From: Arenicola marina
Lineage: Eukaryota; Annelida; Polychaeta; Arenicolidae
Length of the DNA: 64,000 nucleotides
Reading direction: 5' to 3'
NCBI GenBank assembly: GCA_964019135.1
Contig: OZ025261.1
Span: 28,194,029 to 28,258,028, forward strand
The notes beneath the pieces were generated by a model. The model was given only the letters and a program-made list of their open reading frames with translations, did not search any database and was not told the DNA's origin. Made by a program: the position numbers and the translations under genes. Shown here piece after piece: positions 1 through 64,000 of this stretch. Position 1 is the stretch's first letter; each line of letters begins with the position of its first letter.

Positions 1-316
1 AGCGGGATATCCCGGTGTCATATAGCAGCGGGATATCCCGGTGTTATATAGCAGCGGGATATCCCGGTGTCATATAGACGCGGGATATCCCGGTGTCATA
101 TAGCGTCGGGATATCCCGGTGTCATATAGCGGCGGGATATCCCGGTGTCATATAGCAGCGGGAAATCCCGGTGTTATATAGCGGCGGGATATCCCGGTGT
201 CATATAGCAGCGGGATATCCCGGTGTCATATAGCAGCGGGATATCCCGGTGTTATATAGCAGCGGGATATCCCGGTGTCATATAGCCGCGGGATATCCCG
301 GTGTCATATAGCCGGT
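1..316. repeat. 26-bp satellite with palindromic core
   Basis: About twelve head-to-tail copies of a 26-bp unit. Each holds the perfect palindrome CGGGATATCCCG followed by GGTGTCATATAG; variants are rare (GGGAAATCCC near 160, GTTATATAG in some copies). The array runs off the left edge of the window and so is longer than seen. It lies about 300 bp beyond the exon 11 donor, in the following intron of the receptor gene. Confidence 0.95.
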
Positions 317-615
317 GTCAATTTTTTACATTGAGGTCGCAAAAGAATGTAATTAGAATTGTAATCATGGCATTCAATGCAATCGTAATCGATTACTTGA
401 TTTGCCGGTGTCTTGTAAGCGTAATCGTAATCATGAAAGTCTCGAGTAATCGTAATCGTACAATGTAATCCCCCCATGCCTGGAATATATATATGTGAGT
501 GCTATGCATTCACTCTTGACACTGGCGGCCGTTGCATAGGGGTATTTGTCATCAAATTTCTCAACATTGCTAGATATGGGAGGTTTGCGTTTATTACTTC
601 CATGTCAATACTCAC
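317..615. other. Intron sequence next to exon 11 donor
   Basis: No gene is visible. Positions 345-470 are rich in a short GTAATCGTAATC-type motif in both orientations, a degenerate simple repeat. The rest is unremarkable. On the minus strand this is the start of the intron after exon 11; its donor reads GTGAGT (610-615). Confidence 0.5.
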
Positions 616-759
616 AGATATTTCAAGTTGGTTAACCCGGCGAAGGCATCCTCAGGTATGTATTCCACAAGGTTGCGAGACAAGGTCAAATCCTTCAGCT
701 TGGTGAGCCCCCAGAAAGGTCGACCGACAAGTGACGTCAGATCGTTGTTTCCCAGATTT
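616..759 (-). CDS. LGR type-B receptor, exon 11 (two LRRs)
   Basis: Internal exon of a leucine-rich-repeat G-protein-coupled receptor, extracellular ligand-binding region. It is 144 bp. Acceptor ATATTCAG precedes 759 and donor GTGAGT follows 616. It starts on the third base of a codon and ends on the first two bases of a Leu codon. It encodes two 24-residue LRRs with LxxNxL cores, the second containing [19 protein letters not shown]. This matches the vertebrate LGR4 segment where two LRRs follow the short PSF..C repeat, roughly LRR14-15 of 17. The next exons (remaining LRRs, hinge, seven transmembrane helices) would lie beyond the window's left end. A 21-bp minisatellite starts about 25 bp upstream of the acceptor. 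The exon is inferred from splice signals and homology, not transcript data. Confidence 0.9.
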
Positions 760-785
760 CTGAATATCAAGAAGACATAACGTAA

Positions 786-2256
786 TGAGCAAGACAGTGA
801 GCTGCACGGTGAGCTATATAATGGGACGCGGCATGAGCTACAGAATGGGACACAGCAGGAGCTATAGAATGGGACACTGCATAAGCTACAGAATGGGACA
901 CAACATGAGCTACAGAATGGGACACAACATGAGCTACAGAATGGGACACAGTAGGAGCTACAGAATGGGACACAGTAGGAGCTACAGAATGGGACACAAC
1001 ATGAGCTACAGAATGGGACACAACAGGAGCTACAGAATGGGACACAACATGAGCTACAGAATGGGACACAGCAGGAGCTACAGAATGGGACACAGCAGGA
1101 GCTACAGAATGGGACACAACATGAGCTACAGAATGGGACACAACATGAGCTACAGAATGGGACACAGCAGGAGCTATAGAATGGGACACAACATGAGCTA
1201 CACAATGGGACACAACATGAGCTACACAATGGGACACAACATGAGCTACAGAATGGGACACAACATGAGCTACAAAATGAGACACAACATGAGCTACAGA
1301 ATGGGACACAGCAGGAGCTACAGAATGGGACATATCATGAGCTATAGAATGGGACACAACATGAGCTACAGAATGGGACACAGCAGGAGCTACAGAATGG
1401 GACACAGCAGGAGCTATAGAATGGGACACAACATGAGCTACAGAATGGGACACAGCAGGAGCTATAGAATGGGACACAGCAGGAGCTATAGAATGGGACA
1501 CAACATGAGCTACAGAATGGGACACTGCATGAGCTACAGAATGGGACACAGCATGAGCTACAGAATGGGACACAGCAGGAGCTATAGAATGGGACACAAC
1601 ATGAGCTACAGAATGGGACACTGCATGAGCTACAGAATGGGACACAGCAGGAGCTATAGAATGGGACACAACATGAGCTACAGAATGGGACACAGCAGGA
1701 GCTACAGAATGGGACACAGCAGGAGCTACAGAATGGGACACTGCATGAGCTACAGAATGGGAGACAACATGAGCTACAGAATGGGACACAACATGAGCTA
1801 CAGAATGGGACACAGCAGGAGCTACAGAATGGGACACAGCAGGAGCTACAGAATGGGACACAACATGAGCTACAGAATGGGACACTGCATGAGCTACAGA
1901 ATGGGACACAGCAGGAGCTATAGAATGGGACACAACATGAGCTACAGAATGGGACACAGCAGGAGCTACAGAATGGGACACCGCAGGAGCTACAGAATGG
2001 GACACATCATGAGCTACAGAATGGGACACAACATGAGCTACAGAATGGGACACAACATGAGCTACAGAATGGGACACAACATGAGCTACAGAATGGGACA
2101 CCGCAGGAGCTACAGAATGAGACACAACATGAGCTACAGAATGGGACACAACATGAGCTACAGAATGGGACACAACATGAGCTATAGAATGGGACACATC
2201 ATGAGCTACAGAATGAGACATAACATGAGCTACAGAATGAGACAGCACGAGCTAAG
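786..2256. repeat. 21-bp minisatellite, about 70 copies
   Basis: Tandem 21-bp units built on GAGCTACAGAATGGGACACA, alternating mainly between AACAT and AGCAG endings. The unit is a multiple of three and lacks stops in some frames, so it leaves about 500-codon open frames on both strands (repeated SYRMGHN-type and [11 protein letters not shown] heptads). There is no splice or coding context, so I treat these as artefacts. The array sits in intron 10, immediately upstream of the exon 11 acceptor. Confidence 0.95.
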
Positions 2257-2560
2257 GAATGAGTTACGTCTTGAGGTACAGAATGAAGTACAATTTTAGT
2301 TACAGAATGAGTTACAATGTGAGTTACAGAATGAGTTACAATGTGAGTTGCAGAATGAGTTACAATGTGAGTTACAGAATGAGTTAAAATGTGAGTTATA
2401 GAATGAGTTACAATGTGAGTTTTAGAATGAGCACATTGCGACTTATAATATGACCTACAGGATAAGGTACATTGTAAGTTGCACAGTTAGCTACATTGTG
2501 AGCTACACAATGAGATACATTGTGAGTTACTGCGTGCGTTAGAATGAATTACACATCGAC
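2257..2560. repeat. Degenerate edge of the 21-bp array
   Basis: Decayed and altered units (GAGTTACAGAATGAGTTACAATGT) continue the preceding array with a different period near 24 bp, then fade into unique sequence by about 2560. This looks like the older flank of the array. Confidence 0.8.
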
Positions 2561-2600
2561 CTCACACAATACACACACATGTGGGGACATATCAGTCACC

Positions 2601-3026
2601 GATCTCTCCCGCCAGAGGGCGTTACGCTTGCGCCATAGTCCCTCTACCCCACGTCAAATTTAACCATCAGAATTATCCTTCATACTCGAAAGTTGAAATG
2701 AATCTAATCGGATACAGATTGATTAAATAGAAACCATGTAACTTTCGAACTATATTTTTGAGTTCGATTGAGGTCAAAGGCCTGAAACGTTTTGAACTCT
2801 GATCCTATGTTATTTTGAAATCTTTTCTCGTTTAACTCTTCCATTGTGATCATCCGACAACTGAATGATCATACTTTCAATTTGTGCATAGAAAATACAA
2901 CATTCGATAAAAACAACCTTCTAAAACGATTCGTGACCCCAATATCGTTGAGGTCAACCGTGAGGTTGGCGGTGCCGTGGGGCAGAGGTGATGTGAGGAA
3001 CGAGCTCCCTCTGCCGGCAGAGTGAT
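2601..3026. mobile_element. hAT-like MITE (family H, copy 1)
   Basis: A 426-bp non-coding element flanked by a perfect 8-bp direct repeat CAGTCACC (2593-2600 and 3027-3034). Its ends are imperfect inverted repeats: left GATCTCTCCCGCCAGAGGG, right (reverse complement) ATCACTCTGCCGGCAGAGGG, with a second shared block CTCTnCCCCACG further in. An 8-bp target duplication with short terminal inverted repeats is the signature of hAT-type elements. No transposase is present. A second copy lies inverted near 24375-24704. Confidence 0.75.
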
Positions 3027-3267
3027 CAGTCACCTTGGTTGAGTGCGGATATGTGACCGGGGTAATCGGCGCATATATTTGGAGCATGCGCACTCATACT
3101 TTCCGTTCATGTGAAATCAACACATGTGAATTCGCTAGGTTCATTAATTTGTTTGGCAAGTAGAAAGACAAGGCGGTGGTCGAGGGCTGAGGGTAAAAAG
3201 GAAAGTACACAATCAACAAAGGTTGCCCCAGATCCAGGTGCCAAGGTTCGTACCCACGACGTGTTAA

Positions 3268-3560
3268 TCTGCAGGCCCTGGGGGGGGGGGGGTAGGGGCA
3301 CTATTATACAAATCTGGTAGGGGGGTTCCACGGGTGCCTTGCTGCCTGAGATAGCGGATATTTGCGGTGGAAAAGACACCCTTACAGAGCGGATATTTTA
3401 CAACTTGCGACCTCTGAAAATGGGCATTCATAGAGCGGGCTGCCGCGAATAAATGGGAGACAGATAAAAACCCCGGGCCGGGGATTATCCGATTACCGAG
3501 GCTTTTGTCCTACACCCCGAAAAAATACCACCTACGAGCGGGTATTTCAGCCCCAGTCAG
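3268..3560. repeat. Dispersed repeat family E, copy 1
   Basis: Starts with a G run, then CACTATTATACAAATCTGG, then GCGGATATTTGCGG. The reverse complement matches 12345-12700 (ATATCCGCTCTCTCAGGCATCAAG, then poly-C, then TTGTATAATAGT). This is a dispersed repeat of unknown class present twice in the window in opposite orientation. No coding content is recognised. Confidence 0.6.
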
Positions 3561-5519
3561 ACACGTGAGTATATTCCACTGGGCACAGATCTAGGCCCGC
3601 GTACATACAGCGACTAGAAGGCTGACTGGGACACAGCATGACCTCATCCGGAGCCGGAGCGGCTGATATCAATGGCTTTATCTCCGTCAGTCTTGTAAAG
3701 ATTTCTCATAATTTATTTTTGACACTTGCCATACGCTTACAATCCCAAGTTTGAGCCTCGGCGTTTTAAAAACTAAGCATAAATGAATTGAACATTAGCC
3801 AGGGCATTGATTCGTTGGTACCCTATAACCGTGGTCAGATGGTTGCGACTTCACCAGGGTAGGAAATAGGTCCTTTCTATGGGACGCGGAGTAACGCCCA
3901 GATCTTCAGTCCCAAAAACCTTGTATAATAAACTACTCTCATGGAACAGTCTTTTGAAATGAAAGTTAACACTCCGTCAAAGGCCCTTAACAAAAATAGA
4001 TACTATGGCCTAAGCCAATTTACACCCATTGAAAAAAAGGATAAACGACGAAATAGCGACAAAGACCCCAGGGCATGGAGAGACCCATTGTATATTTCAT
4101 ATGTGCGGAAGTACCCGCCCGTGGCCCCCACCCGCCTCCCCCTCACACATTTTCTTTTGGTAACCAAGCTGCCATTGTTATGCAAATAATAAGACCCTTC
4201 GGGAAGCCCTTCGCTCGCTGCACTCGGGTCTTGCCCTTTCTTTGAGCGTAATTCTCGCACGAAATGATCATGTCGAGTGAAGACCCAGCTGTACCAATGC
4301 GCTCAGCAAGTGCAAGCGACTGTTTCCAATTTCTTACTCTATTTTTCTCATTTTCTAATACTCCCCTCTCCCCCAGATACCTGCCTTTTGCACTGACCAG
4401 TACCTAGACGGGGTGGACTGGGAGACAAAAAGCAGGGACAACCGAATATTCTCGGGGCCTCGGTGACAAGGATCTGTCACCCGTGGGGATGGGTTGGGAG
4501 GGGAGAGGAGGGGGGTAGGGCTTAGAAGCCATAGGACCCTCTGCAATCTCAGACCCATGCAGGCAATGCAATGGTTTTTAAATGGGGATGGTTGGGAGTG
4601 GAGGTAGGGGGCAGAGGCGAGGGGGGGGGGCCGATGTCCAGCAGCCATAGGACCCTCTGCACTCTCAACCCATGCAAGCAATAGTACATATAGTTATATA
4701 GAGAGTCATGGGGTACCGGCATGTTGAATGGCCAGAGCAGGGGGCTTTGACATTAACAGAACTGAAAATCATTCAACTGGACGACGGGACTTAACTATTG
4801 ATATATTTTTCTCTATTGGTATTCAAATATACGCACCTCTTTCAGCGCAATATTACAATATTCCCTACAGGGCCGAAGGACGGATGATAAAATGCATGGG
4901 GCGGGGATTAGGTGGAGTAAGAATTTTACGACAGGAGGGAGGGGTCTCCAAAAATCATACGCAAATCGCCGAGAAATGTTAATTTTTATTTTTACCTAAG
5001 CGATATCCAAGTCAAATAGACTTAATTTGTCTTTTTTTCCAGTGACACACCGTATATTTTTTGTGGTCATGTCCTGTCGAAATCCGGCGGTTAACCCAGA
5101 GCAATCAAGGCACCCAAGCCACGCGTAAACCGAGTCTACCAGAATATGAAATTATCTATTACAGGTGTCTACCTTGGGGCTGGGGCCCAACCACGTGATC
5201 GATGACAGCATGAAATTGATAAGCTCGTACCGTGCAACATGGGGCGCCGGAACCAGGCTAATTAAGAGGGTGAACAATGGTGGCTAGATGGAAGCGCCGC
5301 CACAATGATTGCGCAATCATCGCGGCAACCTTGACCTTAATGTTTCAAAGCATGCACGAACTGGATTGCATCTGGAGCTCACCACATGGAGGGGGGTCAC
5401 TGGGTTCGTATTATGTAGGGGCGTAGCGGCTTTGGTCCCCAGCGGGAATAAACCCACGACCTTCCCGATCTCTTGGAATGGTAGGGGTGGTTACATGATA
5501 TACATTGGCTAATTCAGTT
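3561..5519. other. Intron 10 interior, mostly unassigned
   Basis: No exon or gene is recognised. Two tandem G-rich copies of about 100 bp lie near 4475-4685; each ends in AGCCATAGGACCCTCTGCA and the reverse strand is very C-rich. The rest looks like decayed dispersed repeats and unique intron sequence. Confidence 0.4.
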
Positions 5520-5675
5520 ATTTAGTATTAAAATTCTCAGGTCACGATTAACGAAAATCATTGATCACGACGATCGGCTAATATCCCATTCCCAGTTCAC
5601 GAAAAATTATGTTCCTCATTTCCAGTTCACGGAAATGAAATGAAATAAAAATACCCCTTGCCCCCCCCCCCCCGC
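5520..5675. repeat. Dispersed repeat family D, copy 1
   Basis: Carries repeated CAGTTCACG/GGTCACGA motifs (AGGTCACGATTAACGAAAAT, ATTCCCAGTTCACG) and ends in a C run. The same motifs occur inverted at 60340-60575, also ending in a C run. Class unknown; no coding potential. Confidence 0.5.
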
Positions 5676-5814
5676 CCTTTAGTTCTGTGACAACATATTG
5701 TTGATTTTGCCCCGTGGACATGTGTCTTATCAATCATCACTGTGGGTTATGACTAATCACAGACCTATAACTTTAACAATGACAAAAACACCGATCGAAG
5801 CGCCATCTACTTAC

Positions 5815-5880
5815 AGATTCATTAGTTCCTTGCACAGGCTGAAGTTGGGGAGGTCGGATATCCGGTTCTTGTGGATATCA
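5815..5880 (-). CDS. LGR type-B receptor, exon 10 (short LRR, PNFSLC)
   Basis: Exon of 66 bp with acceptor TACTTTAG before 5880 and donor GTAAGT after 5815. It encodes one 22-residue LRR, DIHKNRISDLPNFSLCKELM, in the phase shared by all exons of this gene. Vertebrate LGR4/5 have an equally short repeat at this place, with the pattern DLSYN..(R/E)DLPSF...C; the cysteine after NFS matches that family position. NFS is a possible N-glycosylation site. The codon joined from exon 9 (TT) and this exon (T) would be Phe, where the other visible joins give Leu. Its length and cysteine make this one of the most diagnostic exons for the type-B LGR assignment. Confidence 0.92.
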
Positions 5881-6489
5881 CTAAAGTAAGGAAGAGAAAA
5901 CAAAACTTACAGGGCAATGTACAGTCTACAACAACAACAAACCGGAAGGGTAGCATCTGGAAAAAGGGAAATTAATAATATTAATATCAGTGCCATGTCA
6001 GCGTTGAGGTCACAATTGGCAATAACAGAATACAATGTTCCCGGGTTAATGAATGCCATGGCTGAGTATTTTATTTTTTTGCGAGAATCCGAGGATGTCT
6101 GCTGATTGTGGATGTCTACAGTATGTTGCTAAGCAAGAGATATAAAGCAAGCAGGACATGGTGTAAGGGAAAGCTCAGGTGGCCGAGGTAAGTTCTCACG
6201 ATTGAATGGCGTGCGACACCATGCCCTGGCCTAGACACTGGGGGAGGTGCCATTAATAGCGGCCATTTCATTACCGGCGGGCCATAGTCAGACCCTAGCC
6301 AGCACACACATCTCACATCTGCCTTGAAACTTCTCTCTTGTCCTGTCACCCCTCCCCCGCTTTCTCTACTCTGACCCTAGACTCTTGATGTGAGTTTGGC
6401 TTGATAAGGCCATGGCTGGTCCTTGCCAAAGAACGCCGTCCTTTCCGGGGACAAGACTTCAAGGTTTGCTCCGTCTCGCCTCAACCACC

Positions 6490-6850
6490 CACCTCTCAGC
6501 TGGCCACATCCACCCACCCACCCACTCACCCGCTCGCCCCACCCACCCACCACCCACCGGGTTACCCGCTCGCCCCACCTACCCACCCACTCACCCTCAC
6601 CCACCAACCGGCTCACCCGCTCGCCCCACCCACCCACTCACCCGCTCGCCCCACCTACCCACCCACTCGCCCCACCTACCCACCCACTCACCCGCTCGCC
6701 CCACCTACCCACCCACTCACCCGCTCGCCCTCACCCACCCACCCGCTGATTTCACCCACCCACCTACCCACCCACTCACCCGCTCGCCCCACCCCCCCAC
6801 CCGCTGACTTCACCCACCCACTAACCCGACACACACCCTGACCCCCCCCC
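6490..6850. repeat. CCCA-rich low-complexity tract
   Basis: Irregular tandem mix of CCACCCACCCA and CACCCGCTCGCCCCA units. Proline/threonine/histidine open frames in all three plus frames reflect composition only. The tract lies in intron 9. C runs recur at 6840, 6980, 7035 and 7160. Confidence 0.85.
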
Positions 6851-7599
6851 CACCCCTCTACATCCGTCTTGGGCACCACAGTTTGCCATTCCCAGACTAA
6901 CCGTCACCAGGGATATTCCAGTCAAGCTATTGTGATTCATATCGGATACCTTTAACGCCATAATAACACCACACACCTGCCCCCCCCCCCCCCACCCTTC
7001 CCGCCCCTCGTCAGGCCCTGTTCTCTGTCTCCCCGCCCCCCCCCCCCCGACCTACACCCACGGATACCTTTAACCCCTTGATACCACCACCTACCCACCA
7101 CCTTAACCGACCCCCACGCTGCCTCGCCCCGCCCCTTGCCTCCCCCTTCACATACCGCCCCCCCCCCTCTCCGGCATACTGCAACAATGGCGGTCCCTTC
7201 ATCACCGTAAATTTTAACGTGGGCCATAAAAGAGTCAACAAACCTGAGTAGTTATGACGACGGCTTGAAGAATAACAATCACGACTCTGAGAGGCATTTC
7301 TTGGCATTTCGCTTTGCGCTTTTTAGTCCGTTAAAGACCGTATCTGTTATGAAATCTTGTCCCAGCAAATGAGCCCCCCCCCTCCACCCCCCCACCCACT
7401 CACGAGAGTTGCATGGCAACATACTCTCACAAAGGACCGGTTTTAGTGGTTGCCGACAGCAAGTGAGTCGGAAAATACCTTTCGTGACGTTATAAATAAA
7501 TCTGACGTGATATTACCGACCAATGGGTTTGAAACAAGGTAGGCGTTGTTCTACAGTCTGCTAGCTTGTCATCTCCAGTACGTAGTACACCAAGGATGT
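6851..7599. other. Intron 9 interior
   Basis: No exon is recognised. Several C homopolymer runs of 9-13 bases (near 6845, 6980, 7035, 7160) and otherwise unassigned sequence. Confidence 0.4.
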
Positions 7600-10500
7600 G
7601 CCCACGTATACACCACTCTGTGCCCATGTATACACCACTCTGTGCCCACGTTCACACCACTTTACGCGCACGTATACACCACTCTGTGCCCAAGTATACA
7701 CCACTCTGTCCCACGTATACATCACTCTGTCCCACGTATACACCACTCTGTGCCCATGTATACACCACTCTGTCCCACGTATACATCACTCTGTCCCACG
7801 TATACACCACTCTGTGCCCATGTATACAACACTCTGTCCCACGTATACATCACTCTGTCCCACGTATACACCACTCTGTCCCATGTATACCACACTCTGT
7901 GCCCACGTTCACACCACTTTACGCGCACGTATACACCACTCTGTGCCCAAGTATACTTCACTCTGTCCCACGTATACACCACTCTGTCCCACGTATACAT
8001 CACTCTGTCCCACGTATACGCCACTCTGTGCCCATGTATACACCACTCTGTGCCCATGTATACACCACTCTGTCCCACGTATACATCACTCTGTCCCACG
8101 TATACACCACTCTGTGCCCAAGTATACACCACTCTGTCCCACGTATACATCACTCTGTCCCACGTATACACCACTCTGTGCCCATGTATACAACACTCTG
8201 TCCCACGTATACATCACTCTGTCCCACGTATACACCACTCTGTGCCCATGTATACAACACTCTGTCCCATGTATACATCACTCTGTCCCACGTATACATC
8301 ACTCTGTCCCACGTATACATCACTCTGTCCCACGTATACACCACTCTGTGCCCATGTATACAACACTCTGTCCCACGTATACACCACTCTGTGCCCATGT
8401 ATACACCACTCTGTCCCACGTATACATCACTCTGTCCCACGTATACACCACTCTGCCCCACGTATACATCACTCTGTCCCACGTATACACCACTCTGTGC
8501 CCATGTATACAACACTCTGTCCCACGTATACACCACTCTGTGCCCATGTATACAACACTCTGTCCCACGTATACACCACTCTGTGCCCATGTATACACCA
8601 CTCTGTCCCACGTATACACCACTCTGTCCCACGTATACATCACTCTGTCCCACGTATACACCACTCTGTGCCCATGTATACAACACTCTGTCCCACGTAT
8701 ACACCACTCTGTGCCCATGTATACACCACTCTGTCCCACGTATACATCACTCTGTCCCACGTATACACCACTCTGTGCCCATGTACACACCACTCTGTCC
8801 CACGTATACACCACTCTGTCCCACGTATACATCACTCTGTGCCCACGCATACCCCACTCTGTGCCGACGTACACAACACTGTGTACCCAAGCAAACACCA
8901 CTCTGTGCCCACATCTACACCACTTTACGCGCACGTATACACCACTCTGTGCCCAAGTATACATCACTCTGTCCCACGTATACACCACTCTGTCCCACGT
9001 ATACATCACTCTGTCCCACGTATACACCACTCTGTCCCATGTATACAACACTCTGTCCCACGTATACATCACTCTGTCCCACGTATACATCACTCTGTCC
9101 CACGTATACACCACTCTGTGCCCATGTATACAACTCTGTCCCACGTATACATCACTCTGTCCCACGTATACACCACTCTGTGCCCAAGTATACACCACTC
9201 TGTCCCACGTATACACCACTCTGTCCCACGTATACACCACTCTGTGCCCATGTATACAACACTCTGTCCCATGTATACATCACTCTGTCCCACGTATACA
9301 TCACTCTGTCCCACGTATACATCACTCTGTCCCACGTATACACCACTCTGTGCCCATGTATACAACACTCTGTCCCACGTATACACCACTCTGTGACCAT
9401 GTATACATCACTCTGTCCCACGTATACATCACTCTGTCCCACGTATACACCACTCTGTCCCACGTATACATCACTCTGTCCCACGTATACACCACTCTGT
9501 GCCCATGTATACAACACTCTGTCCCACGTATACACCACTCTGTGCCCATGTATTCACCACTCTGTGCCCATGTATACAACACTCTGTCCCACGTATACAC
9601 CACTCTGTCCCACGTATACACCACTCTGTCCCACGTATACATCACTCTGTCTCACGTATACATCACTCTGTCCCACGTATACACCACTCTGTGCTCACGT
9701 ATACACCACTCTGTCCCACGTGTACATCACTCTGTCCCACGTATACACCACTCTGTGCCCATGTATACAACACTCTGTCCATCGTATACACCACTCTGTG
9801 CCCATGTATACACCACTCTGTCCCACGTATACATCACTCTGTGCCCACGTATACACCACTTTACGCGCACGTATACACCACTTTACGCGCACGTATACAC
9901 CACTCTGTGCCCAAGTATACACCACTCTGTGCCCACGTATACAACACTGTGTGCTCACGTAAAGGTCACTCTGTGCCCACATCTACACCCCTTTGTGCCC
10001 ACATCTACACCACTCAGTCCCACGTATGCACAATTCTGTGCCCAGGTATACACAGCTCTGTACCCACGCATATACCACTCTGTCCCAAGCATACACCACT
10101 CTATGCCCACATCTACACCACTTTGTGCCCACATCTACACCACTCTGTGCCTACGTATACACCACTGTCCCACGTATACACCACTCTGTCCCACGTATAC
10201 ATCACTCTGTGCCCACGCATACCCCACTCTGTGCCGACGTACACAACACTGTGTACCCAAGCAAACACCACTCTGTGCCCACATCTACACCACGTTGTGC
10301 CTACGTATACACCACTCTGTGCCCACATCTACACAACTTTGTGCCCACGTATACACCACTCTGTGCCCACGTATACACTACTTTGTCCCACGTATACACC
10401 ATTCTGTGCCCACATATACACCACTCTGTGCCCACATATACACCACTCTGTCCCAAGTATACACCACTCTGTCCCACGTATACACCACTCTGTGCCCACA

Positions 10501-10612
10501 TATACACCACTGTGCCCACATATACACCACTCTGTCCCACGTATACACCACTCTGTGCTCACGTATACACCACTCTGTGCTCACGTATACACCACTCTGT
10601 GCTCACAGTTTC
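7600..10612. repeat. 21/22-bp minisatellite, about 140 copies
   Basis: Tandem units alternate between a 21-bp form (TCCCACGTATACACCACTCTG) and a 22-bp form with GTGCCCATGTATACA. Mixed unit length shifts the frame, so open frames of several hundred codons appear in all plus frames; none has gene context. Rare variant blocks recur, for example the TTTACGCGCACG unit (near 7660, 7920, 8930, 9860, 9880) and a block with CCGACGTACACAACACTGTG at about 8865 and 10235. The array fills the middle of intron 9. Confidence 0.97.
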
Positions 10613-10657
10613 TTCCCCACGCATGAATCATTCATGAACAATGTTGCGTTTTGAAAC

Positions 10658-10785
10658 AAGATGACGTCAACAATGCAAGAGCTGACACCCGATGACGTCA
10701 ACAATGCAAGAGCTGACACAAGATGACGTCAACAATGCAAGACTGACACAAGATGACGTCAACAATGCAAGAGCTGACACAAGAA
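10658..10785. repeat. Four 31-bp repeats each with TGACGTCA
   Basis: Four units of AAGATGACGTCAACAATGCA plus AGAGCTGACAC. The palindrome TGACGTCA, the full CRE/ATF consensus, falls at 10662, 10693, 10724 and 10754; a fifth lies at 10997 beyond the exon 9 acceptor. The repeats begin about 55 bp into intron 9. A regulatory role is possible but inferred only from the motif. Confidence 0.85.
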
Positions 10786-10840
10786 TGCCAGCTATAAGCA
10801 GACAGGTTGGCGAAGTCATCGTTCGTGAGCTGATACTTAC

Positions 10841-10981
10841 AAGATGAGGAGCTTGGGTAGCATGGCACATAGGCGGTCTGGGATGGCTCGGACACTGCCC
10901 CGATCCAGCGTGAAAGTCTTCAAGTTGGAGGTGTTGGTCAGATCCGGGAAGTCCGCCAACTCCTGGGCCTCCGAAAGCTCC
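10841..10981 (-). CDS. LGR type-B receptor, exon 9 (FPDLT exon, two LRRs)
   Basis: Exon of 141 bp (47 codons), acceptor TTGCAG before 10981 and donor GTAAGT after 10841, same phase as the rest. It contains FPDLTNTSNLKTFTL, then VRAIPDRLC and KLLIL. Vertebrate LGR4/5/6 have a 47-residue stretch here with FP(D/N)LTGT..LESLTLTG and a cysteine in ...LC; that cysteine pairs by position with the one in exon 10. NTS is a possible N-glycosylation site. This is the clearest family hallmark in the window and distinguishes a type-B LGR from generic LRR proteins and from glycoprotein-hormone receptors. Five TGACGTCA palindromes flank it. In the vertebrate family this face of the LRR solenoid contributes to the ectodomain that binds cystine-knot or R-spondin ligands; the ligand here is unknown. 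Confidence 0.94.
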
Positions 10982-11479
10982 CTGCAACACAATTGATGAC
11001 GTCATTGAAACATGCGTACCGTCGGGTTGAAGATGCTTTTGCCTACATGTAAGAACAACGATCTAACTTCAAGATGGTTCCGTTAAGCCTCAATATTGCA
11101 CAAGTCCAAGTAAATATTATTTCGTGTCTTGAATAAAGTCAAATAAAGCTACATGAATTCAAAATATGGCAGCCTTTGTGCATATCATGCCTTTAAAACA
11201 CAGCAAGCATCATCAGATTAAATTATTTACGTCTGACATGTGTTTAAAGTTAAGCAGGTTTTGGCTTGTCTGCCTATGTTGCTGTATTCAAATATGTCAT
11301 CATGGGCCCCGGGCCTGTATCGCGCAAATGAAGAACACATACACTTACAGTGCTAAGGTTTTTTTCTGGAATAGAATAATGAAAGAACGGTCGTGGTATA
11401 TATTATATTTGTCAAGTGAATTCGCCGTAGCTTTGCAATGTGTTTTTCACAACAACGCATTCGAGTGTGTGTCGGTCGT

Positions 11480-11600
11480 GGTTATGTCTGTGTGGTCGTA
11501 GGATAAAGATCCAATGTCTTTCTTCGCAAAGAGTACGGGGTTACCCCCGGGGACATGGTTCCCTTCCTTCCCTTCCTTCTCCCATTGACGCGACATGGCC
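11480..11600 (+). mobile_element. SINE-A fragment, 5'-truncated
   Basis: Matches the body of the tRNA-derived SINE seen complete at 22842-23097: GTGGTCGTAGGATAAAGATC, CTTTCTTCGCAAAGAGTA, GGTTACCCCCGGGGACATGG, then TCTCCCATTGACGCGACATG. The tRNA-like head and the 3' tail are missing. Intron 8. Confidence 0.8.
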
Positions 11601-12344
11601 ATATATCTCGACGGAAAGCCCTTTTGCGATCTTTAAGTAAACGTCGCGGCATTTCGTAGAAACGTTGAAAAAGTCGCAGTACATGTAGATATCAGGCTGA
11701 TTTCAACCAGAATTTTCTTTTCAAATCTGTGCGTCCCTTGCAATTTTTTACCTGTGTAACTCCATGTCTCAAAAATATGCACCGGTTTGATGCAACCATC
11801 CCAGCAGTTTTGATTCTTCCGTGATGACACGAAAGTGTCATTTGCACCACAGTTTTTTCGGCATTTCCCCGGTACCTAAAAGCATTATCCGATCGCGTCC
11901 TCAAGAACTCCCAACCTTTTTTTGCATGTTTGCGATGCCAGTCAGCCAATTTTTTTCTTCTCACGTCGTCCTGGTTAAGGAACACATTTGTCTGAGGAAG
12001 GACTTACCCCAGTCATTAACCGAATATGGAGGTAAGCCCCCGGTATCCTGAGAGGCCATGTTGGCGGTCGTTATGCCAACCACTGGGTCGCGCCGCCCAG
12101 AGAGACAGGGGCGAAGGCACTCGGTAACCCGGGGTCGGGACAACCCGCTATTGTCCGCCCGTCAATTGGCGCGGCGTGACTGGGGAAGGGAGATACGACT
12201 ATTCATATCACGAAGGACAGCGTCATAAGGACAGGACAGACAGTGAGGGACTTAAAACTACAACAAAAACTCTCCCAGGCGTGCTTCTGATCACATGGTG
12301 CCAGACAGTCTGACTGTAGACTGCGACCTGACGCCGGGGTGAGT
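11601..12344. other. Intron 8, unassigned
   Basis: No coding exon is recognised on either strand. The sequence is unique-looking, with moderate GC near 12050-12180. Confidence 0.4.
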
Positions 12345-12700
12345 GCCTCAACCCCGGGGGGGGGGGGGGGTCGAGGGGGGGCGGGGGGTATTTAATATAT
12401 TGCTCAGTTGGGGGGGGGGGGGGTTCTGCGGTAAAGCCACCCCCCCTCTCACCCCACTTTGCTTTCACCGTCCAAATCGCACGTTCAGGGTTTTTCCGCC
12501 AAAACTCGCTTGTAAGGGGTATTTTTTTCGCGGCAACCCGCTCTGTGAACGCAATGCAGTGACCCCCTCCCCCTCCCCCCACGTCTCGTCAGTTTTAAAT
12601 ATTCGTATGACAAATATCCGCTCTCTCAGGCATCAAGACACCCGCGGACCCCCCCCCCCCCCTCCAGACTTGTATAATAGTACCCCCCCCCCCCGCAACC
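12345..12700. repeat. Dispersed repeat family E, copy 2
   Basis: Reverse-complement relative of 3268-3560: poly-G tracts at one end, ATATCCGCTCTCTCAGGCAT near 12614, C runs, and TTGTATAATAGT near 12670. The G and C runs at its two sides are candidates to pair. No coding content. Confidence 0.6.
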
Positions 12701-13624
12701 GGCAGTACAAGTACTGAAATAAGATGTCGGTGGGCGGCTAGAAAAGACGCCGGTACAGCCCCAGCGTACCAACCGCGAGATGATCAAGATTACATGTTAA
12801 TCGTCTCTCGTCTAATTATGCATTGATGTTTGAAATCATCACCACTGGTTGCAGTAGGTTGCTGAGTACTTTTGGGCATTTAGTGTTAGCGCCACTCGAC
12901 CGCAAATCGACCGCATGTTACTTTAGGGGCTATAAGACAAATTGATAGAAGCCGGATCCATGGGTCTCGGAATCATTGTGCGAATTATCAGAGAGCAGCA
13001 CACGGAATTTAAAACATTGACCCTGGCATATCCAGTGTTTAGTGAATAAAATCAATTTCTAAGCGTTTCTAAACAGTTGACTTTGATTGTTAATAGGAAA
13101 TAACCTTCATATATATGCTATTTTAATAAAGTCATCATCTGCCAATGCTACTTTATTCGGTATGAAACACGTTCTGTACCAAAGACGCTGTTTTCAAAAG
13201 CACAAAAGCGCGCAGTTACCTCCTGTCAACACAGACCTCCTGTCTGTCAACACAGACAATGGTGAATTTTGCAGTTTTGTTTTGCAATAACGGCGATATG
13301 GAAGAACGGGTAGCAAGAGAAGCATCGCTTAAGCCTATATAATTATTGTATATGCCATCCATTGGTTTTTAACTGGAAAACGGACATCGATTTAGCCATA
13401 CCGCGACGAGGCAAAAAGAACAGGTAAATAAGAGGAAGAAGAGCATACTGAGCCCTGCTTTGTTGCGGTGGACGGAGCTCTCATAAACACTATCTGCCAC
13501 TCTGCCACCCACCCACCCAAACCCCGCCCCGCCCCGAAAGAACCCTAGCAAAAGAGCTGGCGATGGGTAGGTCTTGCCCGTGTAACCTCACTCGCCTTCC
13601 GGTTTGTGTTGCTGACGCGTCACA

Positions 13625-13881
13625 GACCGATCCAGGCCGTCAATCAGCTGACGACACTGTTGCTTCTATCCAATCATGTGGTGAAAAAAGGTCTGCCACG
13701 TGCGTTATGTCAGACAAAGAAGTCGGACAAACAAAGCAGCATGTCGCTTTGTTGTCAGTTTCAGAGATGAGTACTTCTCACTTATCCTTACCATCAGCTA
13801 TGATTGTCAATTTCATACTCACGGTAAAGGAAAAAGGACTCAAACGTGGGCGGAGCTTAGCTCGGAGTGTGGCTCGGTCCA
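13625..13881. mobile_element. MITE family B, copy 1
   Basis: About 257 bp bounded by GACCGATCCA and, inverted, GACCGAGCCA. The interior includes GCGTTATGTCAGACAAAGA, AAACAAAGCAGCATGTC and CCATCAGCTATGATTGTCAA. Inverted copies are at 18831-19087 and, interrupted, 24704-25316. It is non-coding with short terminal inverted repeats, so a non-autonomous DNA transposon is likely; I could not define a target duplication. Confidence 0.65.
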
Positions 13882-13993
13882 TTTCCCTGACCAGATGGTA
13901 TTCAGCTCTCAATACGTTGACACTTGAACTCGCTTGCTTTTTGTTTTTGTTCACACCGCCTCTTTACGTCACATCTACATCAACTGTATTCAG

Positions 13994-14221
13994 TTGGTTG
14001 GTTGGTTGTACATTCAGGGCCCTTTAACCACTGTGGGTCATATCGCGTCAATGGGAGCAGCAATGGGGAATGGAGCCATGTCCCCGGGGGTACCCCCCTA
14101 CTCTTGGCAACGAAGGACATGGGATCTTTATCCTGCGACCACACAGACATGGCCACATCGGGGCTCGAATCACCGAGCCACGTGCCGTTAGGCTCTCAGG
14201 TGGCCGAAAAACTCAAGGCGA
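13994..14221 (-). mobile_element. SINE-A copy, head truncated
   Basis: On the minus strand this runs from a B-box-like TCGAGCCCCGATGTGGCCATG through GGATAAAGATCCCATGTCC, GGTACCCCCGGGGACATGG and TTGACGCGATATGACCC to the tail AACCAACCAACC (13994-14005). The tRNA A-box part is missing. It lies in intron 8, about 3 kb upstream of the exon 9 acceptor. Confidence 0.85.
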
Positions 14222-14307
14222 CATTGTATTCAGTAGCAGGATTTGTGAAACGTTGGGGGCAAGGTTCCATGTTTTGTTGTTAAAGGGGGAGGGGGGCGGC
14301 AGGGGGA

Positions 14308-14395
14308 TTTGATTTGATTTGATTTGATTTGATTTGATTTGATTGGGGCTTAACGGCACTTTCAGTCTGGAAGGCTACATCGTGCCATATTTGTT
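14308..14395. mobile_element. (GATTT)n-linked retroelement tail
   Basis: Eight GATTT units followed by GGGGCTTAACGGCACTTTCA and AAGGCTACATCG. The same (GATTT)n-GGGCTTAAtGGCACTTTCA-AAGGCTATATCG pair occurs at 27639-27690. A short simple repeat joined to a constant sequence in two places suggests the 3' end of a LINE- or SINE-type retroelement, read on the minus strand. Confidence 0.6.
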
Positions 14396-15177
14396 CAAGT
14401 TTATTCTAAATAAGTCAAGAGTCAATATTAAAACCCTGAAAATCAATACATGTGATATGAATAAAACCATGAATGCAGTCTATGTGGAATCGATTAATAG
14501 ATTAATAAAACCCTGAGGATATCAATTAATATGATTGAGGGGCGGCACGGGGAGGTGCGCGATTTAGAAGCCTTTGAGACACGGGTGGGGCATATTATCG
14601 TCATCGAAGATACGAGAGGTTGGTAGTGGGTTGAGGGGAGGGGAGAGAGGAGGTGGGGAGGGGGAGGAGGGAGGAGGGAGGTGGAAGTTGGCAGGTATCC
14701 TGAGTTCCATCCTGTGCCGTCACGACTCAGCCTGATAGGACAATCTGGAAGCCAACCCAAGGCTTCATTCTTTCTGCAATGTGGCAACGAAACCTGTCGC
14801 TCTGTTTGCTTACCTTTTTCTTACTGAATTAGGTGAATCTATTATCTATGATTACCATGGAAAAATATCAAAAGAGGAGGCAAAAAACTAAATAAAAAGA
14901 AAACCCAAATTATCAGTGCGACAAAACAAAAAGATGATCCCTATGAAAGAATAATTTCATGACTTGATAGACGGGACGGCACCAGGTATGCAAGCCTCAG
15001 CTGTCGTTCTATGGCTGCAGGGATGGGTAAAACTCGGACAGGACATATCCGGCTTGCATCGACCCGATACGGTATCTCTGTCAAAGGGTCTCAAGGAGTA
15101 AATATGGCTTAGATCGTGTAATATGTCAGTATGACAAAAAAGGGGCTCTTCAAACTGCCTACAGTTCTGACTGGTTG
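14396..15177. other. Intron 8, unassigned
   Basis: No exon is recognised. A purine-rich tract lies at 14630-14690 and an A-rich tract at 14870-14930. Confidence 0.4.
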
Positions 15178-16495
15178 ATTGTATAATCAGGACACTATAA
15201 CCAATTCCGGTCAATGGGAGAAGGAAGGGAAGAGCTGGTCATATCGCGTCAATGGGAGAAGGAAAGGAAGAGCTGGTCATATCGCGTCAATGGGAGAAGG
15301 AAGGGAAGAGCTGGTCATATCGCGTCAATGGGAGAAGGAAGGGAAGAGCTGGTCATATCGCGTCAATAGGAGAAGGTAGGGAAGAGCTGGTTATATCGCG
15401 TCAATGGGAGAAGGAAGGGAAGAGCTGGTCATATCGCTTCAATGGGAGAAGGAAGGGAAGAGCTGGTCATATCGCGTCAATGGGAGAAGGAAGGGAAGAG
15501 CTGGTCATATCGCGTCAATGGGAGAAGGAAGGGAAGAGCTGGTCATATCGCGTCAATGGGAGAAGGAAGGGAAGAGCTGGTCATATCGCGTCAATGGGAG
15601 AAGGAAGGGAAGAGCTGGTCATATCGCGTCAATGGGAGAAGGAAGGGAAGAGCTGGTCATATCGCGTCGATGGGAGAAGGAAGGGAAGAGCTGGTCATAT
15701 CGCGTCAATGGGAGAAGGAAGGGAAGAGCTGGTCATATCGCGTCAATGGCAGAAGAAAGGGAAGAGCTGGTCATATCGCGTCAATGGGAGAAGGAAGGGA
15801 AGAGCTGGTCATATCGCGTCAATGGGAGAAGGAAGGGAAGAGCTGGTCATATCGCGTCAATGGGAGAAGGAAGGGAAGAGCTGGTCATATCGCGTCAATG
15901 GCAGAAGAAAGGGAAGAGCTGGTCATATCGCGTCAATGGGAGAAGGAAGGGAAGAGCTGGTCATATCGCGTCAATGGGAGAAGGAAGGGAAGAGCTGGTC
16001 ATATCGCGTCAATGGGAGAAGGAAGGGAAAAGCTGGTCATATCGCGTCAATGGGAGAAGGAAGGGAAGAGCTGGTCATATCGCCTCAATGGGAGAAGGAA
16101 TGGAAGAGCTGGTCATATCGCCTCAATGGGAGAAGGAAGGGAAGAGCTGGTCATATCGCGTCAATGGGAGAAGGAAGGGAAGAGCTGGTCAAATCCCATC
16201 AATGGGAGAAGGAAGGGAAGAGCTGGTCATATCGCGTCAATGGGAGAAGGAAGGGAAGAGCTGGTCAAATCGCGTCAATGGGAGAAGGAAGGGAAGAGCT
16301 GGTCATATCGCCTCAATGGGAGAAGGAAGGGAAGAGCTGGTCATATCGCCTCAAAGGGAGCAGGAAGGGAAGTGCTTGTCATATCGCGTCAATGGGGGAA
16401 GGAAGGAAGGGATGAGTAAAGCCATGTCACCGGGGTAACCCCCGTCTCTTTGCGAAGAAGAACAGGGGATCTTTATCCTGCGACCACACTTGGAC
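15178..16495 (-). mobile_element. SINE-A split by an internal minisatellite
   Basis: Both ends of a minus-strand SINE-A flank the 38-bp array. The low-coordinate end has the SINE 3' part (TATAATCAGGACACTATAAC, compare tail ATATTCAGGACGCTTTAACC). The high-coordinate end has the central body (CACCGGGGTAACCCCCGTCT, TTTGCGAAGAAGAACAGGGGATC, TTTATCCTGCGACCACAC). The internal segment TCATATCGCGTCAATGGGAG, present once in normal copies, is the segment that was multiplied. Confidence 0.85.
15212..16405. repeat. 38-bp minisatellite derived from SINE-A
   Basis: About 31 units of TCATATCGCGTCAATGGGAG followed by AAGGAAGGGAAGAGCTGG. A variant with GGCAGAAGAAAGG occurs at 15749 and 15901, exactly four units apart, so blocks as well as single units were duplicated. 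Open frames of 300-390 codons through the array are by-products. Intron 8, about 620 bp beyond the exon 8 donor. Confidence 0.97.
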
Positions 16496-16597
16496 CCCCA
16501 CCCCCCGCATCCTCCGCCCCTGTCCGAGACTGGATAGGAAATTGAAGTGATGTTACCGCCCTCCCTCACAAGGACACCCAGGTGGATCCGGTACTAA

Positions 16598-16979
16598 GAG
16601 CGTGATCGATTCGCCTCTTCCAAACTCCACCTCTTTTAGAAGAGGTAGAGGCTATTCTATAAGATGGCGGAAGCTAACTATGCAATATACGCTCATTGTG
16701 ACCAAATAGGTTTAAGGCGGAAATACACGAATTAAATAATGAATAAAATTATTTGAAATATATAAAAGACCTTTTTTTTTATTTGAAAGGTATGTGCGGG
16801 GTGCGAATATTGCATAGTTAACTTTCGCCATCTTGGAATAGCCTCTACCTCTTCTCGCTTCCACCTACCTGGGCGGAAGAGCAGAAGAGGTCGCCCAGGA
16901 AGAGAAGAGGCGAAACGATGGCATGGCAAGTGCTCTTCTAGAAGAGGTAGAGTTTGGAAGCGGTGAATCGATCACGCTC
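16598..16979. mobile_element. PIF/Harbinger-like MITE near exon 8
   Basis: A 382-bp element with long imperfect terminal inverted repeats beginning GAGCGTGATCGATTC, then CTTCCAAACTC and ACCTCTTCTAGAAGAG, flanked by a 3-bp TAA duplication (16595-16597, 16980-16982). Inner blocks (AGCCTCTACCTCTTCT; TATGCAATAT) are also inverted, so the whole folds as a long hairpin. TWA/TTA duplications are typical of PIF/Harbinger. No transposase. Its edge is 44 bp from the exon 8 5' splice site. Confidence 0.8.
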
Positions 16980-17023
16980 TAATGTCAAAGAACTAATAAA
17001 CAAGACGACCACGGTGTACTTAC

Positions 17024-17167
17024 AGGTTTTCCAGCAGCGGTAGGTTGGCCAGCGCCCCATAGGCCACGGATGAAATGGGATTACTCTTCAGTCGCAGCAC
17101 CTTTAACCCTTTATTGCCTGAGAAGCTGTAGTCAGGTAAGTAAGCAATGTCATTCTCCGACATGGTT
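17024..17167 (-). CDS. LGR type-B receptor, exon 8 (two LRRs)
   Basis: Exon of 144 bp, acceptor TTTCCACAG before 17167 and donor GTAAGT after 17024, with the common phase. It encodes two 24-residue repeats: SENDIAYLPDYSFSGNKGL and LKSNPISSVAYGALANLPLL. Vertebrate LGR4/5 have the matching 144-bp unit with HSNxIxxIP..AF.GNP.L and YDNP..FVG.SAF..L; the GN in the first repeat and the NP in the second are kept. In the mature receptor this is extracellular LRR9-10. A MITE ends 44 bp past the donor, with the SINE-derived minisatellite beyond it. Exon call from splice signals, phase and family match. Confidence 0.93.
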
Positions 17168-17344
17168 CTGTGGAAAGATAATAGGACATAACATCAGAGA
17201 AAGAGAGTTTCACTTGTCATCAGACAAGAGATTTCATCAGGGAATAAAGCCAATCGTTGGGCTTACATTGGCCTAGACGCTGAAATAGTCAGTGACATAA
17301 ATTCCTCGACAAACCATATATATTTTCAGCGCTTTTAAAGTACA

Positions 17345-17385
17345 TGTGAACTCCTCCCCACCCCCCCCCCCCCCCCCCCCTATGC
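17345..17385. repeat. Poly-C tract in intron 7
   Basis: CCCCACC followed by an uninterrupted run of about 19 C. Homopolymer C/G tracts of 9-19 bases are frequent throughout the window and often mark the ends of dispersed repeats. Confidence 0.9.
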
Positions 17386-17785
17386 CTTCTTTCCGTCTCA
17401 AATCATGGTTGTCCGGGGTAACCTATCTCTAACTGAATGTCCTTCCTAGAGGTACTAAAACTTCCACCTGTGTAAGTCCCATCTGGTGAGAGGCGACTGA
17501 CTCTAATAACCCAAAGATTAAAAACAAAAGGAACAGCCGCCCGTATCTGTCCACATAACTAGTACTTTCCGTAGGAATTTTATAACGTCTTTTATGGACA
17601 CAGCTCGCATAATCGCACCATTTGGGAGACAACAATTCCAGACGGCCAATGGTTGCTGACCCGCTGATGCTGTTAACAGGTTGCCTGGTGCATTGTCAAT
17701 GTTTTCCCATTCCCCCCGCCAGCTGATGCTCGCATGACAAACAAGTAAACAACGGCGATTCCATTGGATGTTGTTGTGCAAATAT

Positions 17786-18135
17786 CTTTGAAGGTTTGTC
17801 ATTAGAAACTCCTACAAATATTCCGGAAGAATCTATGCGGGTTCGTCATCAGAATGTCCTACAAATATTTCGGAAGCGTCTGGGAAGGTTCGTCAATAGA
17901 AGGTCCTACAGATATTCCGGAAGCATCTGTGAAGGTGCGTCATTATAAAATCCTACAAATATTCTGAAAGCATCTGTCAAGGTTTGTAATTAGAAAGTCC
18001 TGCAAATATTCCGGAAGCAACTGTGAAGGTTCGTCATTAGAAAGTCCTACAGATATTCCGAAAGCAACTCTGGTGGTTCGTCATTCAAAGGTCCTACAAA
18101 TATTCCGGAAGCATCTGTGAAGCTTCGTCATTAGC
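17786..18135. repeat. 47-bp minisatellite, about 7 copies
   Basis: Units of AAGGTTCGTCATTAGAAAGT then CCTACAAATATTCCGGAAGC and ATCTGTG. Copies differ at many positions, so the array is older than most here. Direct repeats are contiguous, without spacers. Intron 7. Confidence 0.9.
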
Positions 18136-18539
18136 AAGATAATTTTCAAACTATTGCAATTAATAATGCTCCCCAAAGTCAAATTCAACTTTATAAAATG
18201 TATGTCAAATGTCAAACTCCGTAACAAAGTATTAATCATGTTTCACTTGTAAGGTTGTTCATAGAGTAATTTGTCATTTTCTAATGGCTACACACGGTTA
18301 TTGCCCTGCCATGTCATTGACGTTAATGCGGGCCACGACATCAAATTTCGAATATTTTTCACCACTATTTTGTATCGTTCAACGTCCATTTCTTAAACTG
18401 CTCTCACATAAGACACTGTATTTAGTAAAATAAAAAAATACAGATCAGCAAAACATTGTTGTTTAAGCAACCGTTGAAAGCGACTATATAGCCCACATTA
18501 GTTAAAGTTAGGTGCCGGAATATAAATTACAGACTGCCT

Positions 18540-18705
18540 GCATGATACCTACAACTCCTCTAAGTAGTATATGAAGTAGCGAGACCTCCTGTATGATACC
18601 TACAACTCCTCTAAGTAGTATATGAAGTAGCGAGACCTCCTGTATGATACCTACAACTCCTCTAAGTAGTATATGAAGTAGCAAGACCCCCTGTATGATA
18701 CTTAC
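18540..18705. repeat. 51-bp repeats copied from the exon 7 donor region
   Basis: Three 51-bp units abut exon 7. On the minus strand each has TTAGAGGAGTT then GTAGGTATCATACAGG, against exon 7's own TAGAAGAGTT then GTAAGTATCATACAGG. The last exon bases, donor and first intron bases were therefore copied downstream. The copied donors read GTAGGT, a weaker but plausible 5' splice site. The remainder of the unit (CTTGCTACTTCATATACTAC) is intronic. Confidence 0.85.
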
Positions 18706-18774
18706 AACTCTTCTAGGTTGACCAATGACGAGAGAGCCTCGGGAACTTGCGTCAGTAGGTTCCTGTATATCTCT
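18706..18774 (-). CDS. LGR type-B receptor, exon 7 (23-residue LRR)
   Basis: Exon of 69 bp; acceptor GATTTACAG before 18774, donor GTAAGT after 18706, with the common phase. It encodes one 23-residue repeat, EIYRNLLTQVPEALSSLVNL then EEL. Vertebrate LGR4/5 have a 23-residue repeat exactly here (DLNYNNL.EFP.AI..L..LKEL), one residue shorter than the standard 24, so both length and position match. Reading past the donor meets an in-frame TAA at once, so accurate splicing here is essential. Three tandem copies of the exon end and donor follow in intron 7, and MITE family B copy 2 begins 57 bp upstream of the exon. Confidence 0.92.
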
Positions 18775-18830
18775 CTGTAAATCATGACACATGCACAAAA
18801 GATTACGAAGTAGCCACACAAATTTAAATA

Positions 18831-19087
18831 GACCGATCCATACTCCGACACTAAGACCCGGCCACGCTCGAGTCTCTTTTCCTTAATCGTGAGTATGACA
18901 TTGACAATCATAGCTGATGGTAGGTAAAAGTGAGAAGTACTCATGTCTGAAACTGAAAACAAAGTGACATGCTGCTTTGTTTGTCCGATTTGTTTGTCCG
19001 ACATAACGCACGCGGAAGTCCTTTTTGCACCCGATGATCGTATAAAAGCAACAGTGACGTGTGAATGATTGACAGCCTAGATGGGTC
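18831..19087. mobile_element. MITE family B, copy 2
   Basis: Inverted relative to 13625-13881. Ends are GACCGATCCA and, inverted, GACCCATCTA. The interior shares AATCATAGCTGATGGTAGGT, GACATGCTGCTTTGTTTGTC and CGACATAACGCACGC. A TATAAAAGCAACAGTGACG block lies near 19041. It starts 57 bp upstream of exon 7, close enough to overlap the branch-point region. Confidence 0.7.
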
Positions 19088-19120
19088 TATTATCGGCCTG
19101 TCCCCATGCACTCAGCCGTA

Positions 19121-19774
19121 TGGTGGTGGTCTAGTGGCGACGCTTACGGCATCCGGTCGCCAGGCGGCGCTTCGGAACGAACCCCTGACGCCGGCCATTC
19201 TGTATGGAGGTCGCTTCGCTCCGTTGAACCTTTCGTCAGTGCAAGAACTTTCATCTTGGCGTAGAAATACTTTGGGGTTAGTGTCGGGTGGGGAGAGGGG
19301 GGGGGTAATGAAAATGGGGGGGGGGGGGCTCAGAAAAATGGAGGAAGACCACTTAACGGTGGTTGGAGTGGTGGGTAAGGTGGAGGGTGGAGGTGGTGGG
19401 GCGTAGGAAGAGACTCGTGCTCGTTGGGAGATCCATCCCGGTTCTAACTAATGCGTATTAACTTTAGCGTTGGTATTTCCTGGTCATATAGTTTCATGCC
19501 GTTGGACATGCATGTGAGCATTGTTTCTCTAAGAATCCACCCACCCCCTCCACCCACCCCCCTCTCGATTATTGGTCGTCTTCCAGTTTTATGAGCGCCC
19601 CCCCCCGCTCCCCCATAACCCAAACGTATTTCTACACCAAGATGACAGTGCTCGCATTAACGAACGGTTTAACGGAGCAAAACGACCTCCACACAGAATG
19701 GCCGGCGTCAGGGGTTTGTTCAGAAGCGCCGCCCGGCGACCGGAAGCTGTAAGCGTCGCCACGGGACCACCACT
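19121..19774. mobile_element. Long inverted-repeat (foldback) element
   Basis: Two arms of about 160 bp, 19121-19279 and 19615-19774, are reverse complements with scattered mismatches. Shared blocks include GTGGCGACGCTTAC, CCCCTGACGCCGGCCATTCTGT and ATCTTGG-GTAGAAATAC. The 335-bp centre is G-rich on one side and C-rich on the other and may extend the stem. No open frame. A transcript through intron 6 would form a long hairpin. I could not identify a clear target duplication. Confidence 0.85.
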
Positions 19775-20324
19775 CTAAATACATAAATTATAATTATAAT
19801 TTCGGTACTTCGGAGACAACGCAAGGGCTGCACATAGACAGCTTTCATTGAACATTATAACCAAAGACTACATACCAATCCCAGAATCACGATTAGGTAC
19901 TATATATTATACCAAAATGAACGCTCCGCTTTTTTCCTCTCTTTTTTTTGAGACGAATATTCAAACGTAAATGACTTCCCCGCGGATAAATGTGAGATTT
20001 TCACAACAGATGTACAACATTGTTAAAAATATTAATATATTATTATATTATAATATATTATTATACAGTACATTATGACATATGTGTCCTTTCATCATCA
20101 GGTCGTTAAACAGACAAATATTAAATATTCTTCTTCAGCAATATATTCAACGTTATAATTATTTAATGTTTATTATCCCGATTATGATTATTGTTATTAT
20201 TAATGGCTTTCCAGAGCTTTTTAAGTTTAAAATTTTAAGTTTTGAAACAGATAAGTAATTTTGGCAGCACGTGGTATGAATACAATAACTCAAACATTAG
20301 CGCAAGTTATATATCTATACTCAC
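19775..20324. other. AT-rich intron 6 segment
   Basis: No exon is recognised. 20030-20070 is a near-palindromic run of ATTAATATATTATTATATTA type that could form a small hairpin. Confidence 0.5.
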
Positions 20325-20396
20325 AATACTGTAAGTGCCTGCAGACCGTCGAAGGCATGTAGATCTATGGTGGTGATCCTATTATCGTTCAGTAAT
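20325..20396 (-). CDS. LGR type-B receptor, exon 6 (one LRR)
   Basis: Exon of 72 bp; acceptor CGTTGCAG before 20396 and donor GTGAGT after 20325, with the common phase. It encodes one 24-residue repeat, LLNDNRITTIDLHAFDGLQA then LTVL. It corresponds to LGR4/5 HLHNN.I.SL...CFDGL..LETL: the FDGL match and the aliphatic positions fit, while the family cysteine before FDGL is Ala here. Extracellular LRR7. It lies between a 1.55-kb and a 5.6-kb intron. Confidence 0.9.
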
Positions 20397-21467
20397 CTGC
20401 AACGGAGGAAGCAAAATGGACCATCAGCGGAAAGACATGCTCAGTAAGTAAGTTTCCGAGGTGAACATTAATATGTCAATTCGCTGTTGTGAACCTCGTA
20501 AAATAAAAAAATTTATATAAAAAGAAAAAAATAAGTGTTGGCGCTACTGTGAAAGCAGTTGACTATAAACCTTGCAGCTGATGGGGAACTACTTAACTCC
20601 TCCGCTACTTGGCGCCTGCCAACTAGTTAGTGTCGGTTCCTATTGCCGTAAGGTAGGGACACTACAGCATGGGAGAAATGTACCCGATATAGACAGTTAT
20701 GGCTCACCCACGACATTAAACCACAGACCCTTGTATCCGGCACACTGAATGCTGGCAGCCAGTGAATATGATTGGATAGCGGTGTTGCGGACAGGAGTAA
20801 TCGTAGCCACGGGCCAGGCGGATATGAACCCCTCGACCCATCCAACCTGACCCCCCACACGCAGACCCCATACCCATCGACATGTACCCTCTTCTTCCCC
20901 TAAAGAAAGCCCGTGTTAGAGAAAGCTCCCGCGGAGGAAAAGACACCCCACCTCCAGCTTCCATGCTCCTCGCACTTCTCTCTACCCTCACGAAGCATTC
21001 CCCGTTACCCCCTGTCCCCGCCAACCAGCATCCTTAACGCACTACTTCAACCCCACCCACCACATATCACACATCCCCCTCTACCCCGAACCAACCCACC
21101 ACACATCTCCCTCTGCCTCCACCCAACCCACCTCGCACTTCCCATTAATACCTCCTTTCTCCGTTCATCACGCACTTCCCTCTACTACCACTTCCATCCA
21201 TCACGTACTTTCCTCCACCCCCAATCCCACAACCCACAACCCTGTTAGAACAGGAACAATACAAGGAATAATAATTGCAAATTACATAACGGCCACGCTG
21301 AGCGCTCTTAAGTGAGCGCTCGCAATGATGGTAAATGCTACAAGATAACCATAAGCCAAACAGGCAAATGACTTCCTAGGAGAGGACGGGTGGGTAAATT
21401 TAGCTGCTGGGGCTTAAACTGACGGCGCGCACTCAACTGATGCCCGGATCAGGCAGGTTGGACGCAC
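20397..21467. other. Intron 5, unassigned
   Basis: No exon is recognised. 20940-21240 is pyrimidine-rich (CCCACC, CTTCC) and gives spurious proline/serine frames. Confidence 0.4.
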
Positions 21468-21513
21468 CCCGTGGAGTCCGACCTGATAGGTCGGCAGGAC
21501 CCCACGGGCTGGC
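21468..21513. repeat. Two-tier hairpin
   Basis: Outer arms CCCGTGG and CCACGGG enclose inner arms CCGACCT and AGGTCGG around a 3-base GAT loop, giving a compact interrupted stem of about 14 bp. Function unknown; possibly a fragment of a folded mobile element. Confidence 0.7.
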
Positions 21514-21556
21514 CAGCAACCAGTCCACCCGAAGCCAACCGTCTGCGCACAGTGGT

Positions 21557-21650
21557 GCATTAACCAAGGTTAATTACCCTACAACAAATCGCACCCCACA
21601 CCGCATTAACCAAGGTTAATTACCCTACAGCAAATCTGACCCCACACGCT
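21557..21650. repeat. 46-bp tandem duplication
   Basis: Two copies of GCATTAACCAAGGTTAATTA followed by CCCTACA(A/G)CAAATC and CCCCACAC. Each contains the inverted arms ATTAACC/GGTTAAT separated by AA. Confidence 0.85.
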
Positions 21651-22035
21651 TCACGACATAGTAATATTTCTATATCAACACGTAGCTGCTCTGGAAGCCT
21701 CACTACCTCTCACCTTCTCACACCCCAACAGTTCATCCCGCCGCTAGCGCTAACAATTTCTGACTGCCCAATTACGCTGTTAAGGCGACTGGCTTGACTG
21801 CGAAACAACGGAAGCACAGAATAAATAATAATCGGACCAGAATGTAAAAAAAAAATCAGCCCGGGGATAGCGAGTAACAATGCAAAAACAGGCAAAATCG
21901 ACGCAGATAGAGGAAGTCTAGTCACTAACGAGGCGTAAAAAGCAAAAGAGGGAATCCGGAAATGTAGCCAAAATCAATTGCTTCTTCCACGGTGACACGT
22001 GGACTATTTCCCTGCTAAAGGGGGAAAGAACTGAG

Positions 22036-22082
22036 GTTGGTAGGTTGGTTGTATATTCAGGACGCTTTAACCACTTTTGGTG
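22036..22082 (-). mobile_element. SINE-A 3' tail fragment
   Basis: GGTTGGTAGGTTGGTTGTAT then ATTCAGGACGCTTTAACCAC is the reverse complement of the SINE-A 3' end. Only the tail is present. Confidence 0.75.
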
Positions 22083-22205
22083 ATAGAGAATTGCCGGCAG
22101 TTCTGGCCCAGGATCCTTTGTCAGTCCTTTCGATCTTTAGCAGGGGAATATTGCACTTGTCACAGTGAAAATTCGTTTTCATCTTGGCTACAATTCCGTA
22201 TTCCG

Positions 22206-22457
22206 GGGCCGGCCTGGTAGCTCAGTGGGCTAGAGCGCTCGCATTAAGTTCTCTGGTCACCCGAGAGCCTAACCACAAGTGGATCGGTGGTTCGCGCCCC
22301 GCTGTGGTCATGGCTGTGTGGTCACAGGATAAAGACTCCGTGTCCTTCTTCGGAAAGAGTAGGGGGTTACCCCGGGGCCATGGCCCCGCGCTTCCCTTCC
22401 TTCTCCCATTGACGCGACACGACCAGAATTGGTTAAAACGTCCTGAATACACAACCA
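22206..22457 (+). mobile_element. SINE-A, near full length
   Basis: A tRNA-like head with A box (GGTAGCTCAGTGGGCTAGAG) and degenerate B box (GGTTCGCGCCCC) is followed by the SINE body (ACAGGATAAAGACTCCGTGT, CTTCTTCGGAAAGAGTA, GGTTACCCCGGGGCCATGG, TTGACGCGACACGACC) and the tail GGTTAAAACGTCCTGAATAC ACAACCA. It derives from a tRNA but is not a functional tRNA gene, because the head runs straight into the SINE body. Confidence 0.9.
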
Positions 22458-22841
22458 TCCGTTGCGGGCGACGGCGGGACGGCTTAGACTGGCGGTTGGC
22501 ACACCACCGGCTACCAGCTACCGGACAATAGCGGAGGCCCAGAGAGGCTTAATCGTGTCTAAAGCGGAGCTTACCCTATATATATTACTGGCTACAGGCC
22601 ACACGGCAATTCACGTCTCGCGTGCCTGGCCAGAACTTAGGAAAGGTCACGCAATTCCACTGAGTTGGTTTTAGTTCTCCGGATCAGATTATAGCGGGAG
22701 GTCGGAAGTAAATGAGTCGGTAAGAGTTATGAAGGAAACCAGTCTCAGCCACGGGATACAATGGACATTTCGTGCTTCCGATATAGCCTTGGCCCCAGCC
22801 CCTGTATGCTACAACACGCAGTGCCTTCCTTGGAGTATTGG

Positions 22842-23097
22842 GTCGGACAGGTAGCTCAGTGGGCTAGAGCGCTCGCCTTGAGTGCTCTGGCCACCTAAGA
22901 GCCTAACGGCGCGTGGATCGGTGGTTCGAGTCCCGCTGTGGCCATGTCTGTATGGTCGTAGGAAAAAAACCCATGTCCTTCTTCGCAAAGAGTAGGCGGT
23001 TACCCCGGCGGACAAGGCTCCACTCTCCTTTCCTTCTCCCATTGACGCGATATGACCAAAAAAGTGGTTAAAACATCCTGAATATACAACCAACCAA
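22842..23097 (+). mobile_element. SINE-A, full length with 14-bp target duplication
   Basis: The best copy: A box TAGCTCAGTGGGCTAGAG, B box GGTTCGAGTCCC, body (GTCCTTCTTCGCAAAGAGTA, GGTTACCCCGGCGGACAAGG, TTGACGCGATATGACC) and tail ATATACAACCAACCAA. It is flanked by a perfect 14-bp duplication CCTTGGAGTATTGG (22828-22841, 23098-23111), as expected for LINE-driven insertion. The intact boxes and perfect duplication suggest a fairly recent insertion. Confidence 0.95.
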
Positions 23098-23111
23098 CCT
23101 TGGAGTATTGG

Positions 23112-24374
23112 CATGGCATTCATGCCATTCAAAGATATCCGTGTATGGTTCCCCTGGCGTCGAAATATGGCACATACACAATTATTGTAACAATTAGGGA
23201 CATTGGACTATACTCAGTATAATGGTTAATTGAATTTAAATAATTTAAGAGTATCAGAGTCATATCAGAGCTAGTATGACATTTGTACATTTAAGTAAGG
23301 CATCTTGATGAATATTTTACATTAGCCTATAATTGGTACTTCTTTAGTAGCCAGTCGTTGGGCTCGGTTACCCTCTCTTTGTTTCATTACATTTGTTCCT
23401 GCATCCACCTGTTTCCTTTTTGTCTGGAAACATAATGTTTTATGCTTCCTGTTTCATGTCAGAACTTGATGGCTGCAGATGGTTTCAGACGAGTCTGGGT
23501 AGCCTCACCCCCACCCCATCCCCCCATCCCTCAACTACCCTACAATGCTATTCTGCCATTATACCACCCTGCCACTCCGTCTCTCAAACCCCAACGCTAC
23601 ACCCCCCCCCCCCCCACCCCCCACCCCTAAATAGTCTGGGTGGCCCAGCGTTGATGTCTTCGAGTCACTCCTGCAGCAAGGACCTTTTGGCACATTGCTT
23701 ACAGACGAGATCATGCGAAACGGCTGCATTATATCACAGCATTAACGTTATGACATGCTATCCAACTGAGACCCTTTTCCGGTTTCTGCTTCATCTGCAC
23801 TTCAATTGTTTTACGCTGATTTGCTGTGATGACCGACAGAGGAATATAGGTAGGGAGAGAGCACATACAGGAACATACCCCCCCCCCCCCCCCGTCTCCA
23901 ACACAAACCCCCTATCCCTCCTGCTCGATGCCTCCATCTCCCTCCGTGACCTGCATCCCCACCCCTGACTTCATAAAGGCATTGACCCTTTCACCGGCGG
24001 CGGAGATTGCAACAGACCAACAATAGGCCAGCAGCAAATCTGTACCCTGCGTGCCATTAGCCCCATGTAGTTTCATCCTGGGCAACCGAACAAATGTTCA
24101 GATAAGGCAAAGGCCACCCCAACAGCTGGGGTAGTGTGTGAGGCAGGTTTGGCGTTGGATATAATTCTTCAGGGGAGTCAGTAAAACATAGAACATCAAT
24201 CCATTACCGAAGAGCATTTGGCCGCAATGTGAGAATAAAATTGGGGTAATAATAATTTCATGAGAATCTCAATAAAGTCGACCCTGTCAGGAATCTGGTC
24301 TGGTTGGATAACGCAGGAAATACGACGTGGTATCTCGCGAGGTAGAATAATACACCGTTCCCCACTCTGACATT
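23112..24374. other. Intron 5, unassigned
   Basis: No exon is recognised. C-rich tracts at 23500-23635 and 23875-23955 give spurious frames; the rest is AT-rich unique-looking sequence. Confidence 0.4.
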
Positions 24375-24704
24375 CACTCTGCCGGCAGAGGGAACTCCTT
24401 CCTCTGCCCCATATCAACGCCCACCTCACGGTTGACCCCAACGGCCCTGGCGTCACGAATGGGGTCATGAGGTTTTTTTAGATTGAATATTGAATTTATA
24501 GTCCGAAAATATAGTTCGAAAGTAACATGGCTTCAAATTAATCAAACTCAAATGCATTCGTCAGGTATGGTACCAGTGGCACAGTAAATGCTAAACAGTG
24601 GTGTATTTGATTCAATTTTCGCGTATGAAGGACAATTCTGATGGTTACATTTGACGTGGGGCAGAGGGACTATGGCGCAAGCGTAACACCCTCTGCCGGG
24701 AGAT
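24375..24704. mobile_element. hAT-like MITE (family H, copy 2)
   Basis: Inverted relative of 2601-3026. It starts ACTCTGCCGGCAGAGGGAAC and ends GCGCAAGCGTAACACCCTCTGCCGGGAGAT. The interior shares AAGGACAATTCTGATGGTTA and TTTGACGTGGGGCAGAGGGA with copy 1. It has an internal deletion relative to copy 1 and no clear target duplication. Its high-coordinate end abuts MITE family B copy 3. Confidence 0.7.
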
Positions 24705-25316
24705 AGTCCGACACTAAGCCCCATCCACGCTTATAGCAGCCTACTTACATGCGTCATCTTAGATTTGTTTACATTTTAGAAACAAGACTAAAAGTATCTC
24801 AAAATTAAGATGCATATGTTTTATATCTCTTTGAGATTGTAAAACCACAGTTTTAACATAAAACTGCGCGGTTTATTCATATCGCGCGCGGACGTCCTAG
24901 TGAGGCGCCGAACAGCGAACAAACGGAGATATAGCAGGGATATAGGGCCGGCCCCCAACTTATGCTCCCGTGAACAAACTTTGCTTCTCTCGGGATAGCC
25001 CACAGGCTTTTATTATTTTAATTCAAGACAGAGCATACTTATTTGACATGGAGAAGAGATGGGTAATACAAAAACTTACAGAATATATTACTTTAAGTAA
25101 TTTTTCTTTAATCGTGACTATGAAATCGTAGCTGATGGTAGGTTAGTAGGTGTGTAGTTTAGTATCTCTGAAACTGACAAGAAAGTGCCATGCTGCTTTG
25201 TTTGTCCGACTTGTTTGCCCGACATAACGCACGCACGAAACCTGTTTTCGCCATATAAAAGCAGCAGGATAAAAGCAGCAGTGACGTCAGTGAATGACTG
25301 ACAGCCTGGATCGGTA
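24704..25316. mobile_element. MITE family B, copy 3, interrupted
   Basis: Begins AGTCCGACACTAAGCCCCAT (compare copy 2 ACTCCGACACTAAGACCCGG), is then interrupted by about 350 bp of unrelated AT-rich sequence, and resumes with TTTTTCTTTAATCGTGACTATG through ATGCTGCTTTGTTTGTCCGA to the end TGGATCGGT at 25316. The interruption is either an insertion or a longer internal variant. TATAAAAGCAGCAG lies near 25254. Confidence 0.6.
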
Positions 25317-26014
25317 TGTTGCCTTTATACCCTACACGTACGGTGTGTTGCCATAAAACTCACATTTAATACCATCTTGTAAAAGCTAGAGGCATTGCAC
25401 GGTTAAGATCAAATTAATGAGACGGGATTCTCATCCAGGTACAAGGCGACTAACTTGTTTTGTGCCACCTTGGTACGCACATAGAATAAAGCAGGCCAAG
25501 GAAACAGTTAGGATGCTTAGTTTACGACGGACAGTATGAGGGATATTTTGGAAGCTCACCCACATTTGAGAATAAATTAAAGCCATCAACTAGACAGATT
25601 AATGTACTTTTTTTATCCATTCGGTTCAGATTCTTTAAACACTACAGATGTTATCGACCGTTAATGTTATTCAAATAGTCTTCTTTTACATTTTTGCAAA
25701 ATCGAATAAAGAGCTCAAATTGCTATACTTTATCGCTGGATTTGTGTAATAATTCCCTATTAATGTCACTAAGATTCATTTCTTGGAGCCTGCAACCCTT
25801 AAATTGTGCAATAAGTGTACTACACACAAGTCTGTGACGTAGTACACTTAACTTCCAACTAACAATCAGCTGTGGAAGCAAAAATGTTTGCCGTTACATT
25901 TAGAGCCAATGTCACTCATCTCTTAACTGTGAATGCTAGTCTTTCATGGCAGTATCATAAGCATATAAATGTGGGTGAAAATTATCTGCGTAAATGACAA
26001 CGTTTCGCACTTAC
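25317..26014. other. Intron 5, unassigned
   Basis: AT-rich unique-looking sequence. No exon, and no repeat of more than two copies seen. Confidence 0.4.
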
Positions 26015-26086
26015 AAAACGCTGAGGTTGGACATGTTCCGGAAGGCGTAATTCGGGACGCTCCCGATGTGGTTAACTGCCAACGTC
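26015..26086 (-). CDS. LGR type-B receptor, exon 5 (TLAxN LRR)
   Basis: Exon of 72 bp; acceptor GTTCTTCCAG before 26086 and donor GTAAGT after 26015, with the common phase. It encodes TLAVNHIGSVPNYAFRNMSN then LSVL. Vertebrate LGR4/5 read TLALNKI..IPD.AF.NLSSLVVL at this position, so the TLA-N start, the P-YAF-N core and the ending all match. NMS and NLS are possible N-glycosylation sites. Extracellular LRR6. The acceptor and first exon bases are duplicated once, 72 bp upstream. Confidence 0.93.
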
Positions 26087-26184
26087 CTGGAAGAACAACA
26101 GTGTACACGTCTGGAATTATAGTATACACAGCTAACTGTGTGGTTAAGTGCCAACATCCTGGAAGAACAACAGTGTACGCGTCT
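26069..26184. repeat. Duplicated exon 5 acceptor segment (72-bp offset)
   Basis: About 46 bp at 26069-26112, covering the first exon bases and the acceptor CCAG, recur at 26141-26184 with three or four differences. On the minus strand the upstream copy also reads TTGTTCTTCCAGGATGTTGG, giving a second potential acceptor AG. The offset is exactly 72 bp, one LRR exon length, though the copied piece is not a complete exon. Confidence 0.85.
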
Positions 26185-26210
26185 GTACACAGTGCGTAGC
26201 TGCAAGTAGG

Positions 26211-26802
26211 GGTACTTACAGGCCCTCCACATTGCTGGCATACACCAAGGCTTCTACTGGGTGGGTGGGTGTACTTACAGGCCCTCCACATTGCTGGCAT
26301 ACACCAAGGCTTCTACTGGGGTGGGGTGTACTTACAGGCCCTCCACATTGCTGGCATACACCAGGGCTTCTACTGGGTGGGGTGTACTTACAGGCCCTCC
26401 ACATTGCTGGCATACACCAAGGCTTCTACTGGGTGGGTGGGTGTACTTACAGGCCCTCCACATTGCTGGCATACACCAAGGCTTCTACTGGATGGGTGGG
26501 TGTACTTACAGGCCCTCCACATTGCTGGCATACACCAAGGCTTCTACTGGAGAGGGTGGGTGTACTTACAGGCACTCCACATTGCTGGCATACACCAAGG
26601 CTTCTACTGGGGGGGGGGGTGTACTTACAGGCCCACCACATTGCTGGCATACACCAAGGCTTCTACTGGGTGGGTGGGGTGTACTTACAGGCCCTCCACA
26701 TTGCTGGCATACACCAGGGCTTCTACTGGGTGGGGTGTACTTACAGGACCTCCACATTGCTGGAATACACCAGGGCTTCTACTGGGGGGGGGGTGTACTT
26801 AC
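26211..26802. repeat. Minisatellite of exon 4 3' ends and 5' splice sites
   Basis: Ten contiguous units of 56-61 bp. On the minus strand each reads C-rich tract, CAG, then GAAGCCTTGGTGTATGCCAG, CAATGTGGAGGGCCT, then GTAAGTAC. That is the final about 36 bases of exon 4 plus its donor. Every unit keeps a consensus GTAAGT, and the C-tract plus CAG resembles an acceptor. Exonic bases differ at only one or two sites per unit, while the C/G tract varies in length. The frame reads TAA directly after each donor. Confidence 0.95.
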
Positions 26803-26946
26803 AGGCCCTCTACATTGCTGGCATACACCAGGGCTTCTACGGGGACTTGTCTCAGCTTGTTGGAGTCGAGCCAGAGGTGTTTCAGAGACCGTGCCCCACG
26901 GAAACTATCGGCCGGGACAGAATCAATCCGATTTGATTCAAGATGT
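26803..26946 (-). CDS. LGR type-B receptor, exon 4 (two LRRs, HLWLD motif)
   Basis: Exon of 144 bp; acceptor TATTCCAG before 26946 and donor GTAAGT after 26803, with the common phase. It encodes HLESNRIDSVPADSFRG in the first repeat and LKHLWLDSNKLRQVPVEAL, ending NVEGL, in the second. LGR4/5/6 have a 144-bp exon here with the strongly conserved L(R)HLWLDDN.LTE.PV, which this matches. Extracellular LRR4-5. Its last about 36 bases and donor are repeated ten more times downstream. The first donor gives the intact frame; using any later donor would include a TAA stop. Intron 3 upstream is 20 kb. The start was chosen at the AG that preserves phase and the 48-codon length. Confidence 0.95.
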
Positions 26947-27019
26947 CTGGAATATATCAAGGTTAGAATATTCTTTACAATATGGATGGTTGCCTCAAGT
27001 TGCCTCAGGAAACAGAATA

Positions 27020-27345
27020 TCAATAAACTAAATCTCAATAACGTGAACCGCAATAAAGTGAACCTCAATGAAGTGAACCTCAATGAAGTGAACCTCAGTG
27101 AAGTGAACCGCAGTGAAGTGAACCTCAGTGAAGTGAACCTCAGTGAAGTGAACCTCAATAAAGTGAAGCTCAGGGAAGTGAACCTCAATGAAATGAACCG
27201 CAATAAAGTGAACCTCAATGAAGTGAACCTCAGTGAAGTGAACCTCAGTGAAGTGAAGCTGAATCAAGTGAAGCTCAATGCAGTGAACCTCAATGCAGTG
27301 AACCTCAATGAAGTGAATCGCAATGAATTGAACCTAAATAGAAAT
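27020..27345. repeat. 15-bp minisatellite, about 21 copies
   Basis: Units of GTGAACCTCAATGAA with A/G and AA/CG changes. The 15-bp period keeps frames open on both strands (NLNEV-type and HFIEV-type pentads). The array sits about 75 bp upstream of the exon 4 acceptor in intron 3. Confidence 0.95.
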
Positions 27346-27520
27346 GACTTCGTTGCATAGATATAGAAATGACGTTTGAATAGATATAGAAATGACCGTA
27401 TTTCATAGATATAGAAATGAGTACATTGCATAGATATAGAAATGACTATTTCATAGATATAGGAATGATTATATTTCATAGATATAGGAATTACTACATT
27501 GCATAGATATAAAAATGACA
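27346..27520. repeat. About 26-bp minisatellite
   Basis: Six or seven units of ATAGATATAGAAATGACT with TTCATAG or TTGCATAG spacers, directly following the 15-bp array. Confidence 0.9.
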
Positions 27521-27638
27521 GCATGAGCCACATTGGAGTAACAGTGTCCACGACACATAAGTGTCCCCCATAAATGAGCATAGTCCCATATGAGAGAGTT
27601 GTTGCTCCGCACAGCAGTCTCATATCCACAGGCAAGAA

Positions 27639-27690
27639 TTTGATTTGATTTGGGCTTAATGGCACTTTCACCCTGTAAGGCTATATCGGA
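27639..27690. mobile_element. (GATTT)n-linked retroelement tail, copy 2
   Basis: TTTGATTTGATTTGGGCTTA ATGGCACTTTCA then GTAAGGCTATATCG, matching 14308-14395 in the same orientation. Confidence 0.6.
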
Positions 27691-28084
27691 GGCCGGACAG
27701 GTGGGGGTATGATTTGTTTGCGTGGGCGATTAAGTGTTCTTGACGGAACGACCCATCAAACCATTGTCATTTTGCAATATGATACATAAACTTCATATCC
27801 GCATGCATAATGAACCAAGAACGTTATCACGTTCCCGTCAAGTCAGTTCAGATTAGACTATCTTGCCGCTCATCGCGCCATTTCGTATTTGGCCATTCTT
27901 CATCCGTGGCTTGCGCCAGACGGCGTTTCGATTATTGTTTGTCAGTGGCTGGGTGTACCACTAGGCGAATGGTGTTGTTTGGAAGAATATGCGTCTCCAA
28001 CGGGTGGGCGACGGATCAGGGCTATCTGCTCGTTCGACAAACAATAAAGAATATCGTCGTAATCACGACTTTAACTAGAATAAC

Positions 28085-29205
28085 AAAGCAAGTTGCAAGA
28101 TACATACTTCCAGAAAATATTTAGGTATCATATTTTCTTCTAAATTGATGTGGTCTGTTGCTCAAATGACTCTCGCTTCCCAAGCGAGTAAAGCAGTGAC
28201 ATTATTAAAGAAATTTCAAAAAACTGTGGTGGTTTGAAGGTAGAGACATATTTTGATCTCTTTGACAAAATGATAGAACCCATTCTTACATACGGTGCAG
28301 AAGTTTGGGGTTATGATGTCAAAGATTGTATAAAACGTGTGCACACGAAATTTTGTAAAAATGTCTTGGGCGTACCATGGAGTACACCAAATTCAGCGGT
28401 TTATGGTGAGTGTGGTAGATTACCTTTAAGGGTAAGGTGTACAATTAGTTGTGTTAACAACTGCGTGAAATTGTTAAGAATGCCTGAAACCAGACTTACG
28501 AAATGTACTTACAATATGTTATTTAGGCTGACAGAGGCTGGTCGTATGACCTGGGTTTCTAAACTCAAGCACTTACTTTTCTCTTATGGATTCGGCTATG
28601 CCTGGTTTCAGCAACAACTTGGAGATCCTGAGGCCTTTATTGAACAATTTTCCAAAAGGGTAATTGACTGCGCTTACCAGAACTGGCAGAGTAAGACAGA
28701 CCTGATGAATTGTAAAGAATATAAGAAGTTGCTCATACGCGAACCATACTTGTGTCTTCTCGAGGATTTCAGACTACGGCAGATCTTAGCCAGATTCAGA
28801 TGTAGGGTGCTATGGACAAGTTCGTACTGCAGGGGAGAAAACTCTATCTGTAAATATTGCTTACAACATGAAACTATTTCTTCTCTTGACGAGTTCGATA
28901 GTTTAATGAAATGCCCATTGTATGACAATCTCCGCAATAATTATTTTCCTACAAGATATTTAACGACATATGATATTAGGAGTTTTTTTATGTATTATGA
29001 CTTCCGAGGAAAAAAACAGGTTTAATCTCATTAGCAAGGTTTATAGAAAAAACATTCACTATGTATGAAAAAAGGTTTAGCCTAATTCTCTCTAATTAAC
29101 TAAGTTTGTTCTAGTCGGTTGCATGTTATTTTTGTGTTCTGTATTTGTACGAGGGGCCTGGTGCCTGAAGTTACCAATAAACTATCAATCTATCTATCTA
29201 CTTCC
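28085..29205 (+). mobile_element. LINE 3' fragment (reverse transcriptase C-terminal part)
   Basis: Non-LTR retrotransposon remnant. KYLGIIFSSKLMWS (28113 on) is the end of the reverse transcriptase domain. After a frame break near 28225 an open frame continues to 29025 with ETYFDLFDKMIEPILTYGAE, VWGY, LRVRCTISCVNN, then a zinc-knuckle-like C-K-Y-C with CPLYD downstream. This layout (thumb motif, long C-terminal region, terminal Cys/His motif) is common in Jockey/CR1/I-type LINEs; the clade is not assigned. It is 5'-truncated, lacks endonuclease, and ends in ATCTATCTATCTA (29189-29201), a typical simple-repeat tail. The long open frame has no ATG at its start. It is not a host gene. Confidence 0.85.
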
Positions 29206-31639
29206 AGGAACTATTTGCATACTTAAAAAAAGTTCTCGCCCTCAAAACCGCTTCTCGCAGCGCATGTTTGAACGGTACAGTACAGGGGCTAATGACACGG
29301 ACATGCGGCATTGTTGCGTGAAAGCCGCAAGGTCAAGTAGGGCTAGCCGCTGGCCACCGTACGACTCCCCCGTGGCTCCCACCCCCAGAGCCGCGAGATT
29401 CGACAGAACTGGCGGGCGAGGTCGTACGCATTAACCTCAGAGAGGAAAGTCATTTAGTGTGGAGCGAGACAGTCTCGTCGCTGGTCTCGTCGCTGGTTTC
29501 ATTCTTTCTCCCGACGTGACTATGGGCGATGGACACCAATTCCGTACAAATTGACACAAAGAACGGGGACTGGAGTTATGGCGTCAAGTCAGGGTAGCGC
29601 CCTATTAAACCCCGGTGTGTGAACACGTGACTGGCACGGGCGCATGCTTGGACAGGAAGTCCTAAAGGTATCACACAAGCAACAGTCGCGACCGTAAAAT
29701 AGCTTCAACACAGCGTAAAAAAAGGGGAACCACATGGGAAAGAGATATGGCGGGTAACCATTTGTTCATGGCTATTTGACAGTTTTACTCTGTTATGGCC
29801 GTCCTTTTGTGTACCTCCATGACGTCACGTGACCGGCGTGAGACTCTCCTCTCATAGTGAAGTAAGCTACCCCCCCCCCCCCACCCCCCCACTCCTGCAT
29901 TAACGTAGTGTAGTATTAATGAGTACATTAATGTAGACATAGTCAGGGTCTGTCTCTCCAAGTCGGACCTGTTGAGCCAATCTGATAACGTCTTACATGG
30001 AGATATAATAACCGTTGGCTCCCATAAATCCTGCATAAACCTTCCAATCTCCATGATCGTTATGTGGCTTTCAATATTGTCCGGATAAGTATTTGTCTTT
30101 TTCAAAATATATATGTTTATTATTATCATGTTCGTAGTTAACCAATAACGAGCATTCAATCAAATTAGGTTCCTGCAGCCGGGTCATCAGCAACTCAATG
30201 TCTACAAGCTGCCCACCGTGGCCCCACTACCCACCCCACCCCCCTCCCGCACCCCTGCCACACACTCACATTGTTTGGGGATACTGTTACCTAATATACA
30301 CACCCCACACGCAAACATACCCCCCCCCACTCGCATGCGCCCTCCTGTGTCAAACCTGTATAGGTTTTCTACACCTTTCACCATACTCCATTTATACATA
30401 TTACAAGCCCCCCCGCCCCCCACCAAATAGAGAATAATTGTAGGTCATGCTTCCCGACGAAATGGAAAATAACTAATACCAGTTAGTTAAAAAATCTGTC
30501 TACCGAGTCAATGACATGTTAATGTGTAACCCTCACCCACCCGCCCATACCTCCACACCCTCCCCCCCCCCACCCTCCATCTCCCCCTTGACTCTCTTAA
30601 CGGGACCCCTGCGTGTAGGATTCAATTAGATATAATCTAGACAGCGTCAGACGGCATGAGGTGAGGTTTCCATAGTACCGCGTGGCTCGCGCATGTCCTT
30701 CACTCCAGCCGCGCGAGACGTGGCTTCAAGGCAAACGTGACCTTGGCAATCTAATGCTAACCGTGCCCCCCCCCCCTCGCCCCCTCCACCTGCCACTCCT
30801 CCCGACCTTTCCTCCTCCCTCCTCGCCCTCCACTTTTCTCGCCATTTCCGCATCCCCTCCTCTTTCCACCCGTCCCTCAATCGATGCCCCCCCCCTCCAC
30901 CCACCATTTCTCCCTCCTCCTACTCCTCCTCCCCCTCTCCCTCTCCACCGTTGCACCATCCCCTTCCCTCCCTCACTGTCCTCTGATCTCCCCCTCTCCC
31001 CTCCTCCTCTTTTCTCCCCATTCACACCTAAACCATTCCCATTTCGCCCCTGTCACCCTCCTTCCCTCCCCCACCCCTGAATCCAACCCTACCCACCCCC
31101 CCGCCTTCCCCCTCCTTCCAACCCTAGCCCCCCCACTCTCCCCACACCTCCCCGGGAAGCCGTAACAGCCTTCAAAGATCTATTAGCAATCAATGACCCG
31201 TCATTTGGCGCCAATCTCACCGACACTTTGCTCAGAGTTGACGGCACGTGATTGAGAGCAAATCACGCGAGAAAGGGCGAGATACTCGAAAACGGAGGGG
31301 AAGTGGGTCCATCTTCCATGTCGGGTCGCTTTTTGGAACCAACGCCCCCCCCCCCCCCTCCCTTCGTCTTATCTATTACCGGCCTCCATCGCCATTCCCA
31401 CCCCCCACCCAGCCGCCTCCAACCACGCCAGCCAGCCCGGCTGCCCTACACCACCCCACACATCCCAGACCCCCCGACCCGTCATAACCCCGCCACCACC
31501 CCACACAGCCCAGCCACCCCTCTACACTGAATTCTAACCGCCATCTCCCACCGAGTTTAGAGTTGACAAAAGCCATTGCCTTTGAGGTCGCCTATATTAG
31601 GCTCTCATTAACCCCGAAAGGACTACCGTGCACACAGTC
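29206..31639. other. Intron 3, C-rich low-complexity zones
   Basis: No exon is recognised. 30200-30440, 30530-30590, 30760-31160 and 31340-31540 are strongly pyrimidine-rich on the plus strand and give overlapping proline/serine or glycine/arginine frames in several phases, which argues against coding. C homopolymers occur at 29869, 30766 and 31346. Confidence 0.5.
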
Positions 31640-34600
31640 CTCCCATACCATAGCCTGTCACCCCATACCATACCCTCAGTCACCCCATACCATACCCTCA
31701 GACACCCCATACCATACCCTCAGACACCCCATACCATACCCTCAGTCCTCCCATACCATAGTCAGTCTCCCCATACCATACCCTCAGCCACCCCATACCA
31801 TACCCTCAGTCACCCCATACCATACCCTCAGACACCCCATACCATAGCCTCAGTCACCCCATACCATACCCTCAGTCACCCCATACCATAGCCTCAGTCA
31901 CCCCATACCATAGCCTCAGTCACCCGATACCATACCCTCAGTCACCCCATACCATAGCCTCAGTCACCCCATACCATACCCTCAGTCCTCCCATACCATA
32001 GCCTCAGTCAACCCATACCATACCCTCAGACACCCCATACCATACCCTCAGTCACCCCATACCATACAGTCAGTCTCCCCATACCATAGCCTCAGTCCTC
32101 CCATACCATAGCCTCAGTCCTCCCATACCATACAGTCAGTCTCCCCATACCATACCCTCAGTCCTCCCATACCATAGCCTCAGTCACCCCATACCATACC
32201 CTCAGTCACCCCATACCATACCCTCAGTCACCCCATACCATACCCTCAGTCCTCCCATACCATAGCCTCAGTCACCCCATACCATACCCTCAGACACCCC
32301 ATACCATACCCTCAGTCACCCCATACCATACAGTCAGTCTCCCCATACCATAGCCTCAGTCCTCCCATACCATAGCCTCAGTCCTCCCATACCATACAGT
32401 CAGTCTCCCCATACCATACCCTCAGTCCTCCCATACCATAGCCTCAGTCACCCCATACCATACCCTCAGTCACCCCATACCATACCCTCAGTCACCCCAT
32501 ACCATACCCTCAGTCCTCCCATACCATAGCCTCAGTCACCCCATACCATACCCTCAGACACCCCATACCATACCCTCAGTCACCCCATACCATACAGTCA
32601 GTCTCCCCATACCATAGCCTCAGTCCTCCCATACCATAGCCTCAGTCCTCCCATACCATACAGTCAGTCTCCCCATACCATACCCTCAGTCACCCCATAC
32701 CATACCCTCAGTCACCCCATACCATAGCCTCAGTCACCCCATACCATAGCCTCAGTCACCCCATACCATACCCTCAGTCACCCCATACCATACCCTCAGT
32801 CCTCCCATACCATAGCCTCAGTCACCCCATACCATACCCTCAGTCACCCCATACCATACCCTCAGTCACCCCATACCATACAGTCAGTCTCCCCATACCA
32901 TACCCTCAGTCACCCCATACCATGCCCTCAGTCCTCCCATACCATAGCCTCAGTCACCCCATACCATACCCTCAGTCACCCCATACCATACCCTCAGTCA
33001 CCCAATACCATAGTCTCAGTCTCCCCATACCATACCCTCAGTCACCCAATACCATACCCTCAGTCACTCCATACCATACAGTCAGTCTCCCCATACCATA
33101 CCCTCAGTCACCCCTTACCATGCCCTCAGTCCTCCCATACCATAGCCTCAGTCACCCCATACCATACCCATAGTCACCCATTACCAGACCCTCAGTCACC
33201 CCATACCATACTCTCAGTCACCCCATACCATACCCTCAGTCACCCCATACCAGACCCTCAGCCTCCCCATACCATGACCTCAGTCACCCCATACCATAGC
33301 CTCAGTCACCCCATACCATAGCCTCAGTCACCCCATACCATAGCCTCAGTCACCCCATACCATAGCCTCAGTCACCCCTACCATACCCTCAGTCACCCCA
33401 TACCATAGCCTCAGTCACCCCATACCATAGCCTCAGTCACCCCATACCATAGCCTCAGTCACCCCATACCATAGCCTCAGTCACCCCATACCATACCCTC
33501 AGTCACCCCATACCATAGCCTCAGTCACCCTATACCATAACCTCAGTCCTCCCATACCATAGCCTCAGTCCTCCCATACCATAGCCTCAGTCACCCCATA
33601 CCATAGCCTCAGTCACCCCATACCATAGCCTCAGTCACCCCATACCATACCCTCAGTCACCCCATACCATAGCCTCAGTCACCCCATACCATAGCCTCAG
33701 TCACCCCATACCATAGCCTCAGTCACCCCATACCATACCCTCAGTCACCCCATACCATAGCCTCAGTCACCCCATACCATAGCCTCAGTCACCCCATACC
33801 ATACCCTCAGTCACCCCATACCATAGCCTCAGTAACCCCATACCATAGCCTCAGTCACCCCATACCATACCCTCAGTCCTCCCATACCATAGCCTCAGTC
33901 CTCCCATACCATAGCCTCAGTCACCCCATACCATAGCCTCAGTCACCCATACCATAGCCTCAGTCCTCCCATACCATAGCCTCAGTCACCCCATACCATA
34001 GCCTCAGTCACCCCATACCATACCCTCAGTCACCCCATACCATAGCCTCAGTCACCCCATACCATAGCCTCAGTCACCCCATACCATACCCTCAGTCCTC
34101 CCATACCATAGCCTCAGTCCTCCCATACCATAGCCTCAGTCCTCCCATACCAGACCCTCAGTCACCCCATACCATACCCTCAGTCACCCCATACCATACC
34201 CTCAGTCCTCCCATACCATACCCTCAGTCCTCCCATACCATAGCCTCAGTCCTCCCATACCATAGCCTCAGTCCTCCCATACCAGACCCTCAGTCACCCC
34301 ATACCATACCCTCAGTCACCCCATACCAGACCCTCAGTCACCCCATACCATACCCTCAGTCACCCCATACCATACCCTCAGTCCTCCCATACCATACCCT
34401 CAGACACCCATTACCAGACCCTCAGTCTCCCCATACCATACAGTCAGTCCCCCCATGCCATACCCTCAGTCCTCCCATACCATAGCCTCAGTCACCCCAT
34501 ACCATACCCTCAGTCACTCATTACCAGACCCTCAGCCTCCCCATACCATACAGTCAGTCTCCCCATACCATACCCTCAGTCACCCATTACCAGACCCTCA

Positions 34601-35668
34601 GCCTCCCCATACCATACAGTCAGTCTCCCCATACCATACCCTCAAACACCCATTACCATACCCTCAGTCACTCCATACGGTAACCATACCCTCAGTCACC
34701 CATTACCAGACCCTCAGCCTCCCCATACCATACTGTCAGTCTCCCCATACGATACCCTCAAACACCCATTACCATACCCTCAGTCACCCCATACCATACC
34801 CTCAGACACCCATTACCAGACCCTCAGCCTCCCCATACCATACCCTCAGACACCCATTACCAGACCCTCAGTTTCTCCATACCACACAGTCAGTTTCCCC
34901 ATACCACACCCTCAGTCACCCCATACCATACCCTCAATCACCCCATACCATACCCTCAATCACCCCATACCACACCCTCAGACACCCTATACCACACCTT
35001 CAGTCACCCATACCATACCCTCAGTCACCCCATACCATACTCAGTCACCCCATACCATACTCAGTCACCCATACCATACCCTCAGTCACCCCATACCATA
35101 CTCAGTCACCCCATACCATACTCAGTCACCCCATACCATACCCTCAGTTACCCCATACCATACCATTAGTCACCCCATACCATGCCCTCAGTCACCCCAT
35201 ACCATACCCTCAATCACCCCATATTTTACCCTCAGTCACCCCATACCATACCCTCAGTCACCCCATACCATACCCTCAGTCACCCCATACCATACCCTCA
35301 GTCACCCCATACCATGCCCTTAAGTCACCCCATACTATACCCTCAGTCACCTCATATTATACCCTCAGTCACCCCATATTATACCCTTAGTCACCTCATA
35401 TTATACCCTCAGTCACCCCATATTATAGCCTTAGTCACCCCATATTATACCCTCAGTCACCCCATATTATACCCTTAGTCACCCCATATTATACCCTCAG
35501 TCACCCTATATTATACCCTCAGTCACCCCATACCATACTCAGTCACCCCATACCATACCCTTAGTCACCCCATACCATACCCTCAGTCACCCCATACCAT
35601 GCCCTTAAGTCACCCCATATTATACCCTCAGTCACCCTATAGTATACCCTCAGTTACCCCATGCCATC
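31640..35668. repeat. 22-bp satellite, about 180 copies, with 264-bp higher-order repeat
   Basis: The unit is CAGTCACCCCATACCATACC CT with TCCTCC, TAGCCT and ACAGTCAGTCTC variants. The ACAGTCAGTCTC marker with its surrounding variant order recurs at 32067, 32331 and 32595, a strict 264-bp (12-unit) period. Other parts are irregular, and the right end (35320-35660) shifts to CATATTATACCC units. It occupies 4 kb of intron 3. Confidence 0.97.
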
Positions 35669-38423
35669 AGTCTAGCAGTCAAATATCAGTAAGTGGGGAG
35701 CACATTTTTATTTTTGAAACCCCGTTAAAATCCGCATGCATCCATCTAGAGACAAATCACCACCTTTTCCCGATGGTGGTCGCCCCCCCCCCCCCCCCGC
35801 CCCTTCCCTCTTCTCCCACTCGACAATCATTCCGCCGTCATTCACAACCTCCCACCCTTCGCCCCCACCGCTCTTCCACCCCGCTTGCCCAGCTAAGTCA
35901 TGGAGTCGTTGCTCACCCCACCCCCCACACTGCCTCACCCCTCACCCTCTCACCCTCACCGCTCCCCTCAGCTCCATCCGACCCACCCCCCCCCTCCCTT
36001 ACCCAGATACCGAAGACATGTGGCCGTTGCTCACCCTCACTGCCTCGCCCTCACCCCTCAGCTCACCCCCTCACGCATTCTGCCCCGCGGGTGCGTTAAT
36101 GAAGCAATTGGTTAATCTGCGTCTCTCAAATTGTGCTTGTTCGGCGAGCGGCGAATGTCCAGAACTGGGTGCCTCAATGGAAGGTGGTCAACCTGGCCTC
36201 ATTGAAGACCGCCTTCCGAGAAAGACAAAAACCTGCAACTGCAGTATCGGTCCGAGCGCCTGGTGAAGAATACGAGAACATTATCCCTGAAAACCGCGAA
36301 GAACTACTTGCGAAACTTCGCAGCTGCGAAAAATCCCAAACCTTTCGAGAATGGGAACTTTTTGCAAATAATTCTTCTTAAATAGTGCGATGACCGCAAC
36401 TTGTTCGAGAATACGGACCCTGGTGAATACGTGTGACTGGGCGCATTTCTTTGGGCCAGGACCGGTAGGCTGGCCGGTATACTCGAGCTCTTCCGGGTCT
36501 GCTGGTCGGGCTACACCGAATATCAATACTTATTTAGGGGCTATGGAACCAGCCTAGACAGGCACTTTTCCGCCATCTTCTCCCGAATGTCCCGTGCTAT
36601 TTTGAACATCAGAATACCTAGTGAATGCGCACGCACCCGACCCGGGTGAAAAAAGTGTCGGGCGGCAACCCGATACGTAAGGTGCGCATTCGGTCCACCT
36701 TGGGGATACGCCGGGGTTACCAAAGAAATGTGCCAACTGAGTGACGGATAGAAGCTTGTAGGAGGCAGCTAGAAAGTTGTGGGGCCATGTATGGGGGGCG
36801 TAGGGGGAGGCTTTCAAGGAAACATATCAGGGTTAGTGAGACACAGATATATATAGGGAGATAAAGTGAGAATGCAAACCATAATTCAACATGTGGGTAA
36901 ATCTTCAGCGAGGTCAGGAACAAAGGAAAGAAAACATAGTGAGGACAGAACGAGAACTACGGAGACAAAGATAAACAAGGAAAATTAGTGGCGGAAGGAA
37001 AGGAAAAAAGCATTACGCATTAGAAATATATATATGAAGTTTATTAGTATAGAGAAATGCGATCAACATGACACAGCACAAGATAAACAACAGGAAGCAG
37101 AAATCGATCCATATAATAGGCGGGAGTGGAGGGGAGGGGGGTTGAAGATACATCATGTGGGAGGGGGTGGGGGGAAGGATGTTCGTCGACAATCAACACA
37201 AAGTAATTAAAATGCCAGGATGTTGATGCTGATGGACATCTGAAGGCAACCTACATGTAAACAGACGTAGACCGGAAATGGTAGAATCCGACATACAGAT
37301 GGAATGACAAGGCATAATGACAGACTTATTTGTTCTCTATCTTTTTTGGGGGGCAGCTGTATCGCTAGCGATCCTCAACGGATGTGACGTCATAGCGATC
37401 TGTCATCGGAGCGATGTGAGGTCGGGAGACGCACGGAAGGCAATGTGACCCTATGGCCAGCAGTCTATACCTGTACTTAATAATGTTAATAGTACCAACA
37501 TGTGACACGACTTCTTTGCGTGGGATAAACATTGATACGATATGGTCGGTTAAAGTCAATCTCTGTAATTATCTGTAATGCATGTATAATATTTACATAT
37601 CTGGCCAATATTTCGTTTATCTTCCTGGCACGAGTCGCCTTTTTGCATAGCCATATGAACCTGGCGTTATCCAGATTAGTGACATTAGAGATTTGGTCTC
37701 GTATAACGTTTAATCTTATTTAGATATATGTTCTTTCATAAAGATTTGGGTATTCGTACAAATTTGGTTTATTTGAGATTTGGCGCTCCATAGAGGTTTG
37801 ATCTTCCATCGATATTTGACCTTCTGTATAGATTTGTTCTTCTATAATAGGAATACAATTTAGCGCAGAGATTTGACACTCCATGGAAGTTTAGGTTTCT
37901 GTGGCGAATTGATCTAAAATATGTAGATTTGGTCTAACATCTGGTCGTCTGTAGAGATTTGCTCATGTAGTAATTTGATATTCTGAGCAGACTTGGGCCT
38001 TCTGCATTGATTTGTCTCTCGGTTGATTGGTCTTACTCCTGCTATAATTATATTATAGAGTCCCTTCCCATTAACACTCGCTGCGAAATGTAATTGCACA
38101 CAACGGGATACAGGGCCTTGGGCGATACGTAGCAGTCCTGAGCCTGTCCGTAGTCGTTATATCATCTCATTCATTTTACTCCCTTTAATTACCGTCCTCG
38201 GCGACTCAATAGCCCCTTGATTGCGTTGTAACTTGCGCCACGCATGCGCACCGCAGGGCACAGCGGTGACGTCAGCGCTCTCGTTCGTAAGTCGGTACGG
38301 GCACAAAAGGCAATAAAGCGGCAATGATATGGACATTTGCGAGTTACGGGTGAACTACCGCAAGTCCTGGTGTGTGTGTGGGTGGGGGTGAGGGGGAAAG
38401 GGGCTGGGAGGGTGAGGGGGAGA
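35669..38423. other. Intron 3, unassigned
   Basis: C-rich at 35785-36090; the rest has no exon or recognised mobile element. 37740-38000 has several irregular TAGAGATTTG-type words, a very decayed simple repeat. Confidence 0.4.
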
Positions 38424-38572
38424 GGCGGAGGAGAATTAGAGAACGGTGTGTATGTTAAGTCCGCTCCCTTGAGCGATAATCCACTGAGGGGGACTGAGGG
38501 GGGGGGGGGGGTCAGGCGGAGGAGAATTAGAGGACGGTGTGTATGTTAAGTCAGCTCTCGTGAGCGATAATA
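38424..38572. repeat. Two-copy tandem duplication
   Basis: AGGCGGAGGAGAATTAGAGA ACGGTGTGTATGTTAAGTC to GAGCGATAAT occurs at about 38423-38482 and again at 38513-38571, separated by a G run. Confidence 0.85.
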
Positions 38573-39167
38573 CACCACATTGACCCTTCTGACACGGTTA
38601 AGCCGCGTCATTGGACGGTGGAGTCGACTCATTCTCAACCCGTCCTAAAACGGCCATTTCTGGCGCCAATCGAGGCCGCCATGTAGAGGGCCCACATTTG
38701 TCTCCATCCGCGAGGGGGCGCCACCGACACCCGGAAGCAATGGCGATGGCGACTGACTTTCGGTGCAATCTGCCGCCAGATAGAGCGCCGGTCGTTAGCT
38801 GGTTCCATTACTACCCTGCTAGTTGGGCACGGCATTAATCAACCCTCTAAGCCTTCTAGACCTCCCCCCTTACCCGCACCCCCCTCCCTCTGCCTCATCC
38901 TCCTCCCTCACCCCGCTAAGAGGTTGGTGGCTGAAGCCGCGACACCAACTGCCACCTGTGTAATTGGTGCCTTACTCCAAAAAATTGTCCGCGTTTCTAT
39001 AGAACCCGGGCCTCTCGCACAAGGGCGACACTGACAATTGAACGTGTTGCCCTTCAGCTAAGACCCCTGACCCCTGACCCCTAATCCCTGACCCCTGACC
39101 CCTGACCACAATGGCGATGCACTATCCTTGATAACACCGCAATCCTCTCATCTCCCTTCGGCTACTC

Positions 39168-39232
39168 GAATAATAATAATAATAATAATAATCATAATAA
39201 TAATAATAATAATTATTATTATTATTATTTTC
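39168..39232. repeat. (AAT)n/(ATT)n inverted microsatellite
   Basis: AAT triplets from 39168 to about 39210 switch to ATT triplets to 39229, so the tract can fold on itself. Confidence 0.95.
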
Positions 39233-39465
39233 TTCATGTTTTAAGCAACATGATTTCCAGCCATGCACATGGTTCTGCTACAAATACGATTACACAATTT
39301 GTAGTTTTTTTTACTTGCACCTTATCTAATATACATTTGTAGGACATTATCGCCCACCGAGTATCGCAGACATCGCCCTGACATGTCTCCTGTGGTAACT
39401 AATTAAGCCGTTTAAATGCTCACACTGCATGAAGCTGTGAGACCAGAGGCCATGTGCTCATCACA

Positions 39466-39698
39466 TGAGGATGAGCGTAGCTGGTACTGTGACACATTGG
39501 GCAATCATTGGACGGAAAATGTTGGTGTGTTTTACCGTTTTGCTCCACACAAGGGCTAAGTTGGGCCAAGGAACCTCCCGGGACGATGGAGGACGAACGG
39601 ATGAAACATGCGCCAGATTAGGTGCCCGGGCCCGGCTTCGAACCCTTGACCCATTGATCTGCCGTTAAGCGCGCTAACCACTACACCATAGAGGCCAT
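39466..39698 (-). mobile_element. tRNA-derived SINE with a different head (SINE-F)
   Basis: On the minus strand, from 39698: GGCCTCTATGGTGTAGTGGT TAGCGCGCT (A box), then GGGTTCGAAGCC (B box), then about 150 bp of non-tRNA sequence with GGCCCAACTTAGCCC. The head is unlike that of SINE-A. The 3' limit near 39466 is uncertain. Confidence 0.7.
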
Positions 39699-40214
39699 TT
39701 GTTTCCTTTCTGTCTACATTCCACTATCTACTTATCTCGCGTTCGCTTGCTCTCTTTCACAGTCTTTCTACATTCCCCTCTTTTTTACTCGCTGTTTCTC
39801 AGTCGCTATATGTTCCTCCCCCCACTCCTCCCCCTTCTTCTTTCTCTCTTTCTCTCTCTCTCTAGTTTTCGTTCCCCATTGTCACTCTCCAACTCCAGCT
39901 GCCCTACATATACATTCAAGGTCATGGTAACCCCAAAGAAGCCTGTCAAGGCAGTGTTGTCTGACTGGCCCAGGGAGTCCACCCAGGAATCCCCTACCCA
40001 CCCGTTTGTCCAACTGAATCTCGAGCGCTCAGCCCAAGGCATGTTCCGGTCTGCCAGGGCATCCTACTGAAGACCCCACAGACTGGCGCATGAGTATATT
40101 TGTGTATTTAATCACAGATCAACTGGCCTTGGATTAGGTGCCATCCCCCTTACTTGCCGCCATGCATGTTTTGAAGCGTGCAGATTCCAATGTTGGTGCT
40201 GCATAAACCCCCTA
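39699..40214. other. Intron 3, unassigned
   Basis: Pyrimidine-rich TCTCTTTCTC tract at 39740-39870; no exon recognised. Confidence 0.4.
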
Positions 40215-40545
40215 TTTGCAGATACATGAATATGTAAATCATTTTTAGATATATGTAAATCATTTTATATATATGTGAATCATTTTAGTTGTCTGTGGAT
40301 CGTTTTAGATATCTGCAAATCATTTTAGATATATGCAAATGAGCTTAGATATATGTAAATGATTTTGCAGATATATGCAAATAGGGGATTTCTGCATATC
40401 TCAATTTTGGTGCTATGGCACGCGAAAGCTACATAAGCCCCTATTTGCAGATATCTGTAAATCATTTTAGATATCTGTAAATCATTTTAGATATCTGTAA
40501 ATCATGTTTGGATAACAAGAGATCATTTTTAGATAAATAATGGAT
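40215..40545. repeat. About 25-bp AT-rich minisatellite
   Basis: Units of ATATGTAAATCATTTTAGAT with ATCTG variants, in two blocks separated by about 70 bp. The segment CCCTATTTGCAGATA occurs at both block starts (40211 and 40439), so a larger duplication is likely. Confidence 0.85.
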
Positions 40546-41595
40546 TTCTGCAGCTATCGCGTGCCATATAGTGCACTCCATTAATGGTTTGGCAGTATGG
40601 ATAACCCCCCCCCCTCCCCCCAGCCACTTGCCCCCCGCTAACCCCCAACCCCCCAGGGTCGTTAGTTTTTCTTTCTTCGGAGCACTCATCCCACCCAAAT
40701 TGGACCCCCGATCTCTTCAGAATCCTGAATCCGCCGCTGAAGTGTCGTGCCTCGTCCCGACAATGACAGCCCCTCTCACACTCTTATGTGTGCCCTAGCC
40801 CGACAACCTTCAAAACTCCTAATAACGTGCCCCCCCCCCCCCACCCTCCCGCCCCTTCCCAACCTCCACCCCATCACCCCTACCTAATAACAACGCCAGG
40901 GAGACACCTCCTTCACCTCCCTGGACGGGTAAAGGTGGGGCAGACAAGAGCTGTGACGTATACTTCATTTCAGACTCAGTGTCAGACAGAGAGGTAATGA
41001 CTTGAATCCCATGGCCCTGGTTGTCTGGGACAGCACGGACTGACGTAGAAAAAATACGCTGCAGGTTGGAGAAAAAAACCAAGTTGTTCAGCTTGATTTG
41101 TTCAGAAGTGGACTTTTTACTGGCTTGGCTTGGTTGGCAGTGGTCTTTTTTTGGATGGCATGGTAGTGGACTTATTCTGTGTTGGCTTGACAGTGGATTT
41201 CCTTGCGGATTGATCTTTAGGGTCTGTCACTTTGCTAACCACTTCCGGGTCAGCCAGGGTCGCAGTAGCCTTGACATTGTTTGTCGATTGTCTAGGTTTA
41301 TATCTTTGTCAACTTCATCGGATACTCTTCTCGGTTCCTCACCGGATTCGCATCCTCTGCAACCCCGTCACGCCCTCAAGTTTACACATTAAGAACTGAG
41401 CCATCGACGACTCTTTATGAAGCCGTACAACCACTTGGGTCTCAGAATCATACGACTAGAATATAAATGTAGAAGAGTATTATTTGGTGCATAAGCAGCA
41501 TCACCGCGAAGGAAAATCTATATTTGCATGCGATAATTTCCGCAGTTGACTTCCCGGCATCCATTGTCCAGAACAAAACAGGGAGACGTGCAGTT
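40546..41595. other. Intron 3, unassigned
   Basis: C-rich at 40605-40660 and 40820-40885. On the minus strand 41080-41400 has a Lys/Ser/Thr/Pro-rich stretch (KVTDPKDQSARKSTVKPTQN) broken by stops, possibly a decayed LINE ORF1; not strong enough to annotate. Confidence 0.35.
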
Positions 41596-41825
41596 GGTGG
41601 ATGAGTCAAGGACATTGCAAGCACGTTCGGACACCGATCAGGGCCACCCTAAAGGGGAGGGGCAGGGCCACTCTAAAGGGGAGGGGATGGGTGGTGTGGG
41701 GGTGCCTGGGAGGGGGGTGGGGTGACAGAGAGGGTGGGTGGGGGTGGAGGATGAATCAAGGACATAGCAAACACGTCCGGCCACCTTGAGGAGGAGGGTG
41801 GGTGGGGGGGTGATAAAATGGGATG
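41596..41825. repeat. Tandem duplication of about 150 bp
   Basis: GGTGGATGAGTCAAGGACATTGCAAGCACGT-type sequence at 41598 recurs in altered form at 41746 (GGAGGATGAATCAAGGACAT AGCAAACACGTCCGG); each is followed by G-rich sequence. Confidence 0.75.
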
Positions 41826-42046
41826 GGGATGGTTTGTCCTGTAGCTCGGCCGAAGCATTATTATCAGGATTATAAGAAAGATCCTTGACCGCCACTCACC
41901 CCCTGCCCCCCCCCCACACCGCCACCCAAGGGACGCGTTGGGAGGTGGGGGGGGGGGGGCAGGGGCGTGCAGCCTCCCTGGGTGTCAGATGGACACGTTC
42001 TCTTTGATGTCGCACGGTGACCCCGATCCCCGGGAGGGAAGGGTGG

Positions 42047-42615
42047 GGGCAAAGGGGGAGGGGGAGGTGTGGGGGCGTAGGGGGAAAGTTTGGGGGTGTA
42101 GGGGCCATGTATGGAGGAGTAGGGAGAAGGTGTAGGGGTGTGGGGGCCATGCATGGGAGCGTGGGAGGAAGGTGTGGGGGTGTGGGGGCCATGTATGGGA
42201 GCGTAGGGGAAAGGTGTGGGGGGTGGGGGCCATGTATGGGGGCGTAGGGGGAAGGTGTGAGGGTGTGGGGGTGTGGGGGCCATGTATGGAAGCGTAGGGG
42301 GAAGGTGTGGGGGTGTGGGGGCCATGTATGGGGGCGTAGGGGGAAGGTGTGGGGCTGTGGCGGCGTGGGGGCCATGTATGGGGGCGTAGGGGGAAGGTGT
42401 GGGGGTGTGGAGGTGTGGAGGTGTGGGGGTCATGTATGGGGGTGTATGGGGAAGGTGTGGGGGTGTGGGGGCCATGTATGGTGGCGTAGGGGGAAGGTGT
42501 GGGGGTGTGGAGGTGTAGGGGTCATGCATGGGGGCGTATGGGGAAGGTGTAGGGATGTTGGGGCCATGTATGGGTGCGTAGGGAGAAGGTGTGAGGGTGT
42601 GGGGGTGTGGGGCCA
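42047..42615. repeat. 42-bp G-rich minisatellite
   Basis: About 13 units of GGGGGCCATGTATGGGGGCG TAGGGGGAAGGTGTGGGGGT GT, with an occasional extra GTGGAGGTGT. Dense runs of four or five G make this a candidate G-quadruplex tract on the plus strand, which is the template for the minus-strand gene. Confidence 0.95.
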
Positions 42616-43215
42616 TGTAAGGGGTATGTACATGTTAAAGGGGATATGTACATGTTAAAGGGGAATATGTACATGTTAAAGGGGAATATGTACATGTTAA
42701 AGGGGGTATGTACATGTTAAAGGAGATATGTACATGTTAAAGGGGATATGTACATGTTAAAGGGGAATATGTACATGTTAAAGGGGAATATGTACATGTT
42801 AAAGGGGGTATGTACATGTTAAAGGGGATATGTTCATGTTAAAGAGGATATGTACATGTGAAAGGTGCTATGTACATGTTAAAGGGGAATAGTACATGTT
42901 AAAGGGGAATATGTGCATGTTAAAAGAGATATATACGTGTCAAAGGGGATATATACATGTCAAATGGGGATATATACATGTCAAAGGGGAATATGTACAT
43001 GTTAAAGAGGATTAGTGCATGTTAAAGGGGACTATATACATGTTGAAGGGAATATTTACATGTTAAAATAGATATGTACATGTTAAAGGGGGTATTACAT
43101 GTTAAAGGGGATATGTACATGTTAAAGGGGACATGTACACGATAAAGGGGATATGTACATGTTAAAGGGGACATGTACACGATAAAGGGGATATGTACAT
43201 GTTAACGGGATATGT
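42616..43215. repeat. 20/21-bp minisatellite
   Basis: About 29 units of ATGTACATGTTAAAGGGGAT, immediately joined to the 42-bp array. The palindrome TGTACATGT/ACATGT recurs in every unit. Confidence 0.95.
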
Positions 43216-43924
43216 ATGTTCAAGGGGGTTTCTATAGTTCAGAGATATATAGAGGGACCCATGGCCTGATCTAATGCACCATACCTCCCTCTTCTACCAT
43301 ATGGCTCCTTTTACAACCTGAAACCTTGCTGTCGTTACCTCACTATGGGTCTACCCCCGATCTATTGCCCCACCCCCTCCCCTCCCACCTCCACTCTCCC
43401 ACCCACCTCCCCTCTCCCCGCTCTCGGTACCGGTCTCACGTGTTTCCCCTCGCCGGGTCCCCGGAGCCTTCTATCTCCCCTCCATCCTCCCCCTTCCCCC
43501 CTCGCCCTCCCCTCCGCCCCTTCCCCCCTCCTACCGGCCCCTACAAAGCCCTACTTCATCAAAAAAAAAGACCATCCGGCACCACCCTCACATCCTCTGC
43601 CGCGCGCCGAAAACACGGCGAGAGTTGGCCACGAGATCTGGAGCTCACGTCCGGTGACACACCCCGGCTCTTCGATGGGGACCCTTTACACCGGAGCCGG
43701 GAAGGTCAAGGGAAAGTCACACTTGTTTTCAATTACCCCCGGATCTGGCGCTTTAAGACGCTGGCAGAGCCCGGATCTAAAGCCCTGGATGTAAAGCCCC
43801 GGATCTAAAGACTCGGATGTAAAGATTCTAGAACCGGGATGTCAGCGCGGGTATTAGCGCGCGAGGTGGCGACACCGAGGGGGGGGGGAGAGGGAGGGGG
43901 CGAGGGAGCGGGGTCTTTACGGTC
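43216..43924. other. Intron 3, unassigned
   Basis: C-rich 43365-43550. Short GATCTAAAG.C.CGGAT words repeat near 43770-43830. No exon recognised. Confidence 0.4.
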
Positions 43925-44500
43925 ACGTGGAGGGGAAGATTTTCACGAGAGAAGATTGTATCATGGTCACAAGGAAAGAAGATTGTGTCACGGTCACAAA
44001 GAGAGAAGATTGTGTCACGATCACAAGGAGAGAAGATTGTGTCACGGGCACAAGGAGAGAAGATTGTGTCACGGGCACAAGGAGAGAAGATTGCGTCGCG
44101 GTCACAAGGAGAGAAGATTGTGTCACGGGCACAAGGAGATAAGATTGTGTCACGGGCACAAGGAGAGAAGATTGTGTCACGGGCACAAGGAGAGAAGATT
44201 GTGTCACGGGCACAAGGAGAGAAGATTGTGTCACGGGCACAAGAAGAGAAGATTGCGTCGCGGTCACAAGGAGAGAAGATTGTGTCACTGGCACAAGGAG
44301 AGAAGATTGTGTCACGGGCACAAGGAGAGAAGATTGTGTCACGGGCACAAGGAGAGAAGATTGTGTCACCGTTACTCAGAAGAGAAGATTATGTCACAAT
44401 TAATCAGATAGAACATTGCGTTATTGTCACAAGGAGAGAACATTTTGACGGTCACAAGAAGGGAAAGATTGTCACGAAAACTAGACATGAAAGATTGTCA
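43925..44500. repeat. 27-bp minisatellite, about 20 copies
   Basis: Units of AAGGAGAGAAGATTGTGTCA CGGGCAC. The 27-bp period leaves frames open on both strands (GEKIVSRAQ-type nonamers); not coding by context. Copies at the right end are more divergent. Confidence 0.95.
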
Positions 44501-46042
44501 GGGTAGCTAGAAAACGAACGATTGTCACAGTCGTGCTGTCACTGTAAGATAAGCTAGCATTTCACTTAACGTCGGCACAAATCTTATATATGAGGGATAT
44601 AGTTGTATTTCGCACTCTTTTTTGAATCTACAGACCGAATATAACTGCAATCACGCAGCCTGCTACGAGACGGGGATATTCTTGAGTATCTAGAAGAAGC
44701 ATTTGGTGGCTTGGCCGGCTGTTACGGACACACTAGGGGCCTCCCTGGCTCAGTGGGTAAGCAGGCTGAGCTGCAGATCAATGCGCATTGGGTGTCTCAC
44801 CAAGGAACCTGCATCTGACTGGGGCATGTCGTTGTTCCCTGGATATTCTTTGGCCCGATTTAGCCTCAAGATTCCCTTCTACAAATGACCTAAAATGTTG
44901 ATGTTTCAGGCCATTTTTGTGCACAGGAATTGGGCATACCAGAGCGCGTAGCGTTCCCTCGTATGGGCGGTTATTTCAGACGTGGTATCGCGATTCCGTA
45001 TTGTAGTGGTGTCACAACCTTGATCAACGGATTCTCAGTCAATTTGATTCGAGCATATTTCAGTAAAGTAAACCAGATTATGAAATTAGGGTGAAGTAAA
45101 TGTCAAAGTACTTGCTGTTTAATCGCTTCCTTCTACTGCACTTCACTTGTATTTCACAACTATATTGGGGGTAAAAATACATTTCAAATTTGAAATATTC
45201 GAGCGCCCTCCAGCTTCTTACGATCACAACGAACTGTTTGACCCCACCGTTTTACTGCCAAGAAATCGTTCAACCGCTTCGCTCCTAGCGTCCACTGGAG
45301 CGAAAAGTTCCAATATAATATCCAAGGTGACATTTATTCGACGATTATCTTCGAAGATAAAAACATCCCCACAGGTCGGATAATGTATATATTGATTTAA
45401 GACACCGTTGCTCGACCACCGGGTTGGTCGCTCTAAATTAATTTCGCAGAGAGTCAGACACTTTAGCCATCCGCCTGTCAAAATCGATGTCGCCATGTAA
45501 CGGCTGAATTCGCAAAAACAAACTTACTTTCGAGTACGGTTATTCGCCTTTTCCTTTAAAGTTGGTTTCACCCTACACGGAAAATAATTTCGGTTCAGAT
45601 GGGGTGTAGATACTACCGTCAACTACGGGTGAGTTATTAATAAAAAATAATACTAAAAAATATATAATAAAATAAAGATGAATAAAAAAATAAAAATAAA
45701 TAATAAAATAAAAATAAAGAATAACAATTATTAAATAAAATACAAATACAAATATGTAATAAAATAAAAACGAACTACGGTTGCACTATAAATGAATATA
45801 TCCCTAGCCGGTTCATTCGACCTGAATGGACGCCACAATCGCCGCCCAAAAGATTAGATATGGAATGGTCGCCCGATCATAACTTGTGTCACGTGCGTGT
45901 CATCTCATAGAGAGCGGAGTCCTACTGGGCACGAGAAAGGGACCAAAGTATCTCGCCATATATACATGAAAGATAAAGAATGTATGAAGGTAACAGAAAT
46001 GTGTGTCAGCAATATCACGTCGTCTCATTTTATCTTGAAGGT
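44501..46042. other. Intron 3, possible SINE head and A-rich tract
   Basis: 44735-44775 has an A-box-like CCTGGCTCAGTGGGTAAGCA but no convincing B box, so a decayed tRNA-derived SINE is only possible. 45640-45775 is a low-complexity AAATAAAATAAAAATA tract. No exon recognised. Confidence 0.4.
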
Positions 46043-46098
46043 CATTCCTTATTGTGGCAGGCCTTTGTGGCAGGCAAGGCCTGCCACAATAAGGAATG
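46043..46098. repeat. Perfect 23-bp inverted repeat
   Basis: Arms CATTCCTTATTGTGGCAGGC CTT (46043-46065) and its exact reverse complement (46076-46098) around a 10-bp loop TGTGGCAGGC. The loop repeats a piece of the arm (TGTGGCAGGC is within it), as expected from a templated inverted duplication. Intron 3. Confidence 0.95.
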
Positions 46099-47314
46099 AG
46101 GGGGAAGCACAAAGGGGTGGAACGGGGGAAGCACAAAGGGGTGTGCTGCGGTCGTGCTCTGTTTACTGAGGAGTAGAAGTGTCGTAGGCGGACAGGTGAA
46201 TACATACATCCATACATACATACATCACAATCAGAAACCGGGGTCCTTTGTCCGAGGATCAGAGACGGACCCACGCAAAGGCATTTTGTTTGCACGCCTA
46301 GCCTTGTCATTAGCGGCGTCAATCACTCCCAGCCTTAGTCGCAGCCTCAACAGCTCATTGTGGTGGTGCTCGTGATCCCGAAATCATATTCAATATAACT
46401 TTAGCACTTTCTTAATTCAGAAAACCCACATCTCGTGTGAATACTGTTGTATTTTGAACCCGATCATCGTTCTAGCATGTACTGTCAATAAGCGGTTGAT
46501 GCCGGTTATACTGGTTTGAGAAACTGGATTTAAAACGCCAATCTAGGCGTCCAGGGAGTATAAACCTAGACCTAGCGATAAGCCATCGATGCCACGACCG
46601 CGGAAAGCTCTGTCGGTCACAGATAGTTAATCATAAGCGCAAATGCCGCGAAACAAATTTTATTACTTAAGCCAAAACAAAAGCTGCAAATCCATCTTCC
46701 ATCTTTCTCAGACGGAAGGATGCCAGCCATAGCAGGTTGTTTGGACAAAAAGGGGGAGTTGGGTATCTATGTACCAGGTGTAAGCAATCATGGGACGATA
46801 GTTGAAATATGAGCATGGTCATTTAAATAGACGTCAGAAAATGCCATGCAACTGTCTTGTGAAGACAAGGTGGTGACAAATCCCCACTCTTTCTAAAGAG
46901 AAATGCAATGTCCCAGTCGGGTGGGTGAATCATGCTCTTTGTGAAAGAAGCAGACATATACTGAATCATTTATTCTCTTAGTGAAAGGCTTTCTATGCTG
47001 CATCCTCTTGGGGGAAAGGACAGAAAGTTATGTGTAATTCGTTCTCTTCGCAGAAAACACAAAAGATTCAGCACAATTCGTTTTCTGCATGGTTCGGAGT
47101 TATTTGTCTCTTAGTGATGGGAAACATATATGCTCTTATGTAATTCATTCTCAAAGTGAAGCGAATAATACATAAATAAGAAATAAGCATTCAAATGGAA
47201 ACAGAAAAGTATCCGTAGTAGGCCCGTGCTCTGTCCTGAAAGGATGAGGCTGTATACCCAAAGCAGTTTTTCTGGACGGTATATGATGTCATGGAACTTG
47301 AATTTTCAACTCAC
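46099..47314. other. Intron 3, 5' part
   Basis: A short tandem pair GGGGGAAGCACAAAGGGGTG lies near 46101-46142 and a CATACATACATC microsatellite at 46202-46225. Irregular TTCTCTT/GTGAAAG words occur at 46930-47160. No exon recognised. Confidence 0.4.
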
Positions 47315-47386
47315 AGTTGCTGTAGTCGTTCCAAGTCTTGAAAGGCCGCAACCGGAATAGTGGTGAAGTCATTCTGCTGAAGTTGT
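47315..47386 (-). CDS. LGR type-B receptor, exon 3 (one LRR)
   Basis: Exon of 72 bp; acceptor CCGTTTCAG before 47386 and donor GTGAGT after 47315, with the common phase. It encodes QLQQNDFTTIPVAAFQDLER then LQQL, one standard 24-residue LRR. The matching LGR4/5 exon reads TLQNNQL.TVPSEAI.GL..LQSL. Extracellular LRR3. Intron 3, downstream on the minus strand, is the 20-kb repeat-filled intron; intron 2, upstream, is only 1.1 kb. A 15-bp perfect inverted repeat lies about 80 bp upstream of the acceptor. Confidence 0.88.
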
Positions 47387-47467
47387 CTGAAACGGACCAT
47401 ATTAACATATCATACTTGTCGTACTGGAAATTTGTATGTTCATCGGGTCAAGGCAGTTCATTTCGTT

Positions 47468-47511
47468 GCCGAATTCCGTAGACGTTCCACGTCGTTTCTA
47501 CGGAATTCGGC
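47468..47511. repeat. Perfect 15-bp inverted repeat in intron 2
   Basis: Arms GCCGAATTCCGTAGA (47468-47482) and TCTACGGAATTCGGC (47497-47511) around a 14-bp loop CGTTCCACGTCGTT. It could form a stable hairpin near the exon 3 branch-point zone. Confidence 0.95.
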
Positions 47512-48102
47512 CCATAAATGCAAATCCTGATCATACCCTATTGATTATACCCTATTAAACGTTCATTTGCTAAATATTGCATGCGAAACTAATACACAGC
47601 CATAACCCAAAGAGCCACCAGACGTCCTATCAGGCCTCCAGACGTCTGAAAGCATGATCCAGTCTTTTCCTGTCGCTTTTTCTATAGCAGCCGGGAGTGT
47701 TTCTTCGATAACTTTATCTTTAACGATAACACTTGATCATGACATCCTAAATTTGGGAGATATTTCGAGCGCAGACGCTATGTACTCATGAACTATTATT
47801 TCACCTGTGAATGCTACCTGTGCACGGCAATAAATGTTTCCCACGGTGATATTAGCCGGGTAAAACCACACAGTGACGTAAGATATAACAAGTGGGTTCG
47901 GGGCTGGGGAGGCGGGGAGGCGGAAACGGGGGGGGGGGGGGTAGGGCATAAGTACGTGGCTGCAATACCGACACGGGGTGGGGGCAGGATGGGGGGCGTG
48001 ACCGAACATAGCCGGCCGAAATCAGATATGCGCATTAAAACTTGCGATTATTACGTTAGACTTATGTATTATAGTGTACACCGGAATGGATGATGATGGA
48101 TG

Positions 48103-48465
48103 AAACTAATGACGCCCAAATTACCTTTTTTCTCTAAATCCCCAAAGATCGAAATCAACAATTTCTCTCGATGTGCCCATCTGATTTTCTTTCATAATAA
48201 TGATTGCAGTTCCTGACTATATAGTTTAGTTCAAATAAGTAACCTCCCGACATTTTGTCATGAATGTCAATGTCTATTTTAGACGCCTTTTTAACCACCA
48301 AAATCTGTCAGTGTTCCTTTTATATGCCTTTTTATTAACCAAATAATTATCTCTCTATGACCACAAAATCGGGCACTTTTAGCTCACTATCCAAATGCTC
48401 TCTACGGCATGGGAGGCACACCCCCACCACTGTAGTAATGTAGCGCCCCCCCCCCCCCCATCACC
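48103..48465 (-). repeat. Dispersed repeat family C, copy 1
   Basis: The reverse complement matches 62306-62655: shared blocks ACTACAGTGGTGGGGGTGTG, GGTTAAAAAGGCATATAAAA and GAGAGAAATTGTTGATTTC. One end is a poly-C/G run (48447-48459). A unit around AAAAGGCATATAAAA is duplicated inside. Class unknown. Its poly-C end is about 25 bp past the exon 2 donor. Confidence 0.85.
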
Positions 48466-48483
48466 CGAGGGCGAGTCACTCAC

Positions 48484-48555
48484 AGATCGTGCAGCTCAGC
48501 CATCCCCGTGAAGGTATGCGGCGGAAGCGTAGACAGGCGATTAGAGGCCAGATGC
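48484..48555 (-). CDS. LGR type-B receptor, exon 2 (first LRR exon seen)
   Basis: Exon of 72 bp; acceptor TTTCCTTGCAG before 48555 and donor GTGAGT after 48484, with the common phase. It encodes HLASNRLSTLPPHTFTGMAE then LHDL. It matches LGR4/5 exon 2 (QLAGNDL.FI...AL.GL..LKVL). Extracellular LRR2. The exon carrying the signal peptide, the cysteine-rich LRRNT cap and LRR1 should lie upstream, at higher coordinates; I found none up to 64000, so intron 1 is probably longer than 15 kb, or that exon is too divergent to see. Confidence 0.88.
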
Positions 48556-49574
48556 CTGCAAGGAAACATAAACTTTAAGACGACATCGCATCACGAAGCG
48601 AAATCTGTATGTACATAGCGAGTCATGGATAAGAATTGACTGCTCGAGGCTGCCAAGACCGAAAGAGGGTGCAACATAATCTATATATTATATACTATGT
48701 ATATTTAGCGATTGATCCATATATATTTTTGCACGCGGAACATTGCCCTTGATTTCCAATTATTCAATGATTAACAAACACTAGGACAGTATTTCTCGGT
48801 TTAAACATATTTTTATTGTGCAAGTGGAAATCAGGTCTATAACAAATTCCTCTTGCTGGGGTACCCTAACACAAGATTGTTAAGAATTTAAAATGTCAAG
48901 AACTCACATGATATAAATTGTAGAACAAATAATTAGCTTATCTAAACCAGGGTATCAGTACTTCTTATGAATTGCATATCAAAAAGAGCATTTAATCAAT
49001 ATTTTAGCGAGCGTTCTCCATTATATATAAGTACATATATACGCATTTGATACAGGTAGCCCACCACGCTTCCCAGAGGGACATCACACTGCGACATCAT
49101 CAAGCGAAAGCTCCTGGATGGCTGACGCCCCCCCCCCCCTCTCCCCGCCCATCGTCCCCTCCCGTTTCCAGTCCCTCGTTACCCTGACGACGAACACATG
49201 ACCCCGCCGTTATGAAACCAGACGGCAGCCGACAATGAGCCACGCCACATCGGCATCAAAAGTAACAGGAGACATTTTTTCACCAGTGATAATAACATCA
49301 AAAACCAACAGGAAATTAACGAAAACATTAAATAACGCCTAGGATAGGGTGCCATCTACCCGGGTGGATGTGTCCATGTTACCAACAGAAGATGCAACGC
49401 TACATGTTTTTTTACCGATGTATCTAAAGCATGCTTTACATACGGTGTTTTGGAGTTTACCTGTGGGGCACACGACCTCCCGTGGCTCCCCCTACTGGGG
49501 AGAAGTGTCCTTTCCCTGGTGGGTCCAAGTGCCTGGGCGAGGCGGGGTTGGGTGGAGGGGGGGGGGGGTGGCGG
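48556..49574. other. Intron 1 (presumed), unassigned
   Basis: AT-rich 48680-49060, C run at 49130; no exon or named repeat recognised. Confidence 0.4.
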
Positions 49575-49680
49575 AAGAGGGCGTGAGGGAAGCGTCAAAG
49601 AGACATGGGTGGCGGAAGAGGGCGTGAGGGAAGCGTCAAAGAGACATGGGTGGCGGAAGAGGGCGTGAGAGAAGGGGAGG
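49575..49680. repeat. 41-bp repeat, about 2.5 copies
   Basis: GGGTGGCGGAAGAGGGCGTG AGGGAAGCGTCAAAGAGACAT in tandem; the last copy is truncated and changed. Confidence 0.9.
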
Positions 49681-49734
49681 GGAGGGGAAGGAGAGGGTGG
49701 GGGTGTATGCCCTTCGGTCTTTGATCATGTCGAC

Positions 49735-52700
49735 TCGTAACAAGAGCTCTGCCCCCACTCTGTTGGGGAAGAACGGCGCGTAACATGAGCACTGCCCCCA
49801 CTCTGTTGGGGAAGGACGGCGCGTAGCATGAGCTCTGCTCCCACTCTGTTGGGGAAGGACGGCGAGTAACATGAGCTCTGCCCCCCCCCCCTCTGTTGGG
49901 GACGGACGGCGCGTAACATGAGCTCTGCCCCCACTCTGTTGGGGAAGAACGGCGCGTAACATGAGCACTGCCCCCACTCTGTTGGGGAAGGACGGCGCGT
50001 AGCATGAGCTCTGCTCCCACTCTGTTGGGGAAGGACGGCGCGTAACATGAGCTCGGCCCCCCCCCCCCCCCTCTGTTGGGGACGGACGGCCCGTAACATG
50101 AGTTCTGCCCCCACTCTGTTGGAGAAGGACGGCGCGTAACATGAGTTCTGCCCCCACTCTGTTGGGGAAGGACGGCGCGTAACATGAGCTCTGCCCCCAC
50201 TCTGTTGGGGAAGGACGGCGCGTAACATGAGCTCTGCCCCCCCCCGTTGGGGACGGACGGCGCGTAACATGAGTTCTGCCCCCACTCTGTTGGGGAAGGA
50301 CGGCGCGTAACATGAGCTCTGCCCCCACTCTGTTGGGGAAGGACGGCGCGTAACATGAGCTCTGCCCCCCCCCGTTGGGGACGGACGGCGCGTAACATGA
50401 GCTCTGCCCCCACTCTGTTGGGGAAGGACGGCGTGTAACATGAGCTCTGCCCCCCCCCCCCTCTGTTGGGGAAGGACGGCGCGTAGCATGAGTTCTGCTC
50501 CCACTCTGTTGGGGAAGGACGGCGCGTAACATGAGCACTGCCCCGCCCTCTGTTGGGGAAGGACGGCGCGTAACATGAGCACTGCCCCCCCCCCCCTCTA
50601 CGGACAGCGCTTAACATGAGCACTGCCCCCATTCTGTTGGGTACGGACGGCGCGTAACATGAGCTATGCCCCCCCCCTCTGTTGGGGACGGACGGCGCGT
50701 AACATGAGCTCTGCCCCGCCCCCCTCTGTTGGGGACGGACGGCGCGTAACATGAGCTCTGCCCCCACTCTGTTGGGGAAGAACGGCGCGTAACATGAGCA
50801 CTGCTCCCACTCTGTTGGGGAAGGACGGCGCGTAACATGAGCTCTGCCCCCCCCCCCCCTCTACGGACGGCGCTTAACATGAGCACTGCCCCCATTCTGT
50901 TGGGCACGGACGGCGCGTAACATGAGCTCTGCCCCCCCCCCCCTCTGTTGGGGACGGACGGCGCGTAACATGAGCTCTGCCCCCCCCCCCCCTCTGTTGG
51001 GGACGGACGGCGCGTAACATGAGCACTGCCCCCACTCTGTTGGGGAAGGACGGCGCGTAGCATGAGCACTGCCCCCACTCTGTTGGGGAAGGACGGCGCG
51101 TAGCATGAGCTCTGCTCCCACTCTGTTGGGGAAGGACGGCGCGTAACATGAGCTCTGCCCCCCCCCCCTCTGTTGGGGACGGACGGCCCGTAACATGAGT
51201 TCTGCCCCCACTCTGTTGGGGAAGGACGGCGCGTAACATGAGTTCTGCCCCCACTCTGTTGGGGAAGGACGGCGCGTAACATGAGCTCTGCCCCCACTCT
51301 GTTGGGGAAGGACGGCGCGTAGCATGAGCTCTGCCCCCCCCCCCGTTGGGGACGGACGGCGCGTAACATGAGCTCTGCCCCCACTCTGTTGGGGAAGGAC
51401 GGCGCGTAACATGAGCACTGCCCCCACTCTGTTGGGGACGGACGGCGCGTAACATGAACTCTGCCCCGCCCTCTGTTGGGGAAGGACGGCGCGTAACATG
51501 AGCACTGCCCCCCCCCCCCCCTCTACGGACGGCGCTTAACATGAGCACTGCCCCCATTCTGTTGGGTACGGACGGCGCGTAACATGAGCTCTGCCCCCCC
51601 CCCCCTCTGTTGGGGACGGACGGCGCGTAACATGAGCTCTGCCCCCACTCTGTTGGGGAAGAACGGCGCGTAACATGAGCACTGCTCCCACTCTGTTGGG
51701 GAAGGACGGCGCGTAACATGAGCTCTGCCCCCCCCTCCCTCTACGGACGGCGCTTAACATGAGCACTGCCCCCATTCTGTTGGGCACGGACGGCGCGTAA
51801 CATGAGCTCTGCCCCCCCTTCCCTCTGTTGGGGACGGACGGCGCGTAACATGAGCTCTGCCCCCCCCCCCCTCTGTTGGGGACGGACGGCGCGTAACATG
51901 AGCTCTGCCCCCACTCTGTTGGGGAAGAACGGCGCGTAACATGAGCACTGCCCCCACTCTGTTGGGGAAGGACGGCGCGTAGCATGAGCTCTGCTCCCAC
52001 TCTGTTGGGGAAGGACGGCGCGTAACATGAGCACTGCCCCCACTCTGTTGGGGAAGGACGACGCGTAACATGAGCACTGCCCCCACTCTGTTGGGGAAGG
52101 ACGGCGCGTAACATGAGCACTGCCCCCCCCCTCTACGGACGGCGCTTAACATGAGCACTGCCCCCACTCTGTTGGGGACGGACGGCGCGTAACATGAGCT
52201 CTGCCCCCCCCCCTCTACGGACGGCGCGTAACATGAGCTCTGCCCCCACTCTGTTGGGGACGGACGGCGCGTAACATGAGCTCTGCCCCCCCCCCTCTGT
52301 TGGGGACGGACGGCGCGTAACATGAGCTCTGCTCCCACTCTGTTGGGGAAGAACGGCGCGTAACATGAGCACTGCCCCCACTCTGTTGGGGAAGGACGGC
52401 GCGTAGCATGAGCTCTGCTCCCACTCTGTTGGGGAAGGACGGCGCGTAACATGAGCACTGCCCCCACTCTGTTGGGGAAGGACGGCGCGTAACATGAGCA
52501 CTGCCCCCCCCCCCTCTACGGACGGCGCTTAACATGAGCACTGCCCCCATTCTGTTGGGTACGGACGGCGCGTAACATGAGCACTGCCCCCCCCGCCCTC
52601 TGTTGGGTACGGACGGCGCGTAACATGAGCACTGCCCCCATTCTGTTGGGTACGGACGGCGCGTAACATGAGCACTGCCCCCCCCGTCCTCTGTTGAGGA

Positions 52701-52755
52701 CGGACGGCGCGTAACATGAGCACTGCCCCAACTCAGTGTTGGGGACGGGCACTGC
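49735..52755. repeat. 43-bp poly-C minisatellite, about 70 copies
   Basis: Units of GTAACATGAGCTCTGCCCCC ACTCTGTTGGGGAAGGACGG CGC. In many units ACTCTG is preceded by a pure C run of 7-14. A shorter variant, CCCTCTACGGACGGCGCTTAACATGA, recurs at about 50597, 50865, 51525, 51740, 52130 and 52512. Frames of 200-390 codons on the minus strand shift between each other at the variable C runs and are not genes. Confidence 0.97.
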
Positions 52756-53269
52756 CCCCAATCTGCATCGGTATAATGCCTACTCTGCGACGAGTTGTAG
52801 TCAGTCCCTAACCGGTGACTCCCACTTTACTGCATGTATATGTCGATGTCCCATCAACGACAGAGCGTCCATTTACGTTTGGTCCATTAACTTGGGCTAC
52901 AGACCGGTGACCGCCGCCATTGCTGAATTATGGCCCTCATCGTTGTCATGGCAACCGCCCTGGAATCAAAGCCCTACCGTCAGAAGTCCTAACATAAACC
53001 CAGAAAATATTTCTCTGATATGTAGGGGTACCAATTATATAGACATACCTACCACCAGACAGCGTGACGATAACGAGTCTTGATAACGCTTCACGATATG
53101 TATGTGTGCCATTTTGAAAATCCCCTAAACAACCCCGCCGCCCCCCCCCCCCATCCCCGGACTAACCCAACCCCCTCCCGCGACCCGCATCCGACAGTGA
53201 CACATTATGAGCGAGATGAACAAATTCTGGACGACAGTGATATCTTCTGAAAGATATGTCACACATTTT
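52756..53269. other. Unassigned spacer between satellites
   Basis: No exon is recognised; C run near 53140. 53100-53270 fades into the following 20-bp array. Confidence 0.4.
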
Positions 53270-55770
53270 GAACGATATCAACACATTCTGAGCAATAGTG
53301 ACACATTCTGAGCAATAGTGACACATTCTGAACAATAGTGACACATTCTGAACAATAGTGACCCATTCTGAGCAATATTGACACATTCTGAACAATAGTG
53401 ACACATTCTGAGCAATATTGACACATTCTGAGCAATATTGACACATTCTGAACAATATTGACACATTCTGAACAATAGTGACACATTCTGAACAATAGTG
53501 ACACATTCTGAACAATAGTGACACATTCTGAGCAATAGTGACACATTCTGAGCAATATTGACACATTCTGAGCAATATTGACACATTCTGAACAATATTG
53601 ACACATTCTGAACAATAGTGACACATTCTGAACAATAGTGACACATTCTGAGCAATATTGACACATTCTGAACAATAGTGACACATTCTGAACAATAGTG
53701 ACACATTCTGAGCAATATTGACACATTCTGAACAATAGTGACACATTCTGAACAATAGTGACACATTCTGAACAATAGTATCCCATTTTGAGAGATAGTG
53801 ACACATTCTGAACAATAGTGACACATTCTGAACAATAGTATCCCATTCTGAGCAATATTGACACATTCTGAACAATAGTGACACATTCTGAACAATAGTG
53901 ACACATTCTGAGCAATATTGACACATTCTGAACAATAGTGACACATTCTGAACAATAGTGACACATTCTGAACAATAGTATCCCATTTTGAGAGATAGTG
54001 ACACATTCTGAACAATAGTAACCCATTCTGGGAGATAGTGACATAAGAGGGATAATGACACATTCTGAGGGATAGTGACACATTCTGAGGGATAGTGACA
54101 CATTCTGAGGGATAGTGACACATTCTGAGCGGTGGTGGCCCATTCTGAGGGTTAGTGACACATTATGAGGGATAGTGGCACATTCTGACCGATAGTGGCA
54201 CACTCTGAGGGATAGTGGCACATTCTGAGGGATAGTGGCACATTATGAGGGATAGTGGCACATTCTGAGGGATAGTGACACATTATGAGGGATAGTGACA
54301 CATTCTGAGGGATAGTGGCACATTATGAGGGATAGTGGCACATTCTGAGGGATAGTGACACATTATGAGGGATAGTGACACATTATGAGGGATAGTGGCA
54401 CATTCTGAGGGTTAGTGACACATTATGAGGGATAGTGACACATTATGAGGGATAGTGACACATTCTGAGGGATAGTGACACATTCTGAGGGATAGTGACA
54501 CATTCTGAGCGGTGGTGGCCCATTCTGAGGGTTAGTGACACATTATGAGGGATAGTGGCACCTTCTGAGGGATAGTGACACATTATGAGGGATAGTGGCA
54601 CATTCTGAGGGATAGTGGCACATTCTGAGGGATAGTGACACATTATGAGGGATAGTGGCACGTTCTGAGGGATAGTGGCACATTCTGAGGGATAGTGGCA
54701 CATTCTAAGGGATAGTGGCACATTATGAGGGATAGTGGCACGTTCTGAGGGATAGTGGCACATTCTGAGGGATAGTGGCACATTCTGAGGGATAGTGGCA
54801 CATTATGAGGGATAGTGGCACATTCTAAGGGATAGTGACACATTATGAGGGATAGTGACACATTCTGAGGGATAGTGGCACATTATGAGGGATAGTGGCA
54901 CATTCTGAGGGATAGTGACACATTATGAGGGATAGTGACACATTATGAGGGATAGTGGCACATTCTGAGGGTTAGTGACACATTATGAGGGATAGTGACA
55001 CATTATGAGGGATAGTGGCACGTTCTGAGGGATAGTGGCACATTATGAGGGATAGTGGCACATTCTGAGGGATAGTGACACATTATGAGCGGTGGTGGCA
55101 CATTATGAGGGATAGTGGCACATTCTGAGGGATAGTGACACATTATGAGGGATAGTGACACATTATGAGGGACAGTGGCACGTTCTGAGGGATAGTGGCA
55201 CATTATGAGGGATAGTGGCACATTCTGAGGGATAGTGACACATTATGAGGGATAGTGGTACGTTCTGAGGGATAGTGGCACATTATGAGGGATAGTGGCA
55301 CATTCTGAGGGATAGTGACACATTATGAGCGGTGGTGGCACATTATGAGGGATAGTGGCACATTCTGAGGGATAGTGACACATTATGAGGGATAGTGACA
55401 CATTATGAGGGATAGTGGCACGTTCTGAGGGATAGTGGCACATTATGAGGGATAGTGGCACATTCTGAGGGATAGTGACACATTATGAGGGATAGTGGTA
55501 CGTTCTGAGGGATAGTGACACATTATGAGGGATAGTGGCACGTTCTGAGGGATAGTGACACATTATGAGGGATAGTGGCACGTTCTGAGGGATAGTGACA
55601 CATTATGAGGGATAGTGGCACGTTCTGAGGGATAGTGACACATTATGAGGGATAGTGGCACGTTCTGAGGGATAGTGACACATTCTGAGCAATAGTGACA
55701 CATTCTGAACAATAGTGACGCCTTCTGAACACTAGTGACAGATTCTGAGGAATAGTGGTGACACATTCTC
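53270..55770. repeat. 20-bp satellite with two subfamilies and higher-order repeats
   Basis: About 120 units. 53270-54020 uses ACACATTCTGAACAATAGTG (with GAGCAATATTG variants); 54050-55680 uses ACACATTCTGAGGGATAGTG with TTATGAG and GGCAC variants; the AACAATAGTG type returns at 55680. A block containing GAGCGGTGGTGGCACATTAT recurs at 55088 and 55328 (240 bp, 12 units), and GAGCGGTGGTGGCCCATTCT at 54126 and 54506 (380 bp, 19 units). The unit is not divisible by three, yet stops are rare, giving long minus-strand frames. Confidence 0.97.
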
Positions 55771-56930
55771 AGCGGTAGTGGCACATTGGAAATAACACGT
55801 TCTGGACGAGACGGACAAACCTCTAAATACGGTGGCAATTAACAGAACTGGTAGAAGCAGCAAAACTGAGCGGCCATCGAGTACTTGGGACGGCATCCAC
55901 GTGAAAACCACCAACACAATATGCCATAATTAGAGAAGTTTGACAAGCGTGGACAGCCGCCCGCGGCCAGTACTGTTCACCCACTCTCCTCATCCGCGGC
56001 TCAAGATTTTCCTCGTCGTTTTACATCAGAATAATTTGGTCGGCTTTCCTATCCTAAGAGAAAACGTCCCCATCCAATTACCGCGAACTGAAGCCATTCC
56101 TTGGATTCAGTCTCGCCATTGCTCTGACGATACCTGGAGGCCAGATCTCGCTGGATTCGCCGACGTTGAACCCGAACAAAACCGGAAAAAACCGAACCCG
56201 AGGCCGTGTTATCCCGTCATAGGTAGGTATATCAATCAGTATTAGCCATTCATTGTTTGCAAAAAATGATTTCGTTAATGCAGATATCCCCCAGGTTGGG
56301 CCGGGTAATGACCAGAGGTGTCGTTGTTTCTGGCACTGTTAACGGGCACAGGATGGAAGAAACAGCTCAACATAAGATACGCCGAGTACTTTCGATTAAT
56401 TAATTAGGTTCCGGACTATAGTAGCAGGAGACGGAACCAGCTGATGTAAAATTTTTGGGAGAGAAAAAACAAAACAGCTCCTTGGCGTACAGGGAATGAT
56501 GGGTAGAGATGTAGAAGGGCAGGGCGCCATGGGGGGTGGGGTGGCAGGGTATGGCTGCGGTCAGCGGCAGCCACAGGGACACTCCCTCACTGCCAGGAAG
56601 GTGGCCAGACCGGAGATTTCTATGGAAACTGACGTGGGTAAGAATTAGGGAAGGCCGTGCATGTCCCGAGGGGACGTGCCGGATTGGGTGGGGGGTGGGG
56701 GGGGTCGGGGTGGGATGGATCGATAGGGGTGGGGTAGGGGACAGGGGCGTGGGGGACATAGAAGGGGGTCGATGAGGGGGCTAGACGGAGGGGTGGTAGG
56801 TTAGGGGGGTAGATACGTGGGATAAACGAGGCGGGGGTAGATGAAGGAGGTAGACGAAGGGGGTGGGAGATGAGGGGGGTTGTCATGGCAAGGAGGTGGA
56901 TGAGGTTGACGAGGGGTAGATGAAGGGGAA
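55771..56930. other. Unassigned
   Basis: No exon passes the family and splice test. A minus-strand frame near 55800-55910 has a hydrophobic run (VLLLLPVLLIATVF) but no LRRNT cysteines or donor after it. 56680-56930 is G-rich. Confidence 0.35.
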
Positions 56931-57200
56931 TGACGTATATGAGTTCAGTTGAGGGGTGCTGGCTGATCGGTAGATGAGGGGGTGGTAGCTGATGGGGGTA
57001 GATGAAGGGGGTAGATGATGGGGGTAGCTGATGGGGGTAGATGAAGGGGGTAGATGATGGGGTAGCTGATGGGAGTAAATGATGGGGGTAGATGATGGGG
57101 GTAGCTGATGGGGGTAGATGATGGGTGTAGCTGATGGGGGTAGATGATTAGGGTACATGTGAGGGTGCTGGCTGAGGGTGTCGAGGGTGGGTTAGATGAT
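56931..57200. repeat. 12/13-bp G-rich minisatellite
   Basis: Units of GATGGGGGTA with AGCT or GATG(A) linkers (TAGATGATGGGGGTAGCTGA). Irregular copies extend on both sides. Confidence 0.9.
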
Positions 57201-58611
57201 AGGGGTAGCTGAGGGGTGGTAGTTGACGGGCGACGATGACTAACAACAAACAAGGCGAGGGGCTGGTGAGGGCGAGTGGGAGCGGGTGGGAGGTAGCTCC
57301 ACAGGGGGCACAACTAAGAAGGCGAGTTTGATGTTTTGGTCCTCAATGATGGGAGTTGGCAGAGACGGGGCGGGGGGGGGGCGGCAGGGAGGGTGGGCAC
57401 ACCCACATAGTTGTGGCCATTGATGGGTGGGAGGCTGAGGATTAAGTGAACCGGTCAGCCAGTTGGGGTCTAAGAGGCGGGTGAGACGTGACCGCTCTCC
57501 CAGACTTTAATGACATCCATTAGCGTTCATAGATCACCTTGAAGGTGAGTCTATAGGGAGTGATGCCGCGGTGACGGCCACAGTGCAGGGCCAATGTAAG
57601 GAAACACACCTTAGGAATATATCGTGAACGGGTGGGTGAGTCCCCTCCCGGACCCCTTTCGCTTCTTTTCTCTTCCCAAATAATATAATGATCTAACAGA
57701 TGTAACATAACCACTGAGTGATCATTACTAACTAACTGTTCAATGAAACCCACCGCAACTAAAACTGGGCGAGGGCAGATACCAAGGGAGTCGCATGCAG
57801 ATGGCAATAATTGTACAAGACATACAAGGCAAGGGAAAAGAGCGGGAACGGCTTATCACGGATCCGTTCTTGCCTCCCCACTATTAACATAATATAAATT
57901 AGATATAACATAATAATGTGATCACTGATAACAATAACAGCAGAAGGCGTGTAAAATGGATGACAGGGTAAAAGGCAAGGGAAGATACACTGAGAACGTA
58001 TCGAGAGTCTATCATCTGTAATCACTTCTTTTTTTATCCCAAATAATAAAAGTTTGGAATAAAATATATTATATATAATATATATTAATAATAAATATAA
58101 TATGTGTGATATAGCCACTATGGGTTCGCTAATAACAGTTCAATTAATTTCTCAAAAGTGTGAAGCAAGGGAAAATATCTGAAGGGAGGGGCTGGAATGT
58201 GGGGGGGGCGTCCGAGGAACCCTTGTTATCTTTGGCTTAGGGGGGGGGTGTTCACTCTGATCTGCATTAACATAACATTTTTTTAGTCATTTTTCTCTGT
58301 CTTCTTGGAGGGTGCATTGCTGCCGGTTTTTGTAAGGTTGCACGAGACATTGGATGACAAATGACCTCCCCCCCCCCCTCTCCGTGGTTATGGCGTAACC
58401 ATTGCACGGTCCATCCCGGCCGGGGTTCCCATAACGAGCCCGGGGAACACGAGTGGGCGGGGCCAATTGCTTTGAGTGACAGTTGCCGCGGTTGTGGAAT
58501 GAACGTGTTGTCAGAAAGGATGTTTCCCTCGGCGTCCCAATGACCTTGGGTCGCCATCTACGACATTAAGATGTCCTCTGTCTTCCTCTCCTCAGTATTG
58601 GCTGACGACGG
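57201..58611. other. Unassigned
   Basis: 57540-57620 and 57780-58130 are unique-looking; an AT palindrome-like ATATATTATATATAATATAT tract lies at 58060-58105. The segment 57590-58200 has weak internal similarity (GATAACA/AATAATATA words). No exon recognised. Confidence 0.4.
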
Positions 58612-58925
58612 TCTAAGGCGTTCAACAGGCGTTCCACAGGCGTTCCACAGGCGTTCAACGGGCGTTCCACAGGCGTTTCACAGGCGTTCCGAAAGCGTTC
58701 CACAGGCGCTCCACAGGCGTTACACAGGCGCTTAACAGGCGGTCTACAGGCGTGCCACAGGCGTGCCACAGGCGTGCCACATGCGTTCCACAGGCGTTCC
58801 ACATGCGTACCACATTTGTTCTACAGGCGTGTCACAGGCGTTTTTTGTAGGCGTTCCACAGGAGTTCCTCGTGCGTTCCACGGGCGTACCACATGCGTCC
58901 CACAGGCGTTCTACAGGCTTAGCGT
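58612..58925. repeat. 11/12-bp minisatellite (ACAGGCGTTCC)
   Basis: About 27 irregular units of CACAGGCGTTC, with GTGCC, TAC and ATGCG variants. Confidence 0.95.
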
Positions 58926-60339
58926 ACCCTCCATGGAAGATAGTCCCCTTTCCTTAGCCGGCGGGAGGTGAAGGTTGAGGCTTGGAGTGGGGTGGGTGCG
59001 GTGCGGGGGGGGGGGGGGGCGGGGCTGTTAAGGCCAGACTCGAGTCGGCCAAGGAAGAAGTAAGGAAATCAGAAAACTATTAAGGCTGCGAGGAGGGCGG
59101 CAAGTGGATTGGAAGATGAGAAGATCGTTCCGCGGTCTGGCGGAGGAATTAGCGACCGGCCAGGCGAAAAGATGGCGGCGGAAAAACCCCTCCGATGTCC
59201 CAATGTCCAGCAGTTAGCGGGACGGAGACATCGCTGACAACGCTTGTTAAATTCGTCTTCCGCGCGAAAATTAAGTTCGTAAGTTGGCTACGACAGACGG
59301 GTGGAAGGGGGGGGGGGCAGAGGAGCGGGGGTCACAGGGGGCGAGAGTACGGGCATTAAACTTGGAGCAGGACAGGGAATGAAAGAGAAAATGAAGCAGG
59401 GAAGGAATGTGAGGAGGGGGGGGCGGAGAGTGAATCAGGAAAAAGGATAACGACTGGGAGACCCGCCAGGGTGGTGTGGGGTGGTGGCGATAGCGAGAGC
59501 GGGGGGGCGGGGGGGATGGAGGGGGGACGCCTAGGTCATCATCAAGGGGGGAAAGACCCGACAAGGTCAAAGATATTAGATATATGGGACAAGGCGGGTA
59601 CAAAAAGGGAGAGAAGCGGTTAGAGCCGTCAATTGCCACTCGGATTGATCAATTCTCCGGTTGGCTGACCGATCAGCAGATGGCATATATTAAATCCGCA
59701 GTCCTCCCGGGGCCGACCCAGCCTTTCAGCTTACTTCAAGGATCGGGTTATATCCTCAATGTATGTATACATTACTGGCAGGAGCAATTACTGTCCGTGT
59801 GTCCAGTATTCATCTTTCACGATGACTTGTATAGCATGGCCGGTAGGGCTGGATACAGTCGTGCGGGATGAACGTATCATTAAACTGCAATCTGGTGAAC
59901 ATCACGGTGTCTTCACGGCTTTACTTCACTTTACTTCCCATCTGTTTTCCCCGGTGTAGGAGGGGTCTGGATGAGAGGGGGGAGGGGGGTGGGGGGGGGT
60001 CCGGCGTCCAGTGTCGATTTTTTCAAAATTCTTAGTGCCGAATGTCCATTTCACGGCGGTCCTTGTTGTTCTTTGGCTATGTCCATTGTCGTTGTTTCTA
60101 CAATGCCACTATCCGTGTCAATGTCGCTTTTTCAGATCTTCAATGTCGGAATTTTGGGGGTCAATGTCGACTGTCGATTTTTAAAATATGCCTGTGTCAC
60201 GTGTCGCCTTTTACCCCTTGCAGACCCCAAGAGGGAACGCAAGGAATATGCGCATAAACCTTCAGAGAGGAGAAAGCTTTGGACACCGCACCATGTCAGC
60301 TAGCATGGGGCAGATCATGTGACGTCAAATAAATAACCA
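58926..60339. other. Unassigned, G-rich
   Basis: G homopolymers at 59008 and 59310 and G-rich 59410-59530. 59990-60220 has irregular AATGTCGATTTTT/GTCCATTGTCG words, a decayed simple repeat. No exon recognised. Confidence 0.4.
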
Positions 60340-60575
60340 GATTAAAGTATAATTCTTCGTGACCGGGGAACGAGGTATAAGCCGACCGTCATTAATCGTG
60401 AACTGGGAATTGTAATATTAAATAACCGTGAATCGGGAAATCGCCAATTACAAGCCTTGTACCCGTCCTTCCTCTGTATGCAGGGAGTTATTCTTTTAAT
60501 TCATCGTGACATGGGAATAAAGACATGAATTTTTCGTGACCTAGAAACACGACCCCCCCCCCCCCCCACACACAC
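60340..60575. repeat. Dispersed repeat family D, copy 2
   Basis: TTCTTCGTGACCGGGGAACG, AATCGTGAACTGGGAATTGT, TTTTTCGTGACCTAG and a C run at 60553-60567: the inverted counterpart of 5520-5675. Confidence 0.5.
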
Positions 60576-60639
60576 ACACACTAAGCTAATTATCTGTTTG
60601 TTGGGTGTTCGAAGGAGGCTTCATTTAACCTGTGAAAGT

Positions 60640-60832
60640 CACATCGCGTCACTGAGGGGGATCACCTGCAGAGAGAACCACCTTACTCTTTCGAAAAGAA
60701 GGACATCAGATCTGTAACCTGCACAAACATAGATAATCTCACAGAGGCACGAGCCTCGACACGATGGCTGGCATGGTAGAGGCCATTCGACAAAGGCAAG
60801 CGCGTTAACCACTAGACCATTCGCATGACCCA
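60640..60832 (-). mobile_element. SINE with SINE-A-like body and a different tRNA head
   Basis: On the minus strand from 60832: ATGGTCTAGTGGTTAACGCG CTTGCC (A box) and a degenerate B box (GTGTCGAGGCTC). The body has CAGATCTGATGTCCTTCTTT TCGAAAGAGTAAGGTGG and GTGACGCGATGTGAC, parallel to SINE-A's GATCCCATGTCCTTCTTCGC, AAAGAGTA and TTGACGCGATATGAC. The central core is shared with SINE-A; the head is not. Confidence 0.75.
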
Positions 60833-60894
60833 TGAGTTCTAGGCGGTCTCTTGTCTATATTTTGGTTTGATTTGACAAATCTGCGTTCTGCAAC

Positions 60895-61900
60895 AAATGT
60901 ACCCAATGCATTCCCACACAATATGCGGATTATCACGTACAGCGATTGGTCGTAAGGCCACAACCGGGCGGGTCAAAATTATTGCTGGGCAACCAATGGA
61001 AACTGTTCCATATTACAAGTACTTAGGGATATTATTGTTATCCTCGTTAAGTTGGTCCTTGGCACTAACGTCGTTAATGAAGCAAGGAGAGAGGGGTCTA
61101 ATGTCATTAACATTTCTAATGTCAGTAAAAATCCTAAGTAAATGTGGAGATTTGTCAATCGAACTGGCCTTTGATTTATTCGATAAAATGATACTTCCTA
61201 TATTGTTGTATGGATCGGATATATAATGTTTTGAATACAGGGAAATTATTGAAACATGTCATGTCAGGTTGTGTAAATATTTATTCAAGCTTCGGTCTCA
61301 TACTCCTGATGTCGCCGCTTTAAGCAGCGAACACACGATCCGTTTTTTTTGCATGCGTCGCCGGGTCCGCCAGCGTCGTGCGTCGTCCGTCTTAAAGGGA
61401 TCCACTATAATTCAATGGAGCGAATACACGAGTCCGCGCTCAGGTCTGTCGCGTTCTCCGGCTGCGTCGACTTCGGTCTGGGACCGAATTTGACGCACGC
61501 ACAACGCACGACGCAGCGACGCATGCCAAAAAACGGACCGTGTGTTCGCTGCTTTAGGGGAGTGACGCAGGAGACCTGTATTTGTGTCTCATATGACACG
61601 ATGCATTAGGTCCTGGCTTAAACTTACTCAGTCAACTGCCGCCAGGTATCCGAGAGTTGTTACGAAACTTTGTGTAATATGAGCGATAATGGTGAAGTCA
61701 CCTGGGCTGCTAGAGTCAAAGAGCTGTTATTAAAGTGGGGATTTGGACATGTGTGGCTCGCCCAATGAGTAGGAGTTAGTAAATAGTTTCTTTATCTGAA
61801 TTCAGACAACGTTTAAAGGGAAATCACGGGTTCATATCAATTAGATTTCCAAGTAAAACTATAGGGATTTAACTAAACATTACACAGAATATTTGTTTAA
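60895..61900 (+). mobile_element. Degenerate LINE fragment containing a MITE
   Basis: The frame from 60897 to 61226 ends the reverse transcriptase domain: VPYYKYLGILLLSSLSWSLA, then LAFDLFDKMILPILLYGSDI, the same block as the LINE at 28085 (ETYFDLFDKMIEPILTYGAE). After the MITE at 61323-61553, pieces such as GEVTWAARVKELLLKWGFGH continue the C-terminal region in another frame with stops. 5'-truncated and inactive; related to but clearly diverged from the first LINE. Confidence 0.8.
61323..61553. mobile_element. PIF/Harbinger-like MITE inside the LINE
   Basis: A 231-bp element with long terminal inverted repeats (AGCAGCGAACACACGRTCCG, then GCATGCGTCGC) and a 3-bp TTA duplication (61320-61322, 61554-61556). 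No transposase. It interrupts the LINE coding sequence and so is younger than it. The interior is also rich in GACGCACGCACAACGCACGACG-type inverted words. Confidence 0.88.
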
Positions 61901-62305
61901 TCATACATTAGTGAAGTTTCAAGCACTTTTGCACGACCACCCAACTTGCCATGGGCACCCGCCTCAGTGCATTGATGATGACGTCACCGGCGATGAAGCG
62001 GAAGCTATCATAATTTCTCGCAACTCAGACGAAGAAGTTGAAGAAAAGACCGAATGTACACCAACTGCTGATTTAATCGAGGACCAGTTTTAACCTGTAG
62101 GGGTTGACGATGGTGGATCAGGCATTGTTTATACATCGCGTGGTCAGGTGAAGCCGTGTTGCGTTAGAAGGGAGGGTGGGGACGGCTGGGGGCCGGGTGG
62201 GGTGGAGTCATGTGTTCATGTTCGTCATGTTTGGCAGGGTGCCCAATTTTGACTCGTAAAGTGTCGGGTCATGGTTCAAGAAGAGGCCGCTGTGGGGGGG
62301 GGGGG
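61901..62305. other. Unassigned
   Basis: A 66-codon plus frame (61893-62093) is acidic at its end (DEEVEEKTE) with no family match I recognise. Not annotated as a gene. Confidence 0.3.
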
Positions 62306-62655
62306 CACTACATTACTACAGTGGTGGGGGTGTGCCGCCCATGCCGTAGAGAGGATCTGGAGAGTAAGAGTAAATTGCCCGATTTTTGTGGTCACTGAGA
62401 GAGAATTTTTTGGTTACAAATGATATCTAAAATAGAGACTGACAACGTTGTGGTTAAAAAGGCATATAAAATAGACACTGACATTCATGACAAAGTGTCT
62501 GGAGGGTACTTATTTGAACACTATCGTTATCATTAGACTATATAATCAAGAACTGCAAGTTTGAAAAAAAAAGTCAGTCTCAGATGGGTATATCGAGAGA
62601 AATTGTTGATTTCTGCTTCGGGGATTGAGAGAAAAAAAGGGGTCATTTGGGCGCC
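62306..62655 (+). repeat. Dispersed repeat family C, copy 2
   Basis: Reverse complement of 48103-48465, with the same order: G run, CACTACATTACTACAGTGGT, TTTTTGTGGTCA, GGTTAAAAAGGCATATAAAA, ACTGACATTCATGACAAAGTG, GAGAGAAATTGTTGATTTC. Divergence between copies is visible, so neither is recent. Confidence 0.85.
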
Positions 62656-64000
62656 ATATATGTATATACCTAACTATATGTAGTGCCCCCCCCCCCCCCT
62701 CCGGGAGTGACAGTGTGTAACTTGATACAGCTGCTGTCTGAGAAACTCACTGTCACTGAAGAGTGTGTGGACAGCACTGCCGTACTACAGAACGGCCGTA
62801 TGGGTTAGGATGGGTGTGGTGGCGGTCTATCGGGGTGGTGGGGAGGGGCGGCGGGAGGAGTGGTGCGTGAAGCTAGCAGCCGGATCGACTCAAAGCAATT
62901 GTTCCCATAATAATTGAAAACATACTCGTGAATGTTTGGTGGTATTAAAACTCACACGAGCAATCTTGCGTAGCCATTGCCACAAAAGCTACTGGTCGCC
63001 CAGTGGACAGCGGTAGCAAGCTCTCTCCAAGAGCTCTCCCCACGAGGCGGCAGCACTTGATTAATCGAGAACTCCCGTTGGGGTCTCCTAGAATTGGGAT
63101 GGCTGGTTCCACGCCCAAATGTTGTAAATGTCTATACGGCAGCAATATAAGTATTTTTTATTTACGAGCAAGTATGACATAGGCATTGCCAGATAGTGTG
63201 ATCGATAGGCACGATGAAGTTAAACATAAAATTCAAATTAAACTGCCGCCGCTTCCTCCGCTCTTCCGAACTACTTACTGTTCGATTAAAGACGTTGTCG
63301 TAATCACCGGGTAAGACATATCCGCGAGAGGAAATAGTTCTTACAAGCGGCATCAAATTATTCTGTTTCAGAACACATTCCATGAAATGAAGGTCAGATT
63401 TTATTATTCAAACGCGTATATTTCCGGTTTAGACTATCGAGTCGCTTGCTAATATAGCCGGTCGCTTGCTCAACCGTCGGGTTGCCCCTAGTCTTCAATT
63501 CTACAAGCCCCAATCTCAGAAATTCTAAGCTGGTACAAGTTTACACTTTGGGGCCGCGGAACCAGGCTACAGCAACTCCTCGTGAGCGGACGGCGTGGGG
63601 TGGCTATGCAGCGTGTGTGACGTATTAGTTATTCGAATGCGTTTGATCAGTTTGGGGCTGAGCAGGCCAGGTAGCAAGATAATCTTGTTCTTGCTGTCCT
63701 TTTTTGCACTTGAATTGTTACAATCAACAGCTGAACAGTACACCATTTTGTTCTAAATGCATCGATGTTTCAAGTTTATGAGTCAAATTCGCTTGTCACT
63801 ATTCATGAGAGAAAGCAGACAGTTTGTTCCAAAGACGCACCGCTCGCATGTACACAAAGTGTTGGTTCAGCGGAAGATAGTCGTCAGTGACGTCAACGCC
63901 TTGCGTGTGATTGGCTAACTCTGGTGACGTGTTCAAAACATGTCGACACCCGCTTGGTGGGCGAAAATGTGTATTTTATACTATTGATGTGCGATTTGCT
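62656..64000. other. Unassigned right edge
   Basis: No LRRNT or signal-peptide exon is recognised on the minus strand, and no plus-strand gene. C run at 62688-62700. If intron 1 extends here, the first receptor exon lies beyond 64000. Confidence 0.4.

Follow-up and report, generated by a model that had tools for sequence, protein, structure and literature searches.

A tandem array of exon-intron junction copies, probably of the splice-junction 'mirage' type, in an LGR-type receptor gene of the annelid Arenicola marina

Within a stretch of 64,000 nucleotides of the Arenicola marina genome (G000:C14:28194029-28258028; hereafter, the window), a coding exon on the minus strand is followed by a row of copies of its own 3′ end, each with its 5′ splice site, or donor. 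The locus raises the question of how such a row arose, and of which among its equal donors would be joined to the next exon. The array, at 26212-26844, was found by TRF with a period of 59, 10.8 copies and 93% matches. Read on the minus strand, the tandem units run across the exon-intron boundary: the last 38 bases of the exon and the donor GTAAGTAC are present in 11 copies, one exonic and ten as intronic decoys. The ten decoy donors of the original prediction are confirmed, the end of the exon itself being the eleventh copy; the repetition of exon end and donor also holds, the piece shared by the copies being 38 nt long and not about 36 as first thought. The features of the donor side are as follows:

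26803..26946, minus strand: coding exon of 144 nt, phase 2 at either end; encodes two LRRs of an LGR-type receptor
26803..26840, minus strand: copy 0 of the 38-nt repeat piece, within the exon
26795..26802, minus strand: donor GTAAGTAC, judged authentic from the reading frame and the LGR4 alignment
26212..26802, minus strand: intronic array of ten units, each a C-rich tract of 10-14 nt, the 38-nt exon copy and GTAAGTAC, with ten decoy donors

The 38-nt piece (GTAGAAGCC...GGGCCT) shows a few substitutions among the copies, and the pieces are separated by the C-rich tracts of 10-14 nt, with a donor-to-donor spacing of 56-60 bp across the array. The 11 donors lie at 26802, 26744, 26688, 26628, 26569, 26509, 26450, 26391, 26335, 26278 and 26219, out of 13 occurrences of GTAAGTAC on the minus strand of the window, and the junction CCT/GTAAGTAC (the slash marks the boundary) is invariant from -3 to +8 in all 11. 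The array takes up 591 bp of an intron of 716 bp, and the next exon begins 125 bp beyond it. On the exon side the array is flanked by AAGTCCCC/GTAGAAG and on the intron side by GTAAGTACCCC/TACTTG, which are the unexpanded flanks at its two ends; a short, imperfect direct repeat at the AAGTCCCC/GTAAGTACCCC boundaries flanks one unit.

The units have a mean identity of 93%, with unit 2 identical to unit 8 and unit 7 to unit 10, and a C/T difference at unit position 10 is scattered among them. The exonic bases are steadier than the tract, as had been noted earlier (five distinct versions of the exonic part against eight of the tract among the ten units); the tract, however, is a slippage-prone C run, so that the lower exonic variation is no evidence of selection. 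Selection on the exonic part of the units, one of the causes first suggested, finds no support: all four private exonic changes (two in unit 1 and one each in units 3 and 4) are non-synonymous in the exon frame, and the constancy of the decoy donors, with no change in 80 bases, is by our own reckoning about what the exonic rate predicts. Two differences shared by the units relative to the exon are silent in the exon frame. Gene conversion with the exon, also suggested, is without positive evidence: a silent A kept by the exon is missing from all ten units, and hence there is no sign of recent exon-array conversion. A DNA search of one 867-Mb assembly did not find a second haplotype of the array.

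The 48 residues encoded by the 144-nt exon match LGR4 and LGR5 (E 2e-22), in agreement with the earlier view that the units stem from the 3′ end of an exon and its donor. When LRR signatures were sought in phase-2 exons with a length of 72, 144 or 216 nt, ten matches were obtained on the minus strand, of which two were judged to be due to chance; the eight convincing exons comprise seven within the window (48555, 47386, 26946, 26086, 20396, 17167 and 759) and one outside it (91178). Apart from the exon that carries the array and the one that follows it (see below), those within the window are:

48484..48555, minus strand: upstream LRR exon, 72 nt
47315..47386, minus strand: upstream LRR exon, 72 nt
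20325..20396, minus strand: following LRR exon, 72 nt
17024..17167, minus strand: LRR exon, 144 nt
616..759, minus strand: LRR exon, 144 nt

When the first donor is joined to the last acceptor, and the product is joined on to the following exon too, 96 residues are obtained, 93 of which show a gapless alignment with residues 116-208 of the LGR4 PDB chain, running through both junctions. The authentic section of the gene is thus found at one end of the cluster, copy 0 lying in the exon and the LGR4 alignment passing through the first donor. An open frame on the same strand, 15-18 kb past the left end of the window, matches PF00001 (E 7e-12), and the 7TM end that it encodes is nearest to the thyrotropin, LH and FSH receptors; this frame presumably belongs to the gene of the LRR exons. 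The locus therefore shows the features of an LGR gene, namely phase-2 LRR exons in multiples of 72 nt and, given the presumed linkage, a rhodopsin-type 7TM end. As in type A and B LGR receptors, there are 72-nt LRR exons and an LGR4-like ectodomain; unlike in those receptors, two LRRs are packed into a single 144-nt exon at three places. The ectodomain is nearest to LGR4/5, and the 7TM part is nearest to the glycoprotein hormone receptors.

The other end of the same intron is duplicated as well. The 3′ junction is copied over 47 nt exactly 72 nt upstream of the authentic one, in frame, and the 20 nt that precede the exon are identical at the two acceptors:

26159..26219, minus strand: innermost pair of donor and acceptor, 61 nt, perhaps a remnant of the unexpanded intron
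26139..26185, minus strand: second 3′ splice junction (acceptor AG 26160-26159), 44/47 identical to the authentic one
26067..26113, minus strand: authentic copy of the 3′ splice junction (acceptor AG 26088-26087)
26015..26086, minus strand: next coding exon after the array, 72 nt, one LRR (TLAVNHIGSVPNYAFRNMSNLSVL)

If the ten units (583 bp) and the 72-bp copy are subtracted from the 716-bp intron, the 61-nt pair is left, and it may be a remnant of the original intron. At another exon of the gene, a segment of 2.47 kb is triplicated in tandem (window coordinates 91150-98547; 97.6-98.2% identical); the triplication stops 29 nt inside the exon at 91178 and puts two extra acceptor copies upstream of the exon's own. 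Counting the donor array, the 72-nt acceptor copy and the triplication, duplication has reached 3 of the 16 junctions that the eight exons possess, and both kinds of boundary are affected (the donor in 11 copies and the acceptor in two within one intron, and the acceptor in three at 91178). Two further, large minisatellites begin near acceptors and do not cross them, at 27020-27347 (74 nt upstream of exon 26946) and at 810-2244 (51 nt upstream of exon 759). The close downstream exon, the duplicated acceptor and the triplication go beyond the original prediction, as do the similar arrays in chaperonin and myosin genes and the name 'mirage' (see below).

Among the 22 possible pairs of donor and acceptor, only the two that use the first donor are open. 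The TAA that had been pointed out in the exon frame is retained in all 20 decoy combinations: each stops after residue 48, at the TAA contained in the first GTAAGT, and the truncated frame ends in ...SNVEGL followed by the stop. The first donor with the duplicated acceptor would add 24 residues (MLALNHTVSCVYYNSRRVHCCSSR) to the LRR domain, in frame and open. Judging from the reading frame, the LGR4 alignment and the presence of arrays in essential chaperonin genes, the first donor is probably the one used in vivo; its use together with the last acceptor would explain why the array is retained. As far as can be told from the DNA, the receptor most likely gains nothing from the array, which would be spliced away as intron. 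In competition between identical donors in vitro, the intron-proximal one is often favoured, which is the opposite of what use of the first donor needs. It is striking that equal donors, up to more than 20 in a row (see below), must be distinguished by position.

Exon ends of two other gene families were surveyed in the same genome. For the chaperonins (PF00118), 40 of 49 matches were taken with 450 bp on each side, leaving out three that look single-exon (one at C5:36.7 Mb and two on C10) and the six weakest; for the myosins (PF00063), the top 20 of 77 matches were taken with 301 bp per side. Arrays of three or more copies lie across the 3′ side of 5/40 chaperonin and 2/20 myosin matches (7/60 in total, 95% interval 5-23%) and across the 5′ side of 1/40 chaperonin and 0/20 myosin matches (1/60 in total); both totals are rough, because exon ends were taken as the ends of Pfam matches, some of the sampled sides do not fall at a splice junction, and the CCT windows include nine overlapping pairs. 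Junction-spanning arrays thus recur at several genes of the genome, in both CCT and myosin exons. The cases that illustrate the range are:

CCT eta exon L050: six donors GCTCAGG/GTGAGT
CCT eta exon L089 (G000:C17:26059250-26060800): at least 22 donors CTCGAG/GTGAGTGAG in units of about 66 bp
CCT zeta exon: ten donors up to the next match
CCT gamma exon: 13 donors by a loose pattern
Myosin exons L097 and L104: spanning donor arrays
L049: the weakest case, with only about 5 exonic nt and with GTGGGT in later copies, all the others being plain

The L089 array continues to the end of the retrieved stretch. On the 3′ side of the chaperonin matches, where 450 nt were examined, all 11 arrays of two or more copies start at most 90 nt from the match end, and two more rows, each of 1.9 copies, begin at +53 and +209, so that 12 of 13 start within 90 nt; two of the 11 (L072 and L081) come after apparent terminal coding exons and therefore do not adjoin donors. 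In the myosins, the 220 nt examined on the 3′ side contain four arrays, which start no more than about 50 nt from the match end, and on the 5′ side six arrays lie 18-174 nt short of the match start, none of them spanning it. Donor-spanning arrays outnumber acceptor-spanning ones by 7 to 1 in 60 each (Fisher p 0.06); p becomes 0.11 without L049, 0.21 with the looser LGR duplications and 0.16 if an acceptor duplication at L050 is counted (7 versus 2). The latter (oriented 371-454) is a 44-bp duplication of the 3′ end of the intron with its acceptor AG and no exonic part, at the opposite end of the CCT eta exon that has six donors, and its two copies fall below the three-copy cut. The excess of donors over acceptors is not significant and is suggestive only. 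CCT subunits are essential, and correct splicing of the array-bearing introns in their genes must presumably be frequent enough. Of four translated CCT cases, two (L067 and L082) have no stop past the first donor in the coding frame within the stretch read. Several of the myosin matches on C7, C11, C20 and C1 lie in open frames of 1007-1760 aa, far beyond exon length, which are probably stop-free minisatellites beside exons.

Arrays are abundant in this part of the genome. A count of arrays with a period of 10-200 and three or more copies, made in one region of 264 kb around the receptor gene, gave 93 arrays, or 35 per 100 kb, covering 23% of the sequence (32% in the window). With 0.14 array starts expected in the last 50 nt of the eight receptor exons, the probability of at least one is 0.13, and one junction-spanning array in the receptor gene alone is unremarkable. 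For the class as a whole, chance alone is unlikely at the local array density: the 60 sampled exon ends have seven spanning starts against about 1.1 expected (P ~1e-4; six and P 8e-4 without L049), a comparison that rests on the density of the one 264-kb region and on a 50-nt limit picked after the cases had been seen.

Other repeats of the window include a 38-bp array of 31 copies at 15210-16406, the greater part of which is free of stops in each of the three plus-strand frames; pieces similar to its unit (GTCATATCGC, GTCAATGGGAGAAGG) occur at 22222-22548 and 22809-23207, and the array is perhaps a dispersed element turned tandem. The end of a reverse-transcriptase-type ORF is found at 28192-29025, its best named relative being a reverse transcriptase domain protein of Magallana gigas. 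The 200 kb flank contains five runs of N, each of exactly 200 bases (scaffold gaps or masked stretches), and the window contains none.

The best explanation, to which we assign a probability of roughly 85%, is that the locus is a splice-junction minisatellite of the 'mirage' type in an annelid LGR-type gene, formed by tandem duplication of the junction and tolerated through use of the outermost donor and acceptor. The LGR4/5-like exon and the gapless LGR4 alignment over the junctions imply that exon and junction are old and the array derived. A tandem duplication, one of whose breakpoints lay near AAGTCCCC in the exon and the other near AAGTACCCC, a short way into the intron, would have copied the exon end and the donor; ordinary minisatellite turnover could have expanded the array to ten extra units, and the identical pairs of units and the scattered C/T difference do point to internal turnover; and the acceptor end would have been duplicated as a separate event. 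The spliceosome would join the outermost pair, the first donor and the last acceptor, and the array would leave with the intron; the copies could persist because the protein is unchanged while that pair is joined. We infer this mode of birth from the sequence of the array and its flanks. If slippage or unequal exchange seeds a duplication, a direct repeat flanking one unit is to be expected. However, the one found at the breakpoints is short and imperfect, the ancestral intron of 61 nt is a matter of arithmetic only, and in CCT zeta the distance between the last donor and the next exon match is about 1 kb. A broader proposal, according to which in this annelid donors are hotspots of minisatellite birth, a strict first-donor rule lets the upstream-most of tens of identical donors win, and introns grow by stuttering of the 5′ junction while acceptor copies are mostly purged, is tentative, and we hold it to be rather doubtful.

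Each unit had originally been likened to a mini-exon, and in appearance rightly so, since in all ten units the piece is preceded by CAG and followed by GTAAGT and measures 37 nt. That the units really are cassette mini-exons of 37 nt is nevertheless hardly credible: the pseudo-acceptors are poor in T (1-3 T in the 17 nt before CAG, n = 10, against 7-11 at the acceptors of the gene, n = 8), so that, judged by composition, the units lack a usable 3′ splice site; just 21 nt separate the real donor from the first pseudo mini-exon; and inclusion of any single unit leads to a stop at residue 64 (10/10). The identity of all 11 donors and the one truncated frame common to the 20 decoy combinations would suit a regulated poison array, in which the decoys are used at a tuned rate to give a truncated LRR fragment or mRNA decay and copy number sets receptor output. 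We regard this as quite improbable, as donor arrays of the same form are present in chaperonin and myosin genes, where a common regulatory role is unlikely, and the cases of L067 and L082 indicate that a shared stop is no general design.

Use of acceptor 26160-26159 with the first donor, giving an isoform with 24 more residues in the LRR domain, is compatible with the best explanation but in itself unlikely. The identical 20 nt before the exon and the open, in-frame insert of 72 nt speak for such an isoform; against it, the end of the insert, CVYYNSRRVHCCSSR, is not LRR-like, the gapless LGR4 alignment would be broken, and by our own estimate an insert is in frame and open by chance in about 1 case in 10. 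An assembly artefact or an unrelated dispersed satellite might be suspected in a region rich in repeats and with 200-base runs of N outside the window, but we give this next to no weight: the units carry private variants, there is no N in the array, and independent arrays of different sequences are found at other genes. Moreover, the array has a single place in the genome by a DNA search in which very common words were skipped, at odds with the genome-wide satellite that the original prediction had named as its possible undoing. Derivation of the exon from a satellite is rejected on the conserved LGR sequence together with the single genomic place given by that search.

The reading as a duplicated splice junction places the Arenicola arrays, apparently, with the known mirages, in another phylum and as a common feature there. 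Mirages are minisatellite-like tandem duplications of an intron/exon boundary in the Adh3, globin, PGBD5 and TnC genes of amphioxus (PMC3087553, PMC3902484); both types of boundary are involved, many units contain splice signals and copy number differs between haplotypes, and for Adh3 and globin RT-PCR suggested regular splicing, reportedly undisturbed (PMC3087553). The Arenicola array likewise repeats an intron/exon boundary with splice signals in many units; it differs in having one short intron duplicated at both ends and identical donors, and one Arenicola CCT exon has at least 22 copies. The host is an annelid and not a cephalochordate, a distinction that records where mirages were seen and is no structural property. 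Contig C762 (15,942 bp) of the assembly bears mitochondrial genes and rRNA in its first 5,000 bases, and its ND4 shows 72% identity to that of Abarenicola claparedi oceanica and no more than 65% to the rest of the 120 matches listed, which points to an annelid, probably in or close to Arenicolidae, and speaks against amphioxus as the source. In potato, an intron was gained by a boundary-crossing tandem duplication with copied splice signals (PMC4974935). Both duplications cross an intron-exon boundary, but the Arenicola array lengthens an existing intron and no new intron is evident. Human introns, too, are said to have come from tandem arrays, in work by Zhuo in 2007. Variable tandem repeats at human exon-intron boundaries show that minisatellite expansion alters gene structure; they differ in being segmental duplications, with an alternative transcript that keeps the repeat in the exon for 66% of intron modifications (PMC2812944). 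For earthworms, intronic minisatellites and exon-4 duplications absent from transcripts are reported (PMC12783039), as are genome-wide repeat totals (PMC12130307). No annelid report of junction-spanning arrays was found in the open-licence literature.

Mirages are known from amphioxus, and it has been proposed that new introns can arise through them. Their presence at about 1 in 10 of the sampled annelid exon ends, chaperonins included, suggests that they are not peculiar to cephalochordates and can be common. The arrays are natural constructs in which near-identical donors, numbering from about 5 to more than 20, follow one another in genes with a known correct product, and RNA data at such arrays could show how the cell picks among equal 5′ splice sites. 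They also indicate that introns can lengthen without transposons, by duplication of their junctions.
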